Shown: one piece after another, positions 1 through 64,000 of the stretch | How the letters are laid out: every line of letters begins with the position of its first letter | Numbering within the stretch: position 1 is the first letter of the stretch | NCBI RefSeq assembly: GCF_007097485.1 | Contig: NZ_VKDE01000003.1 | Span: 124,001-188,000, forward strand | Direction of reading: 5' to 3' | Length of the DNA stretch: 64,000 nt | From: Carboxylicivirga sp. M1479 | GTDB lineage: Bacteria; Bacteroidota; Bacteroidia; Bacteroidales; Marinilabiliaceae | Position numbers and translations under genes: made by a program | Notes under the pieces: model-generated | The model's database searches: none | Told to the model about the DNA's origin: nothing | The model's input: the letters and a program-made list of their open reading frames with translations, nothing else

Positions 1-1191
1 TCTTCAGGAGCCGACCTGCGTTTATTGCATCAGGTTGAAATAGATAAAAACAAGTATGTGGGCATTGGAGGCACTGTATTGTTTACAGCCCTAATGGCGG
101 CATTAGCCGGAGGTTATGCTTTTTACACAACTTTTCAAAGCATTGGTATAGCATGTGTGCTTGGTGTTTTTTGGGGCGCACTCATATTTAACTTGGATAG
201 GTACATTATTAGTACTATGCAGTTCAGTGAAAGCCAAAAGCCACTAAGCAGATTTTTAAAGGTGCTGCCACGTTTGTTAATGGCAATTGTATTGGGCTTG
301 GTAATTGCAACACCCATTGAATTAAAACTTTTTGAAAGAGAAATTGAAACAAGCATTGAGCAAAAAATATTGATGTTAAGTAACCAGCAACAGATTCATG
401 TTGATAGTTTAAAATCTGTACAACTTTTGGGTGTAAGTCGTCAAAAAGAGGACTTAAATGAACAAATTAATCAGCGGATTGCAAAGCATGATTTGTTGCA
501 AGATAAAGCAGAAAGGGCTTACGCGCTATACCTGCAAGAGTTAGATGGTTCGGGTGGTTCAGGTCAACGAGGTAGTGGCCCTATTTTTAGAGAAAAGAAA
601 CAAGAGTATGAACGCTTACTTAAGCAAGCAACAGCATATGCGAAAGATTCAGAAGCCTTGAATAAGGTTGATAGGGAAAGAATTAAACAGCTGGAACTAA
701 AGGTTGAAGAAACACAGAAAGCGTACCAGAGAAGATTACAAGCCCTAATCGATAAAAACGAAGATAATAATGGCTTGGCAGCACGTCTCTTAGCTTTGAG
801 TGAAATAGGGCATTCAAACAAATCCATGCTTATGGCTAAGTGGTTGATAAGCCTATTGTTTATAATCATTGAAACAGCTCCGGTTCTTTTTAAGCTTATC
901 AGTAATAAAAGTGCTTACGATTACCGCTTTATGCGCCTTCAAAATGAGGCTGTGTCTTACGAAAAGTTTTTGCACCATCAGTTTGTAACAGAAAATGAAC
1001 ATGAAAAAATAATTTTCGATGATTGGATGAAGCAACGATTGACTTTGGAAAAGGAATCCAATACAGATTTGGCGAAACAGAAAGCAAAGCTAATTAAGAA
1101 CAGGCGTCAAGCAGCATTGGAACAAGGTAATCAGATAAGCGAAAATAATGCTAAACGAAATGACATACAAAACGATGAACAGAAAAATTAA
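1..1191 (+). CDS. DUF4407 membrane protein, 5'-truncated by the window edge
   Basis: The frame is open from base 1 (it begins SSGADLRLL), so the true start lies outside the window; the TTG at 25 is only an internal codon. The SGAD and KYVGIGG motifs are typical of the N-terminus of DUF4407 proteins of Bacteroidota. Three hydrophobic segments lie in the first third, beginning near GTVLFTALMAAL, IGIACVLGVFWGAL and LPRLLMAIVLGL. A long charged coiled-coil-like stretch follows, with a Gly/Ser-rich patch near its start, then a fourth membrane helix (MAKWLISLLFIIIETAPVLF) and a Lys/Asn-rich tail. The biochemical function of the family is unknown. Its end overlaps the start of the response regulator gene downstream, which suggests co-translation and perhaps a shared sensory role (inference). 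Family assignment is confident. Confidence 0.85.
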   Translation, partial: SSGADLRLLHQVEIDKNKYVGIGGTVLFTALMAALAGGYAFYTTFQSIGIACVLGVFWGALIFNLDRYIISTMQFSESQKPLSRFLKVLPRLLMAIVLGLVIATPIELKLFEREIETSIEQKILMLSNQQQIHVDSLKSVQLLGVSRQKEDLNEQINQRIAKHDLLQDKAERAYALYLQELDGSGGSGQRGSGPIFREKKQEYERLLKQATAYAKDSEALNKVDRERIKQLELKVEETQKAYQRRLQALIDKNEDNNGLAARLLALSEIGHSNKSMLMAKWLISLLFIIIETAPVLFKLISNKSAYDYRFMRLQNEAVSYEKFLHHQFVTENEHEKIIFDDWMKQRLTLEKESNTDLAKQKAKLIKNRRQAALEQGNQISENNAKRNDIQNDEQKN

Positions 1192-1825
1192 AATCGCCGT
1201 TGTTGAGGATCAGCCACTTTTTAGGAAAGGCATAGTTAGTATTATCAACGCTCATGATGACATGGAGCTTGTTTTCGAATGTAGTAACGGCTTGGAGTTT
1301 TTAATTGAGTTAAAGAATCATATACCCGATGTGGTACTTATGGATGTGATAATGCCGGTGATGGATGGAAAAGAGGCCATATCCAATGCCTTAATCCTGC
1401 ACCCCCATTTGCGAATTATTGCTCTAACCTTATTAAGTGATAAAAGTGACTACCACCAAATGATATGCAGCGGTGTTAAAGGCTTTTTGAATAAGGATGT
1501 AAACCTCGATGAACTATTCAAAGCCATTAATGAAGTGTCCAAAGGAGGAGTCTACTTTTGTCAGAATGTGTTACGTGACTTAATGTCAAATGATGATACA
1601 GCACAAACTGATAATGCTGAAATAAGTGAAAGAGAGAAAAGTATTTTACAATATATATGCCAGGGTGATACAAACAGCCAAATAGCAGAGCGATTGTCTA
1701 TTAGCATAAAGTCTGTGGAAAGGTGTCGTGCTATACTTGTTAAAAAAACAGATTCCCGTAATACCGCCCATATGATTACTAAAATTGTTTTGAATAAGGT
1801 GGTAAAAATTGAATTAGCAGATTAG
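1148..1825 (+). CDS. Response regulator, NarL/FixJ family (REC + LuxR-type HTH)
   Basis: A cytoplasmic two-component response regulator. The N-terminal receiver domain shows the acidic pair in VVEDQ and the phospho-acceptor Asp in LMDVIMPVMDG (D66 from this start); a conserved Lys follows in FLNKD. The C-terminal 60 residues form a LuxR/GerE helix-turn-helix (ISEREKSIL, IAERLSISIKSVERC). In-frame ATGs at 1148, 1160 and 1175 are all possible. The 1175 start (MNRKIKIAVVED) gives the most typical receiver N-terminus, so the first 9 residues are uncertain. The gene overlaps the preceding DUF4407 gene by 17-44 bases, so the two are probably one transcript. No histidine kinase lies in the window, so its partner and target genes are unknown. 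Confidence 0.9.
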   Translation: MLNEMTYKTMNRKIKIAVVEDQPLFRKGIVSIINAHDDMELVFECSNGLEFLIELKNHIPDVVLMDVIMPVMDGKEAISNALILHPHLRIIALTLLSDKSDYHQMICSGVKGFLNKDVNLDELFKAINEVSKGGVYFCQNVLRDLMSNDDTAQTDNAEISEREKSILQYICQGDTNSQIAERLSISIKSVERCRAILVKKTDSRNTAHMITKIVLNKVVKIELAD

Positions 1826-2239
1826 GTGTGCTCCATCTGATTGACGGCAAATTGTGGTTATTTGACCTTGTTAGAATTACAAATGACATTCTTGTAGAGA
1901 TAATGGGAGAAGATATTGAATAATCGATTAGTGAAATTGTAAGCAATGCACTAGGGAATCCTACAATTGTAACCAGAATTTATTTGATGTTGTGTTGTGC
2001 GAGCATGGGTGTTACACTGTTTTGTATTAGCATAAAAACTGCTCAATGCTACAGGCCGTATTTGATGCTGTAGATGATAATTATATTCGCTAAGTGTTTA
2101 ATTAATAGTAAATCTTTGTTGCAAACCCCCCTTTTGGGTTATTGTTTTTAGGGTAAAAGTATGGTGTTTTATTCTTGTTAATATCAGAATTTTACATACA
2201 TAAAAAACAAACTTTTAAAAACAACAAATCCGATACCCC
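1826..2239. other. Intergenic region, 414 bp, no gene recognised
   Basis: No open frame with recognisable coding character is present; stop codons interrupt all frames. A short AACCC/GGGTT inverted pair followed by ATTGTTTTT lies near 2121-2150 and could be a weak terminator. The A/T-rich 100 bases before 2240 should hold the promoter of the chemoreceptor gene, but no convincing TAnnTTTG box was found. Confidence 0.5.
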
Positions 2240-4264
2240 ATGAAATGGAAAAATATTAAACTAGGGAAGAAATTCTTTGTCTCATTTGGAGTCATAGTCA
2301 TATTATTAATCGCTGCTGCAGGCTGGTCTATCAAAGGAATAAGCGATATAGTGGCTGATGCTGATGTAGTTATAGCAGGTAATCAATTGCGTGCAGAATT
2401 AGACGAGCGTTATGTTGATCACTTACTTTGGGCGCAAGACGTTAGTAATTTATTGACCAATGACGAAGTTCATGAGTTACATGTGCAAACCGATCATCAT
2501 CAATGTAAATTTGGTAAGTGGTACTATGGTGAGGGAAGAAGACACGCAGAGGAATTAACACCGCAGTTAAAAAGTAAATTTGATGAGTTTGAACAGCCAC
2601 ATATACATTTGCATCAATCAGCTATCAAGATAAATGAAGTATTTGAGCAGATGGATTGGCAGATGGCGCTTACCTTAACGGAAGCACAAATGGCACATAT
2701 TAATTGGATGCATCAGGTAAAAGATGATATCTTTATTAATAATAGTGCTCAAATTAATGTTCAGAAGGATCCAACTCAGTGCAAGTTTGGAAAGTGGCTT
2801 GAGTCTGACGAATTTAAAGCGTTTATGCGTGAGAACCCGCATTTACAATCTAAAGTTGATGCCATAAATACAGCACATCGTGAGTTGCATAGTTCTGTTA
2901 AATTAGCTGAAAATTACCAGCAAAATGGACAAAATAATCAAGCAAAGACCTATTTTGAATCAACTATTTTAAAAAATACAAATGATGTATTAGCACACCT
3001 CAACGATTTTACCTCACATGTAGGTGATGGTTTGAATGGTATGCAAGAAGCAAATGCCATTTATCAGGATGAAACCATGGTTCACCTCAAAAGGATGGGT
3101 GATTTATTTCATGAAATTTCTGAAGAGTCGAAAGAATACATCATGACCGATGAGGTGATGAAAGAGGAAGCTTCAATAACACGCTATGGTATTATTGTAG
3201 CTAGTATCATTATGATTATCGTTTCAATTGTTCTTGCTTACTTCATATCCAACAGTATTGTTAACCCATTGAAAGCATCTGTTGATTTTGCAAAACGAGT
3301 AGCCCAAGGCGATTTAACAGCAAAAGTTGATGTTGATCAGGAAGACGAAATAGGTGAATTGGCTAATAGCCTGAAAGGTATGATTCTGCAATTACGTGAG
3401 ATTGTTGGAAATATAAAAACGGGTGCCGCTAATGTTTCTACTGCCAGTGATCAGTTGAGTTCTGGTTCGCAGCAAATATCAAATGGCGTTAGTGAGCAGG
3501 CAGCAAGTGCCGAGGAAGTGTCATCGTCCATGGAGGAAATGACAGCTAACATACAGCAGAATACTGAGAACGCCTTGCAAACACGTACGATAGCCTTAAA
3601 TGCTACCAATGCTATGGAGCAAGTAGCTACTGCGTCAAACGATAGCATGAAAGCAGTGCAGGACATTGTTAAGAAAATAAATATGGTGGTTGAGATAGCT
3701 GAAAAAACTGACCTGCTAGCCATTAATGCCGCTGTTGAAGCAGCGCGTGCAGGCGACGAAGGAAGAGGTTTTGCGGTTGTAGCTGCCGAAGTAAGAAAAC
3801 TTGCCGAACGCAGTCAAACGGCAGCGAATGAAATTGTTGAATTGGCCGAGAATGGACTTATTCTTACTGAAGAATCAACTAAGATGTTAAATGATATCTT
3901 GCCGGAAATTCAAAAAACATCGCAATTAGTTGATGAAATTGCTTCAGCGGGAAGGGAACAGGAAACAGGAGCTAACCAGGTGAATGCGGCCATTCAGCAA
4001 TTAAGTCAAATAACACAGCAAAATGCCTCATCATCTGAAGAAATGGCGGGTAGCTCTGAAGAATTAGCTGTTCAAGCAACAGAGCTTGAAGGTGCTACTC
4101 AGTTTTTTAAGATCGATAATGTCACGTTCCAGCAGAGTGCTCATAAGGGGAGGAATAAAGTTGCTCCTCAAGCAATGGGAACAAGCCTTAAACGCCCTGC
4201 TCAAAAGCCAATTATTGAGTTAGAAATGTCACAGGAGAATTTGGATGATTACGGTAGTTATTAA
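2240..4264 (+). CDS. Methyl-accepting chemotaxis protein with two tandem extracytoplasmic CZB-like modules
   Basis: A 674-residue inner-membrane chemoreceptor. TM1 is at about 12-31 and TM2 at about 316-338. HAMP follows (about 338-390), then a long MCP signalling domain whose hairpin tip reads [18 protein letters not shown] and then GRGFAVVA. Between the membrane helices are two copies of a chemoreceptor-zinc-binding (CZB) pattern. Copy 1 has HLLW at 61, CKFGKW at 89 and a PHIHLH segment near 120. Copy 2 has HINW at 153, CKFGKW at 181 and HRELH near 213. The His and Cys positions fit a 3His/1Cys metal site (family knowledge). CZB domains are better known as cytoplasmic, so this location is unusual. 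There is no C-terminal NWETF-type pentapeptide. A second receptor starts 19 bp downstream. Confidence 0.93.
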
Positions 4265-4283
4265 TTAGTATAAAGAACGGCAA

Positions 4284-6257
4284 ATGGATTTTTTGAATAA
4301 TATAAAAATCAGAAAGAAGCTTAACTATAGCTTAAGTTTAGCCATGACTGTATTGATTTTGGTGATGGGTATTATCATCTTATCAATTCAGGAACGGGAG
4401 TTGAATGAGGAGGCTGATATACGTATGGGTGAGCAAACGACCGATATTTTACAGCTGATTGAGCGTGAAGTGGTTCAAAACCAAGAAAAAGTTCAGTTAA
4501 GCATGAGCTTTGCAGAATCGTATTTCAAAAATCTGGGAGAAATAAGTATTGATGAGTCAAACATTTTAAGCATGCGAGTGCTTAACCAATCAACTCAACA
4601 GTCTAAAACAATCGGTTTACCGTCCTGGACTGTCAATGGAGATATTATTCAAGAATCTAATGCTATAGTTGATGCGATTCAAAAGCAGGTAGGAGGAACC
4701 GCCACAATCTTTCAGCAATTTAACGATGGTTATGTGCGTATATCAACCAATGTAAAAGCTAAGGATGGAAAACGAGCTACTGGAACCTATATTGATAATG
4801 ATTCACCTGTTTCAAAAGCAATCACTAAAGGAAGAACCTTCACCGGACGCGCTTTTGTCGTAGGCGAATGGTATCTGACTGCCTATCATCCAATAAAAGT
4901 AGATGGGCAGGTGAAGGGGATTTTATATGTGGGTGTTAAAGAAAAGGAGTTAAGCGAGCTTAAATCAATTCTTTCTGAAAAAGAGTTTTTTCATACAGGA
5001 TATCCATTTATTGTTGATAAGAACGGACAGCTGATAATTCATCCCGAAAAGGAAGGCGAAAATATAGAGAAAAGTACACTGTTCACTCATCTTGTGAGTG
5101 ATGAGAACTTGCAGTCTCGCATTGAATCAAATTGGGATGATAAAGATGTTTTGTTGTATTCGAAGTATATGACTTCAATTGAGGCTTATGTGTGTGCCTT
5201 GGTGTTTAAGGATGATTTATTGGTAAGTATTAGAGCCATGAGAAGTGTATTGGCGATAATTCTGGTAATTGGCATAATTATATTTGTTTTAATTAATAGC
5301 TGGATAAGTTCTAATATAGCTAAAGGATTAGAGAAAGTGGCTGGGGTGAGTGAGGCCATTGCGAAAGGTGATTTAAACCAGGATGTAGATATTCAACAAA
5401 AGGATGAAATTGGTCGTCTGGCTGCTTCTTTATCCAGTATGAAGGAAACACTAAAAGGTGTAGTTGGTACCATTCAGACAGGTGCTGGTAATGTGGCTCA
5501 GGCAAGTGAGCAATTAAGTGCAGGTTCACAAAATATATCAAGCGGAGTAAATGAACAGGCTGCTAATGCCGAAGAGGTGTCTTCGTCGATGGAAGAAATG
5601 ACTGCTAATATTCAGCAGAACACCGAAAATGCAGTTAAGACACGTGATATTGCACTCAAAGCCAGTGGTGACATCGAGTTGGTGGCACAAGCTTCCAATG
5701 AAAGTATGCAAGCGGTACAAGATATTGTTAAACGTATTGGCATAGTTGTAGAAATTGCCGAAAAAACAGACTTGCTAGCGATTAATGCAGCTGTTGAGGC
5801 AGCACGCGCAGGAGAAGAAGGTCGAGGATTTGCTGTAGTGGCAGGTGAAGTTCGTAAGCTAGCCGAGCGTAGTCAGCAAGCAGCCAATGATATTGTTGAA
5901 CTGGCCGAACAAGGCTTGGTTTTAACTCAAAGCTCCACAGAAAAGTTAAACGCGATCGTGCCCGAAATTAAAAAAACCTCGCAATTGGTAGAAGAGATAG
6001 CTGCAGGGGGCAGAGAGCAGGAGGCAGGCGCTCATCAGGTTAATGCTGCCATTCAGCAGTTGAGTCAAATAACCCAGCGAAATGCTTCTTCATCAGAAGA
6101 AATGGCAAGTAGTTCAGAAGAATTATCGGTGCAAGCAGGCGAACTGGAGGATGCCATTAGTTTTTTTAGTATCAACAACAGGCATGTTGGTGTTAAAAAT
6201 AAAGTACGCCACAACGTAATGACTAATGGTATATTACAAGGTACGCGAGTGAATTAG
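4284..6257 (+). CDS. Methyl-accepting chemotaxis protein with Cache-type sensor
   Basis: A 657-residue chemoreceptor. TM1 is at about 13-35 and TM2 at about 321-343. The roughly 280-residue extracytoplasmic region between them resembles a Cache_3/Cache_2 sensor: [12 protein letters not shown] near 146, [17 protein letters not shown] near 188, then [15 protein letters not shown] near 240. HAMP and an MCP signalling domain follow. The signalling domain is nearly identical in pattern to that of the preceding receptor ([36 protein letters not shown]), so the two genes probably arose by tandem duplication with different sensor regions. The ligand is unknown; Cache domains usually bind small molecules such as organic or amino acids. 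CheW follows after about 110 bp, and the three genes likely form one chemosensory operon. Confidence 0.94.
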
Positions 6258-6366
6258 ATAAATAGCGGACAGAATTACAGTGCTCTAGTCAAAAGCAAGA
6301 TGTCTCTAACTGCTATTGTAGGGCTAGTAACAATATAAGAAAAGGAAAAAAATAAAACGTATAAGC

Positions 6367-6891
6367 ATGAAGAAGATAAACTCATATTTAACATTTCGCT
6401 TAAAAGGTGAATTGTTTGCAATAGGTGTCGAAAAAGTATTGGAAATTATTGAAACCAGTGAAGAACATGCGATCACTGCCCTTCCAAAAGCACCTGAAAC
6501 AATACAGGGCGTAGTTAATTTTAGGGGTAATGTAATACCTGTTGTTAATACCCGCAAAAAATTTGATCTTGAGGAGTATGCCGAGAATGAGAAGCATGTT
6601 GTGATGGTTCTTAATCTCACCATTGGTGGCGTAGAGCAGGTGATTGGAGCTATGGCCGATAAGGTGGTTGATGTGATTGAAATTGACAAGGAACAAATAC
6701 AGTCGGTACCAGAAGTTGGTAAGGGTTACGATTCAGATTATATAGCAGGTGTTGTTTTTCGAAATGATAACTTTATTATGCTTTTGGATATTGAGGCTGC
6801 TATTGATTCTGCGGAAATTGTTCAACTTCGAAAAGAGGAAGAAGCAGATGAAAATGAAGGTGATGAAGTAGTTGTTGAAGAAACAGAATAA
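6367..6891 (+). CDS. cheW: Chemotaxis adaptor protein CheW
   Basis: A 174-residue cytoplasmic adaptor that couples chemoreceptors to the CheA kinase. The whole chain is one CheW/SH3-like domain: YLTFRLKGELFAIGVEKVLEI at the start, the hallmark GVVNFRGNVIPVVN near residue 48 with the conserved Arg, and a late IAGVVFRNDNFIMLLDIE segment. An acidic tail of about 25 residues (EEEADENEGDE region) extends past the domain and is not usual for CheW. It sits directly after two chemoreceptor genes, which supports a local receptor-CheW unit. CheA and CheY are not in the window. A strong terminator follows at 6937. Confidence 0.95.
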   Translation: MKKINSYLTFRLKGELFAIGVEKVLEIIETSEEHAITALPKAPETIQGVVNFRGNVIPVVNTRKKFDLEEYAENEKHVVMVLNLTIGGVEQVIGAMADKVVDVIEIDKEQIQSVPEVGKGYDSDYIAGVVFRNDNFIMLLDIEAAIDSAEIVQLRKEEEADENEGDEVVVEETE

Positions 6892-6936
6892 CGATATTTC
6901 CAGTTTTTCTGGGTGAATAGGGTTAGGATGAGTGTT

Positions 6937-6968
6937 AGTCCGGGATTTGGGTTCCCGGACTTTTTTTG
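6937..6968 (+). terminator. Rho-independent terminator after cheW
   Basis: A perfect 9-bp stem, AGTCCGGGA / TCCCGGACT, with a 7-base loop runs directly into a run of seven T. It lies 45 bp after the cheW stop and ends the chemotaxis transcript. Confidence 0.92.
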
Positions 6969-7188
6969 GTATAAGTCATACGATAGCAACATGGAAATTA
7001 GGTAAATAATATTGCTGCTTTTAACTTACACTGTTGAATGATATAATAAGAAAAGCAGGGCGTCACTATAGTGGAGGTAACAATAATTAAGTTCGAACCA
7101 ATAGCTATGCTCACAACTTAGGTGATAACTTCCCTGAATAAGGGGCGTGAGAATTGAAAATAGGTATTTATTGGTGTAACTTAAACCA

Positions 7189-8208
7189 ATGGATGACAAG
7201 GGTGAAATACAGAAAGCCTTATTTAATTACATTAAGCAACAATTACCTGTAAATCTAAGCCTGGTGCATGAAGTGTCGGAACTACTTGAACTGAGTTATG
7301 ACAGTACATATAGAAGACTGCGCCTGGAAAAGGCCTTAACCCTCGATGAGGCATTGATACTGATTAAGCACTTCCAGTGTCCTTTGGAGTTACTTATGAA
7401 AAATGAGCTTAACTTGCTTACCTTTCAACATTTTTGTGTTGCTCCAGAACAATTTGATAAGCATCAATGGATTGATTTTATTTATGCCAGGTTAAAGCTA
7501 ATTTGTAAAGCACAAAAGAAGCAAATTATTTATGCCGCTAAGGATCCTCCTATCTTTCAATATTTTCAGTTTCCGGAGATTGCATCTTTTAAGTTTTATT
7601 TTTGGGAGAAAACATTGTTTCATTCGAAGAAATTAGATGGAAAAACATTTAGTTTGGATAAAATGGATCCTGATGTAGTTGAGAAATGTCGGAAAATAGC
7701 CGCCCTTTCATTGCAAATACCAACAGTCGAGATTTGGAATGAGGACACATTCACTATTTTGTTGAGACAAATTGAATACCATTGGGTGTCAGGTTATTTT
7801 GATACTAAGGATGACTTGCTTCAATTGCTCAACAGTATTGAGCTATGGTTATATCATAATCAGAAACAGGCTGAATTAGGTATGAAGTTTCTATATGGCC
7901 ATGAGCCGCACGGTCTTAAAAACTCATACACTCTTTACGAAAATGAAATAGTGCTGAACGATAACTCTATATTTATATCAGAAGATAACAAGTCTAGTGC
8001 TCATATTACATATAATGTGCTTGGACTTTTGGCATCTTCAAATGATAATTTTTGCCATAACGTGGCCAGTCTTCATCAAACATTAATATCGAAATCGAAT
8101 CTCATAAGTCAGGTTGCCGAGAAAGAGCGTAATCGTTTTTTTAATAAGCTACATGCCAAGGTTAAACAATTTAAAGAGCTACATGAGTTGTCGAAATTTG
8201 ATGGTTGA
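7189..8208 (+). CDS. BetR-like helix-turn-helix protein
   Basis: A 339-residue cytoplasmic protein with no signal peptide or membrane helix. Residues about 20-70 (LSLVHEVSELLELSYDSTYRRLR, then LTLDEALILIKHF) resemble the BetR/XRE-type HTH in which a resident helix is followed by SxDSxYRRLR. The remaining 260 residues are an alpha-rich region of unknown function common to many Bacteroidota BetR-like proteins, ending in a Lys/Arg-rich helix. DNA binding is an inference from the N-terminus only. It stands alone: a terminator lies upstream and the next two genes converge on it from the other strand. Target genes are unknown. Confidence 0.7.
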   Translation: MDDKGEIQKALFNYIKQQLPVNLSLVHEVSELLELSYDSTYRRLRLEKALTLDEALILIKHFQCPLELLMKNELNLLTFQHFCVAPEQFDKHQWIDFIYARLKLICKAQKKQIIYAAKDPPIFQYFQFPEIASFKFYFWEKTLFHSKKLDGKTFSLDKMDPDVVEKCRKIAALSLQIPTVEIWNEDTFTILLRQIEYHWVSGYFDTKDDLLQLLNSIELWLYHNQKQAELGMKFLYGHEPHGLKNSYTLYENEIVLNDNSIFISEDNKSSAHITYNVLGLLASSNDNFCHNVASLHQTLISKSNLISQVAEKERNRFFNKLHAKVKQFKELHELSKFDG

Positions 8209-8351
8209 TGGCAATGTTTTTAAAGGGTAGCTAACGCAATAGTACCACTTGAAATTCAAATTGTGTAGGTATAGTTACTAAATAAACGGTGTTTTTATCA
8301 CTTATCTTAACCTGTGTAAGGTAATTCACTTCTGCGATTGCAGATTTTAAC

Positions 8352-9161
8352 TTAGCATACTTGTGCGCTACTAGAATTTATTTTCTTCGCCTGATAGCTA
8401 GTTAGTTTGTAATAGAAGGGGCGCGGGATGACACGCGACAGCATGACGATGAGTTTGTTGACTATCCCTGGAATGCAGATGACTTTGTTTGATTTTAGAT
8501 GTCTGAGACTATAGGATACAACTTCTTTATCGCTCATCCACAGTAGTTTGGATTCAAGGTTTGAGTGATTTTTATTTAAGCCCATACGCGAATGAAAACT
8601 GGTGTTGATAAACCCTGGGCAAAGTGCCTGAATTTTAATTCCATACGGGTGTAAGTCGATAAACATACATTCCGATAGATTGGCTATGAAAGCTTTGCTA
8701 GAACAGTAAAAATAACTTAACGGTGCAGGGAGGTAGGCGCATAAGGATGCGACGTTGATGATCGAACCACTTTTCTGTTTTTTCATTTTAGGCACTACCG
8801 TGTGTATAATCCGCGAGGCTGCTGTAATGTGAACCTGAAGCATTTGACTTTGCTTATCAAAAGAGTCTTCGTAGAAATCACTTCTATTACCAAAGCCAGC
8901 ATTATTTATCAACATATCAACATTGGAGAGCTTATCAATTGAGGAGATTAGTGATCGCAGTTCTGCCTGATTGCATAAATCGGCCTTGAAAGTGGCAATA
9001 TGCGTGTCGTAGCTTCCTTCCAGTTCCTCCTTAATCGTCTCCAATAGGTTTTGTTTTCTCCCAGTCAAGAATAGGTTCCAGTTCCTTTTTGCAAGTTGGG
9101 TCGCAAATGCTTTACCAAGTCCACTTGTGGCCCCCGTTATAATGGCTGTTTTGTCAAACAT
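8352..9161 (-). CDS. Short-chain dehydrogenase/reductase (SDR)
   Basis: A 269-residue classical SDR using NAD(P)H. Visible motifs are the dinucleotide-binding TGATSGLG (9-16), NNAG (86-89), the catalytic Ser in NVAS (S139) and YCSSK (Y152, K156), all in canonical spacing. The C-terminus is basic and hydrophobic (VIPRPFYYKLTSYQAKK), as in SDRs that act on lipid-like substrates at membranes. It lies 19 bp downstream of the START-domain gene on the same strand, so the pair is probably co-transcribed. A lipid or sterol-like substrate is a guess from this pairing only. Confidence 0.9.
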   Translation of the reverse strand: MFDKTAIITGATSGLGKAFATQLAKRNWNLFLTGRKQNLLETIKEELEGSYDTHIATFKADLCNQAELRSLISSIDKLSNVDMLINNAGFGNRSDFYEDSFDKQSQMLQVHITAASRIIHTVVPKMKKQKSGSIINVASLCAYLPAPLSYFYCSSKAFIANLSECMFIDLHPYGIKIQALCPGFINTSFHSRMGLNKNHSNLESKLLWMSDKEVVSYSLRHLKSNKVICIPGIVNKLIVMLSRVIPRPFYYKLTSYQAKKINSSSAQVC

Positions 9162-9180
9162 GGTTAATTTATTAATGACT

Positions 9181-9810
9181 TTATAGTTCAGATAGGCGCT
9201 TCTTTAATCGTAAGAGGTTGTTCGTAAATACTTTTTTGATGACAGGCTCTTGAATCCACTGAGGGAACTTAGGAGCCTCATTAGAAAAAGTTTTAAAAGT
9301 AATTTTCGTTAGCTCATCACTGATTCGTTCAATGGTCCACGATGCTTCATAATGCTTGTTTTGCTTTTTTTGTTGATGATAGTTGTTAGTACTCATGACT
9401 TTGATGACACTGTGCTTACTATCTGTTTTGAAAAAGCTGTACCGGGCGATTAGTTCACGATTGGTAAATGGCCAAGGAAGCTCTATATTAATGCGTAGGA
9501 GATGATGGGAGCTATCAGAAAAAGAATCAATAGACTTGATACCAATAAACCACTCGCTAGCCGTGTTACAGTTACGTAGGTACTTTTCAACAAGGTCAAA
9601 CGAGCAGGTAGTGAGTAGTTCTCCTTTACGCTCTCGTACTGCTTGTGAATCATTTAGTGTAATCCACCGCTCATATAATTTTATCTTGTTTTTTTCTTTC
9701 ACAAAGGCCCAATTGTTGTCATTAGTATTACATAATGACGTGTTGACTACTTTTGCAGATGCTAGTTCTGGTGATAGTAGTTTGACTAAGATGAGAATAA
9801 GTAAAATCAT
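9181..9810 (-). CDS. Secreted START-domain (lipid-transfer-like) protein
   Basis: A 209-residue protein. The open frame extends to 9975, but the ATG at 9810 gives a normal signal peptide (MILLILILVKLLSPELASA), whereas the upstream extension (MQLSQQRHDQ...) lacks protein-like character, so 9810 is chosen. The mature part resembles a StAR-related lipid transfer (START) domain: WAFVKEKNKIKLYERW at the beginning, NTASEWFIGIKSIDSF in the middle, LPWPFTNRELIARYSFF and a late SWTIERISDELTKITFKT. START domains bind hydrophobic ligands in a deep cavity (family knowledge). The SDR gene follows at 19 bp. Export and the START assignment are fairly sure; the ligand is unknown. Confidence 0.75.
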   Translation of the reverse strand: MILLILILVKLLSPELASAKVVNTSLCNTNDNNWAFVKEKNKIKLYERWITLNDSQAVRERKGELLTTCSFDLVEKYLRNCNTASEWFIGIKSIDSFSDSSHHLLRINIELPWPFTNRELIARYSFFKTDSKHSVIKVMSTNNYHQQKKQNKHYEASWTIERISDELTKITFKTFSNEAPKFPQWIQEPVIKKVFTNNLLRLKKRLSEL

Positions 9811-10463
9811 GATGCAAACTTTTAAGCTGTTATTACTTTTTAAATACACGGACTGTTGTAAGAGCACTGCCAGGCAGTGTGGAACTGTAATGTATAGTGT
9901 AAAAGTAGATGCATAGCTGTTTTTGTGCGAATGAAAAATCAGGTGCTGGTCGTGCCGTTGTTGGGATAATTGCAAATAACTTTGGAGTTATGTGTATGTG
10001 CTCTTTATTATCACTTAAAATGTTGGCAACAACTGTTTGATTTGCAAAAAATGCCAGATTTTATAATCTGCATTGGGCGTCTGTTGCATGCATTGCAATT
10101 GTTGTGTTACAAACCATGTGTATAGTCCAATTAGTCTCAACTCAGATAATCATTGCAAATATCATGGAGCTGCCCAAGCCCGGGTTCAGAGTAGCTTAAA
10201 GCTTATGTTCTGGTAGCTTATATACATATCATATATGTATCCTATTATAGTCTACTTACTATTGAATAGGAATAAACTACGTTTTAAATACATATCATCT
10301 TCGATAGAACTTTGATAAAAAACGAATATGAATTGACAATGGGACGAATAAACTATAAATTTAATTAGTTAATAATTGGTAGTATGCTCATTGTTGCTTC
10401 GGTTTACCCTAGTGCTTGCCTTAGTGATGACCATACCCTGACCAGCTAAATAATAGTATTGTT
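9811..10463. other. Intergenic region, 653 bp, divergent promoters presumed
   Basis: This separates the minus-strand START/SDR pair from the plus-strand DUF6266 gene. No gene was found. It holds the ATACATAT palindrome listed separately and two copies of GTAGCTTA about 23 bp apart near 10192-10220. Otherwise it is A/T-rich with nothing recognised. Confidence 0.5.
10222..10298. repeat. ATACATAT palindrome plus a second half-copy
   Basis: A perfect palindrome ATACATAT-cat-ATATGTAT lies at 10222-10240. The 11-mer ATACATATCAT recurs at 10288-10298 as a direct repeat. The spacing and position, 170-240 bp upstream of the DUF6266 gene, would suit a transcription-factor site, but nothing else supports this. 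Confidence 0.35.
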
Positions 10464-11090
10464 ATGGCACGTATCGATAATCCTTTATTTAAAGGACTAA
10501 AAGGTAAAATTGGTGGTTTAATCTTTTATGAAAGAGATGGCCAGACTTTTGTACGATCAAAGCCCGATGGTATCAAGGATGCCAAAACGCCTTTGCAATT
10601 AAATCAGCGTAAAAAGATGGAGTTAGTCAATGATTTTCTTCGCCCATTTAAACGCTTATTGAAAAGAACGTTTGTTGATCCACAATCAGAGAAGCGAGCG
10701 TATAACCTGGCAAAATCATATAATTTATTGAATGGAACCAGTGGCTTTGCCGATGAAATGGAAATTAATTATCAGACAGCGCTTTTGTGTAAAGGTCCTT
10801 TGGTGAAGCCGCAACAGGTAGGTGGTGAGAAGGGTGTGAATGGCATTGTAATAAAATGGAAGTATGTTAAGGGTGAGGGTTCACCGTATGATAATTTGTT
10901 GGTGATGATGCGTCATAAAACTTATTTGTCGTCCGATTTTTTATTCACTGGAGCAATGCGGAATGATGAAAAGTACTACTGGCAATTTGATGGTAATTAC
11001 AATGTTCAGGATTATCATTTCTGGCTTGCTTTTACCGATAGGATGGGGGAGGAAATGAGCAATAGTGTCTATGTAGAGTTGATTCAATAA
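10464..11090 (+). CDS. DUF6266 family protein
   Basis: A 208-residue protein without signal peptide. The start MARIDNPLFKGLKGKIGGLIFYERDG, the TPLQLNQRKKM segment near 50, SYNLLNGTSGF near 88 and the NYQTALLCKGPL segment near 102 match the pattern of DUF6266 proteins, small Bacteroidota proteins of unknown function that often occur in several copies per genome. The Gly-rich, Lys-rich N-terminus is conserved in the family. It is a single gene bounded by a hairpin terminator just after its stop. No functional inference can be made. Confidence 0.75.
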   Translation: MARIDNPLFKGLKGKIGGLIFYERDGQTFVRSKPDGIKDAKTPLQLNQRKKMELVNDFLRPFKRLLKRTFVDPQSEKRAYNLAKSYNLLNGTSGFADEMEINYQTALLCKGPLVKPQQVGGEKGVNGIVIKWKYVKGEGSPYDNLLVMMRHKTYLSSDFLFTGAMRNDEKYYWQFDGNYNVQDYHFWLAFTDRMGEEMSNSVYVELIQ

Positions 11091-11114
11091 AAAAGAGCCG
11101 GCATAACCGGCTCT
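11090..11114. terminator. Hairpin terminator, possibly bidirectional
   Basis: AGAGCCGG-cataa-CCGGCTCT (8-bp perfect stem) begins right after the DUF6266 stop. On the minus strand the stem is followed by T5, so it also fits a terminator for leftward transcription from the GH30 gene. On the plus strand only CCTGTTTG follows. Confidence 0.7.
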
Positions 11115-11475
11115 CCTGTTTGTATTGATAATTTCTTATCAATCGCGTCCTAAATGATTTTTTTGAAATGAATTGAATTGATTAAAATTAAGTTGTTTAT
11201 ATGTAGTTTTTCTAGGTTTGGGTGCTTTCGAGCCTTGCATTGTGGCCTCTCTTTTAAATAGCTTACGTTTAATCAAAAGCTTTAGAGAGACTGGGTAGCT
11301 GAGAACTTGTTCGAAGATCGCCCAGCCGCACTTAAGCTTGAGATAAATAAGAAAGTTATTTAAAAAGTAGCCTTGATCTTTTTTCCTTAGTTTTTGTGAT
11401 CAAGAACAAAAAGTAAGTCCGGTTTGGGCGGATAGCCCAATTGATAAAAATAATTAGGACAACATTAATTGCTGA
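11115..11475. other. Intergenic region, 361 bp
   Basis: No gene was found. It contains an inverted pair CTTGATC (11372-11378) / GATCAAG (11398-11404) separated by a T-rich 19-base loop, which could act as a weak terminator for leftward transcription of the GH30 gene. Confidence 0.45.
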
Positions 11476-12942
11476 TTAATAAACCAGTGATTGAATACTG
11501 TGAGCGGGGATATCGATTGTTGTCGATTGATCACCAACCATTAAGTGATAGGTGATGGCTTCTTCAGTATTATTCATCACAACCGTTATCATCGAACCAT
11601 CGGTATTAAGGAATGAAGTGCTGTTCATATGGCTACGGCTAGTTGTTGTACTCACTCGTTTGGCACCAGGTCGTATGAACTTTGAGAAGTGACCAATATA
11701 ATAGTACGACGGTGTTAATATGAGTTGATCCGTTCTTGTGTCTGCATGGATGGGCGCAAAGCAGAAGTTGCCCACATGGTTAGGTCCGCCGGTGTGATCT
11801 AATAAGATATTCCAGTCAGTCCAACCTGCTGTTCCGCAGTTGAAGTCGTTAATCATCGATGTGCCATAGCGTTCGGCATTGGACCATCGTTGGTATTGTG
11901 TTTCGTCAAAAGCTTCGATGCATCCTTCTGTAAAAAGTAATTGCTTATCTGGGTAGGACTCTTTGACATTGCGTAAATTGCGCCACATTGACTGACCGCC
12001 AGCCCAACGCTCATACCAGTGAAATCCTATTCCCCATGCATATTTTGCTGCCTCCGGGTCACCAAAGATGGTGTTGGCACGATGGGGAATCAGATCACGA
12101 TTATGATCCCACACCACAATGTTTTTGTCTCCTAAGCCTTCTTTTTCAAGAGTTGGCCCTAAGTAATTTTTCAGGAAATTACGCTCTTCCTCGGCCGTGT
12201 AAACGCACGATTCCCATGTTTGAACAGCCATTGGTTCATTCTGTATGGTTAAGCCCCAAACTGGCATGCCCTCTGCCTCATAAGCTTTTATGAATTTTGC
12301 ATAATAGCTGGCCCACGATTGATAATACTCAGGTAAAAGTTTTCCTCCTTGTAGCATGTGTTTCTTGCCTTTCATAAATGCAGGTGGACTCCATGGACTA
12401 ACATAAAATAGCAATGGATCGCTGGCTTGTGCCATCGCTTCTTTAATCATGGGAATACGTTCTTTTTTATCCCGCTCTATGGAGAAGGTATTCAGTGCTT
12501 TATCTCCCTCTTCAATGTAGGTGTAACTTTCGCTTGCAAAGTCGCAACTGTGAATGGTTGTTCGCAATAAGGTGTAATCAATTCCTCCTTTACCATAGTA
12601 GGCATTCATCAGTGCTTTTTGCTTATTGGCAGATAGCTTGTTGTATACTTCTGCTGAAGCATCGGTGATGGCACCTCCAATACCGATGAAGGACTGGAAC
12701 TGTTTATTTGGATTGACAAATATGGCTACTTCCGATTCCAAAGGTTGGCTTGCTTGGCTAAAACTAAGTTTGCTTTTAGGTGATAAGCGATCGTTGTTCG
12801 CTTGAGTTGTGACATAAACATTAACAACCTTTCCTTTTATTGAGTATGTTAATGTTTGAGGTGCTTCATTTTTATCTGCTTTCTGGTTAGGTGTGCAAGC
12901 CATTAGTAAATAGCTTAAGAGAATTGAAATACTTATTCGCAT
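11476..12942 (-). CDS. GH30 glycoside hydrolase lipoprotein (probable endo-beta-1,6-glucanase)
   Basis: A 488-residue lipoprotein with a signal peptide ending in LLMAC (C16). The GH30 TIM barrel shows GIGGAITDASAEVY near 88, YVSPWSPPAFMK near 180, the acid/base Glu in LTIQNEP (E236) and the nucleophile Glu in LLFTEGC (E339). A beta-sandwich tail ends the chain. Bacteroidota GH30 enzymes of this shape include beta-1,6-glucanases (GH30_3) and glucosylceramidase-like enzymes (GH30_1). The GH16/GH3/GH5 neighbours favour cleavage of beta-1,6 linkages or branches in laminarin-type glucan (inference). It is transcribed away from the rest of the locus; a TAGGTTTA -7-like box and a TGAG repeat array lie upstream. 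Confidence 0.9.
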   Translation of the reverse strand: MRISISILLSYLLMACTPNQKADKNEAPQTLTYSIKGKVVNVYVTTQANNDRLSPKSKLSFSQASQPLESEVAIFVNPNKQFQSFIGIGGAITDASAEVYNKLSANKQKALMNAYYGKGGIDYTLLRTTIHSCDFASESYTYIEEGDKALNTFSIERDKKERIPMIKEAMAQASDPLLFYVSPWSPPAFMKGKKHMLQGGKLLPEYYQSWASYYAKFIKAYEAEGMPVWGLTIQNEPMAVQTWESCVYTAEEERNFLKNYLGPTLEKEGLGDKNIVVWDHNRDLIPHRANTIFGDPEAAKYAWGIGFHWYERWAGGQSMWRNLRNVKESYPDKQLLFTEGCIEAFDETQYQRWSNAERYGTSMINDFNCGTAGWTDWNILLDHTGGPNHVGNFCFAPIHADTRTDQLILTPSYYYIGHFSKFIRPGAKRVSTTTSRSHMNSTSFLNTDGSMITVVMNNTEEAITYHLMVGDQSTTIDIPAHSIQSLVY

Positions 12943-12978
12943 ATTGTTGTATTTAAAGTTTGTTATTGCATCTAACGG

Positions 12979-12986
12979 TAAACCTA
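12979..12986 (-). promoter_or_regulatory. Candidate -7 box of the GH30 gene
   Basis: Read on the minus strand this is TAGGTTTA, one base off the Bacteroidota TAnnTTTG consensus and nearly the same as the susC box TAGGTTTG at 19169. It would place transcription start about 30 nt before the GH30 start codon. No clear -33 TTTG was identified. Confidence 0.45.
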
Positions 12987-13026
12987 CAATATCTCGGTCT
13001 CTCTTTAAGCCTACTACAAGGTGTGA

Positions 13027-13065
13027 TGAGGTAAGGATGAGTGAAAGTGAGGTAAATATGAGGTG
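13027..13065 (+). promoter_or_regulatory. Four TGAG direct repeats at 10-11 bp spacing (candidate operator)
   Basis: TGAG occurs at 13027, 13038, 13048 and 13059, within units TGAGGTAAGGA, TGAGTGAAAG, TGAGGTAAAT(A) and TGAGGTG. The spacing of about one helical turn places all copies on one DNA face. The same motif and spacing occur upstream of susC (19088). The array lies between the divergent GH30 and ARH-fold genes, about 40 bp upstream of the GH30 -7 box, so it may serve either or both. A LuxR-type activator encoded at 15463 is the obvious candidate ligand (inference). Confidence 0.6.
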
Positions 13066-13362
13066 TTTAAAACTACATATTAGTACTGTAAAAGTGATAA
13101 ATGTATTATCCTTGTGTGGGTACTATATTGGGTGTGTACTTCTGATATAAGCTATTTGAGTTCTTGTCTAATTGTTTATAGTATGATGAAGTGTGACTCA
13201 TAATTAGATTCACAAATGCTGATATAATATATAGCTATTAGTGAGTTTTGATAAGCAATTAAAGAAGGTTCAAGGAGTGAGCTTCATTTTTGTGTTGATC
13301 GATTTTAAATGCATAAAGATGTTCTAATAAAATATTTGTTAAACATTATTAAATTCAATACC

Positions 13363-15294
13363 ATGATGCGATTTTCTTCAATGCTGTTATTAGCATTAGT
13401 TTTTATTGCTTGTAAGCACGAAAAAAACGATAATGATGCACAATTAATTAAGGTCAAGGATTATGAGAATGCTGTGTATGCCTCCTGGATTGGACAAATC
13501 ATTGGCAATACCTATGGTTTAGGTTATGAGTTTACGTTTATTGATGAACCAGGTCCTGATGTATTTCCTTATGGTTATGGTTTTACATTGGCCGATTTAA
13601 GAGAGCATAATGGTGCTTATTCAGACGATGATACGGATATAGAATATATGTATTTGACTCAAATGGAAAAGAATGGAATAGAACCCATTTATTTTCATTT
13701 GGCAGAAGCATGGAAGGCGCATGTTAAGGAGCGCGTTTGGTTTGCGAACCGAATGGCTGTGACCTTGATGCATGCAGGGCATTATCCACCAATAACGGGG
13801 CATAAAGATTTTAATAGTGAATGGTTTCAGATTGATCCGCAACTGGTTAATGAAATATGGGCTGTTACAGCACCAGGTATGGTTGATTATGCTGTTGCCA
13901 AGTCAGAATTTGCTGCGCGTATTACAAGTAATGACTTTGGTCTGGAGCCCACGCTTCATTACGCTGCCATGTATAGTGCTGCATTCTTCGAAAAAGATAT
14001 AAATCGCTTGATTGAGATTGGTAATCAGGCGCTGTCGCCAAAGAGTCATTTTGTTAATGCGGTTGAATTTGTGAAAAATCAGTACGGTCAATACCCTAAC
14101 GATTGGCAGCAAGCACGAAAAAATGTATGTGCAAAGTATTATGTAGTTGAAGATTATAATCGGCATTCGTGGGCTGCTGTGGATGCAACCCTAAATGGTG
14201 CCCTTGGTATTATGGCTCTGCTTTATGGGCAAGGTGATTTTCAGAATACCTTGGATTATGCATGTGCTTTTGGTATGGATGCTGATAATCAGGCGGCAAC
14301 AATGTGTGGATTATTAGGTATTGTGAATGGGTTTGAGAGTATACCCAAAGAGCTAATGTTTCCATTGGATGATGTTGATTGGGATTTACCATTTAATGAT
14401 TCTTATAAAATGATTACCCGCGAAGGACTTTCAGATATTACGATTCGTGAGTTGTCGAAACGAACAGCCGTACAAGGAGAAAAGATTATTCTTGCGCATG
14501 GAGGTCAAAGGTTTGAAAAGGATGGTGAAGCTTTTTATTCAGTACCAACTAAGGCTGTTTTTTCAGCCCCATTTGAGTTAAATGCCATACCAAAAATGCC
14601 TTTAAAGAAATCAGAGTATTTTTATTATCCCATTCATACAGGTCGAAAGGATGCAGATATAGATATTACTATTGATGGACAATTACCAGATGGAATTCAA
14701 TTAACTGATAATGCATTGCTTGGTACACCAACTGAATCGGGGGTATACCGTTTTGCCATCATCGCGCGCGATAAGCTTCAGGAAAGACGCATTGATGTTG
14801 AATTACATGTCCTGGCTGAAAATATGGCTTATGGAGCAAATGGTATGGTGTTTAATCAAAATTCCATTGATGATCAAATTGCGGTAATACGCGATGGAGA
14901 TGTTGGCACAAGTTACATGAGTTTAAAGGGGAATCAAAGGCGTGAAATCGATTACTATGGCTACACATGGCAGGATGAGCAACTTATTTCAAGTTTGATT
15001 TATAATAACGGTAAGCCAAATGAGTTTTATGGCTGGTTTACAACCTTCGACGTGGAGTACCTTAAAAATGGCAAATGGGTGAAGTTAGAGAAATTTACCA
15101 TGTCTCCTGATTTGAATATTGATAATTCGCAATGGCTAAAACCTGCATATCAGGATTATTACATTGAATTTGAGTCGATAACTACTAAAGGAATCCGCAT
15201 TATAGGTTTGTCAGGGGGTATTGAGAAAGATGCCAATAATGCACATAGGGGAATTGAGTATGCAACAAGCATAGGGGAACTGGGTGTGTATTAA
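13363..15294 (+). CDS. Secreted ADP-ribosylglycohydrolase-fold lipoprotein with Ig-like and C-terminal beta domains
   Basis: The open frame begins at 13309, but the ATG at 13363 gives a clean lipoprotein signal (MMRFSSMLLLALVFIAC, C17) and is preferred; the product is 643 residues. An ADP-ribosylglycohydrolase (ARH) fold fills roughly residues 30-350. It shows the metal-binding SDDDTD (87-92) and a second motif GMDADNQAATMCGLLG (near 304) typical of the dinuclear-metal site. A short Ig/cadherin-like segment follows (LPDGIQLTDNALLGTPTESG). The last 180 residues are a beta-rich domain of the kind that binds carbohydrates. ARH-fold proteins with export signals recur in Bacteroidota polysaccharide loci, but their substrates are poorly known. 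It may cleave a glycosidic bond rather than ADP-ribose (inference). Confidence 0.8.
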   Translation: MMRFSSMLLLALVFIACKHEKNDNDAQLIKVKDYENAVYASWIGQIIGNTYGLGYEFTFIDEPGPDVFPYGYGFTLADLREHNGAYSDDDTDIEYMYLTQMEKNGIEPIYFHLAEAWKAHVKERVWFANRMAVTLMHAGHYPPITGHKDFNSEWFQIDPQLVNEIWAVTAPGMVDYAVAKSEFAARITSNDFGLEPTLHYAAMYSAAFFEKDINRLIEIGNQALSPKSHFVNAVEFVKNQYGQYPNDWQQARKNVCAKYYVVEDYNRHSWAAVDATLNGALGIMALLYGQGDFQNTLDYACAFGMDADNQAATMCGLLGIVNGFESIPKELMFPLDDVDWDLPFNDSYKMITREGLSDITIRELSKRTAVQGEKIILAHGGQRFEKDGEAFYSVPTKAVFSAPFELNAIPKMPLKKSEYFYYPIHTGRKDADIDITIDGQLPDGIQLTDNALLGTPTESGVYRFAIIARDKLQERRIDVELHVLAENMAYGANGMVFNQNSIDDQIAVIRDGDVGTSYMSLKGNQRREIDYYGYTWQDEQLISSLIYNNGKPNEFYGWFTTFDVEYLKNGKWVKLEKFTMSPDLNIDNSQWLKPAYQDYYIEFESITTKGIRIIGLSGGIEKDANNAHRGIEYATSIGELGVY

Positions 15295-15328
15295 TACATA
15301 TTAAATTCAAATTCGCCAGTATTGGGTC

Positions 15329-15380
15329 TGCTTACGGATTTCATAGCTCTAAGCGATGACATCCGTATTCGTGCTAAGCA
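15329..15380. repeat. Nested inverted repeat before the sensor-regulator gene
   Basis: TGCTTACGGAT at 15329-15339 pairs with ATCCGTA at 15361-15367, and its TGCTTA with TAAGCA at 15375-15380, leaving an 8-base bulge. It lies in the 168-bp gap between the ARH-fold gene and the sensor-regulator gene and may be a terminator or a regulatory site. There is no T run. Confidence 0.35.
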
Positions 15381-15462
15381 AGACTATCTTCCGATACAGA
15401 GTCGCTTTTTGTTTACGAGGCTATTTTTCCTATTTTAGAATTGTCATTACCATTATTGCACT

Positions 15463-18363
15463 ATGAGGAATTATCTATTATTCTGGTTCGTACTAATTTG
15501 CCTGTCAAGTATTTCTATTGTAGATGTCTACGCTCAAAAGCTCGGTATTCCCGAAATTGAATATTTTAACCGCCGTCAGTATGGTGCGGCCACTCAAAAT
15601 TGGAAAATATCTCAAAGCGAAAGCGATTTGATGTATTTTGCTAATAATGATGGATTGGTGGAGTATGATGGTTCGCAGTGGCTAAGCCACCGTGAAATGG
15701 GAACTGGGGTTGTTCGTAGTGTAAAATGCATTGGGGAACGAATTTACATAGGTACCCATAACGATTTTGGGTATTTTGAATATGATTCCCTGCATCAATT
15801 TTCCTATAGTTCCTTAGTTAGTACTGATGAGGTTAAAGATTTGGGTGACGTTTGGACCGTTCATGAATGGGGCGATTTGGTTGTTATTCATACCGAAGCG
15901 GCATTGGTGCTTTTGAAGGACGATAAGGTGATTAAAACTATTCCTAGTATTTCCCGGTTTACGACTTGTTTTTTGGTGAACGAAATGCTTTTGGTGGATG
16001 ATGAGCAAGAGGGACTGATGGAGGTGCGTGGGAAGGATGTTTATCCTATTTCAGGAGGTGATTTTTTTGCCGAGAAGAATGTGACTTCAATTATATCTCT
16101 TTCAAATAGGGAGTTGTTAATAAGTACAATGAATGATGGGTGTTTTGTTTGGGATTTGAACCAGGTAAAGCCTTGGCGCGAAGATGTTAATCAATTGCTT
16201 AAAAAAGCCAATGTGTTTTGTGGTGCCCGATATAATGATGACTTATTGTTGTTTGGAACCATTCAGAATGGCTTAATTGTGGTGGATAATAATGGTCATT
16301 TAGTTATGGCAATTGATAAGGACAAAGGCTTAGTGAATAATACCGTACTAAGTGTATTTGTGGATAAAGAAGGTGGAGTTTGGTGTGGCTTAGATAACGG
16401 TATTGCTCGTGTTAGTTTGAATAGCAACGTTTCATTTCTTACAGGCTATTATAATTTAGGCACAGGCTATGTACAAGAACGTTATAGGAACGATTGGTAT
16501 TTTGGTACCAACCAGGCTTTATTTAAAATTGATGATGAGGGTTTTAATAATCCGCTAAAAGATAGGGATGACTTTACTCGTGTTAAAGGAACCGATGGGC
16601 AGGTTTGGAGCTTATTTCAAGCGGGAGGTCAATTGTTATGTGGTCATAACAATGGTGTTTATGCTGTCGATGGCGACGAAGGGAAGCTAATAACTCCATC
16701 GTCTGTCAATGGAGTTTGGAATTTCTTACCCGTGGTGGGAGAAGAGAATTTTTTAATTTCAGGCACTTATAATGGCTTAATTCTTTTCGAAAACATTAAT
16801 GGAAAATGGGTGTTTAAGCAGCATATAGATGGGTTTAATGAATCCTCTCGGTTTATGCAATGGGATGAGCAGGGGCGCTTATGGGTGTCGCATGGTTATA
16901 AGGGGATTTTTTGTTTGGATTTCTCTCAGGATTACAGCCGTGTTGACCAAGTGCATACCTATGCCATGAGTGATTTTTCGGGTAGCAGTTCTCTTACGGT
17001 TAGTAAATTTCACAAGCGCATGGTGATAGTGGGTAGTGCTGGTTTGTTTACCGTTGGAGCTGATGGTGATATAGAGCCCTATGAAGCATTGGATCATTTT
17101 TTTTCAACAAGAGTTTTTCCGTCTACTATCCAGGAAGATCAATATAAAAACTTATGGTTGCTTTATACCGATTTTGTTGAGGTGTTAAGGTATTTGGAAG
17201 ATGGTACCTACAAAAAAATAACCCTTCCCTTTATTCCCCTGGAAAGAAAACTGGTAACCAGTTTTGAATCGGTTTTTGTTTATGATCGGGAGAATGTGTT
17301 TTTTGGAATAGAGGATGGCTTTGCACATTATGTGATGAAAGACTATTATAATTTTCGAATCCCATTTAAGGTCCACCTAAGATCTTTTACAGGGCGAAGT
17401 GATAGTGTTCCATATGTTTTTCATCAAACAAGCAATGATGATAATCCTCAATTAGAAGTGCCGAGTTATACATTCCGAAACAACTTATTTGAGTTTGAAT
17501 ATGCCGCCGCATTCTATGGAGATAAAGAGATGGAGTATTCGACACACATGTCTTCTGTTGATGAAAAGTATAGTGAGTGGAGTAGAGCCGCAAGTAGGCA
17601 GTTTACTAAATTAAGGGAAGGGACTTATGACTTTACAGTTAAAGCCCGGAATCGCTACGGGGTGCAATCAAAGCCACTCGTTTTCTCCTTTGAAGTGCTG
17701 CCCCCATGGCATCGTCATATGTATGCCAAAATAGCCTACTTGGTTCTTATTCTATTAATTGCAGGAGTTGTTTCTTATACCTTTAACAGGCGGATAGAAG
17801 TTAGTAAGCAAAAGGAAAAACTCAAGGCTCGTAAGCATTTTCAAGAAAAAGAAGAGCAATTGACCAATGATGCTTTAAGGGCAGAGAAAGAGGTGATTAA
17901 AATGCGTAATGATAAATTGCGTAGTGAGATGAAGTTTAAAGAGCAGGAGTTAGCCGGCTTAACAGTACACATCATTCAAAAAAACGACCTTCTAAGCGAA
18001 CTGCAAAGCCAGCTTAAGCGTATTAAACGCATTAAATCTCCTGATGAGTCAGATCGCAAGATTGATAATCTGGTGCGAAAAATTGGAAAGGATATTGACA
18101 ATGAAAGCAATTGGCAGATGTTTGAATCTCAGTTTGAGAAAGTGCATTTAACTTTCTTAAATCGATTGGTAGAAGAGCATAACGATTTAAATGATAGAGA
18201 TAAAAAGTTATGCGCCTATATAAGAATGGGCATGGCTTCAAAAGAAATTGCTTCATTGATGAATATTAGCACTCGCTCCGTTGAGAATAATCGCTATAAG
18301 CTTAGGCAAAAACTGGGTTTACTTCAGGGAGATGACCTGTCAAAGTATATTGGAGAAATTTAG
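15463..18363 (+). CDS. Membrane-spanning sensor-regulator: beta-propeller, Y_Y_Y, TM, coiled coil, LuxR-type HTH
   Basis: A 966-residue single-chain sensor and transcription factor. A signal peptide (cleavage near VYA-Q) is followed by a large periplasmic Reg_prop-type propeller (about 45-640; repeated blades such as GGVWCGLDNGIARV and GRLWVSHGYKGIF) and a Y_Y_Y domain (about 680-750). A membrane helix is near 758-776 (IAYLVLILLIAGVVSYTF), then a Lys/Glu coiled coil. A C-terminal LuxR/GerE-like HTH (about 905-960: DRDKKLCAYIRMGMASKEIASL, SVENNRYKLRQKLG) ends the chain. Unlike hybrid two-component systems it has no kinase or receiver. By analogy it senses a glucan fragment in the periplasm and activates the adjoining SusCD locus from the membrane. 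The TGAG arrays at 13027 and 19088 are its likely targets. Confidence 0.9.
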   Translation: MRNYLLFWFVLICLSSISIVDVYAQKLGIPEIEYFNRRQYGAATQNWKISQSESDLMYFANNDGLVEYDGSQWLSHREMGTGVVRSVKCIGERIYIGTHNDFGYFEYDSLHQFSYSSLVSTDEVKDLGDVWTVHEWGDLVVIHTEAALVLLKDDKVIKTIPSISRFTTCFLVNEMLLVDDEQEGLMEVRGKDVYPISGGDFFAEKNVTSIISLSNRELLISTMNDGCFVWDLNQVKPWREDVNQLLKKANVFCGARYNDDLLLFGTIQNGLIVVDNNGHLVMAIDKDKGLVNNTVLSVFVDKEGGVWCGLDNGIARVSLNSNVSFLTGYYNLGTGYVQERYRNDWYFGTNQALFKIDDEGFNNPLKDRDDFTRVKGTDGQVWSLFQAGGQLLCGHNNGVYAVDGDEGKLITPSSVNGVWNFLPVVGEENFLISGTYNGLILFENINGKWVFKQHIDGFNESSRFMQWDEQGRLWVSHGYKGIFCLDFSQDYSRVDQVHTYAMSDFSGSSSLTVSKFHKRMVIVGSAGLFTVGADGDIEPYEALDHFFSTRVFPSTIQEDQYKNLWLLYTDFVEVLRYLEDGTYKKITLPFIPLERKLVTSFESVFVYDRENVFFGIEDGFAHYVMKDYYNFRIPFKVHLRSFTGRSDSVPYVFHQTSNDDNPQLEVPSYTFRNNLFEFEYAAAFYGDKEMEYSTHMSSVDEKYSEWSRAASRQFTKLREGTYDFTVKARNRYGVQSKPLVFSFEVLPPWHRHMYAKIAYLVLILLIAGVVSYTFNRRIEVSKQKEKLKARKHFQEKEEQLTNDALRAEKEVIKMRNDKLRSEMKFKEQELAGLTVHIIQKNDLLSELQSQLKRIKRIKSPDESDRKIDNLVRKIGKDIDNESNWQMFESQFEKVHLTFLNRLVEEHNDLNDRDKKLCAYIRMGMASKEIASLMNISTRSVENNRYKLRQKLGLLQGDDLSKYIGEI

Positions 18364-18452
18364 TGTTGTTCTATGAATGGATTAATGGTCGTCACCTCCC
18401 TTTCAAGTTCCTATAATTTTATTTGTATACACAGTTGATTGTGTTAGCTGCT

Positions 18453-18683
18453 TGTTGAGGGTACTACGGCAATCCCTTTAGGATTCTATAATTGAGAATT
18501 TTAATTTGCCCCAGATTTTATCTGGGGTTATTCTTATTCAACCACGCTGTGGTTGTTGGTGATAAATCCTGAAAAGGATCTAATATTAATAAACCTGCAA
18601 GGGATGCAGGGGGTATGATATATATCTTTTTAATAACAACCACAAAGTGGTAGAATCTTAAGTACGAATTGCCGTGTTGAGGG
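18453..18683. repeat. Cluster of seven hairpins bounded by inverted and direct repeats
   Basis: Hairpins: AATCC/GGATT (18471), ATTCT/AGAAT (18483), CCCCAGA/TCTGGGG (18509-18527), CAACCAC/GTGGTTG (18539-18555), ATCCT-GAAA-AGGAT (18566), CCTGCA/TGCAGG (18594-18610) and ACCAC/GTGGT (18639). The set is enclosed by the inverted repeat ACGGCAAT (18466) / ATTGCCGT (18668) and flanked by the 9-bp direct repeat TGTTGAGGG (18453 and 18675). No protein is encoded. The design resembles REP-type palindromic elements mobilised by Y1 (RAYT) transposases, with the direct repeat looking like a target duplication. Both readings are inference. Confidence 0.6.
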
Positions 18684-18714
18684 GGCGTATTAAAAGGCAC
18701 AATTACTATTAACT

Positions 18715-18996
18715 TTATAGATTGTAGGTCAAAACTGGATCTCTTTGTTTTGCAATCTTCAAGAAATCGTCCTTTTCATTACAAAGCCATACCAAGTGTG
18801 TTTCAATGTGAGTCTTCATAAATTTTGAAATTACTATGATCAACGTCGAATGTAAATTAAGAGCTTTGTGATCTGCAATCGAAATTAAGGTTTGTTTCGT
18901 AATATAATCGTCATAATTCAAATCTATGAGCCATTCGGTGGGATTTCCCTTTTGGCTTCTAAGTGTTAAAAAATGCTTATTGAATGTAATTTTCAA
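18715..18996 (-). CDS. Small hypothetical protein (doubtful)
   Basis: A 93-residue frame (MKITFNKHFLTLRSQKGNPTEW...) ending QRDPVLTYNL. Composition is plausibly protein-like, with alternating hydrophobic and charged residues, but there is no recognised domain, signal peptide or good ribosome-binding site. It lies between the hairpin cluster and the susC operator region and is oriented against susC. It may be a real orphan gene or a remnant brought in with the adjacent palindromic element. Confidence 0.35.
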   Translation of the reverse strand: MKITFNKHFLTLRSQKGNPTEWLIDLNYDDYITKQTLISIADHKALNLHSTLIIVISKFMKTHIETHLVWLCNEKDDFLKIAKQRDPVLTYNL

Positions 18997-19087
18997 CTAT
19001 TGGCTAAAGTGAGGTGTTTTGTTTGTTGTTTATGTGAAAAATGAAAAATATAATAAGTTGATATGCAGGTAATTGTAATTTATTGCG

Positions 19088-19140
19088 TGAGGTTAAAATG
19101 AGGTGGTAAGTGTAGTTTTGTGAGTGTTTTGTGAGTGTTG
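19088..19140 (+). promoter_or_regulatory. TGAG direct-repeat array, 11-bp period, upstream of susC
   Basis: TGAG starts at 19088, 19099, 19121 and 19132, with a degenerate TGTAG at 19111 filling the gap. Five half-sites thus sit one helical turn apart on one face. A further TGAGGTG occurs at 19010. The array ends about 30 bp upstream of the TAGGTTTG -7 box, overlapping the position expected for an activator just above the -33 region. The motif repeats at 13027. Confidence 0.65.
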
Positions 19141-19168
19141 TTAATTAGTATTCGTTAACAATTGGATT

Positions 19169-19176
19169 TAGGTTTG
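19169..19176 (+). promoter_or_regulatory. susC promoter -7 box
   Basis: TAGGTTTG matches the Bacteroidota TAnnTTTG consensus exactly and lies 31 bp before the susC ATG, giving a 5' leader of about 24 nt. The -33 TTTG is poor (only TTAG about 20 bp upstream), as is common for activator-dependent promoters. Confidence 0.6.
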
Positions 19177-19206
19177 TGCCAACAAATAATTTAAAATCCA
19201 TTTATT

Positions 19207-22200
19207 ATGAAACATGTACTAGGGATTTTTCTCTTTTTACTGGCTTTAACAAGTCAGGCGCAAAATCTAACTGTTACAGGTACGGTAACAGACGCCGCTG
19301 ATGGTTTACCATTGCCAGGTGTTAGTGTGGTTGTTAAAGGTACAACTACCGGAACTGTAACAAATGTTGATGGACAATTTCAATTAATGTCAAGCCAAGG
19401 CGATGTGTTGGTTTTTTCATTTATTGGTATGGTTCCACAAGAGGTAACGGTTACATCAGAAACCATTAATATAGCTCTTGAAGAAGATGCTACCGATCTA
19501 GATGAGGTAGTTGTTGTTGGTTATGGAGTGCAGAAAAAAGCCTTGGTAACCGGAGCTAATGCAAATGTTAAAGGTGAAGCCTTAGCGGAATTGAATACCG
19601 GTAGTGCTATGGAAGCATTACAAGGTCTTGCTGCTGGTGTTAATATTACAAGAAGTAATGGTGCTCCTGGAGCAGGAACACGTGTAACTATTCGTGGAGC
19701 AGGTACAATTGAAAATGCTTCACCATTATATATTGTTGATGGAGTAGCTGTTGGTGGTGGTATTGATTATTTGAACCCGTCAGATATCGAATCCATTGAT
19801 GTGTTAAAGGATGCAGCATCGGCTGCAATTTATGGTTCACGTGCAGCCAATGGAGTTATTTTAGTAACTACAAGAAAAGGTAAAAAAGGCCAGAAGGCTA
19901 CAGTCTCTTATGACGGGTATTATGGTGTACAAAATGTATATAAAACTTTACCTGTGCTTAATGCTCAAGAGTATATGTACATTATGGATGAGGCTCGCTC
20001 AAATGAGCGATTGGCACCATTCGACTGGCAAGACAAGATTGTGAATGGCAATACCTATATGGGTGAAACTTTTCCTGGTAGTTTAGGAACAGAGTATGGC
20101 CAAGATGTATGGGATCAACTTCAAAATGGTTGGAAAGGTACGAACTGGATTGACGAAATGACTCAGGAGAATGCACCTATTGAAAGTCACTCGGTTAATA
20201 TTACAGGTGCTTCAGAAGATGTAACATATTCGGCAGGATTCTCCTATTTTGACCAGACAGGTATGCTTGGTGGTGATATTACAGATGCCGGTTATAAGCG
20301 TATAACAGGACGATTGAACACTGAGTTTGTTGTTTTGAAGAGGAATAGCGGTAATTTACTGACGGTAGGAGAAAATTTCACCTATACCAATATTGAGAAT
20401 CGCTCTGTGGCAACAGGGAATATATATTGGAATGATCTGCATAATGCATTGGTTACTAATCCACTGATGCCTGTAAATTGGTATAATGAAGATATTAACC
20501 ATAGAACAGGTGGTTTTGCACCAACTCTGGAAGGTATCTCTATGGGGCAGCATAACCCTATTGCAACCATGTATTACCGTCATAATTATAACTGGGGCAA
20601 AGGCAATAACATTGTAGGTAATGTTTATGCTATACTCGAACCAATTGATAAGTTAAAGATTCGTTCTTCTTTTGGTGTTGACGCATGGTTCGGCAACAGT
20701 CGCTCATGGTCACCAACTTATGAATTAGCAACGCAGTATCAAAATACTGTTGATGGAGCGCAACAAGATATGTATCAAGGTACGCGTTATACCTGGACAA
20801 ACACTGCGACTTATGATTTCAATATTGATAGTCATCGCTTTACTGCCTTAGTAGGTACGGAGATGGTTGAAGATGTATTGAATATGAATGTAGGTGGATC
20901 AAAGAGAAATACACTTTTTGGTGATCCAAAGTATGCTTACATTGATAATACAAAAAATCCTGAACAAGTTTCTGAAATAGGAACATGGGGTAAGGATTGG
21001 GCTGCACAAGGTGGTGGTTTAATGTCGTATATGGGACGTTTATCATATAACTTTAATGAAAAGTATATGGCCGACTTTACTATGCGTGCAGATGGTTCTT
21101 CTAATTTCGCTGAAGACAATCGTTGGGGTTACTTCCCTTCTGTATCAGCAGGTTGGAATTTTACGGAAGAATCATTTATGCAAGACTTTGACTTTCTAAC
21201 GTATGGTAAGCTACGTGCAAGTTGGGGACAAAATGGTAATCAGGATATCCGTAATTTCGTCTATAGTTCTAATATAGCTTATAAAGATCAAGGTTATTAT
21301 TTCGGTCCTAATAAAGACGTGCCCCAACAAGCGGCAGTTCCTGCCAATGTACCGAACCCGGATGTAACTTGGGAAACATCGGAACAAATTAATATTGGTT
21401 TTGATACGCGTTGGTTAGACTCACGTTTAGGTTTTACTTTTGACTGGTACATGAAAACAACCAAAGATTGGTTAGTTGATGCACCTATTTTAGGAACCTT
21501 TGGTGCTGGCGCTCCATTTATTAATGGTGGTGATGTTGAGAATAAAGGTTTTGAATTAATGTTAACCTGGAATGATAATGTGGGTGATTTCAAATATGGA
21601 GCAACAGTTACTGGTGCTTACAATAAAAACACCGTAACTAAACTGGCCAATGCCGAAGGTATTATTTTTGGCTCTGGTTCTGTATTGTCACAAGGAACCT
21701 CTGATATTGCTCGTGTTCAAATTGGTAATCCAATCGGTTTCTTCTATGGATATGAAACAAATGGAATTTTCCAAAACCAAACAGATGTTGACAACTATGT
21801 GAATGCAGACGGTGCACCTATCGTTGTCGAAACTGAGGCTGATACTCCACGCCAACCAGGTGATGTGAACTTTGTTGACCAAAATGGTGATGGTGTTATC
21901 AATGATGATGATAGAGTGATGCTAGGTTCTCCTCTTCCTGATTTCGAATTGGGTATTCAGCTTAATGCAGAGTATAAAGGGGTATTTGTCAACACTACTT
22001 TAGCAGGTAAATTTGGTCAGCAGGTTATGCAATCGTATCGTTCGTTTGCCGATCAGTTGGATCAAAACTACACAACACAAATATTTGGTCGCTGGCACGG
22101 AGAAGGTACTTCTAATCGTTTACCACGATTAACCTATAATAGTAATGCCAATACGAATTTGATATCGGATATTTACATGCACGATGCAGATTATCTGCGA

Positions 22201-22428
22201 ATTAACAATTTAACTGTAGGTTATAAATTCGATCGTTTAATCAGAGATATCGAATGGATGAAGGCAGCTAAAGTATACATGTCTGTCAACAACCTTTATA
22301 CATTTACAAAATACGACGGTATGGATCCTGAGGTTGGTTATGGCCCAGATGCATGGTCTTCAGGTGTTGATTTAGGTTTGTATCCATTGCCACGTACAGT
22401 AATGTTTGGTGTTAATGTAACATTCTAA
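19207..22428 (+). CDS. SusC-like TonB-dependent outer-membrane transporter (glucan locus)
   Basis: A 1073-residue SusC/RagA-family transporter. The signal peptide is cleaved near TSQA-Q. A carboxypeptidase-regulatory-like beta domain follows (about 22-95: VTGTVTDAADGLPLPGVSV), then a TonB-box-like segment and plug (EVVVVGYGVQKKALVTGA; SPLYIVDGV; DVLKDAASAAIYGSRAANGVI), and the 22-strand barrel to the C-terminal aromatic-rich strand. It has no STN domain, so regulation is not by an ECF/FecR relay, in agreement with the LuxR-type regulator upstream. It pairs with the SusD gene that follows and should import oligosaccharides of the beta-glucan attacked by the GH16/GH5/GH30 enzymes. Confidence 0.96.
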   Translation: MKHVLGIFLFLLALTSQAQNLTVTGTVTDAADGLPLPGVSVVVKGTTTGTVTNVDGQFQLMSSQGDVLVFSFIGMVPQEVTVTSETINIALEEDATDLDEVVVVGYGVQKKALVTGANANVKGEALAELNTGSAMEALQGLAAGVNITRSNGAPGAGTRVTIRGAGTIENASPLYIVDGVAVGGGIDYLNPSDIESIDVLKDAASAAIYGSRAANGVILVTTRKGKKGQKATVSYDGYYGVQNVYKTLPVLNAQEYMYIMDEARSNERLAPFDWQDKIVNGNTYMGETFPGSLGTEYGQDVWDQLQNGWKGTNWIDEMTQENAPIESHSVNITGASEDVTYSAGFSYFDQTGMLGGDITDAGYKRITGRLNTEFVVLKRNSGNLLTVGENFTYTNIENRSVATGNIYWNDLHNALVTNPLMPVNWYNEDINHRTGGFAPTLEGISMGQHNPIATMYYRHNYNWGKGNNIVGNVYAILEPIDKLKIRSSFGVDAWFGNSRSWSPTYELATQYQNTVDGAQQDMYQGTRYTWTNTATYDFNIDSHRFTALVGTEMVEDVLNMNVGGSKRNTLFGDPKYAYIDNTKNPEQVSEIGTWGKDWAAQGGGLMSYMGRLSYNFNEKYMADFTMRADGSSNFAEDNRWGYFPSVSAGWNFTEESFMQDFDFLTYGKLRASWGQNGNQDIRNFVYSSNIAYKDQGYYFGPNKDVPQQAAVPANVPNPDVTWETSEQINIGFDTRWLDSRLGFTFDWYMKTTKDWLVDAPILGTFGAGAPFINGGDVENKGFELMLTWNDNVGDFKYGATVTGAYNKNTVTKLANAEGIIFGSGSVLSQGTSDIARVQIGNPIGFFYGYETNGIFQNQTDVDNYVNADGAPIVVETEADTPRQPGDVNFVDQNGDGVINDDDRVMLGSPLPDFELGIQLNAEYKGVFVNTTLAGKFGQQVMQSYRSFADQLDQNYTTQIFGRWHGEGTSNRLPRLTYNSNANTNLISDIYMHDADYLRINNLTVGYKFDRLIRDIEWMKAAKVYMSVNNLYTFTKYDGMDPEVGYGPDAWSSGVDLGLYPLPRTVMFGVNVTF

Positions 22429-22468
22429 TTGTATCACATTGTTTCTTATAAAAATAAAGAATCGAATT

Positions 22469-24217
22469 ATGAAAAGAATAATATATACAATGGTTGTTGG
22501 TGTTATGGTTCTCATCAGTAGTTGTGATGATCATTTAAATACCGATAATCTTTACGAGAAAAACTTAGATACTTTCTACAGAAATCCAACGGATATCGAG
22601 GAGGCCATGAATGGGGTTTACAATGCCTTGTTTGTGACTAGTCCACATAGTAACGAACATGTGGCTGCCAACCTGATGAGTGATGTAATGCTCGGTGGCG
22701 GTGGTCCTGATGATAAGAGTGCGAAAGATGTCGATCGTTTCCTTGATCCTCAGGAAGATACTTATGGTGATTTATGGAAAGAAACCTATAATGGTGTTAG
22801 TAGAGCTAATGCTGTTATTGAGTCAGTGCTTGAAGGAGATTTTTCACAATATTTTGAAACAGCAGCAGAGGCAGAGGAGTTCAAGAATAATACTTTAGGA
22901 GAGGCCTATTTTATGCGTGGATTCCTAATGTTCCGTGCAGCCCGCTTTTTCGGTGGAATGCCAATTATTCCTACTACAGATGCCGATCGTATGGTAGCTC
23001 GTTCTACTTTATCTGAAACATGGGCTTTTATAGCATCGGATTTCCAAGCAGCTGCTGATCTGCTGCCTGAAAAGAATTCTGGAGACTATACTTTAGATAC
23101 TTATGGGCATGCTAATGTTTGGGTTGCTAAGGCTTATATCGCTCGTGCTTATTTATTTTATACGGGTTATATGACCAATATTGAAAAGCAGGCTACCGAT
23201 GCATTGCCTTTATATGATGGTGGTAGTATATCTAAAGCTGAGGTGATTACGCATTTGGAAGATATTCGCGATAGAAGTGGTTATGCTTTGGCAGGTGATT
23301 TTAGAAATTTGTGGCCTTATGCACATGTGAATCAAAACGCAAGAGATTTTGATCCTGAAGGAACGCACCCTGTTTTACCTTGGGCTGAAGCTGAAGGTTT
23401 AGAGTGGGTTGGTCAGGATGGACCTAACTCAACTATTGGAACAGGTAATAATGAGGTGATGTTTGCCATGCGTTTTGGACTGGGAGACTGGGGTTTTGAT
23501 AACGGTACAGGTCAGAAGTTTAATAACCGTGTGCCATTGTTCTTTGGTATACGTGATCACTCAATGGTTCCTTTCGGACAAGGTTGGGGCTGGGGTACTG
23601 TACACAATGTATTCTACGATACATGGCCAGAAGAAGATCCACGAAAAGTAGGGTCTGTAATTGATTTGAATTCAAAAGATGCGGATCAAGGTGTAGATGG
23701 CTGGGGAATTGGTAAAGGAGACCACAATACTGGTTTAGTGAATAAGAAATATACGACTATTCAGCATAATGGTGCCGATGGTGTGAAAGGTATGTTCTAC
23801 TATTTATTTAATATGGTTCATGGTGATCCAATGCAGTTGTGGGCAGCTCAAGATTTCTATTACTTACGTTTCTCTGATGTTTTGCTTATGCACTCAGAAT
23901 TAACTGAAACGAATGCTGGTATTAATGCAGTGCGTGGTCGTTTAGGATTGGATCCGGTAGACTACAACATTGATAATCTTAAAACCGAACGTATGTATGA
24001 GTTTGCTTTTGAAGGTGTTCGTTGGTTTGATTTGGTTCGCTGGGGTGATGTTGAAACTGGGAAAAATTATTTTGGTGTTGAAGCCAATGTAAATAATTCA
24101 GGTGTTGATGCTTCTTATAGTGTTAGCTATCGTAACGAAACCAAAGGTTTAGTGCCTATTCCGGAGTCGGAAGTTAGGTTGTCGAATGGTGTATATGAGG
24201 CCAACCCAGGATGGTAA
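22469..24217 (+). CDS. SusD-like surface glycan-binding lipoprotein (glucan locus)
   Basis: A 582-residue RagB/SusD-family lipoprotein that forms the lid of the SusC channel. The ATG at 22469 gives MKRIIYTMVVGVMVLISSC (lipid Cys 19); the TTG frame extension to 22439 is not needed. SusD-like features include the early DTFYRNPTDIEEAMNGVYNAL, the TPR-like AYFMRGFLMFRAARFFGGMP segment and the late LKTERMYEFAFEGVRWFDLVRWG. The gene lies 40 bp after susC. Ligand specificity cannot be read from sequence; the locus suggests beta-1,3/1,6-glucan. Confidence 0.96.
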   Translation: MKRIIYTMVVGVMVLISSCDDHLNTDNLYEKNLDTFYRNPTDIEEAMNGVYNALFVTSPHSNEHVAANLMSDVMLGGGGPDDKSAKDVDRFLDPQEDTYGDLWKETYNGVSRANAVIESVLEGDFSQYFETAAEAEEFKNNTLGEAYFMRGFLMFRAARFFGGMPIIPTTDADRMVARSTLSETWAFIASDFQAAADLLPEKNSGDYTLDTYGHANVWVAKAYIARAYLFYTGYMTNIEKQATDALPLYDGGSISKAEVITHLEDIRDRSGYALAGDFRNLWPYAHVNQNARDFDPEGTHPVLPWAEAEGLEWVGQDGPNSTIGTGNNEVMFAMRFGLGDWGFDNGTGQKFNNRVPLFFGIRDHSMVPFGQGWGWGTVHNVFYDTWPEEDPRKVGSVIDLNSKDADQGVDGWGIGKGDHNTGLVNKKYTTIQHNGADGVKGMFYYLFNMVHGDPMQLWAAQDFYYLRFSDVLLMHSELTETNAGINAVRGRLGLDPVDYNIDNLKTERMYEFAFEGVRWFDLVRWGDVETGKNYFGVEANVNNSGVDASYSVSYRNETKGLVPIPESEVRLSNGVYEANPGW

Positions 24218-24245
24218 TCAAGTGTAAATTTTAAAATCTAGTCAA

Positions 24246-25064
24246 ATGAAAATTAGCAAAATATTAGGTTTGATCACGATGGCATTCCTGTTAGTCTTTT
24301 CAGCATGTGAGCCCATTGAAGATAGAGATGTTCTAAGCAATAGCTTTGATCCGGATAACATTGAGTTGGCAGTTGTGCAAGCAACCAATGGCGGTAATAA
24401 GTTATCTATTCAAATGCAGACTGAAGGTGTGATTGGTTATTGGGATTATATCCTTGATGTTAAACATACCGATCGTGTAGAGGTAGTATTTCCGTTCACT
24501 GGAACGCATGAATTTACCTACTATGCCACTACACCGTATATGCCCAATAATAATCCGGCAGAAACGGAATATGTTCAAAAAACAGTTTCTGTAGAAATTA
24601 CTCAGTTAGACGAACGTTTGCCTGATGCCTATTATTATTTGGTGGGTGATGATCTTGCTGGTAAAACCTGGGTTTTTGATGGAGGACCTGCACCTGATGG
24701 AGGTCTTTGGTGGTTTATGTCTGACCCAACAAACCCATGGGGTGTATGGTGGAACGCCGGTGGTGAGTGTTGTCCGCCAGCCGATGCAGCAGGTAAAATG
24801 GTTTTTGATGTGTCAGGTAATGCCAACTATACCTACTATGCCGATGCAGCTGGAGAACCAGTAACTGGCAGTAAATTTAAATTTAACGGAGACTACTCTA
24901 AAATCACTATTGAAGGACCTGCTAATTTGCTAGGTTCAATGGAAGGTGGTGGTAATGCAGGAGTGTTTGATATCGTTGAACTAACTGCTGATAAAATGGT
25001 ATTACACGTACCTAATGCTGCCTGGGCAACAGGTTGGACATGGGTATTTGTGCCACAACAATAG
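24246..25064 (+). CDS. Surface glycan-binding lipoprotein (SusE-position)
   Basis: A 272-residue lipoprotein with signal MKISKILGLITMAFLLVFSAC. The N-terminal 100 residues form a PKD/Ig-like beta domain (NIELAVVQATNGGNKLSIQMQT). The C-terminal part is rich in Trp and Tyr (GGLWWFMSDPTNPWGVWWNAGG; TGWTWVFVP), as expected for a carbohydrate-binding surface, with a CC pair near residue 178. Its place directly after SusD and before a strong terminator is that of SusE/SusF-type binding proteins. No enzyme motif is seen. A binding role for the imported glucan is inferred from position and aromatic content. Confidence 0.8.
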   Translation: MKISKILGLITMAFLLVFSACEPIEDRDVLSNSFDPDNIELAVVQATNGGNKLSIQMQTEGVIGYWDYILDVKHTDRVEVVFPFTGTHEFTYYATTPYMPNNNPAETEYVQKTVSVEITQLDERLPDAYYYLVGDDLAGKTWVFDGGPAPDGGLWWFMSDPTNPWGVWWNAGGECCPPADAAGKMVFDVSGNANYTYYADAAGEPVTGSKFKFNGDYSKITIEGPANLLGSMEGGGNAGVFDIVELTADKMVLHVPNAAWATGWTWVFVPQQ

Positions 25065-25087
25065 ATTTAATTAACAATTGATTGCTG

Positions 25088-25131
25088 ATAAAGGGGCTTT
25101 ACAGCAAAAGTAAAGTCCCTTTATTTTTTTT
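25088..25131 (+). terminator. Rho-independent terminator after the susCDE operon
   Basis: ATAAAGGG pairs with CCCTTTAT, and inside it CTTTA with TAAAG, followed by T8. It ends 18 bp before the GH5 start codon. The downstream enzyme genes must rely on read-through or on their own promoter, so the hairpin may set transporter-to-enzyme stoichiometry. Confidence 0.9.
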
Positions 25132-25148
25132 CTAATTTATCTTCCCAA

Positions 25149-26906
25149 ATGATACGAGTAGTTCTTGTTTTTTTACTAGTTCTTAGGATTGTATTGCCCG
25201 TTCAATCACAAGGTTTTTTGCGCGTCGATGATACGCAAATCGTTAATGAAGAGGGACCTTTTATTATCCGCAGTATCGGTACTGGTAATTGGATGATACA
25301 AGAGGGATATATGATGCAATCTACCGACGCAGGTATCAATACACATACGCAATTCAGAGAGAAGTTAAATGAAACAATGGGAACGGATAAAACCAATGAG
25401 TTTTATGACTTTTGGTTAGAGCATCATTTTACAAAGACTGACGTGGACTCAATGAAAGCATGGGGCTTTAATGCTGTTCGACCAGCCCTGCATTATAAAT
25501 GGTTTACACTTCCTATAGAACAAGAGATTAGAAATGCTGATGGTACACTCAGTGCTACCTGGCTAGACGAAGGTTTTAATATGTTGGATGAACTGGTTTC
25601 GTGGTGCGAAGCCAACCAAATGTATGTTATTTTGGATATGCATGGTGCCCCTGGTGGACAAGGAAAAGATGCCAATATCAGTGATTACGATCCTTCTCTG
25701 CCTTCCTTGTGGGAGAGTGTTGATAACCAGGATAAGTTAGTTGCCCTTTGGGTTAAGATAGCAGAACGCTATAAAGATTCACCTTGGGTAGGTGGTTATG
25801 ATGTAATTAATGAAACCAACTGGGATGTGGATGGAAATACCCAGAATCAAAATGGCTGCAATTGCAAAACGAACAAACCCTTGTGGGATTTGCATCAGCG
25901 ATTAACGGAAGCAATAAGACAAGTAGACCAACAGCATATAATATACATATCCGGCAACTGTTGGGGAAATAATTATAACGGTTTTGAGAATCATCCATTA
26001 AGTACTTTGGATACTAATACGGTATTAACCTTTCATAAATACTGGAATAGCAATCACCAAAATTCTATTCAATGGGCGCTTGATATGCGCGAGCAATACA
26101 ACATGCCTTTATGGATGAGTGAATCGGGTGAAAATTCTAATCACTGGTTTGCTGAGGCAATAGAATTATTTGAAAAAAATCACATTGGTTGGTCGTGGTG
26201 GCCCGTAAAAAAGAGTCGCCTAAACAATGTATTAAAAGTAAACACCAATGAAAATTATTACGAATTATTAGATTCGTGGAAAGAAGGTAACGAGCCATTG
26301 TCAGCTGATAAGACTTATGAGGCTGTAATGGACTATGCCAAAGCGCATATGATTGAGAACTGTACCATTGCTCCAGATGTTATTTTCGCTCTCAATGGTG
26401 GCGATAACAGTCAACATACCCAGGCTTATAAAACGCACCTTTGCGGCGATTGGATTCAATGTGTAGATTATGATTTGGGTAAAGAGGGCTTTGCCTATAA
26501 AGATAATTTGTCGGAAAATATTCACGAAGGTGCTACTAAATGGTCGAAGTGGAATACGGGTAATCAATACCGAAATGATGGTGTGGATATTGGCAAAAGT
26601 GAGGATGGGTATTATGTGGGATGGACTGAAGCGGGAGAGTGGTTGCAATATACTTTGAATAGTGAAGAGGCTAAAAAATATACGATGGAGTTATTGTCAT
26701 CGGCCTCTGCAGAGAGCGGAGCTATCTCAGTTAGCGTTAATGGAGATATTGTAGCCTCCAATATTGTATTGCCATCAACAAAAGATGAATCGAAATGGGA
26801 AAGCACATTGATAAAGAATATAAAGATGCCTAAGGGTAAAACCGTGTTGAGGATAAAGTTTGAATCTGGCGGTTCAAATCTTAAGGCGTTTAAACTCTCA
26901 TATTAA
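25149..26906 (+). CDS. Secreted GH5 glucanase with C-terminal CBM6-like domain
   Basis: A 585-residue exported enzyme (signal peptide ending LPVQS-Q). The GH5 TIM barrel (about 25-370) shows GFNAVRPALHY near 106, ILDMHGAPGG (161-170), the acid/base Glu in DVINETN (E222) and the nucleophile Glu in WMSESGEN (E325). Residues about 410-585 resemble a family 6 carbohydrate-binding module (CGDWIQCVDYD, GWTEAGEWLQYTL, LRIKFESGGSNLKAFKLSY). GH5 enzymes of Bacteroidota laminarin loci include beta-1,3- and beta-1,6-active members; the exact linkage is not decidable here. The gene begins just after a terminator and is followed by GH16 after 23 bp. Confidence 0.9.
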   Translation: MIRVVLVFLLVLRIVLPVQSQGFLRVDDTQIVNEEGPFIIRSIGTGNWMIQEGYMMQSTDAGINTHTQFREKLNETMGTDKTNEFYDFWLEHHFTKTDVDSMKAWGFNAVRPALHYKWFTLPIEQEIRNADGTLSATWLDEGFNMLDELVSWCEANQMYVILDMHGAPGGQGKDANISDYDPSLPSLWESVDNQDKLVALWVKIAERYKDSPWVGGYDVINETNWDVDGNTQNQNGCNCKTNKPLWDLHQRLTEAIRQVDQQHIIYISGNCWGNNYNGFENHPLSTLDTNTVLTFHKYWNSNHQNSIQWALDMREQYNMPLWMSESGENSNHWFAEAIELFEKNHIGWSWWPVKKSRLNNVLKVNTNENYYELLDSWKEGNEPLSADKTYEAVMDYAKAHMIENCTIAPDVIFALNGGDNSQHTQAYKTHLCGDWIQCVDYDLGKEGFAYKDNLSENIHEGATKWSKWNTGNQYRNDGVDIGKSEDGYYVGWTEAGEWLQYTLNSEEAKKYTMELLSSASAESGAISVSVNGDIVASNIVLPSTKDESKWESTLIKNIKMPKGKTVLRIKFESGGSNLKAFKLSY

Positions 26907-26929
26907 TCGTATTACAATTCAATAAAACA

Positions 26930-28273
26930 ATGATACAAACAGTATTTAGGTTTGCCGTTTTAGTGTTAATAGTTGGTTTGTGTGGGTGTAGTAATGATGA
27001 CCCACAAAGTTCATATGTGCCCAATTTTGAATTTAGTCAACATCCAAATGATGCTAACGTAATAGTGTTTGAAAATACCACACAAGGGGATCATTATTTC
27101 TGGAGATGGGATTATGGTAATGGCGATCGCACAGATCGTGAACCTATCACTAACTCAAGTCAACAAAGTTTTTATCCCGAAAAAGGAACTTTTGAAGTGA
27201 CTTTAACTATATGGGGAAGTGCATCTGACTTAGCGGATAACAAGAAAATAACGAAACAGATAAGCATCGATCAAGATGTGTTTACTGCTGCCATTTCTCT
27301 TGAGCAAATAGAAGGCAAAACCAATACTTACCGTCTAGATAATACTACAACTGGTAATTTCAATAATGCTATCTGGATAATTAAAGGTCAGGAATTTCTG
27401 GATGATGGACAAGGAGTAGAGGTATACTACCCATTCGAAGGTGATTATAATGTGGGCTTGAAAGTGTTGGCAGGAGATTATGAAAAAATCATGTCGCAAA
27501 CAATTCCGGTTGATGAAGATGATGCTGAGTTTTTATCGCATTACACCATGGTTTGGAATGACGAGTTCGATGGAAGTAATTTATCAGGAGATAAATGGTC
27601 ATCTGAAACAGGTCAACACGGTTGGGGTAATGCCGAATGGCAAAATTACACCGATGGAGATAACGTTGAAGTGTCAGATGGTACATTAAAAATTATCGCT
27701 GAGAAAATTGGTGAGGGACAAAAAGTAGGTGACTATACTTCAGCTCGCTTAAATTCAACAGCAGCATTTACTTATGGTATTTATGAAGTGCGTGCTAAAA
27801 TGCCGGCAGACAAAGGGCCTGGTGTTTGGCCGGCAATCTGGATGTTGGGTGAGTCGATACAAAATGGTACATCTTGGCCCTTGTGCGGAGAAATGGACAT
27901 CATGGAATATGTGAGCTGGGATCCTAACACAACATCCAGCTCTATTCATATTGAAAGTAATAATCATGCTCAAGGTAATGCAATTGGTTCAGGACATTTG
28001 GCTTTAGAAACGGCTGAAGAAGAGTTTCATAACTATGGTGTTATTTGGACTGAAAGCTTTTTGCGTTTTTATCGTGATGATGTCGAAAACGTGATCTTAA
28101 CATATAGGAAACCAAATGAAGCTACCGAAGAAAATTGGCCTTTCGATAAGCCTTTTTATTTCCTCTTAAATATTGCTGTTGGAGGTAATTATGGTGGCGT
28201 TAATGGTGTTGATGATATAATATTCCCAGCTACCATGGAAGTGGAGTATGTGCGGGTGTATCAATTGGAATAA
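26930..28273 (+). CDS. GH16 endo-beta-1,3-glucanase (laminarinase) lipoprotein with two PKD-like domains
   Basis: A 447-residue lipoprotein (LIVGLCGC, C20). Two PKD/Ig-like domains (about 30-112 with FWRWDYGNGD, and 115-193) precede the GH16 jelly roll (about 203-447). The catalytic motif is GEMDIMEYV, with E321, D323 and E326 in the ExDxxE pattern of beta-1,3-glucan-active GH16_3. WNDEFDG and a late NIAVGGNYGG are also typical. A surface endo-laminarinase role is well supported by family and context. A structured element with perfect 13-bp arms begins 10 bp after the stop. Confidence 0.94.
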   Translation: MIQTVFRFAVLVLIVGLCGCSNDDPQSSYVPNFEFSQHPNDANVIVFENTTQGDHYFWRWDYGNGDRTDREPITNSSQQSFYPEKGTFEVTLTIWGSASDLADNKKITKQISIDQDVFTAAISLEQIEGKTNTYRLDNTTTGNFNNAIWIIKGQEFLDDGQGVEVYYPFEGDYNVGLKVLAGDYEKIMSQTIPVDEDDAEFLSHYTMVWNDEFDGSNLSGDKWSSETGQHGWGNAEWQNYTDGDNVEVSDGTLKIIAEKIGEGQKVGDYTSARLNSTAAFTYGIYEVRAKMPADKGPGVWPAIWMLGESIQNGTSWPLCGEMDIMEYVSWDPNTTSSSIHIESNNHAQGNAIGSGHLALETAEEEFHNYGVIWTESFLRFYRDDVENVILTYRKPNEATEENWPFDKPFYFLLNIAVGGNYGGVNGVDDIIFPATMEVEYVRVYQLE

Positions 28274-28282
28274 AAAAATGAG

Positions 28283-28408
28283 AATGTGCTTTTCAGCAAG
28301 GGCGTGAGCTCTTTTTAAGGCCAAAAACTCATACATGTTGTTAGCTTGGTTAAACGATAGACAAGTCAATTACTTAACGAAGTAAGGCGCTTGTTTGAAA
28401 AGCACATT
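28283..28408. repeat. 126-bp element with 13-bp perfect terminal inverted repeats
   Basis: AATGTGCTTTTCA (28283-28295) and TGAAAAGCACATT (28396-28408) are exact inverted copies. Inside, TTACTT-aacg-AAGTAA (28370-28385) makes a second hairpin. It begins 10 bp after the GH16 stop and contains no gene. It could be a long-loop terminator, an mRNA-stability structure or a small palindromic insertion. Confidence 0.6.
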
Positions 28409-28506
28409 TCAAATGCTAACATTTCATTCATGATCTAAACGACATGGAGTTTTTGGTTCTTTTAGTTAGTCAGTTGTTGGCGTTAATGTAACTCAAATAG
28501 TAAGTT

Positions 28507-29295
28507 ATGAGGTATATATCTTTTTTGCTTTTAATTTTCATGGTGGCAAGCTGCAATAGCCAAAAAGGCTATGAGCTGGTGTGGAGCGATGAGTTTGATG
28601 TGGATGGCTTACCTGATTCAACAAAATGGAGTTATGACACAGAGGGAAATGCTTGGCAGTGGGGTAATAACGAATTACAGCATTATACGGCCAATCGGAT
28701 GGAAAATGCAAAGGTAAGGGATGGCCTCCTGCACATTACTGCTCGTGTAGAGGATGGATTTAATCAGCCTTACACCTCGGCGCGATTGATTAGTAAAGGA
28801 AAAGGAGATTGGTTATATGGCCGTATTGAAGTGAAAGCTAAAGTAGCTGGAGGCAAAGGTGCCTGGCCAGCCATTTGGATGTTACCAACTGATTGGAAGT
28901 ATGGAGGGTGGCCTGCAAGTGGTGAGATAGATATAATGGAGCATGTTGGTTATGAGCCAGATTCTGTGTATTTCACCGTTCATACCGACGCCTACAACCA
29001 TTTAAAGGGAACGCATAAAGCAAAGGCTGTTTACATGCCAAATGCCGAACATGAATTTCATGTGTACAGTGTTGAGTGGACGAAGAATAAATGCAGCTTT
29101 TTCCTGGATCATGAAAAAGTGTTTGTTTTTAGAAAGGAAGAGCAGGCAACTTCGGCACAGTGGCCTTTCGATAAACGCTTTCACCTACTCTTAAACCTCG
29201 CTGTAGGCGGTAATTGGGGTGGTAAGCACGGTGTCGATGATGATATTTTTCCTTGCGAGATGCTGGTTGATTATGTAAGGGTGTATCAAAAATAG
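28507..29295 (+). CDS. GH16 endo-beta-1,3-glucanase lipoprotein
   Basis: A 262-residue single-domain GH16 lipoprotein (LIFMVASC, C16). The jelly roll starts at once with YELVWSDEFDVDG. The catalytic motif is GEIDIMEHVG (E140, D142, E145), and NLAVGGNWGG occurs near the end, as in laminarinases. It lacks the PKD domains of the upstream GH16, and its substrate-lining residues differ (WQWGNNELQHY against WGNAEWQNY), so the two probably differ in cleft or target rather than being simple duplicates. It is followed by GH3 with 27 bp or less between them, forming one transcript. Confidence 0.94.
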   Translation: MRYISFLLLIFMVASCNSQKGYELVWSDEFDVDGLPDSTKWSYDTEGNAWQWGNNELQHYTANRMENAKVRDGLLHITARVEDGFNQPYTSARLISKGKGDWLYGRIEVKAKVAGGKGAWPAIWMLPTDWKYGGWPASGEIDIMEHVGYEPDSVYFTVHTDAYNHLKGTHKAKAVYMPNAEHEFHVYSVEWTKNKCSFFLDHEKVFVFRKEEQATSAQWPFDKRFHLLLNLAVGGNWGGKHGVDDDIFPCEMLVDYVRVYQK

Positions 29296-29322
29296 TGAAT
29301 GAATAAACTAAAATATAGAACA

Positions 29323-31584
29323 ATGAATAAAGGACGATTCTTGATGTTATTGGTTTGCTGCCAATTATTCTTATTGGCTTGTGATTCACAACCAAGTGGT
29401 AAGGATGAGATTGACGTAAAAGTAGAGAATTTACTGGCTCAAATGACGCTTGAAGAAAAGGTTGGTCAGATGAATCAGTATAATGGTTTTTACGATGTAA
29501 CCGGGCCTGCTCCTGCGGAAGGTGATGCTAAAAATAAATATGAGCACATAAAGAGTGGTTGGGTAGGATCCATGTTGAACGTGCGTGGTGCTAATGAAGT
29601 TCGAAAAATGCAATCTTTAGCAGTAGATAGCTCAAGGCTGGGTATTCCCATGATATTTGGGTTCGACGTTATTCATGGTCACAAAACATTATCGCCAATT
29701 CCATTGGCAGAGGCGGCCTCTTGGGATTTGGAAGCCATTGAGAAATCTGCTCGTATAGCGGCCATTGAGGCATCGGCAGAAGGCATCAACTGGACATTTG
29801 CTCCCATGGTTGATATATCGCGTGATGCACGCTGGGGACGTGTAATGGAAGGCGCTGGCGAAGACACATACTTAGGTTCACGCATTGGTGTGGCACGTAT
29901 AAACGGATTTCAGGGCGATGACTTGAGTGCGCATAATACCATTGCTGCCTGCGCTAAGCATTTTGCTGGGTATGGATTTGCCGAAGCGGGCATGGATTAT
30001 AATACGGTTGATGTAGGAACAGTAACTTTGCACAACGTTATTTTTCCTCCGTTTAAAGCAGCTATTGACGAGGCGGATGTAAAAACATTTATGAACTCCT
30101 TTAATATCATCAACGGGATACCTGCTACGGCTAATAAATTCTTGCAGCGCGACATACTAAAAGGTGAGTGGGGCTTCGATGGTTTCGTTATTTCCGACTG
30201 GAGTAGTGGTGCTGAAATGATTGCCCATGGTTATGCTAAAGACTTGGAGCATGTGGCTGAATTGGCTACTAACGGAGGTTCTGATATGGACATGGAGTCG
30301 TACGCTAACATTAAGCACTTGGTGAAATTAGTTGAAGCTGGTAAAGTAAAAGAGTCAACCATTGATGAGGCTGTAAAGCGTGTATTAAGGGTAAAGTATG
30401 AACTAGGCCTGTTCGATGATCCTTTTAAATATTGTGATGAAACGCGTGAGAAAGAATTGATTTATCATGCTGATCATATGGCGGCAGCTTTGGATATGGC
30501 GAAAAGGTCGATCGTACTTTTAAAGAATGAAAATAATGTTCTTCCACTTGCAAAGGAGCAAAAAAAGATTGCTGTAATTGGTACTTTGGCAGATGACAAG
30601 GATAGTCCTTTGGGTAACTGGCGTATGGCTGGTGAAGATAATACAGCTATCTCGGTACTGGAAGGATTGGATGCTTACGGTGTTAATTATAAATATGCCG
30701 AAGGTGCCGAGTTAGTAACTGGTCCAACAGCTTTTCCTGTTGAGTTAGAGATTAACACAACGGACAAATCGGGCTTTAAAGAAGCGATAGCCTTAGCAAA
30801 ACAATCAGAAGTTGTTGTAATGGTATTGGGTGAGCATGGCTTGCACAGTGGCGAAGGACGTGGAAGAGCCAATCTTGGTTTACCTGGCGTTCAGCAAGAG
30901 TTGTTGGAAGCGGTTTATAAAGTGAATAAAAACATCGTTTTGGTGTTGATGAATGGTCGTCCATTAACAATTACCTGGGCCGATGAACATGTGCCTGCCA
31001 TCGTTGAGGCATGGCAGTTGGGAACTCAAACGGGTCATGCTGTTGCGCAGGTACTGTTTGGTGAGTACAATCCGGCAGGTAAACTGCCAATGACTTTTCC
31101 TCGCCATGTAGGTCAGGTGCCTATTTATTACAATCAATATAGTTCTGGTCGTCCTGGTCCTAAAACCGAAGTATTTTGGCCCCACTATATGGATGAAAGC
31201 GAAAAGCCATTGTATCCATTTGGTTACGGTTTAAGCTATACGAAATTTGACTACACAGATTTAAACATTAACGTTCTGGAAGGGCGTAAAGTTGAGGTGA
31301 GTGTAGTGGTGACAAACAGTGGTGATAGAGTAGGTGAAGAAGTAGTGCAATTGTACCTGCACGATAAAGTAGCCAGTGTTGTTCGTCCTGTAAAAGAGTT
31401 GAAAGGGTTTGAAAAAATTAGTTTAGAGCCATCACAAACGTATAAAGTTGTTTTTACCTTGAGTGAGAAAGAGCTTGGTTTTTATAATGGGCAAGGGGAG
31501 TTTGTTGTTGAACCTGGTGACTTTGGTGTAATGGTTGGAACGAGTTCTGTAGAAGGTTTAACGAGTGAATTTGAATTAAAATAA
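29323..31584 (+). CDS. GH3 beta-glucosidase lipoprotein (BglX-type)
   Basis: The frame opens at 29299, but the ATG at 29323 gives a standard lipoprotein signal (MNKGRFLMLLVCCQLFLLAC); the product is 753 residues. Domain order is GH3 N-terminal barrel (LEEKVGQMNQYNG; GFDVIHGHKT; FAPMVDISRDARWGR), with the nucleophile Asp in GFVISDWSSG (D292 from this start), then the C-terminal alpha/beta sandwich (GEHGLHSGEGRGRANLGLPG) and a fibronectin-III-like domain (LYLHDKVASVVRPVKELKGF). Periplasmic BglX-type enzymes release glucose from beta-linked oligosaccharides. It likely finishes the breakdown of laminari- or gentio-oligosaccharides. Confidence 0.93.
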   Translation: MNKGRFLMLLVCCQLFLLACDSQPSGKDEIDVKVENLLAQMTLEEKVGQMNQYNGFYDVTGPAPAEGDAKNKYEHIKSGWVGSMLNVRGANEVRKMQSLAVDSSRLGIPMIFGFDVIHGHKTLSPIPLAEAASWDLEAIEKSARIAAIEASAEGINWTFAPMVDISRDARWGRVMEGAGEDTYLGSRIGVARINGFQGDDLSAHNTIAACAKHFAGYGFAEAGMDYNTVDVGTVTLHNVIFPPFKAAIDEADVKTFMNSFNIINGIPATANKFLQRDILKGEWGFDGFVISDWSSGAEMIAHGYAKDLEHVAELATNGGSDMDMESYANIKHLVKLVEAGKVKESTIDEAVKRVLRVKYELGLFDDPFKYCDETREKELIYHADHMAAALDMAKRSIVLLKNENNVLPLAKEQKKIAVIGTLADDKDSPLGNWRMAGEDNTAISVLEGLDAYGVNYKYAEGAELVTGPTAFPVELEINTTDKSGFKEAIALAKQSEVVVMVLGEHGLHSGEGRGRANLGLPGVQQELLEAVYKVNKNIVLVLMNGRPLTITWADEHVPAIVEAWQLGTQTGHAVAQVLFGEYNPAGKLPMTFPRHVGQVPIYYNQYSSGRPGPKTEVFWPHYMDESEKPLYPFGYGLSYTKFDYTDLNINVLEGRKVEVSVVVTNSGDRVGEEVVQLYLHDKVASVVRPVKELKGFEKISLEPSQTYKVVFTLSEKELGFYNGQGEFVVEPGDFGVMVGTSSVEGLTSEFELK

Positions 31585-31587
31585 ATT

Positions 31588-31694
31588 TAAAAATTGAGTT
31601 CGGTAGAGACTATTAAGTCTCATAGTCGCACCGGAAATTAAGGCTTATTAAAAGAATTATCGCAGATTCCTTTTTATGCCGAACTCAATTTTTA
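31588..31694. repeat. 107-bp element with 16-bp perfect terminal inverted repeats
   Basis: TAAAAATTGAGTTCGG (31588-31603) and its exact inverse CCGAACTCAATTTTTA (31679-31694) enclose 75 bp that include the hairpin GAGACT-atta-AGTCTC (31606-31621). It begins 4 bp after the GH3 stop. The right arm ends in T5, so it could terminate transcription. Its layout matches the element at 28283, though the sequences differ. Confidence 0.65.
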
Positions 31695-31755
31695 TACGCT
31701 TCTTAAGTGTTAAAATAATAATTCTCTGCCTATTTAAGAATTATTAAGAATCTAT

Positions 31756-31772
31756 TTAGTGTATTTTGTACA
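31756..31772. promoter_or_regulatory. AGTGTA/TACACT palindrome upstream of the second GH3 gene
   Basis: AGTGTA-ttttg-TACACT lies 44 bp before the GH3 start and includes a TATTTTG resembling a -7 box. It could be an operator over the promoter. Support is limited to symmetry and position. Confidence 0.35.
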
Positions 31773-31815
31773 CTATTGCATATCTTCGACCCTATACCTT
31801 TTCAATTAATTACAG

Positions 31816-33990
31816 ATGAAGTACTTCTTAACGTTTGCGCTTTTTATTAGCACCCTAAGTTTATCGGCACAAAATACCAATGTCGATGTTGAATCAGCGA
31901 TTGATGACATAATCAAGCAACTAACACTTGAAGAAAAAGTGAAGATGTGTCATGCTCAATCAAAGTTTAGCTCTCCTGGAGTAGAACGATTGGGAATACC
32001 AGAAATATGGATGTCGGATGGTCCGCATGGTGTGCGGGCAGAAATTGAATGGGATAGCTGGAATCATGCTGGCTGGACCAATGATTCGTGTACTGCTTTT
32101 CCTGCATTAACGTGTTTGGCATCAACTTTTAATCCCGAATTGGCTTATAAATATGGCGTTGCAGTAGGGGAAGAAGCACGTTATCGTAAAAAAGATATTT
32201 TATTGGGACCGGGTGTTAACATTTATCGAACACCACTTAACGGTCGTAATTTCGAATACATGGGTGAGGATCCTTATCTCGCCTCTATTATGTGTGTGCC
32301 ATATATCCAGGGCGTTCAAACCAATGGTGTGGCGGCATGTGTAAAGCATTATGTGCTCAATAACCAGGAAGTATGGAGAGCCCATATTGATGTTAACGTT
32401 AGCGATAGGGCTTTACATGAAATTTATCTTCCAGCCTTTAAAGCAGCTGTTCAAGAGGGAGGTGTATGGTCAATTATGGGTGCTTACAATAAGTACAATG
32501 GTCAACATACGAGTCATCACAAAGTGCTGATGAACGATATATTAAAGAGCGATTGGGAATTTGATGGTGTGGTGGTTACCGATTGGGGTAGTGCACATGA
32601 TACAAAAGAGGCTGCTCTTTATGGTTTAGATATTGAAATGGGAACGGGAACAGATGGTTTAACGTCATCTACCGAAAATGCCTATGATCATTATTATTTG
32701 GCCAAACCGTTTTTAGAGATGATTAAAAGTGGTGAAATCGATGAAAGTGTTGTGGATGATAAAGTGCGCCGAATCCTTCGTTTAATGTATCGCACCAACA
32801 TGGATAAGTCGCGTCCGTTTGGCAGAAAAGCCAATGAAGAACATTTTGCAGTTGCTCGTGAGGTAGCTCAAGAGGGCATCGTTTTATTAAAGAATAACAA
32901 AAACTTTTTTCCATTAAATCCTGATACGAAGCAAACCATTGCTGTGATAGGAGAGAATGCAACCCGTATGATGACCGTTGGAGGTGGTTCATCGGAATTA
33001 AAAACGGTACATGAAATTTCGCCCCTACAAGGTTTGCAAGAGCGCTTTGTAAATGCCAACATCATCCATTCAATGGGTTACGCATCGGGGCCATCGCAAT
33101 ACGGAAGAGTTATCCCATCTGAGCTAGATGCCGATTCATTAAAGCAGGCCGCTGTAAAAGTAGCACAGCAGGCAGATATTGTTTTGTTTGTTGGTGGCTT
33201 AAATAAAAACCATGAGCAAGACTGTGAAAACGGCGATCGTGAGGGTTTAAATTTACCTTTTGGACAAGATGAGTTATTGAGTGAGCTAATGGCTGTAAAT
33301 AAAAATGTTGCAGTCATTTTAGTGAGTGGAAATGCTGTGGCCATGCCTTGGCAATCAAAAGCTAAAGCCATTGTGCAGGCGTGGTACCTGGGTAGTGAAA
33401 CAGGTTATGCTTTGGCCGATGTGCTTTCGGGTGATATCAATCCATCAGGTAAACTGCCATTTACTTTTCCTGTAAGTCTTGAAGATAATGGAGCCCATGC
33501 TTTTGATGAATTGTCATATCCTGGAGATGGCGAAAAGCAGGTGTATAAAGAAGATATTTTAGTGGGATACCGTTGGCACGATACAAAAAAGATCAAACCT
33601 CTGTATGCCTTTGGTTATGGTTTGTCATATACCTCCTTTAAGATTAATGAAGCAACAACTGATAAAACAGTTTATGGTGCTGATGATGAGATAAAATTGA
33701 CTGTTCAAATCAGTAATGTTGGAGATGTTGATGGTGCTGAAGTCATTCAAGTGTATGTTCATGATGAAAATTCATCGGTGATGCGACCTGTTAAGGAGCT
33801 AAAGGCTTTTAAAAAGGTGAATTTGAATGCAGAAGAGAGTAAGCAGGTAGAGATCACCGTTCCTGTCAACACCTTTGCCTTTTATGATGAAACCAAGGGA
33901 GATTGGAATTTGGAAAAAGGAAGCTATCAACTTATGATCGGAACAGCATCTAACCAGATTAAGAAAACGATTAAATTATCTGTTGATTAG
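31816..33990 (+). CDS. GH3 beta-glucosidase, secreted
   Basis: A 724-residue exported enzyme with signal peptide cleaved near SLSA-Q. The GH3 barrel shows LTLEEKVKMCHAQSKF, IWMSDGPHGVR (66-74), LLGPGVNIYRTPLNGRNFEYMGEDP, and the nucleophile Asp in GVVVTDWGSAHD (D256). The alpha/beta sandwich has GGLNKNHEQDCENGDREGLNLP, and a FnIII-like tail closes the chain (VIQVYVHDENSSVMRPVKELKAF). It differs from the upstream GH3: soluble rather than lipid-anchored, and of the MSDGPHG subgroup that includes thermostable-type beta-glucosidases. It probably handles a different linkage or chain length from the same glucan. Confidence 0.93.
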   Translation: MKYFLTFALFISTLSLSAQNTNVDVESAIDDIIKQLTLEEKVKMCHAQSKFSSPGVERLGIPEIWMSDGPHGVRAEIEWDSWNHAGWTNDSCTAFPALTCLASTFNPELAYKYGVAVGEEARYRKKDILLGPGVNIYRTPLNGRNFEYMGEDPYLASIMCVPYIQGVQTNGVAACVKHYVLNNQEVWRAHIDVNVSDRALHEIYLPAFKAAVQEGGVWSIMGAYNKYNGQHTSHHKVLMNDILKSDWEFDGVVVTDWGSAHDTKEAALYGLDIEMGTGTDGLTSSTENAYDHYYLAKPFLEMIKSGEIDESVVDDKVRRILRLMYRTNMDKSRPFGRKANEEHFAVAREVAQEGIVLLKNNKNFFPLNPDTKQTIAVIGENATRMMTVGGGSSELKTVHEISPLQGLQERFVNANIIHSMGYASGPSQYGRVIPSELDADSLKQAAVKVAQQADIVLFVGGLNKNHEQDCENGDREGLNLPFGQDELLSELMAVNKNVAVILVSGNAVAMPWQSKAKAIVQAWYLGSETGYALADVLSGDINPSGKLPFTFPVSLEDNGAHAFDELSYPGDGEKQVYKEDILVGYRWHDTKKIKPLYAFGYGLSYTSFKINEATTDKTVYGADDEIKLTVQISNVGDVDGAEVIQVYVHDENSSVMRPVKELKAFKKVNLNAEESKQVEITVPVNTFAFYDETKGDWNLEKGSYQLMIGTASNQIKKTIKLSVD

Positions 33991-34018
33991 GTAGTCAACA
34001 GATAATTGTTCTGTTTTT
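33976..34018 (+). terminator. Terminator hairpin overlapping the GH3 stop codon
   Basis: TTATCTGTTGA (33976-33986) pairs perfectly with TCAACAGATAA (33995-34005) across an 8-base loop that contains the TAG stop. ATTGTTCTGTTTTTG follows. It marks the end of the glucan-degrading transcript. Confidence 0.7.
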
Positions 34019-34077
34019 GTAAATTGGAGTCAAGTTTAAATTAAGGTAACTTACAAACATATTATTTTAGAAAGAGT

Positions 34078-34118
34078 TAAGGTTGGAATGAGAAGATAGC
34101 GTGAGGTTGTAATTTGTG
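34078..34118 (+). promoter_or_regulatory. Weak TGAG-like repeats before the DoxX operon
   Basis: TAAGG at 34078, TGAG at 34089 and TGAGGTTG at 34102 resemble the operator arrays of the glucan locus, but spacing is 11 then 13 bp and the flanks are less alike. This is a weak hint of shared control. Confidence 0.25.
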
Positions 34119-34217
34119 TTCAAAGAATCTGTATTGTACAGGTATTTGATTGAATAGTATTTGTTTGCATTGAGTTTTCTGGTGATTTTGAATAAAATAA
34201 TTAGAAATATATAATGT

Positions 34218-34703
34218 ATGATGAATTTTCCTAAGCAGCTAAGTGCACCGCAATTGTATTCCATGGTTGCGCTTCGCATTCTTCTTGGTTGGTACCTGCT
34301 CTACGAGGGGCTGGCTAAGTTGTTCAGCCCTCACTGGTCATCATTTGGCTATTTAAAAAGCTCACAGGGATTCTTAAGTGATTTCTTTATTGGTATTGCC
34401 GATAACTCGGCGCTAGTAGATGTAATTAATCTACTTAATATATGGGGTCTAATTGCCATTGGTTTGGCGCATGTTCTAGGTTTGTTAGGCCGTTTTTCTT
34501 CACTAATGGGAGTTCTCCTTATTAGCTTGTATTATTTGGCACACCCACCCTTAATTCATGTCAATGAAGTGCTTCTTTCCAATGAAAATACACTGTGGGT
34601 CGATAAGAATTTGATATTCATCAGTGTGCTTTTTGTGTTGTACCTATTCCCCACCAGTCGGGTTATTGGTCTTGATCGTTTCATATTTTACAAAAAAGGT
34701 TAG
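34218..34703 (+). CDS. DoxX-family integral membrane protein
   Basis: A 161-residue protein with four predicted membrane helices and a DoxX-like beginning (ALRILLGWYLLYEGLAKLF), then ALVDVINLLNIWGLIAIGLAHVLGLLG and LIFISVLFVLYLFP. DoxX-like proteins relate to quinone-linked membrane oxidoreductase subunits such as the thiosulfate:quinone enzyme DoxD/DoxA, though most members are uncharacterised. The stop codon touches the next start, so it is translationally coupled to a twin-arginine oxidoreductase. A role in passing electrons from that exported enzyme to the quinone pool is an attractive but unproven inference. Confidence 0.8.
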   Translation: MMNFPKQLSAPQLYSMVALRILLGWYLLYEGLAKLFSPHWSSFGYLKSSQGFLSDFFIGIADNSALVDVINLLNIWGLIAIGLAHVLGLLGRFSSLMGVLLISLYYLAHPPLIHVNEVLLSNENTLWVDKNLIFISVLFVLYLFPTSRVIGLDRFIFYKKG

Positions 34704-34705
34704 TG

Positions 34706-36256
34706 ATGGGTGATGATGCGAAGAAATTCACAAGAAGAGATGTTGTTAAAACATTAGCAACTGTACCTGTACTAGGTGCTTTGGGATATGGGGTTTTAAA
34801 AAAGATAGAACATCAGAAGCAACAAAAATATAACATAGCTGACGACTTGGGTTTGAACCTTTACGATGAACCCGATAGGCTATCATCCAAAGGTGGTCAT
34901 ACCATTCGATTAGGAATCATTGGAGCAGGTGGCCGTGGCAGATATTTGCTCGAAGCGGCAGGTTTTGCTCATCCCAATAAGGTAAAGCATTGGCACGATC
35001 AGTCTTTAAGCAATAAAACCGATACGCGTTTTGGTGATTATATGGCTCAGGATGATTTAAATATTGAAATAAGGGGCGTTTGCGATATTTTTGATGTACA
35101 TGCCGAGGAGGCCATGTTCTCTGCCAGTAATGCAGTTAAGGCTACCGTCATTGATGAAGTATCACCTCAGGTAAAGCGTTATAAAAACTACCGCGACTTA
35201 CTAAAATCGGATGATATAGATGCCGTTATTATTGCTACGCCCGACCACTGGCATGCACAAATGGGCATTGATGCCGCCAAAGCAGGAAAGCATATTTACA
35301 TAGAGAAAGGATTAACCCGGACAGCTGATGAAGCTTTTGCACTAAGAGAGGCGGTAAAGACCTCAGGTGTTGTATTTCAACTGGGGCATCAAGGCCGCCA
35401 AACCGCCAGCTTTAACAAGGCCAAGCAATTGATCGATAGAAATATTCTGGGCAAGATATCGTTGATTGAGGTTTGTACCAACCGTAATGATCCCAATGGA
35501 GCTTGGGTGTACCCCATTCATCACCAGGCGAATGAAAAAACAATAGATTGGCAACAGTTTGTGGAGCCAACGAATGATCATCCGTTTAGTGCCGAACGCT
35601 TTTTCCGTTGGAGATGCTGGTGGGATTACGGTACTGGCCTGGGAGGCGATTTACTAACCCATGAATACGATGCCATCAACCAGGTGTTGCAATTGGGAAT
35701 TCCTCACTCGGCCGTTGCTTCTGGCGGTATTTATTATTACAAAGATGGGCGTGAGGTGCCAGATGTGTTTCAGTCGGTGTTTGAATATCCTGATCGTGAA
35801 TTAACATTGATTTACAGTGCATCTTTGGCCAACGATAATTATCGTGGAAAGGTAATAATGGGTCACGATGGCACCATGAGGATGGAAAATAAACTGGAGA
35901 TATATCCTGATAGTCAATCGACCCAATACAGAAAACAGCTTAATGCTGGATTAATAAAGCCAGATGAGCCGATGATTACCTATGAACCAGGACGAAATAC
36001 TTTGGATGGCACCACGTCGGCCACAGAGCAATATTTTGCCAGTCGTGGTTTACTATACACCCATGTACAGGGTAAACGAGTTAATACAGCTCATCTGCAT
36101 ATAAAAGAATGGTTAGATGGAATTAGAGCTAACAAGCAACCGAGCTGTGATATCGATCAGGCCTTTGAAGAGGCCATAACTGCACACATGGCAACCATTG
36201 CTTATCGCGAAAACCGAAAAGTCTACTGGGATGCTGAAAAAGAACAGATTATATAA
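34706..36256 (+). CDS. Exported Gfo/Idh/MocA oxidoreductase (twin-arginine signal), first copy
   Basis: The ATG at 34706 directly follows the DoxX stop (a GTG at 34703 overlaps it); the product is 516 residues. The N-terminus FTRRDVVKTLATVPVLGALGYGVL fits a Tat signal without an obvious AxA cleavage site, so it may remain anchored. The Rossmann motif GIIGAGGRGRYL is near 70 and the family Lys in IEKGL near 200 (EKG rather than EKP). The C-terminal alpha/beta domain contains FRWRCWWDYGTGLGGDLLTHEYDA. The family oxidises or reduces sugar hydroxyls with NAD(P). Being exported, it would need a tightly held cofactor, as in glucose-fructose oxidoreductase. Its partners downstream suggest oxidation at C3 of a glucoside. 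Confidence 0.9.
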   Translation: MGDDAKKFTRRDVVKTLATVPVLGALGYGVLKKIEHQKQQKYNIADDLGLNLYDEPDRLSSKGGHTIRLGIIGAGGRGRYLLEAAGFAHPNKVKHWHDQSLSNKTDTRFGDYMAQDDLNIEIRGVCDIFDVHAEEAMFSASNAVKATVIDEVSPQVKRYKNYRDLLKSDDIDAVIIATPDHWHAQMGIDAAKAGKHIYIEKGLTRTADEAFALREAVKTSGVVFQLGHQGRQTASFNKAKQLIDRNILGKISLIEVCTNRNDPNGAWVYPIHHQANEKTIDWQQFVEPTNDHPFSAERFFRWRCWWDYGTGLGGDLLTHEYDAINQVLQLGIPHSAVASGGIYYYKDGREVPDVFQSVFEYPDRELTLIYSASLANDNYRGKVIMGHDGTMRMENKLEIYPDSQSTQYRKQLNAGLIKPDEPMITYEPGRNTLDGTTSATEQYFASRGLLYTHVQGKRVNTAHLHIKEWLDGIRANKQPSCDIDQAFEEAITAHMATIAYRENRKVYWDAEKEQII

Positions 36257-36299
36257 GTACCCTATAAACCCGATTATTAATCACCCTTAATTTTAAAAC

Positions 36300-37784
36300 A
36301 TGAACAATAACAAAAAACGGCTTGAAATGGATCGGCGTCAATTTTTAGCCAACGCAGGAATAGCTACAGCCGGTTTGGTAATGATGCCTTCTATGGCAGC
36401 AGCACAAAAACGTAAAAAATCAAAAAATGACAAGTTAAATATTGCTGGCGTTGGCGTTGGCGGAAGAGGTTTTGGTGTACTAAAAGCTATGGAAAGTGAG
36501 AACATAGTAGCACTTTGCGATGTGGATTGGAAATATGCTAAATCATGCTTTGCCTACTTTCCAAAGGCCAAGCAGTATTGGGACTGGCGCCAAATGTTTG
36601 ACGAAATGGGTGATGATATTGATGGCGTTGTGGTGGCAACAGCTGATCATACCCATGCCATTATTGCAGCTACAGCCATCACCATGGGTAAACACGTATA
36701 TGTTGAAAAGCCTTTAACACACACGGTTTATGAATCGCGCTTGCTAACGAAATTAGCCGCTAAACATCAGGTGGCTACTCAAATGGGTAACCAGGGTGCA
36801 TCTGGTGAAGGGGTGGCTTTAACAACTGAATGGATTCAGAATGGCGAGATTGGTGAGATACGTAAAGTAGAAGCGTTTACCGATCGTCCAATATGGCCAC
36901 AGGGCTTAAACAGGCCAACAGAGGAGCAGCCTATTCCGGATACTTTCAATTGGGATTTATTTGTTGGTCCAGCTAAAATGCGACCATTTAATGAGATTTA
37001 TACACCATGGAACTTTCGTGGCTGGTGGGATTTCGGTACCGGAGCATTGGGCGATATGGCATGTCATATCTTGCACCCTGTTTTTAAAGGTCTTAAACTG
37101 GGATATCCTACTAAGGCACAGGGTAGCTCTTCGTTATTGTTGACTGATGCAGCGCCTGTTGCACAAAAAGTGCGATTGGTATTTCCAAAGCGTAAGGCAC
37201 TTGCTAAAGTAGCCATGCCTGAAGTGGAAGTGCATTGGTACGATGGTGGTTTACAACCATTGAAGCCTGATGGCTGGCCTGCAGGAAAGGACATGAATAA
37301 TCAAGGTGGAGGAGTACTCTTTCATGGTTCAAAAGATACTTTGGTATGCGGATGTTACGGTCGCGACCCTTGGTTGCTATCTGGTCGTGTGCCTGATGTT
37401 CCTAAATCAGAACCACGCATCAGCATAAGTCATGAAATGGATTGGGTAAGAGCTTGTAAAGAGACACCTGGTTCGCGTACAGAAACCTTATCTCCATTTA
37501 GTGAGGCAGGTCCATTTAATGAGATGGTGGTTATGGGGGTGTTGGCCGTGCGTTTGCAGTCACTTAATAAAGAGCTCGAATGGGATGGCGAGAATATGCG
37601 TTTTACGAACATTGGCGATGATGAAACGATTAAAACAGTCATCAGTGATGGTTTTAAAATTCACGATGGGCATCCTACTTTTGATAAAGAATGGACCAAG
37701 CCCGTTAATGCCAATGCCTTTGCCCAGGAGCTTATCAAGCATAAGTACCGCGACGGCTGGACTTTACCCGAAATGCCTGCTTAA
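36300..37784 (+). CDS. Exported Gfo/Idh/MocA oxidoreductase (twin-arginine signal), second copy
   Basis: A 494-residue paralogue of the preceding gene. The Tat signal is MDRRQFLANAGIATAGLVMM with likely cleavage at MAAA-Q. NAD(P)-binding appears as NIAGVGVGGRGFG, followed by the catalytic-site VEKPLTHT (E136, K137) and a WNFRGWWDFGTGALGDMACHIL segment in the C-terminal domain that parallels the WWDYGTGLGGDLL of the first copy. The two enzymes may oxidise the sugar and then reduce the keto product, as proposed for 3-keto-glycoside pathways with paired oxidoreductases (family knowledge plus inference). The gap to the first copy is 43 bp; downstream is a REP-like element and then the DUF1080 gene. 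Confidence 0.92.
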   Translation: MNNNKKRLEMDRRQFLANAGIATAGLVMMPSMAAAQKRKKSKNDKLNIAGVGVGGRGFGVLKAMESENIVALCDVDWKYAKSCFAYFPKAKQYWDWRQMFDEMGDDIDGVVVATADHTHAIIAATAITMGKHVYVEKPLTHTVYESRLLTKLAAKHQVATQMGNQGASGEGVALTTEWIQNGEIGEIRKVEAFTDRPIWPQGLNRPTEEQPIPDTFNWDLFVGPAKMRPFNEIYTPWNFRGWWDFGTGALGDMACHILHPVFKGLKLGYPTKAQGSSSLLLTDAAPVAQKVRLVFPKRKALAKVAMPEVEVHWYDGGLQPLKPDGWPAGKDMNNQGGGVLFHGSKDTLVCGCYGRDPWLLSGRVPDVPKSEPRISISHEMDWVRACKETPGSRTETLSPFSEAGPFNEMVVMGVLAVRLQSLNKELEWDGENMRFTNIGDDETIKTVISDGFKIHDGHPTFDKEWTKPVNANAFAQELIKHKYRDGWTLPEMPA

Positions 37785-37792
37785 TATAGTGA

Positions 37793-37903
37793 AACAACCA
37801 CCTCCCCTCGCTTAAAGCGAGGTACTCCTCCTTGAAAAGGAGGAGAGTAGTGCCATAATTCCCCTTCTTTATAAGCTGGGTGCCGACAGGTGGGGAGGTT
37901 TAG
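37793..37903. repeat. REP-like palindromic element inside the operon
   Basis: Outer arms CCTCCCC (37801-37807) and GGGGAGG (37892-37898) enclose two perfect hairpins: CCTCGCT/AGCGAGG (37806-37822) and the 9-bp CTCCTCCTT-gaa-AAGGAGGAG (37825-37845). The remaining text (AATTCCCCTTC..., GGGTGCCGACAGGTGGGG) is of the kind I recall as dispersed repeats in many Bacteroidota genomes. It fills almost the entire gap between the second oxidoreductase and the DUF1080 gene. Confidence 0.7.
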
Positions 37904-37934
37904 TTTTGTTAATATGAATCTTAAAAGCAATAAT

Positions 37935-38681
37935 ATGAAATACCTATTAATAGTTGGATTAATGTTAGCGGTGATGTCATCGTGCTGTGATAAATCACAA
38001 GAGATAAATACACTAAGTAAAGAAGAGAAAGCCGATGGATGGCAGTTGTTGTTTGATGGCAAAACGTCTGATGGTTGGCGTAATTATGGCAAAACTACAT
38101 TTCCTGATGGATGGGATATAACTGAAGATGGAACAATCCATTGTCCTGGTTCGGGACGTGGTGAAGCGGGAGGAAAAGACCGTGGCGATATTATTTATGG
38201 CGATAAGATGTTTGGGAATTTTCACTTGAAACTTGAGTGGAAAATATCTGAAGGAGGAAACTCTGGTATATTTTATTTAGGTCAGGAGAGCGACTCACTG
38301 GATTATATCTGGAAGACAGCACCGGAAATGCAAGTGCTGGACAATGAAAAACATCCTGATGCCAAGGCGGGAATTGCTGGCAATCGTCAAGCTGGTTCAT
38401 TGTACGATTTGTACCCCGCTGTGCCTCAAAACGCTAAGACAGCTGGAGAGTGGAATACGGTAGAGATTAAGGTTTACAAAGGTTCTGTATGGCACATCCA
38501 AAATGGAGAAACAGTGGTTGAATACCACCTGTGGACACCGGAGTGGAACAAGTTGGTGGCAGGTAGTAAGTTTCCATCGCTTAACCCAACATGGGCCGAT
38601 GTGGCTTCAGAGGGATACATTGGTCTTCAGGATCATGGTGATGATGTGTGGTTCAGAAATATTAAAATAAAGGAGTTATGA
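37935..38681 (+). CDS. DUF1080 (3-keto-disaccharide hydrolase family) lipoprotein
   Basis: The longest frame starts at 37890 inside the palindromic element. The ATG at 37935 gives a lipoprotein signal (MKYLLIVGLMLAVMSSC) and is chosen; the product is 248 residues. The DUF1080/3-keto-disaccharide hydrolase jelly roll spans nearly all the mature chain: DGWQLLFDGKTSDGWRNYG, FHLKLEWKISEGGNSGIFY, APEMQVLDNEKHP and the terminal GYIGLQDHGDDVWFRNIKIKEL. Members cleave glycosidic bonds in substrates oxidised at C3, by elimination rather than classical hydrolysis (family knowledge). Here it sits after two oxidoreductases and overlaps the start of an isomerase-like gene, the expected pathway order. Confidence 0.88.
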   Translation: MKYLLIVGLMLAVMSSCCDKSQEINTLSKEEKADGWQLLFDGKTSDGWRNYGKTTFPDGWDITEDGTIHCPGSGRGEAGGKDRGDIIYGDKMFGNFHLKLEWKISEGGNSGIFYLGQESDSLDYIWKTAPEMQVLDNEKHPDAKAGIAGNRQAGSLYDLYPAVPQNAKTAGEWNTVEIKVYKGSVWHIQNGETVVEYHLWTPEWNKLVAGSKFPSLNPTWADVASEGYIGLQDHGDDVWFRNIKIKEL

Positions 38682-39526
38682 TGCGTTTTGCTTTAGTCTT
38701 AGGCATTCTATTGGTTTCAATGCCTACAATCAATATAAGAGCTCAAGAGGTGAAAAAGAACATTGGAATTCAATTGTGGTCGGTTCGTGATAACATGAAA
38801 ACGGATGCAGATGGTACCATTAAGCAATTGGGTAATATGGGCTACACCTTTATTGAGGCAGCAGGTTATGCCGATGGTAAATTCTACGGTATGGAGCCAC
38901 AGGATTTCAAAAAACTGTTGAACGCTAATGGCTTGCAATTTACCGCATCGCACTGTGGTAAAGCATTACCCGAAAAAGAGGATTGGGACACAGTTATGGC
39001 GTGGTGGGACGAATGTATTGAAGCGCACGCTAAAGCAGGTGTTACGTACCTTGTTCAGCCATTTATGGATAAAAAAGGATATGGCTCACTGGCAGACCTC
39101 AAACGTTATTGCGATTACTTTAATCAAGTGGGCGATAAGTGCAATGCCAAAGGTATTCGTTTTGGATATCACAATCACGATAAGGAGTTTGGCGAAGTAG
39201 ATGGCCATATTCGATACGATTACATGCTAAAAAATACGGATCCTGAAAAGGTGATGTTTCAATTAGACCTGTATTGGATAATGGTGGGTGGCAAAGAGGC
39301 CGCTCAATATTTCGAGAACTATCCTGGGCGTTTTGAACTGTGGCACGTCAAGGATGAAAAAGAGCTTGGTGAAAGTGGAAAGATGGATTTTGAATCTGTG
39401 TTTAAGTTGAAAAAGAAAGCAGGTATGAAAGAGATAATAGTAGAGGTGGAGCGTTATAGTTATGAGCCCTTGGTTAGTGTAAAAAAGAGTTTGGAGTTTT
39501 TAATTGAAGCATCATATGTTAATTAA
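38678..39526 (+). CDS. Secreted sugar isomerase/epimerase-like TIM barrel
   Basis: A 282-residue AP-endonuclease-2/xylose-isomerase-like TIM barrel with signal peptide (MMRFALVLGILLVSMPTINIRA-Q). Metal-ligand regions are visible: FIEAAGYADG, GYHNHDKEF, FQLDLYWIMVGG, LWHVKDEKE and the late IIVEVER. Its ATG overlaps the DUF1080 stop by 4 bases and follows a strong AAAGGAG Shine-Dalgarno, rare in Bacteroidota, so it is translationally coupled. In related clusters this family acts as a keto-sugar lyase, hydratase or isomerase on 3-keto-glucosides; here the reaction is inferred from context. A strong terminator follows. Confidence 0.88.
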   Translation: MMRFALVLGILLVSMPTINIRAQEVKKNIGIQLWSVRDNMKTDADGTIKQLGNMGYTFIEAAGYADGKFYGMEPQDFKKLLNANGLQFTASHCGKALPEKEDWDTVMAWWDECIEAHAKAGVTYLVQPFMDKKGYGSLADLKRYCDYFNQVGDKCNAKGIRFGYHNHDKEFGEVDGHIRYDYMLKNTDPEKVMFQLDLYWIMVGGKEAAQYFENYPGRFELWHVKDEKELGESGKMDFESVFKLKKKAGMKEIIVEVERYSYEPLVSVKKSLEFLIEASYVN

Positions 39527-39549
39527 ACTTTAGTTTTTCAGAAGTGATG

Positions 39550-39587
39550 GAAGAGCTTGCCTTTTTGAGGTAAGCTCTTCTTTTTTT
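39550..39587 (+). terminator. Rho-independent terminator ending the 3-keto-sugar operon
   Basis: GAAGAGCTT (39550-39558) pairs with AAGCTCTTC (39572-39580), with further CC/GG pairing inside, followed by T7. Confidence 0.95.
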
Positions 39588-40058
39588 AGTATGTCGGGCA
39601 TGGTGACGTGCTATCAAGATGAAATGTTCTTGAGTTCGCCTAGTTGGCAGGAAGAACTAGCAATTGGCAAGGGTGTTGGAGGTGACTCCAAATCTGAAGG
39701 AAGCCATCAGCAAAGTCATAGTTCTAACGTAGAGAAACTTGATATAAGGCTCAAATGGAATCAACTTAAACTAGACAATGTAAAACTACACTTCCATTAC
39801 TATGTATTGAAGTTGGTTGCAAAAACATGGTTTTCCTTGTCGTTGTGAGCTTTCTGTAGATTGTACATTTGCGCGGTTAATAGTGAACTAGGAAATAATA
39901 AAATTGAGATAAAGATATGTTAACAATAAGTGTCGGTCAAGTCAAAAAACGGCTTCAAATAAAGTCAAAATAATATAAAAGTTAATGAATAGATTCTTAG
40001 ATGCTATTATGTTGGTGTTCTTGTTTAGAATGTAAATTTTTGGTGAAATATACTTTAA
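39588..40058. other. Intergenic region, 471 bp, upstream of the ECF sigma gene
   Basis: No convincing gene: an 85-residue frame at 39591-39848 has low-complexity, non-protein-like composition. The candidate promoter at 39842-39871 is listed separately. The 180 bp between it and the sigma gene start are A/T-rich with nothing recognised. Confidence 0.5.
39842..39871 (+). promoter_or_regulatory. Candidate housekeeping promoter of the ECF sigma gene
   Basis: GTTG (39842-39845), an 18-bp spacer and TACATTTG (39864-39871) match the Bacteroidota TTTG-N19-TAnnTTTG promoter with one mismatch. It would give a leader of about 180 nt before the GTG start at 40059. Confidence 0.5.
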
Positions 40059-40595
40059 GTGAATCATTTTTCCAGGACTATACAAAATGTGCAATTGGGC
40101 AATAAAAGTGCTTTCAAAGAGATATTTGAAGAGTTTTATACACCTCTTTGTTCATTCGCGTACAAGTACCTTGAAGATACTGTCAACAGTTCAGATGTTG
40201 TACAGGAAGTATTTGTGATATTATGGAATAGTCATGCAAAATTTTCCAACTTCGGAGCATTACGTAGTTATTTATTTACTTCTGTTCGCAATAGCTGTTT
40301 AAATCATATTCGCAACGCAAAAGTCAAGGAGCATACTAAAGAACTATCGCCCGACATAAAGTGCAATGCTACTGACGATGAATATGAAATTGAAGCAACA
40401 GTATATGCTGAGGTTCATAACGCAATTAAGCGTTTATCACCGCAAGCACGTGAGGTTGTTATTCATTCGATGAATGGATTAACAAATTTAGAGGTAGCTG
40501 AGGAGTTAAGCGTGTCAGTTAATACAATTAAAACATTGAAAAAAAGAGCATATAAAACTTTGCGTGAACAACTAGGTGGTATGCATTGGCTTTAA
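40059..40595 (+). CDS. ECF sigma-70 factor (SusCD-associated)
   Basis: A 178-residue extracytoplasmic-function sigma factor. It begins at a GTG (no ATG is available near the domain start). Region 2 contains FAYKYLEDTVNSSDVVQEVFVILW, and region 4 contains LSPQAREVVIHSMNGLTNLEVAEELSVSVNTIKTLKKRAYKTLRE. It belongs to the Bacteroidota sigma group that pairs with FecR-type anti-sigma factors and drives SusC/SusD genes. Its FecR partner starts 163 bp downstream and an STN-bearing SusC follows, giving a complete trans-envelope relay. The promoter it recognises is not identified here. Confidence 0.94.
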   Translation: MNHFSRTIQNVQLGNKSAFKEIFEEFYTPLCSFAYKYLEDTVNSSDVVQEVFVILWNSHAKFSNFGALRSYLFTSVRNSCLNHIRNAKVKEHTKELSPDIKCNATDDEYEIEATVYAEVHNAIKRLSPQAREVVIHSMNGLTNLEVAEELSVSVNTIKTLKKRAYKTLREQLGGMHWL

Positions 40596-40758
40596 TACTA
40601 TTGCTCGGATAAGCTCGTAGTTAATTTTTAATTTGTTTGAATTATAATAAGTTAATTATATCTGAGAATTGAATAAGTGAATTTTTGTAAAAAAAATTAA
40701 AAAAAATGTCACCCACATTATCGACCTCCGTGTTATGGGGATAAACAATGTTAATTGA

Positions 40759-41937
40759 ATGCCTGTAAACAATGAAAAAATATCAAAATTAATCATAAGC
40801 CAATTTCGTGGAGAATTGTCTAATGGCGATCGGCAGGTGCTGGAAGAATGGTTAAAGGATGATGGTCATCAACGGCTGTATGATAGAATAATTAACAAGC
40901 AGAACCTTATTCAGCAGAGTTTACTGAACGATCAATTTGATGCTGCAGATGCCTGGGGAAAGATTGAGAAGCATATACGACCACAACGGAAGATAGGACG
41001 GTGGTTGTCTTATGCGGTAGCTGTATTAGTTCCGCTTGTGTTGTTTTTTAGTGTCTACATATTAAGCGATGATGCAGACCTGCAGGGGGAATATGTTGAA
41101 GGTTATAAGGTGAAGCCAGGTGAAGCTAAAGCGATACTGACCTTATATGATGGTAGTACTGTGGAAATTGCAAGTGCAGATACCTTGATTGATGTATTAC
41201 AATCAGGAACGCACATTAAGTTGGATTCCATGGGAGCCGATTACTCGTCAGTAGATAGTAAATATGCAGAAGAGCTGCGGTACAACACCATGGTAACTTC
41301 ACGTGGACGTGAGTTTTATCTGACTCTTGAAGATGGTACCAAGGTGTGGATGAATGCTGAATCGCAATTGCGCTATCCAGAACGATTTGTTGAGAACACT
41401 CGTGAAGTATACGTAAAAGGGGAGGTGTTTTTCGAAGTGGCGAAAGATACAGAAAAATCATTTTTTGTGCATTTTAACGACAAACGAGTAAAAGTATTAG
41501 GTACTGAGTTTAACGTTCGTTGTTACGAAGATGAATCATCAGATGTGATTACACTTGTTGAGGGGAGTATTGCTTTGGATGCTATGCACCAGAGCGTTAT
41601 TTTATTGCCTGATCAGCAAGCGGTCATTAAGGGGAATAGTCAGGAAATAGCCATTAGTAAAGTGGATGCTGATATATTCTCAGCCTGGAAAAATGGTGAA
41701 TTTGTCTACAAGAATGCTCTGCTGGAAACCATTATGAAAGATTTATCAAGGTGGTATCAACTAAACATCTTCTATCAGAATGAAACGATGAAAGACAAAC
41801 GCTTTTCATTGTATACCAAACGTTATGATTCGATTGGAGAAATGTTAGAAATACTTGAAGCCACTAATCGTGTAAAATTTGAAAGATTCGAAAATAACAT
41901 TGTCATTAAATCGATAGACCAAGAAACAGAGATATAA
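40759..41937 (+). CDS. FecR-family anti-sigma factor
   Basis: A 392-residue single-pass inner-membrane regulator. A cytoplasmic N-terminal helical part (about 1-80) would hold the sigma factor; a membrane helix lies at about 84-101 (LSYAVAVLVPLVLFFSVYIL). The periplasmic FecR domain (about 180-285: YLTLEDGTKVWMNAESQLRYP, REVYVKGEVFFEVAKD, VKVLGTEFNVRCY) is followed by a DUF4974 domain (about 320-388: NALLETIMKDLSRWYQLNIFY). FecR receives the signal from the STN domain of the substrate-loaded SusC and frees the sigma factor (established for the family). It lies between the sigma gene and susC. Confidence 0.95.
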   Translation: MPVNNEKISKLIISQFRGELSNGDRQVLEEWLKDDGHQRLYDRIINKQNLIQQSLLNDQFDAADAWGKIEKHIRPQRKIGRWLSYAVAVLVPLVLFFSVYILSDDADLQGEYVEGYKVKPGEAKAILTLYDGSTVEIASADTLIDVLQSGTHIKLDSMGADYSSVDSKYAEELRYNTMVTSRGREFYLTLEDGTKVWMNAESQLRYPERFVENTREVYVKGEVFFEVAKDTEKSFFVHFNDKRVKVLGTEFNVRCYEDESSDVITLVEGSIALDAMHQSVILLPDQQAVIKGNSQEIAISKVDADIFSAWKNGEFVYKNALLETIMKDLSRWYQLNIFYQNETMKDKRFSLYTKRYDSIGEMLEILEATNRVKFERFENNIVIKSIDQETEI

Positions 41938-41951
41938 AAAAACATATAAAA

Positions 41952-41978
41952 ACAGGGGATATTGGTAGTATCCCCTGT
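41952..41978 (+). terminator. Strong hairpin between fecR and susC
   Basis: ACAGGGGATA-ttggtag-TATCCCCTGT, a perfect 10-bp stem, lies 15 bp after the fecR stop and 56 bp before susC. No T run follows, so it may be an RNA processing or stability element or a partial attenuator rather than a full terminator. Confidence 0.6.
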
Positions 41979-42033
41979 AAGTCATAAGCTGATTGGTACT
42001 CAGCTCATTCGTTAAAAAATCATTTTCAAAAAT

Positions 42034-45000
42034 ATGAAGAAAAATAGAGAAACTGTCTTTCTTGAGGGAAGAAAGATGTTAAAACTGTACAGGATCATGA
42101 AACTGTCTCTTGTGTTATTATTAATCGGTATGCTGCAGGTATCTGCAAGTGTACACTCGCAGGGTAGTAAGTTGAAGCTCAAGGAGAGGAACATTACTTT
42201 AGCTGAGTTGTTTTGGAAAATTCAGTCAAAAACTGATTTTGTGTTTGCATTTAGTAACGAAGATGTAGAGATGTTTTCGAATATTAATGTTGATGCAGAA
42301 GGAGAAATTGAAGAAGTACTGAATGAACTATTAGCTGACAAAGAATTGACCTTTGAGCTCAAAAATGGTGTTTACGTTATTCAGCGTAAAGCGCCTGCAC
42401 TTAAGTCCGTTATGCTTGTTGATCAGCAGGAAGAAAAGGAAATAACAGTAAGAGGTAGCGTGCTTGATGAAAAAGGGGAAGCGATTCCCGGTGTAACCGT
42501 TTATATAAAAGGGACCAGTGTAGGTACCATTACCATGGTTGATGGTAGCTATAATATCACTGTACCCAAAAGTGCTGATGTTTTGGTCTTTTCTTTCATT
42601 GGTTTTGAGCCACAGGAGGTTAAGTTAGCAGGACAAACAAGCTTAAATATTGTATTAAAAACAGAAGCAACAGACCTTGATGAGGTGGTCGTAACTGGCT
42701 ATGGCATTAAAAAGAAGGGTACTTATACCGGATCGGTGGAAGTAGTAGATGCTAAGAAAATAGAGCAGGTGCCTGTTGCCAGCTTTGATCAAATACTACA
42801 GGGTAATGCTCCCGGTGTGCTGAGTGTGGGTTCTTCAGGCGCGCCAGGAGCTCCGGCAACTGTGCGTATTAGAGGATTGAGCTCGTTAAGCTCTGGGAAT
42901 AGCCCTCTTTATATAATGGATGGCATACCTATTACAGCAGGACAGTTTAGTGCCTTAAATCAAAATGATATTGAGAATATGTCCATATTAAAGGATGCGA
43001 CAGCTACTTCATTATATGGAAGTAGGGCATCTAACGGTGTAATTGTTATTACTACCAAGCGTGGAAAAGATTCAGAAAGAGCCATGATTCAATATCGAGG
43101 GCAGTATGGTTCCAATCAAATTGCCAACGATAATTTTGACATGATGAGTTCGGCTCAAAAAATTCAATATGAAGAAGAGCTAGGATTACAGGATTATACT
43201 GACAAAGAAAAGTTTGACCGGCTCAAGGTCAATACCAACTGGTTGGATGTGGTATTACGTGATGCCGTTACACAGTCTCATGAGCTTTCGGCACGTGGGG
43301 GGAATGAAAGAAGTAAATTTTATGTTTCAGGTGGTTATTATAGTGAGGAAGGCATTCAATACAGAAGTGATTTTGAGCGTTATACCTTCAGGTTAAATCT
43401 TGATAACAAGTTATCAGATAAGGTTAATTTGGGTGTGAATTTCACTTTAGGCTACGAAACTTTTAATCATACCGTTTCCTCAGGAACCAATGTTTATAAC
43501 CCCATTTTCTCCGCACGCTTGTTAAACCCGTATCTACGGGCTTACAATGTGGATGGTAGCTTTAACCAGGAGGGACTTCCCTGGGCCAACCCTATTGAGC
43601 AGCTCATGTTAAACGATGATTCTAACGATCGTTTCAAGATAGTAGGCGGTCTGTTTTTAGATGTTGATTTAGCTGAAAATTTAAAGTTTAAAACAAACTG
43701 GGGGGTCGATTTCTCCGATGGCACCGCTGATGGCTTCTTAAGTCCCGAATCAGAATGGGGAGCTGCCTATAATGGAGAAGTCAGCAGGAGCATGTCACGA
43801 AACTTCCGATTAACACCCACCAATACCTTGAACTATAAGCTCAACCTAAATGATGTTCATGACTTTAACTTTCTCATAGGTCAGGAAGCTATCGTCAATA
43901 ATTCGCAGAGTTTTAGTGTTTCAGCCTATAATGTACCGTCCGAAAAATTATCTGTTTTAAGTGTGGCCAGTGAAGCAGGAAGCTGGGGAGGTGGCTATTC
44001 AGATTATACCGTCGCTTCGTTCTTTGCCAATACCGCTTACAATTACAAGTATAAATACCTGGTTGATGTTTCTATTCGCCGAGATGGTTCATCGCGTTTT
44101 GGTAAAAACAATCGCTGGGGTACTTTCTGGTCTTTTGGGCTTGGATGGAATATGCAGGAAGAAAGCTTTATTAAAGGCATTGATTGGATCGACCAGTTAA
44201 AAATAAGGGCGAGTATAGGAGAAACAGGTAACTATAATATTGGTAATTATACCCATCAGGGATTATACTCTTATGGTTCCTATTTAAATAATGGTGCCGC
44301 TGTTTTTTCACAGTATGCTAACGACGATCTGACCTGGGAAAAAGTGTTGAAAGCTAATGTGGCTTTTGAAATGAGTTTCTTTCGTAAATATAGGCTAAAA
44401 GCTGATTTTTACCGGGAAACAACGAGTGACATGTTATTCTTTATCCCCTACTCTTTAACAAGTGGTGTTGGTGGCCGTATGGAGAATGCAGGATCCTTAA
44501 GTAATAGTGGTGTTGAAGTTGAAGTGGATGCGACTCTTTTGTCTACACAAGACTTTAGATTTAATGTCAATGCCAACATGGCCTATAACGTCAGCAACAT
44601 TATTGAGCTTTATGGTGATACGGATAAGATAGACCAGGGCAATACGATTATCAAAGAGGGTGAGCGCAGGGGCACCTACTACATGACAGAATGGGCTGGT
44701 GTAGATGCTTCAACAGGCAAAGGACTCTGGTATACGGCTGATGGGGAAGTCAGCAATATGTACAGTGATAGCTATCGGGTTGTTCAGGAAGGAAAAAGTT
44801 ACCTACCTCCTTTACAAGGAGGTTTTACCGGTACTTTAAGCTACAGGAATCTTCAATTAAGCGCCTTTTTTACCTGGATGGCTGATAAGTGGTTAATCAA
44901 TAACACCCGTTATTTTATTGAATCACAGGGTATGTTTGCCGCCTATAATCAAACAGCAGAAATGCTTAACTATTGGCAGGAACCTGGCGATGTCGCCGTT

Positions 45001-45279
45001 AATCCACATCCAAAGTATCAGGATAATCAGTTTGATACGCGTTTACTTGAAGATGCATCGTTTTTGCGCTTAAAGAATTTAACACTGGCCTACAGCTTTA
45101 ATTCTAAGTTGTTAAAGCGAACAAAAGTATTTAGAAATGCTCGCATTTATGCTCAAGGGCAGAATCTGTTAACGTGGACTGGTTATTCGGGTATTGATCC
45201 TGAATATTATGGTGTTGCAGAAGTAAATATGTACCCGCATGCAAGGAAAATCATGTTCGGTATTGATTTAGGATTTTAA
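42034..45279 (+). CDS. SusC/RagA-like TonB-dependent transporter with STN signalling domain
   Basis: A 1081-residue outer-membrane transporter. The N-terminus extends about 14 residues before a hydrophobic signal (MLKLYRIMKLSLVLLLIGML, cleavage near VHSQ); a start at 42076 is possible. Residues about 50-110 form an STN (secretin/TonB short N-terminal) domain (ITLAELFWKIQSKTDFVFAF), which contacts FecR. A carboxypeptidase-regulatory-like domain follows (VRGSVLDEKGEAIPGVTVYIKG), then the TonB-box region EVVVTGYGIKKKGTYTGSVE, the plug (SPLYIMDGIPI, ILKDATATSLYGSRASNGVIVI) and the barrel. With no glycoside hydrolases but a protease in the same locus, the cargo may be peptide, as for RagAB (inference). 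Confidence 0.96.
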   Translation: MKKNRETVFLEGRKMLKLYRIMKLSLVLLLIGMLQVSASVHSQGSKLKLKERNITLAELFWKIQSKTDFVFAFSNEDVEMFSNINVDAEGEIEEVLNELLADKELTFELKNGVYVIQRKAPALKSVMLVDQQEEKEITVRGSVLDEKGEAIPGVTVYIKGTSVGTITMVDGSYNITVPKSADVLVFSFIGFEPQEVKLAGQTSLNIVLKTEATDLDEVVVTGYGIKKKGTYTGSVEVVDAKKIEQVPVASFDQILQGNAPGVLSVGSSGAPGAPATVRIRGLSSLSSGNSPLYIMDGIPITAGQFSALNQNDIENMSILKDATATSLYGSRASNGVIVITTKRGKDSERAMIQYRGQYGSNQIANDNFDMMSSAQKIQYEEELGLQDYTDKEKFDRLKVNTNWLDVVLRDAVTQSHELSARGGNERSKFYVSGGYYSEEGIQYRSDFERYTFRLNLDNKLSDKVNLGVNFTLGYETFNHTVSSGTNVYNPIFSARLLNPYLRAYNVDGSFNQEGLPWANPIEQLMLNDDSNDRFKIVGGLFLDVDLAENLKFKTNWGVDFSDGTADGFLSPESEWGAAYNGEVSRSMSRNFRLTPTNTLNYKLNLNDVHDFNFLIGQEAIVNNSQSFSVSAYNVPSEKLSVLSVASEAGSWGGGYSDYTVASFFANTAYNYKYKYLVDVSIRRDGSSRFGKNNRWGTFWSFGLGWNMQEESFIKGIDWIDQLKIRASIGETGNYNIGNYTHQGLYSYGSYLNNGAAVFSQYANDDLTWEKVLKANVAFEMSFFRKYRLKADFYRETTSDMLFFIPYSLTSGVGGRMENAGSLSNSGVEVEVDATLLSTQDFRFNVNANMAYNVSNIIELYGDTDKIDQGNTIIKEGERRGTYYMTEWAGVDASTGKGLWYTADGEVSNMYSDSYRVVQEGKSYLPPLQGGFTGTLSYRNLQLSAFFTWMADKWLINNTRYFIESQGMFAAYNQTAEMLNYWQEPGDVAVNPHPKYQDNQFDTRLLEDASFLRLKNLTLAYSFNSKLLKRTKVFRNARIYAQGQNLLTWTGYSGIDPEYYGVAEVNMYPHARKIMFGIDLGF

Positions 45280-45299
45280 TAAGAGAAAAAGAAGTAGAA

Positions 45300-46745
45300 A
45301 TGAAGAAGATATTTATAATACACCTGTTATTTGCGTCACTAGTGCTGGTTTCGTGCGAAGATTTCTTCGATTTAAAACCGCATAGTAGTACCGAAGAAAG
45401 TGAAATACTTAAGGATGAGGATGATGCGCAAACACTTCTGTATGGCATGTACTCAACGTTTAAGTCAGGCTCATCCTATGGTAAAACCCTGACGGTGTTA
45501 ACTGATATAATGACCGATGCCACACTCGCTACATCTGACTTTTCAAATCAGATGGGAAACATGTATGCCTGGAACATACAGCCGGGTATTGGTGAGATAG
45601 GTGGTTTGTGGGGTAACCACTATAGTGGTATTTACCTGACCAACAAGATTATCAATAACATTGATGGTATCGAAGGTGAGAAAGCCAATCTTGAGCGTAT
45701 TAAAGGAGAAGCCTTAGTAGGAAGGGCCTTATTTCATTATAACCTGGTCAAGTTCTTTGCCAAGGCCTATGACCTTAATACGGCCGCTACTGATTTAGGT
45801 GTGCCTTATATGACTGAAAATGTTATTAGTCAGCCAACGCGTGATGCTGTAAGCACCGTTTATGCAGCTATCAAGAGTGATTTGGAAGCAGCTGTTGAGC
45901 TATTGCCAAATAATCCTCAATCAGATACAGAGTTCTTTACCAGGCATTTTGCCAACGGTTTATTGGCGCGTATCTCACTTGATATGAGAGATTACGATGG
46001 GGCTATTAATTATTCAGAAGACGTGATTAACAATAGTGGTTGTAGACTTCTAGGTGGCAATGCCTTTATTAATATGTGGACCCATGATTCGGGGAATGAG
46101 ATTATTTGGAAGGTAGGATACACTGATACCGATAAAGGTGATGCACCGGGTTACAACTTCTTAAACAGAAATTATGAAACGAGTCTGCCATACCCGGATT
46201 ATATTCCAGCTAACTGGTTATTGAATCTATATAATCAGGTGACGGACATAAGGTTTTATACTTATTTTAAAGAATCTGCCACTGCATTTGGCTGGAGTGG
46301 TTATCTTGTTAATAAGTTCCCTTATAATCCGGAATTACCACCATTTAGGGCTGGTTTAAATATGCCGAAACCAATGCGACTGGCAGAGATGTATCTTATT
46401 CGTGCCGAAGCCTATGCCATGAAAGATATGGATAAAGATGCTGCCATTGCCTTGAATTCCCTTCTTGATTATCGTCTTTATCCTAATCCTGGTGTTATTG
46501 AAAAAGGTGATGATTTAAAAGAATTAATTGCTGAAGAGCGCATTAAAGAGCTGATTTATGAAGGCTTTTACTACCACGATTTAAAGCGCTCAGGTTTGGG
46601 CTTTGAGCGTGTTCCACAGGAGAATACATCCGCTGCCAATGATCTTAGAATAGCTACGGGTGATTTCCGCTGGATATGGCCAATCCCAACCAGCGAGCTA
46701 AATGGAAACAGTGAGATTGAGCAAAACGAAGGCTATGAAAATTAA
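45300..46745 (+). CDS. SusD/RagB-like substrate-binding lipoprotein
   Basis: A 481-residue SusD-family lipoprotein (MKKIFIIHLLFASLVLVSC, C19) that caps the upstream SusC. Typical segments are DDAQTLLYGMYSTF near 43, RIKGEALVGRALFHYNLVKFFAKAY near 138 and the late LIAEERIKELIYEGFYYHDLKRSG. It is shorter than the glucan-locus SusD (582 residues) and clearly a different subgroup. It lies 20 bp after susC. Bound ligand is unknown; the protease and T9SS modules nearby point to protein or glycoprotein fragments. Confidence 0.95.
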   Translation: MKKIFIIHLLFASLVLVSCEDFFDLKPHSSTEESEILKDEDDAQTLLYGMYSTFKSGSSYGKTLTVLTDIMTDATLATSDFSNQMGNMYAWNIQPGIGEIGGLWGNHYSGIYLTNKIINNIDGIEGEKANLERIKGEALVGRALFHYNLVKFFAKAYDLNTAATDLGVPYMTENVISQPTRDAVSTVYAAIKSDLEAAVELLPNNPQSDTEFFTRHFANGLLARISLDMRDYDGAINYSEDVINNSGCRLLGGNAFINMWTHDSGNEIIWKVGYTDTDKGDAPGYNFLNRNYETSLPYPDYIPANWLLNLYNQVTDIRFYTYFKESATAFGWSGYLVNKFPYNPELPPFRAGLNMPKPMRLAEMYLIRAEAYAMKDMDKDAAIALNSLLDYRLYPNPGVIEKGDDLKELIAEERIKELIYEGFYYHDLKRSGLGFERVPQENTSAANDLRIATGDFRWIWPIPTSELNGNSEIEQNEGYEN

Positions 46746-46746
46746 A

Positions 46747-47769
46747 ATGGATTTAACGATGATGAATAGATATAAAAATAAATTGACAATATTCTTGGGT
46801 ATTATTCTCATGCTGACGTCCTGTAAAGAGACAGAAACAACGGTATATGATGGTCCTAGTTTAGTTCACTTTATTACTCCGTGGGGTGAGCTGTCAGTGA
46901 GGGACAATAACCCTGAAATGCCTATCAGTATTGGTACTACCTCAGCCGTTGAATATGATCGTCATTATTCGATTGAAGTAGTTAGGGCACAAACTTTAGA
47001 TGAAGCAATAGAAGGGCGAGAATATGAGATAGTAGATGATTTGGTAACGATTCCAGCAGGAGAGGTATTAGGCGAATTTACTGTTCGTGGCCTTTTTGAA
47101 GGGGTTACTGAGGCAGGCACCTACGCAACTTTTACCATTGCACCACAGGAAGATGATCTTGCTGATTTTGATAACGAGTACACATTGGAGCTGATGAAGT
47201 TTTGTGACTTCTCTCATAATGCCTTTATGGGGCAATATGATGTAGAGGAATCGTCCTATTTCTTCGGAAATAACAAATCCTTCTTAAGAACAGATGCAGG
47301 TAGTTTAGATACAACGATTTTGGTTAATAATTTATGGAGTTATGGAGCCGAAGCCTGGGAGGCTTACCTTGAAGGTATGTTTCAAAAATCAATCGATTTT
47401 GAAATTCTGCCCATTGAAATACATTTTGATAATGAGCTGGCAATCTGTAGCATTCCTAAGCAAGCATTTATCATTAATGAAAACTTGGAGGGCGACACCA
47501 TGTATATTGGTAGCTTTTATAATCCTGGTTTTGGAGCTGATGGGATTGGTGAAATTAACAGTTGTTTTGGAAGTATTGAAGATTTGGATTACTGGTTTTT
47601 CAGTCCTGACTCTATGCAAGTGTATGATGCCGTGTTTAAAAGTAATTGGGAGTTGTATACGGGAGCAGAATCTGGTTTGGCATCTGAAATGACCAATGTT
47701 TTTCCTTCAACGCTTAATCTTTTGGAGAGTCAGCTAAAATCAATAAAGCAACAATTAATCGTAGAGTAA
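46747..47769 (+). CDS. DUF4843-like surface lipoprotein
   Basis: The frame extends upstream to 46702, overlapping susD, but the ATG at 46747, one base after the susD stop, gives a lipoprotein (MDLTMMNRYKNKLTIFLGIILMLTSC) and is chosen; MNRYKNK at 46762 is also possible. The product is 340 residues. The pattern TTVYDGPSLVHF, VPISIGTT-like strands and AEYDRHYSIEV-type residues resemble DUF4843, a lipoprotein family found just after SusD in ECF-regulated SusCD loci. It is probably an accessory surface-binding subunit. No catalytic motif is visible. Confidence 0.7.
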   Translation: MDLTMMNRYKNKLTIFLGIILMLTSCKETETTVYDGPSLVHFITPWGELSVRDNNPEMPISIGTTSAVEYDRHYSIEVVRAQTLDEAIEGREYEIVDDLVTIPAGEVLGEFTVRGLFEGVTEAGTYATFTIAPQEDDLADFDNEYTLELMKFCDFSHNAFMGQYDVEESSYFFGNNKSFLRTDAGSLDTTILVNNLWSYGAEAWEAYLEGMFQKSIDFEILPIEIHFDNELAICSIPKQAFIINENLEGDTMYIGSFYNPGFGADGIGEINSCFGSIEDLDYWFFSPDSMQVYDAVFKSNWELYTGAESGLASEMTNVFPSTLNLLESQLKSIKQQLIVE

Positions 47770-47791
47770 AAAAAATATAAATATAGAAGTC

Positions 47792-48247
47792 ATGTATAAG
47801 ATTATATCAAAATTATCAGTCCTAATGCTATTGGCAATTGTAATGGTTGCATGTGGTAAAGAAGAAAGAGATAGTGAAGCACCAATAGTGGAAATTATTA
47901 AACCTGTAGATGGTGATTCGTTTACTTTCGGTAAGTCGGTATTGTTTACAGGTCAATTTTTTGACAATGAAGCTTTAAAAGATTGTGAGATAATACTAAG
48001 CTATAATGGGGCAGAGAAAAGTGCCGGATTAAAAGGACTTGAAAGCCCTTGGGAGGCTGTTAATAGGGGCGATGCTATTTTATTTAGTGCTGAAGAGCTA
48101 ACATCAGCCATGAGAGAGGATATTCAATTGTTCGGAGAAGCTGTGCCTATTTGCCTTTCCGGTAGTTACACCATTACTTTTATCGCCAGTGATCTTTCTG
48201 GGAATAAGACTGAAGAAAGTGTTGATATAAATATCACCATTTATTAA
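47792..48247 (+). CDS. Small Ig-like lipoprotein (DUF4625-like)
   Basis: A 151-residue lipoprotein (MYKIISKLSVLMLLAIVMVAC, C21). The mature chain is one beta-sandwich: SEAPIVEIIKPVDGDSF, then FTGQFFDNEALKDCEIILSY and a final SYTITFIASDLSGNKTEESVDINI. This is the pattern of Ig-like DUF4625-type proteins in Bacteroidota SusCD loci. Position suggests a surface-exposed accessory binding protein. The family label is tentative. Confidence 0.65.
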   Translation: MYKIISKLSVLMLLAIVMVACGKEERDSEAPIVEIIKPVDGDSFTFGKSVLFTGQFFDNEALKDCEIILSYNGAEKSAGLKGLESPWEAVNRGDAILFSAEELTSAMREDIQLFGEAVPICLSGSYTITFIASDLSGNKTEESVDINITIY

Positions 48248-48287
48248 GGGATGATTTATCAAGTTGTATAAGTCATACATACACATG

Positions 48288-48350
48288 CTTTAAGACCTAT
48301 AAATTTTTTACTTATCAAACATTAAGCGTGAAAAATTTATGGGCTTAAAG
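48288..48350. terminator. Long imperfect A/T-rich hairpin after the SusCD lipoprotein genes
   Basis: Arms of about 23 nt (CTTTAAGACCTATAAATTTT... and ...AAAAATTTATGGGCTTAAAG) pair with few mismatches. It may separate the importer genes from the large T9SS protein genes. Confidence 0.5.
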
Positions 48351-48387
48351 TGATTATATCAAGTAAGATAAACTAATTGCAAATTCT

Positions 48388-51300
48388 ATGAGCAAATTAA
48401 TATTAAAATATTTATTTAGTACAATCTCTGTATTTATACTATTAGGGCTTGTCGCTAATGCTCAATCTACGGACTATGATTTTTATTCTTCATTAGAGGA
48501 AGAACCTATACCGAAGATTTATCAGGGTGAACCGGCTGCAGTGCCGCCCCAATTAAAAGGTACAAGTACGTTTGTGGAAATTGGTGAATTTTCAGGTTGG
48601 AGCAACGGGATGATACCATTAAACCAGCATTCTGATTGTACGCTATCTCAAACCATTTATTTTCAAAGTGAAATTAACGTAAGAAATAAACGGATTAAGA
48701 GTTTATATTATTATGTAGTTGGTGAGGAAAACTGGTCGAATACTACTGAAATATATATGGGCCACACCAAAGCTACTGAGCTTGAGAGGGGGCTTTTGCC
48801 TGCTGAAAATTTCACGCGTGTATTTAAGGGTGAGATATCCACATCCACACCAACTGGATGGTTAAAGATTGATTTAACCTACCCCTTTGAATACAATAAC
48901 ACCGATAATTTAGTAATTGCATGGGTAGATAATGATCAGATTAATATTGTACCTTCCTATTTTTACCTCACAGCAACGGGGGAAAATGATCTTGGTCCCT
49001 TATTATCTTTCAGAGATTTTGGTGTTTCTCCAAGACCCTTTGGAACACATGAAGAGGGCGGGAGACCATGGAATAGCAGACCAGATGTCCGCATTGAGTT
49101 TGAGGATATCCCTGCAAGGCCTATATTACAATATACACCTGAAAAATTAGACATTGTTTATTTTTCAGATATTGGTGAAATACCTACAGAAACAACAAAG
49201 CAGCATTCGTTTGATTTAAAAAACCTTGGTAATACAGCAGTAACCATCAATGGGCTGGAGTTTGATGAGTTACAGGATGAGTATGCATACGATGGCGGTA
49301 ATATAACGTTAGCTCCCGGCCAGACAGAGAGTATTCCCATTAGTTTTACACCATCTGCACGTGGTGACTATTATACCAATGTAAAATTGATTACAGATAT
49401 CCCTGTTGATGGCGACTCTACGATTGTATTACGATCAACTGTATACCCGCGCGGCCATTTATACCAGGGCTGGGAACACACCACTATAGAAGATTTTCCC
49501 GGGAATCATTGGACCTTCAGTGAGAATGATATACCGTTTGAAGAGGTGTTAAATAACTGGAGGCTAGGATATGATGATTACCCTGAAGCATTTTCTTATG
49601 ATCGCTATAACTTATTAATGACTGTTTACACCGATTATGTAGATACATTAATAACACCAGCCCTTGATATACAGGCCGGAGGGATGGACAGCATTACCTT
49701 TTATGGTCGTTCGCATTCTTATGGAAATTCTTCGATGCCAATTGTTATTTCTAAAGATAAAGAAAATTGGTCACTACTTGAGGAAATCGAATTTGAAGAG
49801 TGGGATCTTCTAGGGGCTTATCCGCAAGATAGGTTCAAGAGATATTCAATTAACTTTCCGGATTCAATAGTTGGTAAGCATTATATTGGCTTTGTTAGCA
49901 AAGGTAATATGGCATACCTTGACAAGATAGAAGGGCCAAAACTGTTTATTTCTGATGCTGATCTATTGATAGCCTCATTAGAGGCTGATAATGCGCTGGC
50001 CTTGGATAAGGATAATGTCTTTACCCTGACCATTGAGAATCTTGGTTTACCTGTTGGTTATAGTGATTATACCATACAGTTATTTGATGCCAATAGTCCG
50101 GATGTGCCGATCAAAGAAATGCCTGGCGAAGCCATTGATATACTGAGTAAAGTAAGTGTTGATTTTATCTGGCATCCCACTGTAGAGGGAGCCTATGATA
50201 TCTTCTTTAAGATTTTATTGACTGGTGATGAGCAACCAGAAAATAACCTATCCGAGATAGTGCCAGTTAATGTGTATGATGGTAATTTAGAGGGGTATGA
50301 GGTTAATGGAGGAGAGGATGAGTCGGATGTTTATTATCCGATGAATTTTAATTTCATGGTGAATTTGGCACAAGGTATTTATTTCCCCGATGAATTGAGT
50401 TTTGGTAAAACTGAGATTTATGAAATGAATTTTGAAGTGGATGTGGATGGTTTTGTTCCTGGTCAGAAATTTAAAGTCTGGATTGGAGAGACGGAAAAAG
50501 AAAGTCTTGAAGATGGTATGATTCCGGCTTCGGAATTGACATTAGTATACGAAAGTGATAGTATCGATTTTCAACCAGGTAAGCAAACTATACGTGTTCC
50601 GTTTAAAGAGCCTTATCAATACACTGGTAAAAACCTTGTATTTATGCTTCATAAACAGATGGTTAAATCATGGTACAGTGGTTTAACGGAATATAAAGTA
50701 AGCCATACACCGGAACGAGCCAATAGAAGTGTTAGTTACCTGGCCCGTTATGAAGATGCTGATCCTTATAATCCACCAAGTGGCAAATTGGTTTGGAACC
50801 CTAATGAAACGACCTATCAGCAACACTTTTTAAGTTATTATATGGATGCTACCTTCTTTTTTAATAAAGAAGGATTAGGCGTCGTAGATGGCAAAGTGAC
50901 TGATGTAGAAGGAGTGGCTATAGAAGGTGTTAAGATTACGGAACGAGCTTCAACTATAAAAGCAATAAGTGACGAAAGTGGATTTTATCAGTTTGATTAC
51001 CTTAATGAAGGCCCCACTACGTTTAATGCTATTAAGTTTGGTTATAGTGATTTAAGCAATGATGTATTTGTTGCAGGTAATTACTATCAGAACGTTGACT
51101 TAATAATGCATCAAAGGCCAAAGTATGAAGTAATAGGTCGCCTTGTGGATTTTCGCAATCAACCGATTAATGAAGCTTTAATTACTTTAAATGGTTACGA
51201 TTTATACACCGGAAGTACCGGTGTTGATGGGGTGTTTTTTGATGATAGTGATACTTCAAATATAAAAGCATATAGTAGTACGCAACCATATGTACTTCGC

Positions 51301-53922
51301 ATTGAAAAATATGGATATGAAGATTACTATGATACAATAGCAATTGAAGATGCTGCTATTAATCTTGGAGATATTCAGTTAACAGAGATTACGGGGCATA
51401 ATGCCGAAGTTAAAGCTAGCGTTGCTGCTACCGGAGAAGACATGAATATTAACTGGACTTCACCCAAACCGGCGTTAGCACATTATTTCAGGTACGATTC
51501 AGGCCTGCTTCATGATGAGCCGAACTACATCGGGTATACATCCTCAGATAAGGCCTTAATTGGAAATGCTTTTAAGAATGAAGCATTAATTACAGATATC
51601 GAGTTTTATTTATATGATTCGAAAAGAACAGAATCGTTGAAAATATTTATCCTTGGATTAAATAGTATTGGGGCTCCAGATAAGGATAATATATTATATG
51701 AGTCTGACTCAATTAATGTTATTAAAAACGATTGGAATAAGTTTACTCTTGAAACGGCCGTCTATGCCGAAAATGGATTTTTTGTAGGATTTAATTGTGC
51801 TGGTTTCTTAGGCCTTGGAAAATGTCAGAATACCGAAGAATATCCATTTCAGAAGAAATCAAACTATTTAAGTGCGAATGTTGATGATCGTGAATTTATT
51901 GGTCATTTCTTTCCACTTGAACTAGACTTAAAAACGCCAAATGAAAATTTTATGGTGAGGGCCAATGGCTACAACTATGGCAGCCTTAGCTATGATTTTC
52001 TTCCATCAACTGAAAATAAAAGCCTCGTTCAGCAAACGATGCTTAAATCAGCTGCTCAACTAAAAGCTGGTGAGGTTGATAGCTATACTTTATATCGTTT
52101 CTCCAACGAGCATATTAATAATCCGGAATTATGGACATTAGTCGCTGAGAATTTAACGGATACCTTTTATGTGGATACCGAGTGGAACAATTTATCCCGG
52201 GGAAGTTATCGTTATGCGATAGAAAGCAAATTCAATACTGGTCATCAGAGCTTTAAGCGAAAGTCTAATGTCGTAGGAAAGGATATGAGCCGTGAGCTTG
52301 AAATTAATGTAACTCTTCCTGATAAAATGTTAAATGAAGCTACAATGGTGAAATTAACAAGAATCGACATTTTTAATGGAGAAAGTGTTGTTCTTAATGG
52401 TGCAAGTTCACAACTAAGAACGAACTTGTGGCGAGGTAGTTTCAAATTGGAGGTGACACATCCTAATTGCGTTAAATACATTGAAAATATAGACTTAAAC
52501 GTAAGTGAAGGGACGTTTATTAAGGATGTTACGCTTGAAAACGCCCTTTATGCTCCGGTTAATGTTGATGCGAAGGTTAGTAGCAATAATAGTATTGACT
52601 TAATGTGGGAAAGTTACCCTTCTGATACCATTCAATATGATGATGGATCCGTTGAGTACGGTTTCTTTTTCTTGCCGGGCAATATTGGTGAGTTTGGTAA
52701 TAGATATCACACAGATACCCCAATAGTCATTAAAGAGTTGTTGGTATATAGTTATGAGCATTTATATACTCTATCAGGTAATAAAGTTACTGCACGCATA
52801 TACAATGCACAACATGAGTTACTAGCCGAGAGTGCATCGTTTGAACTTTCGTTAAACGGTTGGACAACTGTCAGTATACCTAATATAAAGGTATACGATA
52901 CCTACTATGTGATGGTTAGTTGGGACGATTTTATCAAGCCAACGGCATTGCTGGCATTAGATGCAAATGGTTCATTAGCTCATGAGAATGAAGCTGCAGT
53001 GGTTAAAGATGAAATGAATTTCTTTAAGGAGTTCGGTTCTGTTGGAGGCCGAAGCGGTGCATTCTTAATACGACCAATCGCGCTTAGTGGAGCCGAGGAT
53101 CTAAAATCAAACTCATTAAAATCAATAACGACTGACCACGATAGAGAAGGTGTTGAATACCTGGCACCTGTATTCTTGGAGCATGAGGCCAGCATAAGGG
53201 CCACAGAACCTAAGCCCAAGACAATGCTGAAGTCTACTATTGAAACCTATCATGTTTATCAGGATGATATGTCAATACCTTATTATTCTGACCTTATTGG
53301 AAAAGGATTCTCGTTTGATAATATCAATGCGCAGCAATATACACTCGGGGTCTCGCAGGTTAATCTGTGGGGCGAATCAGATATCGCTGCGATAACGGTT
53401 GAATTTGATGGTTCTAAAAGTGATGCCACACTCGAATCGTTTAGTCTTGATGGCGTTAAGTATACAGGATTTGCACCTGACAAGTTTAATTACATTATAG
53501 GTGTTGATGATCATGTAAATGTGTATCCAACAGTGACAGCAATTGCTAAGGATTATGAAGGCGCGACAGTAACTATTACCGGAGGTGATACTGAGGAATA
53601 TGTTAATATACACGTATTGGCTCAGGATAAGTTGACCAGCAATACCTATTCAATATTGTTTACCAAGAAAACAGGAGTAGAGGATACTCAGCTTGATAAA
53701 ATTAAAGTCTACCCAAATCCTGCAAAAGGTATGGTGTATATCGAAAATGCCGGAGCATGTAATGTCGAAGTCTTTAATATGTCGGGAGTGGTTGTTTTAA
53801 AACGTAAAGTATCTGACAGAGGAGAGATCAACCTAAGCTCTTGTGCTGAAGGAGTATACTTCATGCATTTCACTGATGCTTATGGATATACAAGAGTTAA
53901 GCGCCTTGTCAATCTAAAATAA
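48388..53922 (+). CDS. Giant modular T9SS-sorted surface protein (1844 aa)
   Basis: A secreted protein with signal peptide (ILLGLVANA-Q). Visible modules: an N-terminal beta-sandwich (about 60-240); an Ig-like domain (about 245-350); a choice-of-anchor/MAM-like domain starting GWEHTTIEDFPGNHW (about 360-525); a CARDB-like domain (about 530-645); a second beta-sandwich (about 645-830); two carboxypeptidase-regulatory-like repeats (about 832 and 913); two further sandwich modules (about 1010-1210 and 1390-1580) separated by FnIII-like stretches; a cadherin-like beta-sandwich (about 1678-1755); and a C-terminal type A sorting domain (VYPNPAKG, about 1768-1844). No catalytic motif was found. Homologous modules occur in the next two proteins. 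It is probably a surface adhesin or substrate-binding scaffold. Confidence 0.85.
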   Translation: MSKLILKYLFSTISVFILLGLVANAQSTDYDFYSSLEEEPIPKIYQGEPAAVPPQLKGTSTFVEIGEFSGWSNGMIPLNQHSDCTLSQTIYFQSEINVRNKRIKSLYYYVVGEENWSNTTEIYMGHTKATELERGLLPAENFTRVFKGEISTSTPTGWLKIDLTYPFEYNNTDNLVIAWVDNDQINIVPSYFYLTATGENDLGPLLSFRDFGVSPRPFGTHEEGGRPWNSRPDVRIEFEDIPARPILQYTPEKLDIVYFSDIGEIPTETTKQHSFDLKNLGNTAVTINGLEFDELQDEYAYDGGNITLAPGQTESIPISFTPSARGDYYTNVKLITDIPVDGDSTIVLRSTVYPRGHLYQGWEHTTIEDFPGNHWTFSENDIPFEEVLNNWRLGYDDYPEAFSYDRYNLLMTVYTDYVDTLITPALDIQAGGMDSITFYGRSHSYGNSSMPIVISKDKENWSLLEEIEFEEWDLLGAYPQDRFKRYSINFPDSIVGKHYIGFVSKGNMAYLDKIEGPKLFISDADLLIASLEADNALALDKDNVFTLTIENLGLPVGYSDYTIQLFDANSPDVPIKEMPGEAIDILSKVSVDFIWHPTVEGAYDIFFKILLTGDEQPENNLSEIVPVNVYDGNLEGYEVNGGEDESDVYYPMNFNFMVNLAQGIYFPDELSFGKTEIYEMNFEVDVDGFVPGQKFKVWIGETEKESLEDGMIPASELTLVYESDSIDFQPGKQTIRVPFKEPYQYTGKNLVFMLHKQMVKSWYSGLTEYKVSHTPERANRSVSYLARYEDADPYNPPSGKLVWNPNETTYQQHFLSYYMDATFFFNKEGLGVVDGKVTDVEGVAIEGVKITERASTIKAISDESGFYQFDYLNEGPTTFNAIKFGYSDLSNDVFVAGNYYQNVDLIMHQRPKYEVIGRLVDFRNQPINEALITLNGYDLYTGSTGVDGVFFDDSDTSNIKAYSSTQPYVLRIEKYGYEDYYDTIAIEDAAINLGDIQLTEITGHNAEVKASVAATGEDMNINWTSPKPALAHYFRYDSGLLHDEPNYIGYTSSDKALIGNAFKNEALITDIEFYLYDSKRTESLKIFILGLNSIGAPDKDNILYESDSINVIKNDWNKFTLETAVYAENGFFVGFNCAGFLGLGKCQNTEEYPFQKKSNYLSANVDDREFIGHFFPLELDLKTPNENFMVRANGYNYGSLSYDFLPSTENKSLVQQTMLKSAAQLKAGEVDSYTLYRFSNEHINNPELWTLVAENLTDTFYVDTEWNNLSRGSYRYAIESKFNTGHQSFKRKSNVVGKDMSRELEINVTLPDKMLNEATMVKLTRIDIFNGESVVLNGASSQLRTNLWRGSFKLEVTHPNCVKYIENIDLNVSEGTFIKDVTLENALYAPVNVDAKVSSNNSIDLMWESYPSDTIQYDDGSVEYGFFFLPGNIGEFGNRYHTDTPIVIKELLVYSYEHLYTLSGNKVTARIYNAQHELLAESASFELSLNGWTTVSIPNIKVYDTYYVMVSWDDFIKPTALLALDANGSLAHENEAAVVKDEMNFFKEFGSVGGRSGAFLIRPIALSGAEDLKSNSLKSITTDHDREGVEYLAPVFLEHEASIRATEPKPKTMLKSTIETYHVYQDDMSIPYYSDLIGKGFSFDNINAQQYTLGVSQVNLWGESDIAAITVEFDGSKSDATLESFSLDGVKYTGFAPDKFNYIIGVDDHVNVYPTVTAIAKDYEGATVTITGGDTEEYVNIHVLAQDKLTSNTYSILFTKKTGVEDTQLDKIKVYPNPAKGMVYIENAGACNVEVFNMSGVVVLKRKVSDRGEINLSSCAEGVYFMHFTDAYGYTRVKRLVNLK

Positions 53923-53934
53923 TTAAACCGTAAT

Positions 53935-53967
53935 AATAAGGAAGGGAGTAAATCCCCTTCCTTATTT
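53935..53967 (+). terminator. Hairpin between the first and second large T9SS genes
   Basis: AATAAGGAAGGG (53935-53946) pairs perfectly with CCCTTCCTTATT (53955-53966) over an 8-base loop, followed by TATTC. It lies 12 bp after the stop and may be a terminator or partial attenuator. Confidence 0.75.
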
Positions 53968-53987
53968 ATTCACTAAAAGTAAATACT

Positions 53988-56804
53988 ATGAAAAAGAAAT
54001 TTTACGTGATTTATGCTTTGGTTGCCTTGCTGTGTTTTAGTCTATCCAGTGCCGTTGCTCAGGATATATACCTTATATCAGATTATGATGCAGGAGCTAA
54101 TCCTCTCGTTGCTTCATCAGGTATTTTAACAGATGATGGAGGTGTTGATGGAGATCATTCAAAGTATCAAAGTTGGACGGCTACTATAAAGCCTGTAGTT
54201 TCTACAGATAAAGTAAAATTAAATTTTACATTGGCCGATTATTGGGCGAGTTCATCCATAGAAGTTTTTGATGGATTAAATGAAGGTGCTCCTCTAATAG
54301 GAAAGGTTTGGACTGGAGGTCCAGCTACAAGGGCAGAATTAATTGCTTATGACAAGTTTATCGCAAGCAATTCAGAAGGGGTTCTAACAGTTAAGTTTAC
54401 AGCGGATACTGGTGGTAAGCCCGGTTTCGAAGCTGAGATTACTAATCTAACTCCATCACAAGATGATTTTAAAGTTGAATCGCTAACATTAGGTGATGAT
54501 ATTACGATCAGTGAAGAACAAAAAACAATTAATGCAGTCATAAGAAATGATGGTACTTTAGCGCAAGATAAAAATGTCATTTTAAGTGTAGATAATGTTG
54601 ATATAGAAACAAAAGCTACAGGAAACCTTGCTAATGGAGAAGCTACTACTATATCATTTAGCTGGATGCCTTCAACTGAAAAAGAATATGAGATTAAGGT
54701 TAGGTTAGCAGATGATGATGATAATACAAATAATCAATTAACACATATTGAGCTGGTGTATGGTGCCGATAACCTTTATGAAAATTTCGAAAGTGCTGAA
54801 TTTCCTGCCGACTTATGGCAGATAGAAGGCTTTGGCATTGAGCGTTTCTATGAAGAAGCAACCCTCAATTATTCTTGTTTCTTAAGAGAACAAGGTTCTG
54901 CACTTATTACACCAGTATTGGATATCAAAACAACATCTAAATTGATATTTGATGCTAAAAACGGTATGAGGAGCGTGTCTGTATTTTATGAGTTTGCAGA
55001 AAATGATTGGCGACGTTTGGTTATTGAAGAGCCAAACTTCCCATACAACGCCTATATACGTTTGGAAGTTTCTTTCATTGATTTTGAAACAAGAAGTCTT
55101 ATTGAAGGACAATACCGCATCAAATTTGTAGCACAAGAAGGTGGCGACTATTACGACAGAATTGTAGGTCCTAAGTTATTCTTCCACGATGTTAATATGA
55201 AGGCAAGTGATATTAGTGCTCCTGTGTATGGTGCTGCCAACGCTCCAGTCAACATCGATGTGGCTATTCGTAATATGGGTAAACAGGATGTGGCTGATGC
55301 AGCATACACAGTAGAGCTATATCAGAAAGGTGTCACTGAAGATGTTTTATTACAAACGGTTGATGGAACGGCCTTGACTCACTTGTCAAGCACTACATTA
55401 AGGCTTTCACATACATTTACTACAGCCGAAAAAGTAGAGGTATATGCAAAGGTGAATATTGCAGGAGATGGTGATAATAGCAATAATGCTACTGATGTGG
55501 TAGCTATTGATGTATTTCCTGAAGGGATACAGGAAGTGACAGTTGGAACAGGAACAGATGAAAACATTAATGCACCTGTTAAATCAAATTCAGAGTACTC
55601 AATTGTACAAATGATTTATGGTTTTGATAAAGTTAATGTGAATGGAACCATCAACGGTGTATCCTTCTTCACTAAGTTTACAGAGGAAGAAGTAGCTACT
55701 AATTATATTGTGAAAATTGGAACAACGGCAAACAGTACTTATAATTTTGACACGCCTGAGTTTATTGATGAAACAGCCTTTGTGCAGGTGTTTAACGGCA
55801 CATTAAGTGCTGAAGCAGGGACTGGTGAATTATTCATTCCATTCACAACACCATTTGTATATAATAATACATCGAATCTGGTAGTATCTGTTCGCCGTGA
55901 AGGAGGAGCTGCTTTAGGTACTCAAAATTTTGTGGGTACAAGTTATGCTCAAGATGGAAGCGGAGATTTTGTTATTAACTATGGTGATGCGGCTGCATTT
56001 GATTATACAGCGGTAACCGGCACTGTATATAATTTCTTACCCAATGCTAATTTCTTTATTCAACGTCCGATGACTAATGTATCAGGTACTATTACCGATG
56101 GTACAAATGGTATTGAAGGTGCAATTGTTCGTCTGGCCGGTGCAGAAACTTTTACTTCAACAACAGATGTTAATGGTCATTATAGCATTCGTGTCATTGC
56201 CAATGAGGCATACGAATTATCCGTGACCGCTATTGGATATGAAAATATTGTTGAGCCAAATTACCAAGTAGGAGGTGATGACATTGCAGGTGCCAACTAT
56301 ACGATGGCAGTTGTCACTGCCGATATATCAGGTGTTATTACCAAGGGAGGAGCACCGATATGGGGAGCTACCATTACACTTGTTGGAACGACACATACAT
56401 ATACCACTGATTTTACTGGTACTTATACATTGACTGGAGTGACGATGAACGAAACCTATGATGTTAGTATTACCGCAAGTGGTGAGTCGGAATATACGAC
56501 TCAGTTGTACGTCGGTGAAGTTAATATTGAAAGGAACTTTGATATTCTTGCAACTAATATTGAAAGCACATTATCTGCTGTCACTATTTTTCCTAATCCA
56601 GCAAAAGGAATAGTGACGATTGAAAATTCTGCTAACTGTATGTTAAGAGTCGTCAATATGCTTGGTGAAATAGTATTCACTCAAAACGTAACTTCAGACC
56701 GACAGATTATTAAGTATGGTGATTTAGTTCAAGGTATTTATTTTTTCCAGATTACTGATGGAAAAGGTAATTCAGCAGTGAAGAGAATTGTTCATAATAA
56801 GTAA
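53988..56804 (+). CDS. Modular T9SS-sorted surface protein with CUB-like domain (938 aa)
   Basis: A secreted protein (signal peptide ending SAVA-Q). Domain order: CUB-like beta-sandwich (about 30-155; SSIEVFDGLNEGAPLIGKVW), CARDB-like Ig domain (about 160-255), choice-of-anchor-like domain (about 265-405), a second CARDB-like domain (about 410-510), a sandwich module (about 520-690; SIVQMIYGFDKVNVNGTING), two carboxypeptidase-regulatory-like repeats (about 697 and 778) and a type A T9SS sorting domain (IFPNPAKGIVTIEN, about 860-938). The middle section is clearly paralogous to the start of the next protein (VEVYAKVNI occurs in both). No enzyme motif is seen; a surface-binding role is inferred. 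Confidence 0.85.
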   Translation: MKKKFYVIYALVALLCFSLSSAVAQDIYLISDYDAGANPLVASSGILTDDGGVDGDHSKYQSWTATIKPVVSTDKVKLNFTLADYWASSSIEVFDGLNEGAPLIGKVWTGGPATRAELIAYDKFIASNSEGVLTVKFTADTGGKPGFEAEITNLTPSQDDFKVESLTLGDDITISEEQKTINAVIRNDGTLAQDKNVILSVDNVDIETKATGNLANGEATTISFSWMPSTEKEYEIKVRLADDDDNTNNQLTHIELVYGADNLYENFESAEFPADLWQIEGFGIERFYEEATLNYSCFLREQGSALITPVLDIKTTSKLIFDAKNGMRSVSVFYEFAENDWRRLVIEEPNFPYNAYIRLEVSFIDFETRSLIEGQYRIKFVAQEGGDYYDRIVGPKLFFHDVNMKASDISAPVYGAANAPVNIDVAIRNMGKQDVADAAYTVELYQKGVTEDVLLQTVDGTALTHLSSTTLRLSHTFTTAEKVEVYAKVNIAGDGDNSNNATDVVAIDVFPEGIQEVTVGTGTDENINAPVKSNSEYSIVQMIYGFDKVNVNGTINGVSFFTKFTEEEVATNYIVKIGTTANSTYNFDTPEFIDETAFVQVFNGTLSAEAGTGELFIPFTTPFVYNNTSNLVVSVRREGGAALGTQNFVGTSYAQDGSGDFVINYGDAAAFDYTAVTGTVYNFLPNANFFIQRPMTNVSGTITDGTNGIEGAIVRLAGAETFTSTTDVNGHYSIRVIANEAYELSVTAIGYENIVEPNYQVGGDDIAGANYTMAVVTADISGVITKGGAPIWGATITLVGTTHTYTTDFTGTYTLTGVTMNETYDVSITASGESEYTTQLYVGEVNIERNFDILATNIESTLSAVTIFPNPAKGIVTIENSANCMLRVVNMLGEIVFTQNVTSDRQIIKYGDLVQGIYFFQITDGKGNSAVKRIVHNK

Positions 56805-56815
56805 TCATAGATTAG

Positions 56816-56842
56816 TATCAGGGGCTGTTGTAGTCCCTGATA
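56816..56842 (+). terminator. Hairpin after the CUB-like T9SS gene
   Basis: TATCAGGG pairs with CCCTGATA over an 11-base loop, 11 bp after the stop. There is no strong T run, so it may be a weak terminator. Confidence 0.5.
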
Positions 56843-57034
56843 TTACTTAAATCAGGCCAGTAAACAACAAATAGAAGCATAGTGTAGCTTTTAAGTGGCA
56901 ATAAACAGGAGCATCAAAAAAGTAAAAGACATATGAAATTATTGTTTAATAACACCCAATCAAAAACGAAACAAATTATAAGGCTTAATAAGCCAATTGA
57001 TTTTGTATGTGCTTTTAAAAAGAGAAATATAAAT

Positions 57035-60000
57035 ATGCAGTATTTAAAAAATATCATTAGCGTATTAGTTTTATTGTTCATTTTTGCCGGGTTAAAAGGG
57101 CAGGAACAAGCCTTAAAGACCCATGAACTCAATGGACAGAGAGCTAATTACATTTTTGTGGAGAAGGATGTAACAACAGGCTCTAAGTTTGCTAAACTAA
57201 AAAGTGTCAACGGAAATACAGCTGTTCAGGTTAATAATCCTGATGTTGAAGCAGTGAAGATATTAACAGCGCCTTATACGAGCGTGCAAGAGGAAACAAT
57301 GCTTGACATTGTGATACGCAACAATAGTGGTTCTGATCTGAACGCTTTCGATTATTACATAGAATTATACCGAAAAGGAAATCCGGATATCCCTCTTCAA
57401 TCCTACTCTGGTAGTCCGTTATTAATTGGTCAAACCGATACCATTTCTTTAAAGTATACCTTCAAGTATGTCGAACAAGTCGAGGTATACGCCAAAGTCA
57501 ATATTGAAGGAGATGTTAATACACTAAATGATGCCACAGCTTCAGTCGACATTAGTATTCAAGAACTGGGTACATTTAGCGACACCGCAGGAGATGGTGT
57601 ACTTGTGCAAGGCTCACTGCCCATGAACCTGTCAAAGCAATATTCCGTAGTTCAGATCATTTATCCTGAAGCGATATTTACTAGCCACGGCTCAATCAGT
57701 GGTGTTTCTTTTCCTAAAAACTTTATTGCTGATGTTGCTGATGTTGCCTGCGAGGTAAAAGTAGGCTATACAGCTAATACACAATTGGATGCCGGTTGGA
57801 TAGATGAAAAAGAACTGACAGCCGTTTTTAATGGTACTGTTAAGTCATATGCTGGTGAGGGAGAGCTGTATATCCCATTTGTTAATTCTTTTATGTATGA
57901 AGGTGGTAATATTGTATTGTCTATAAAGACAAATGCTTCTAACCTTTCTACTCAGCAAAATTTTGTAACCACACTGGGCACATCAGGTCAGGTTAGTCGT
58001 TATGCCGCTTCAGCTACAGAAATAGACCTTGGTATTAATGCAGGTACTCCTGGTACATTTTACCCGAATACTAAATTTTTCTTAAATACAAAATATGGTA
58101 GTTTAACTGTTAACGTTAAGGATAATAATGGCGAGGCGATCGATTTGGCTCATGTAACGCTAAATGGCATTGTATCATACAGTGCTAAAACAAATCATGA
58201 AGGGATGGTCAGTTTTGACGGGATTGTTATTGGAGAAACTTATGAATTAAGAGCGACCAAGGTTAATTATGATTCCTATGGTAATAATAGTTATTTAATT
58301 TCCACAGCTGATATAAGTCAGGATATCACACTGAATAAAATTGAAATTCCTGTTGCAGTTATGGCAGATGTGGATATAGAAAGAGGTGAAAGTTCCATTA
58401 CCTGGACCTCCTACAGTAATGCCTTAACCGAGGATCCTGTCTATCATAATGGAACCCTTGAGTCAGTGTACGACGCAGTTCCAGATTCTACGCATAAATG
58501 GGCTGGTAGTCTGGTCTCCGTTAATAAGCCCGGTACGCTTATTGGTGCCTATATTCTTGGTTTTACTACTAATATTTATCTTGAAAACCCACCTGTTACA
58601 CTTGAAATGCTGGATGCAGATTTTAATGTGATTGCCGTTAGTGAGCCATTTAGATTGCCTTCGCATACCGAGATTTTCGTTGATATGCCTCCTGTTAGTT
58701 ATGATTCTGATTTTTACCTAATGGTTCACTGGCATAGAAATACGGCTCCTACCTTTGGTCTTGCTCAGGATGAAGATGGTTCGTTTCAGAATGCCTATGC
58801 CGGCACTATGAGAGATGGTTTTAAAGCCCTTAATACTGCCCTGTGTGTTTCACCACTCATGCTTTCTGAAAATGTTAGTTCGGCTGAACAAGGTGATGGA
58901 ATTAAGGGCTATAATATTTATCGCGGTTTATTAAGTGATATGGATAATGTGCAGAATTGGGAGATGTTAAATTCATCAACCATTACTATGCAAAGTGGCC
59001 TTGCTTCCTACGATGCTTTTGGATGGCCTGATGAGACTACCGAAGATGGTGTTTATACCTATGCCGTTAAAACATTATATGCCAATGGGATTTCGGAGTA
59101 TACTTTTTCGAATCCTATTCGCGTTGGTACAGATACGGAAGTTACTGTGTTAGTCAATACAGATGGTGCTAATGCCGAAGGAGCCGAAGTTGTCTTAAGC
59201 AACAACGATAGCCTGCGCATACATCAGTATTTGGCTTATGTGCAAGAAGATGGTTATGCCACTTTCCCTACTGTAATCAAGGGAACTTACCAAATGGAAG
59301 TTAATACTGGCGGTGATTTTAGCGCATATAACGAGGAGGATATTATTCTCAATACTCCACAGACTTACCTGAATGCCACAATCAATCAGTTACTATCAGC
59401 ACCTGTTGGATTTGATATTACAGAAAAAACCAATCAGGGTGAACTGGGTGTTAGATGGGATAAAAAGCAGGTAGTATTGGATAATGATACCTATGAAACA
59501 GGACTTGGTCTATTCCCAGGATGGGACATGGCAATCGGTAATAAATATGAAATCGGTTATTCGGGATATATTAGTGACCTGGATTTATATGGCCATAACT
59601 ATAATGGTACATTTGAAGAGGTCGTTGTAGAGATTCTTGATAAGGATTTGCAGTTGCTGGGAAGAAGTAATGGATTTAAAATACCAGCCAGTCGATTTGT
59701 AAATGTCGAATTTGAAACTCCTGTGCCATTTGACAGTGTTTTTTATGCCATGGTTACTGCTTATCCATCGGTTAATAGGATTACCAACCTGGTAGGGCTT
59801 GATACAAATGGCCCACATAAAGGAGAAGGCCTTGCTCATATCTTATTAGGAGGTGAGATAAAAGAATTATCTGAAGCTCTTGATAATCCTGATCGGAACG
59901 GAGTGTTTGCTATTCGTCCGAACATTGAGAAACGAGGCAGAACCAAGATGATGAAGACCTACAACTTATACCTTGATGATATGGAGGTGCCAGTTGTGAG

Positions 60001-60376
60001 TGGCTTAACAGAATTGGAACATAAGCTTTTGTACATTCCGAAAGGGCCCCACGAAATAGGTGTTTCAACCTCCTATCAAAAGGGAGAATCTGATATTGTG
60101 AAGTTGGAATTTGATATTGATAATAAAACAGGGGTAGATGATATATGGGCTGGTCTTAAGGTATACCCTAATCCTTCTGAAGGTGTGATTACTGTTGAAA
60201 ATGCTTATGGAGCCGAAATACAGGTGATTAGTATGGATGGAAAAATGATAATTAAGGAAGAAGCGGATTCAGACTTGTTTGTGCTTAACCTGTCAACCCT
60301 TCGTAATGGATCGTACATACTGACGGTGAAGAAGGATAATAGTGTTGCTATTGAGAAGCTTATCATTAATAAATAG
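57035..60376 (+). CDS. Modular T9SS-sorted surface protein (1113 aa)
   Basis: The frame starts at 56933, but the ATG at 57035 gives a good signal peptide (MQYLKNIISVLVLLFIFAGLKG-Q) and is chosen. Modules: CARDB-like domain (about 65-170), sandwich module (about 190-350; YSVVQIIYPEA), carboxypeptidase-regulatory-like repeat (about 354), two copies of a 160-residue sandwich (starting near 468 and 819) separated by FnIII-like and Ig-like stretches, and a type A T9SS sorting domain (VYPNPSEG, about 1035-1113). The two internal copies share patterns with modules in the 1844-residue neighbour, e.g. a D-x-x-FYxMV core strand and a closing IRP segment. Function unknown; surface binding is likely. Confidence 0.85.
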   Translation: MQYLKNIISVLVLLFIFAGLKGQEQALKTHELNGQRANYIFVEKDVTTGSKFAKLKSVNGNTAVQVNNPDVEAVKILTAPYTSVQEETMLDIVIRNNSGSDLNAFDYYIELYRKGNPDIPLQSYSGSPLLIGQTDTISLKYTFKYVEQVEVYAKVNIEGDVNTLNDATASVDISIQELGTFSDTAGDGVLVQGSLPMNLSKQYSVVQIIYPEAIFTSHGSISGVSFPKNFIADVADVACEVKVGYTANTQLDAGWIDEKELTAVFNGTVKSYAGEGELYIPFVNSFMYEGGNIVLSIKTNASNLSTQQNFVTTLGTSGQVSRYAASATEIDLGINAGTPGTFYPNTKFFLNTKYGSLTVNVKDNNGEAIDLAHVTLNGIVSYSAKTNHEGMVSFDGIVIGETYELRATKVNYDSYGNNSYLISTADISQDITLNKIEIPVAVMADVDIERGESSITWTSYSNALTEDPVYHNGTLESVYDAVPDSTHKWAGSLVSVNKPGTLIGAYILGFTTNIYLENPPVTLEMLDADFNVIAVSEPFRLPSHTEIFVDMPPVSYDSDFYLMVHWHRNTAPTFGLAQDEDGSFQNAYAGTMRDGFKALNTALCVSPLMLSENVSSAEQGDGIKGYNIYRGLLSDMDNVQNWEMLNSSTITMQSGLASYDAFGWPDETTEDGVYTYAVKTLYANGISEYTFSNPIRVGTDTEVTVLVNTDGANAEGAEVVLSNNDSLRIHQYLAYVQEDGYATFPTVIKGTYQMEVNTGGDFSAYNEEDIILNTPQTYLNATINQLLSAPVGFDITEKTNQGELGVRWDKKQVVLDNDTYETGLGLFPGWDMAIGNKYEIGYSGYISDLDLYGHNYNGTFEEVVVEILDKDLQLLGRSNGFKIPASRFVNVEFETPVPFDSVFYAMVTAYPSVNRITNLVGLDTNGPHKGEGLAHILLGGEIKELSEALDNPDRNGVFAIRPNIEKRGRTKMMKTYNLYLDDMEVPVVSGLTELEHKLLYIPKGPHEIGVSTSYQKGESDIVKLEFDIDNKTGVDDIWAGLKVYPNPSEGVITVENAYGAEIQVISMDGKMIIKEEADSDLFVLNLSTLRNGSYILTVKKDNSVAIEKLIINK

Positions 60377-60439
60377 CAGGGTAATGCCGATAGGCATTGG
60401 TAGAAAGGTGAAAAACGTAAATATTTCAATCCAAATAAT

Positions 60440-63400
60440 ATGATACAATTTATTAAGCGCTATGTTAAACTGATTTTAATGGCAACTGTTATGTTGCTAT
60501 TAGGTGATTCAGTGCTTGCGCAAAACCTTAAGGGTTATAAAACAGGACAAGTAAGGATAAAGTTTGGACAGCATATGGATAATTCCCTTAAGGGGATGAG
60601 TATTCAAACATTAAAGTCGGGTACTGTGGCGACCGGACTTAATGAAATAGATAATTTGGCCCATGAGTATAAGGTGGTGAAAATGAAGCGCATTTTCCCA
60701 AATGCCGGTAGATTTGAAGCGAAGCATCGACGCCATGGTTTACATTTATGGTACGAATTGGAATATGCCGAAGATATAGATATTGAGAATGTACTTAATG
60801 CCTATAATGAAACCAGTGAAGTACAGAATGCAGAACCTGTTTATGAAGTAGAATTCTATAACGGACTTAATCGCAGAGAGCTGAAGTCTACCGATGCAAC
60901 TGCACTTAATTTCCCAAATGATCCAAAGCTTAAAGATCAGTATTTTGTTTACAATAACAATGAGCCTGCTATTAATGGTGGTGCAGATACCTATGCGCTT
61001 AACGCCTGGTCGTTGGAAACGGGTGATAGTGATGTTATTGTTGCTGTTATTGATGGGGGAGTTGATACAAGCCAGGTTGATTTAAAAGCAAATTTATGGA
61101 TAAATAAGGGGGAAATACCGGGTAATAATATTGACGATGATAACAATGGTTATGTAGACGATATTAATGGTTATAATTTTGTGACAGGCTCAGGGAAATT
61201 AACCCCGGATATGCAGAGGCATGGTACCCATGTTGCCGGTACAATTGGTGCCGTCACTAATAATGAAACTGGCATTGCTGGTATTGCCGGTGGCAGTGGT
61301 CAGGGCGATGGTGCTAGAATAATGAGTTGTGCCATTTTTTCAGACCGTTCTTCTACAGGTGCAACCGAAAAGGCAAATGTATTTATTTATGCTGCTGATA
61401 ATGGAGCTGTTATCGCTCAAAACTCCTGGGGTTATACCTATCCTGGTGTTGCTGAACAGGTTGTGCTGGATGCGATTGATTATTTTATTGATAATGCTGG
61501 TTATGATGAGAATGACCGACCGGTAGGTCCGATGCAGGGCGGTATTGTATTTTTTGCAGCCGGTAATAATGGTGACTATGATGATTATTATCCTGGCTGT
61601 TATCATAGGGTACGTGCCGTTGGTGCGAGTGATTCAGAAGATAAAATTACCAGGTTTTCAAACTATGGGCATTGGGTTGATATTATTGCACCAGGTTCCA
61701 GAATACTCAGTACTTTAGGAGAGACAACATATTCTTTTATGGATGGTACATCCATGGCATGTCCGCAGGTTTCTGGAGCTGCTGCTTTAATCGTATCAAA
61801 ATATAAAAATAAGATTACACCAAATGAAGTATGGACAAGGCTTAGAAATTCTGCAGATTCAATTGAGCACCTTAATGAAGACTATAAAGGCTTGATTGGA
61901 ACGGGTCGTCTTAATACTTTTCACGCCTTAATGGAGTTGGAAAATGATAATTTGATTCCTAACCAGGTGACTGATCTTAGTGCTTCAAATATTGGACCGG
62001 TAAGCATGGATCTTCAGTGGACAGCACCAGGACGAGGTGCAGGTAACGAAGGTTCTGTCAGTTATTACGAGCTTCGTTATTCGGAAGATCCGATCACTGC
62101 TGATAATTTTCATCAGGCACAAGAGTTTAAAATGAGACATGCTTTACCTGCTGGTGAGAGAGAAGAGATAAATTTAAATGGTTTGTATCCTGGTAAAAAA
62201 TATTTTATTGCAATTGTAGCAAAGGATTATTACGGTAATCGATCAGAAATTTCAAATGTCATATCCGTTGTTGCTCAGGAAGCGCCGGTTATGGTGTTAG
62301 CAAAAGGGGAAATACATTCAATAAATCGTCAGAATGGTAATATACATACCTTTGCATTGAATGTTTTAAATGAAGGACAAAGGGACTTAATAATCGATCC
62401 TTCTTATGAACTCACAACATATACAGGATTGGGCACTGGTAATATTTCATTTAACACGACTCAGTTAACTTTGGCTTCTGGTGCCAGTTTGGATATTCAG
62501 GTAGTATACAATATTAATGAAGATGTGCCGGATGGTAAGTATACGGCTAACTTCGTTCTCAATACGAATGATCCTTTCCAAAGTGAGGCAAAAGTGCCTG
62601 TTGAAATATTTATCTATGGAGACTCAGCATCATTGATTGCTCCTCAAAGTGTTGATTTAGGAAAATTATATGCAGGTCATGAGACAACAAAGTCATTTAA
62701 TATTTATAATGATTCTAATGTCGAAGGATTGTTGGTTGTTGAATCTTTAGAACTTTCAAACACAGACTTATCAGTTAATAATCGTCTTCCAATATATATT
62801 ATGCCTGGCGATTCTGCGCAAATAGATCTTAGCTGTCTGTCAAATGATGTTAAAGAACTAAGCAGTACAGTTGGGTTATATACTAACCAGGGAGTTGATG
62901 TCACAAACATAGCCATTTCTGCCAGTATTGTTAACCCTCCTGTTATAGATGTTGTCAATAACGATATGAGTGCTGTTGTACCACAAGATGAGAGCGAGGA
63001 ATTTGTATTTACAGTAAGCAATTCAGGTGCTGATGAATTGCATCTTGATTTTTCGGTAAGTCCTATCATCTACGATATCAATAATAACTTGGTAAATCCT
63101 TTATCTCTTCAGACGGAATTGTTTTCAGATTCATTTTTGAGTACCGAGTTTTCTACAGGCTGGGAAACACAAAATGACGATGATAGTCAAGGGTGGATTT
63201 TAAGTGATGACGCCTCAAGTGATGGATTCATTATTCCTGAACATGACGGTGTCTATGCCTCAGTTAATGACCATAATAGTGGCCAAACCAGTTATGGACG
63301 TAGGGATTATTTGATTACACCCGAAGTATCATTAGATAATTTAACTGATGTGACGCTGGAATTTGACAGTTACTATACAGGTGCCAATAGTATGCTTGCG

Positions 63401-64000
63401 ACTGTTGAAATATCATTAAACAATGGAGAAACATGGATGCCGATTTATCAGCCTGAAGGAAATGAAGAGTGGGTAACAGAAACAATTAGCTTGAGGCAAT
63501 TTGTCGGACAGAAAGTTAAGCTGGCCTTTCATGCTGATGATAGAGGTGTGCAATCGTCCGGTTGGGCCATTGATAATATTAAAATGACCGGAACGTTGGA
63601 ATGGGCTGTTGTTGAACTTGTTTCAGGAAGTACACCGGTTATTCCAGGTGAATCAAGCGAATTTAAGTTGAGTATTTCACCATTTTTTCTTGAGCATGGC
63701 ATCTATCAGACTACTTTGAATATCACCTCTAATGATCCTGCAAAATCAAAGCTTTCGGTGCCGATTATAATTGATGTATTAGGCACAGGTAATGCTTTGC
63801 TTTCCGAGCTTAAGCTGGATGGTGTATTGATTGATAAGTTCAACCCAGAACAGTTTATCTATTACGTGGATATTAATGGTAGTGTGTTTCCAGCCATTGA
63901 TGTTTTGGCACAAAATCCCAATGCTGTTGTTGAACTGAGAGAACCAACCAACCTTGCGAGTGGATTTGAGGCTTTAACGGCAGAGATAAAAGTTGTATCA
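60440..64000 (+). CDS. Secreted S8 (subtilisin-like) protease with modular C-terminus, 3'-truncated by the window
   Basis: The reading frame runs open from the ATG at 60440 to the window end (at least 1187 residues). A signal peptide (cleavage near VLA-Q) is followed by a propeptide-like region (about 25-150) and the S8 catalytic domain. The triad is Asp205 in VAVIDGGVD, His261 in RHGTHVAGT and Ser438 in GTSMACPQVSGAAAL, with the oxyanion Asn in FAAGNNG. After it come a FnIII domain (QVTDLSASNIGPVSMDLQW), Ig/ASH-like repeats, a choice-of-anchor/MAM-like domain (about 900-1050) and the start of a cadherin-like beta domain (SELKLDGVLIDKFNPEQF) like that before the T9SS domain at 53419. A T9SS sorting domain is expected beyond the window. 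It is the only degradative enzyme in the second SusCD locus. Confidence 0.93.
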   Translation, partial: MIQFIKRYVKLILMATVMLLLGDSVLAQNLKGYKTGQVRIKFGQHMDNSLKGMSIQTLKSGTVATGLNEIDNLAHEYKVVKMKRIFPNAGRFEAKHRRHGLHLWYELEYAEDIDIENVLNAYNETSEVQNAEPVYEVEFYNGLNRRELKSTDATALNFPNDPKLKDQYFVYNNNEPAINGGADTYALNAWSLETGDSDVIVAVIDGGVDTSQVDLKANLWINKGEIPGNNIDDDNNGYVDDINGYNFVTGSGKLTPDMQRHGTHVAGTIGAVTNNETGIAGIAGGSGQGDGARIMSCAIFSDRSSTGATEKANVFIYAADNGAVIAQNSWGYTYPGVAEQVVLDAIDYFIDNAGYDENDRPVGPMQGGIVFFAAGNNGDYDDYYPGCYHRVRAVGASDSEDKITRFSNYGHWVDIIAPGSRILSTLGETTYSFMDGTSMACPQVSGAAALIVSKYKNKITPNEVWTRLRNSADSIEHLNEDYKGLIGTGRLNTFHALMELENDNLIPNQVTDLSASNIGPVSMDLQWTAPGRGAGNEGSVSYYELRYSEDPITADNFHQAQEFKMRHALPAGEREEINLNGLYPGKKYFIAIVAKDYYGNRSEISNVISVVAQEAPVMVLAKGEIHSINRQNGNIHTFALNVLNEGQRDLIIDPSYELTTYTGLGTGNISFNTTQLTLASGASLDIQVVYNINEDVPDGKYTANFVLNTNDPFQSEAKVPVEIFIYGDSASLIAPQSVDLGKLYAGHETTKSFNIYNDSNVEGLLVVESLELSNTDLSVNNRLPIYIMPGDSAQIDLSCLSNDVKELSSTVGLYTNQGVDVTNIAISASIVNPPVIDVVNNDMSAVVPQDESEEFVFTVSNSGADELHLDFSVSPIIYDINNNLVNPLSLQTELFSDSFLSTEFSTGWETQNDDDSQGWILSDDASSDGFIIPEHDGVYASVNDHNSGQTSYGRRDYLITPEVSLDNLTDVTLEFDSYYTGANSMLATVEISLNNGETWMPIYQPEGNEEWVTETISLRQFVGQKVKLAFHADDRGVQSSGWAIDNIKMTGTLEWAVVELVSGSTPVIPGESSEFKLSISPFFLEHGIYQTTLNITSNDPAKSKLSVPIIIDVLGTGNALLSELKLDGVLIDKFNPEQFIYYVDINGSVFPAIDVLAQNPNAVVELREPTNLASGFEALTAEIKVVS

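Follow-up and report, generated by a model that had tools for sequence, protein, structure and literature searches.

What is the gene for a small DoxX-family membrane protein doing directly ahead of a sugar-dehydrogenase-type gene, in a cluster that otherwise resembles an operon for the cleavage of 3-keto-glycosides? The question is raised by five genes in the window, the 64,000-nucleotide stretch of Carboxylicivirga sp. M1479 DNA analysed here. A first-pass annotation had described five closely packed genes in the order given below, and a check of the open reading frames of the window bore this out, with all five present on the + strand:

34218..34703, + strand: doxX, a DoxX-family membrane protein with four transmembrane helices, of a distinct subfamily (Pfam PF07681, 28.7 bits, cut-off 23.6)
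34706..36256, + strand: gfo1, a Gfo/Idh/MocA dehydrogenase (Pfam and structural model) with an apparently uncleaved twin-arginine anchor; reading frame listed from GTG 34703
34733..34807, + strand: membrane anchor of gfo1, RR followed by a short hydrophobic segment and KK
36300..37784, + strand: gfo2, a glycoside 3-dehydrogenase of BT2158 type, whose Tat signal looks cleavable by eye (NCBIfam NF058561; PDB 8tdf)
37935..38681, + strand: DUF1080/3keto-disac_hyd gene, a putative lipoprotein (Pfam PF06439; PDB 3osd, 8tda); reading frame listed from GTG 37890
38678..39526, + strand: TIM barrel gene, secreted and xylose-isomerase-like, signal by eye (PF01261; PDB 8tcd, 8tcs, 8tct)

The first two genes had been called translationally coupled. 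The coupling is indeed tight, with ATG 34706 of gfo1 lying 2 bases past the doxX stop; GTG 34703 is probably not the start, because the methionine of relatives aligns with ATG 34706. Further along, gfo2 begins 43 bases after gfo1, the likely start of the DUF1080 gene (ATG 37935) is 150 bases past gfo2, and the start of the TIM barrel gene overlaps the DUF1080 stop. Signal peptides and the lipobox were judged by eye. Both oxidoreductases had been annotated as twin-arginine enzymes; the signal of gfo2 looks cleavable (...MAAAQ), and the twin-arginine stretch of gfo1 looks uncleaved. TatC is encoded in the genome, and the DUF1080 protein has a lipobox-like ...MSSC. Upstream of doxX are genes for SusD, GH5, two GH16 and two GH3 proteins, which fit a beta-1,3-glucan/laminarin locus; a laminarin locus had been annotated there.

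Probable genes of the known 3-keto-glycoside pathway

Judged by sequence, genes 3-5 are of a known kind, being close relatives of the bacterial 3-keto-glycoside cleavage route. The gfo2 protein scores 878.1 bits against the BT_2158 family model, a glycoside 3-dehydrogenase (cut-off 750), and 787.6 bits against PDB 8tdf. The DUF1080 protein reaches 173.4 bits for its Pfam domain (cut-off 26.8) and the TIM barrel 67.6 bits, with a phmmer E-value of 1.2e-78 to the 8tcd/8tcs relatives; the TIM barrel may catalyse the elimination or the hydration step. The solved enzymes matched by these last two genes presumably belong to the Bacteroides thetaiotaomicron BT2156-BT2160 pathway of gut glucosinolate and disaccharide cleavage. 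The likeness to 3-keto-sugar cleavage clusters that had been claimed for the soluble components thus holds for genes 3-5. The window shares with BT2156-BT2160 a gfo2 of the BT_2158 family and differs from it in having a gfo1 outside the BT_2159 family and an extra doxX, a protein that goes unmentioned in the available portions of the published descriptions of that cluster. As a candidate BT_2159-family disaccharide 3-dehydrogenase, gfo1 scored 21.7 bits against a cut-off of 650.

Membrane-bound oxidation of sugars is also known from the Caulobacter lactose 3-dehydrogenase LacABC, a flavin GMC enzyme plus cytochrome and thus of a different enzyme type, with no known Gfo or DoxX component. Neither gfo1 nor gfo2 could be read as a LacABC-type flavin subunit; both are Gfo/Idh/MocA proteins with no GMC match in Pfam. 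Export of every component had been presented as a new feature of the locus. It is no novelty, because BT2158 is already described as periplasmic in PMC11300592; similarly, PMC9007349 places the LacABC oxidation in the periplasm and proposes cleavage by a neighbouring, periplasmic DUF1080 protein. The novelty of the five genes sits in the doxX-gfo1 pair, not in genes 3-5.

Conservation of the doxX-gfo1 pair

The link between DoxX and the first oxidoreductase proved stronger than had been claimed. Among 100 fetched gfo1 loci doxX adjoins gfo1 in 96, with a median gap of 8 nt (60 nt or less in 93 of the 96). Twelve of the 100 duplicate another locus, and in 85 of the 88 distinct loci a gene of the doxX subfamily lies directly before gfo1. 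Searches from the DoxX side gave the same picture. In a 395-genome phylum sample gfo1 is downstream of doxX in 9/9 loci, the genome of the window included. In a 295-genome order sample, 101 rows were listed and 91 were read, equivalent to 90 loci (genome G716 fills two rows); the rows left out were the window's own genome and nine in open frames of 405-555 residues. There gfo1 is downstream of doxX in 61 loci and upstream in 2, 24 carry an in-frame fusion of DoxX to a different enzyme domain and 1 has a broken fusion; DoxX is thus paired with gfo1 or fused to another enzyme domain in 88 of the 90. The genomes of one search were picked because they held a locus, and 5 of its 21 hits were additional. 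Across 22 loci, pairwise distances correlate most strongly for doxX and gfo1 (r 0.80), followed by gfo1 and gfo2 (0.69) and doxX and gfo2 (0.57), values uncorrected for shared descent. The pair is conserved in several phyla, and its arrangement is not due to chance, as the conservation counts from both sides show.

Lack of conservation of DoxX with the other four genes had been named as grounds for refutation, and a co-occurrence survey had been suggested; the outcome goes halfway towards refutation, since the conservation stops at gfo1. The surroundings of the pair were read in 80 named loci, the best 80 of 288 relatives, 44 of which have 4.5 kb on both sides. A 3-keto-hydrolase-type reading frame is near the pair in 48 of these best 80, and gfo2, a 3-keto-hydrolase-type gene and a TIM barrel are all nearby in 17, so the five-gene module is not conserved as a whole. 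None of the three was found near the pair in 28 of the best 80, comprising 19 loci with short flanks and 9 whose flanks each measure 4.5 kb or more. Seven loci from Aminicenantes and Neomarinimicrobiota have a layout of their own, in which the pair is followed by an MFS transporter, a Gfo protein lacking a signal and a signal-bearing fusion of a TIM barrel to a 3-keto-hydrolase; no BT2158-type gene was found within the fetched stretch of any of the seven, and judging from this gene order the role of periplasmic oxidant would seem to fall to the pair. Among the neighbours sampled elsewhere were genes for an M23 peptidase, a beta-lactamase-like protein, an ion channel and a rhamnosidase. A general link of the pair to laminarin was considered and dropped; of the 9 related loci from the same genus (L052-L059, L131), 5 have a GH3 gene like that of the window ahead of the pair, and nothing ties the pair to glucan oligosaccharides in particular, the substrates for which the five-gene combination had been proposed as a possible route.

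That doxX is an unrelated neighbour of an ordinary, redox-neutral 3-keto-glycoside operon is scarcely credible. Such a reading could draw on gfo2, DUF1080 and TIM barrel proteins being full relatives of solved enzymes, and on the 31 genes of the BT2158 family counted across 60 related genomes, 19 of which have no doxX-gfo1 pair near them (coordinates compared by hand), but it is contradicted by the pairing counts from both sides, fusions included.

A possible electron exit for a periplasmic dehydrogenase

The gfo1 protein has Rossmann (PF01408, 61.6 bits) and C-terminal Gfo/Idh/MocA domains over cut-off, and its model matches Gfo/Idh/MocA structures with a Z score of 34. In the alignment the catalytic lysine and histidine are invariant and the catalytic aspartate is 97% conserved; E201, K202 and H320 do not vary in any of 89 sequences. 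An aspartate after strand 2 (98%) suggests NAD rather than NADP, in line with what is known of the family. The RR of the anchor is present in 88/88 aligned sequences that reach this position, and in 66 sequences the charge-free run that follows has a median of 16 residues, with a mean of 3.3 K/R in the next 8. Zymomonas glucose-fructose oxidoreductase (GFOR) is Tat-exported with bound NADP, soluble and not known to have a membrane partner. The gfo1 model shares its fold (Z about 32); in contrast to GFOR, gfo1 is likely to stay anchored and is paired with DoxX.

The doxX model (AlphaFold2, pLDDT 89) is a four-helix bundle with both termini cytoplasmic by loop charges. R20, E30, K34 and W40 are conserved, and predicted topology puts the last three where helix 1 meets the periplasm; the alignment of relatives has no conserved cysteine or histidine. 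The top structural match is NACHO, a receptor assembly factor, at a Z score of 11.8, and for helical bundles values below about 13 may mean a common arrangement only. The same caution applies to the likeness to the membrane part of the vitamin-K carboxylase (GGCX/HTTM) fold (Z 9.8 to GGCX, 128 aligned residues, rmsd 3.4), and to the GGCX entry that contains menaquinone-4 epoxide (Z 7.8). A DoxX profile gave nothing useful against the sequences of solved structures. The Pfam match relates doxX to the DoxX/DoxD family, which includes a subunit of thiosulfate:quinone oxidoreductase (TQO) and a mycobacterial membrane redox complex. TQO and GGCX use quinones. Unlike TQO DoxD, doxX of the window is paired with an enzyme of sugar-dehydrogenase type, and at an E-value of 0.01 it matched no NCBIfam family, and thus no DoxD/TQO model, and DoxD was absent from its Pfam hits.

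In the fusions, DoxX is followed by an RR-hydrophobic-K/R anchor as in gfo1 and then by the second domain. Aldo/keto-reductase-like is a lead for this domain and not an assignment, because the match is weak and seen in 2 of 19 members, and no convincing match to solved structures was found; HTTM is weakly matched by 3 of the 19. No DoxX-Gfo fusion was seen among the loci read.

Taken with the fold and the topology, these fusions make the quinone-linked electron disposal via DoxX that had been suggested plausible. The reading we prefer, tentatively and at somewhat less than an even chance, is that the pair is a membrane-tethered NAD-type dehydrogenase in which DoxX hands electrons on to quinone, and that some bacteria have joined it to the 3-keto-glycoside pathway. 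Genes 3-5 would run the known periplasmic steps, with oxidation at C3, elimination of the aglycone, rehydration and reduction. Fixed to the periplasmic side of the membrane by its anchor and in complex with the four-helix DoxX beside it, gfo1 would keep NAD(H) as a prosthetic group and take hydride from a sugar C-OH, probably at C3 of the glycoside; electrons would then move from bound NADH to DoxX and on to the membrane quinone. The core pathway is redox-neutral, its bound NADH later reducing the 3-keto sugar, and the pair would add an electron exit that pulls C3 oxidation forward. In some other bacteria it may replace the BT2158-type enzyme.

Several results count against this reading, among them the NACHO match, the pairs near which no other pathway gene was found and the lack of a DoxX-Gfo fusion. 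Nor was any association of menaquinone markers with the module detected. MenD or MqnC is present in 48/65 DoxX-positive and 174/230 DoxX-negative genomes (Fisher p 0.75), a comparison of little power because most genomes carry such genes. The threshold for MenD was E 1e-30, which gave 106 genomes (100 of them over cut-off), and that for MqnC was E 1e-60, which gave 122 (92 of them over cut-off); weaker MqnC hits may be the related MqnE. The 17 DoxX-positive genomes without either marker have cytochrome bd in 13 cases and a MenA-like hit in 16, 6 of them over cut-off. A search of open-licence papers found no precedent for DoxX accepting electrons from NADH, and none joining DoxX to Gfo/Idh/MocA proteins or 3-keto-glycosides.

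Against the preferred reading must be set the possibility that DoxX is a dedicated scaffold or assembly partner of gfo1 without a role in electron transfer, gfo1 being GFOR-like with bound NAD(H) balanced between two sugars. The NACHO match, the resemblance of gfo1 to GFOR, the lack of conserved cysteine or histidine in DoxX and the absent menaquinone association all point this way. Yet gfo1 already has an anchor of its own, invariant charged and aromatic residues in DoxX would seem to exceed the needs of a scaffold, and loci with no BT2158-type enzyme nearby would require either a second sugar or some outlet for electrons, and we regard a pure scaffold as somewhat unlikely. Quite unlikely is a general periplasmic dehydrogenase for a substrate outside the 3-keto pathway (inositol, a uronic acid, an amino sugar or an envelope sugar) that lies beside 3-keto genes only in some genomes. 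The 28 of the best 80 loci in which none of the three downstream genes was found near the pair, 9 of them with full flanks, and the miscellaneous neighbours would suit it; the 3-keto-hydrolase frames near most of the best 80 pairs and the recurrence, in Aminicenantes and Neomarinimicrobiota, of a separate operon with the TIM barrel fusion speak against it. The pair might also run in reverse, quinol electrons reducing periplasmic 3-keto sugars, since the pathway requires a reduction and sequence cannot tell direction, but this is very improbable; by standard potentials menaquinol is too weak to reduce NAD, and other genes of the locus could perform the reduction.

If electron disposal through DoxX is correct, it would give a testable role to a widespread and poorly understood family, show how nicotinamide enzymes can operate beyond the cytoplasm with no free NAD, and enable a redox-neutral glycan-cleaving route to feed respiration. 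Possible, though doubtful, is the broader idea of a DoxX quinone-reducing unit with a twin-arginine anchor as a modular chassis on which enzymes of nicotinamide type can be exchanged outside the cytoplasm (a separate subunit in the case of Gfo/Idh/MocA, a fusion in that of the aldo/keto-reductase-like domain), which would constitute a new class of respiratory dehydrogenase with bound periplasmic NAD(H), delivering sugar electrons to quinone. In a plasmid search, one record, from the gut bacterium Parabacteroides distasonis, covers 80% or more of gfo1, and this version of the pair makes the proposal testable in a cultured relative.

The five-gene set and the core pathway

The first-pass annotation had described a cluster of DoxX, two Gfo/Idh/MocA enzymes, DUF1080 and an isomerase-like barrel, and the ORFs and Pfam matches of the window bear this out.

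34218-39526, + strand: five ORFs, in order doxX, gfo1 and gfo2 (both Gfo/Idh/MocA), a 3keto-disac_hyd (DUF1080) gene and a xylose-isomerase-like TIM barrel gene

Pfam assigns SusD, GH5, two GH16 and two GH3 genes to the 5′ side of the set, and an ECF sigma factor, FecR, a TonB-dependent receptor and SusD to the 3′ side, so a laminarin neighbourhood is plausible. Downstream of the latter genes, 48388-53922 encodes a very large protein of 1844 aa, whose C-terminal tail is of the Por secretion kind.

The second oxidoreductase, gfo2, passes the cut-off of 750 bits for the BT_2158 glycoside 3-dehydrogenase model with 878.1 bits, and its match to PDB 8tdf reaches 787.6 bits. The PDB matches of the DUF1080 protein are 3osd, 8tda and 8rr2, and those of the TIM barrel protein are 8tcd, 8tcs and 8tct; we take the 8TC/8TD entries to be structures from a 2024 Nature paper on the non-hydrolytic 3-keto-glycoside pathway. 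Judged by sequence, genes 3-5 are this known pathway, and the proposed likeness of the soluble parts to 3-keto-sugar cleavage clusters holds for gfo2 (BT_2158 model), DUF1080 (8tda) and the TIM barrel (8tcd). Excerpts of PMC11300592 describe BT2158 as a periplasmic glycoside 3-dehydrogenase and its mutant as unable to grow on trehalose, leucrose or palatinose, and an excerpt of PMC12385236 adds glucosinolates to the compounds converted by the BT2159-BT2156 operon. Comparison of coordinates in 60 related genomes placed a gfo1 gene beside 12 of the 31 BT_2158-family places; the other 19 are without it, so the core pathway can do without the doxX-gfo1 pair.

Pairing of doxX with gfo1

The gfo1 protein falls outside the BT_2159 family (21.7 bits, cut-off 650). 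Its relatives, found in records whose titles name Bacteroidota or its members, Chlorobiota, Aminicenantes, Neomarinimicrobiota/Marinimicrobia and Gemmatimonad groups, adjoin doxX in 96 of 100 loci, and genes 1-2 are a conserved pair. The co-occurrence survey that had been suggested thus gave a divided answer: DoxX accompanies gfo1 in 85 of 88 distinct loci (repeats merged), but gfo2, a 3-keto-hydrolase-type ORF and a TIM barrel occur together near the pair in only 17 of the 80 named loci, which are the best 80 of 288 relatives. With weak and fused forms included, 48 of the 80 have a 3-keto-hydrolase-type ORF near the pair, and the pair stands alone in 28, nine of them with at least 4.5 kb on each side (as have 44 of the 80). 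One locus, L046, is a real miss, a sugar-phosphate isomerase-like gene taking the place of doxX; L093, L094 and L130, also without doxX, each begin at a contig end, and L093 is a sequence repeat of L085.

The pairing was also searched from the other side, with a profile of this DoxX subfamily run against 395 phylum genomes and then 295 order genomes. It matched 9 of the 395 (own genome counted), with gfo1 downstream of doxX in all nine loci and identities of 43-46% in the eight others. Matches were found in 65 of the 295 order genomes; among 90 loci read, gfo1 lies directly downstream in 61 and upstream in two (L225, L226), in 24 a single ORF joins DoxX to another domain, L228 is a broken fusion, and L224 has doxX with no partner. 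In the remaining locus of the 90, L209, a gene that looks transposase-like by eye (895-2673) lies directly 3′ of doxX, in the expected place of gfo1. The genomes behind loci under other phylum titles gave 21 DoxX matches in 16 of 17 genomes, mostly seed loci with five additional ones, and 20 of the 21 adjoin gfo1. The exception is L248, where the gene order is swapped and DoxX is paired with a divergent Gfo that shares 25% identity with gfo1: the partner enzyme can vary.

Membrane anchor, fused relatives and structure models

The N-terminus of gfo1 has an RR, a short hydrophobic segment in which a Pro and a Gly are invariant, and a K/R-rich stretch, and fits the Tat motif S/T-R-R-X-F-L-K as given in an excerpt of PMC3383694. 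The RR is found in all 88 family sequences long enough to include the site; in 66 sequences the median length of the charge-free run is 16 residues, with a mean of 3.3 K/R after it. Since an AxA pattern follows the anchor in only 10 of the 66, the twin-arginine stretch is probably uncleaved in most family members. The fusions run from DoxX through an anchor of the gfo1 kind to a domain of roughly 300 residues. Loop charges set both ends of DoxX in the cytoplasm, and the second anchor would therefore put the catalytic domain in the periplasm, as with gfo1. Natural fusions include loci L172-L191 and further ones, their C-terminal domain showing weak aldo/keto-reductase likeness; in L190 a 3-keto-disaccharide hydrolase gene lies just upstream.

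The DoxX model (pLDDT 89) aligns with NACHO (Z 11.8, 119 aligned, rmsd 3.3), the membrane part of vitamin-K-dependent carboxylase (Z 9.8, 128 aligned, rmsd 3.4) and the menaquinone-4 epoxide complex of that carboxylase (Z 7.8), a likeness of helical bundles that may be just a common arrangement; Foldseek returned no match to it at E 0.001. The gfo1 model (pLDDT 85) reaches Z 33-34 with 1,5-anhydrofructose reductase, DgpA and NAD-dependent glycosidases and about 32 with GFOR. Every sequence in the alignment of relatives keeps the catalytic Lys and His, and the Asp is 97% conserved.

A second layout and the proposed role of the pair

In seven loci doxX-gfo1 is followed by a Nuc_H_symport/LacY-like transporter, a Gfo without signal and a signal-bearing TIM::3keto-disac_hyd fusion.

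Loci with the second layout (domains scanned in L099, L113 and L123; the other four assigned by clustering)
L099, L106, L113, L114, L123, L124, L126: Aminicenantes and Neomarinimicrobiota

Six more loci (L096, L104, L105, L110, L127, L130) have it in part. Because the fetched stretches of the second-layout loci hold no BT2158-type gene, the pair may act there as the periplasmic oxidant, with the second Gfo as cytoplasmic reductase; the strongest functional clue that the pair forms 3-keto glycosides comes from this layout.

As proposed, NAD+ bound to gfo1 would take the electrons of a sugar C-OH, DoxX would relay those of the bound NADH to quinone, and the DUF1080 and TIM enzymes, whose relatives have known chemistry, would receive the 3-keto product. 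Two observations count against this mechanism: the menaquinone markers MenD or MqnC show no association with DoxX (48/65 DoxX-positive vs 174/230 DoxX-negative genomes, p 0.75), and the pair is alone in some well-covered loci. Its role may therefore be wider than the five-gene operon, with quinone as a putative acceptor. The core pathway is known; the open-licence literature searched appears to contain no description of the DoxX-Gfo pair or its fused cousins.

Locus L132 (NZ_OY725768.1), on a Parabacteroides distasonis record that is listed as a 388-kb plasmid, has a row of BT2158-like gfo2 (65% identity), DUF1080 (51%), DoxX (38%) and gfo1 (52%), with cytochrome bd oxidase genes alongside on the opposite strand. 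In L036, the same locus as L056, the TIM-barrel gene is broken into two ORFs.
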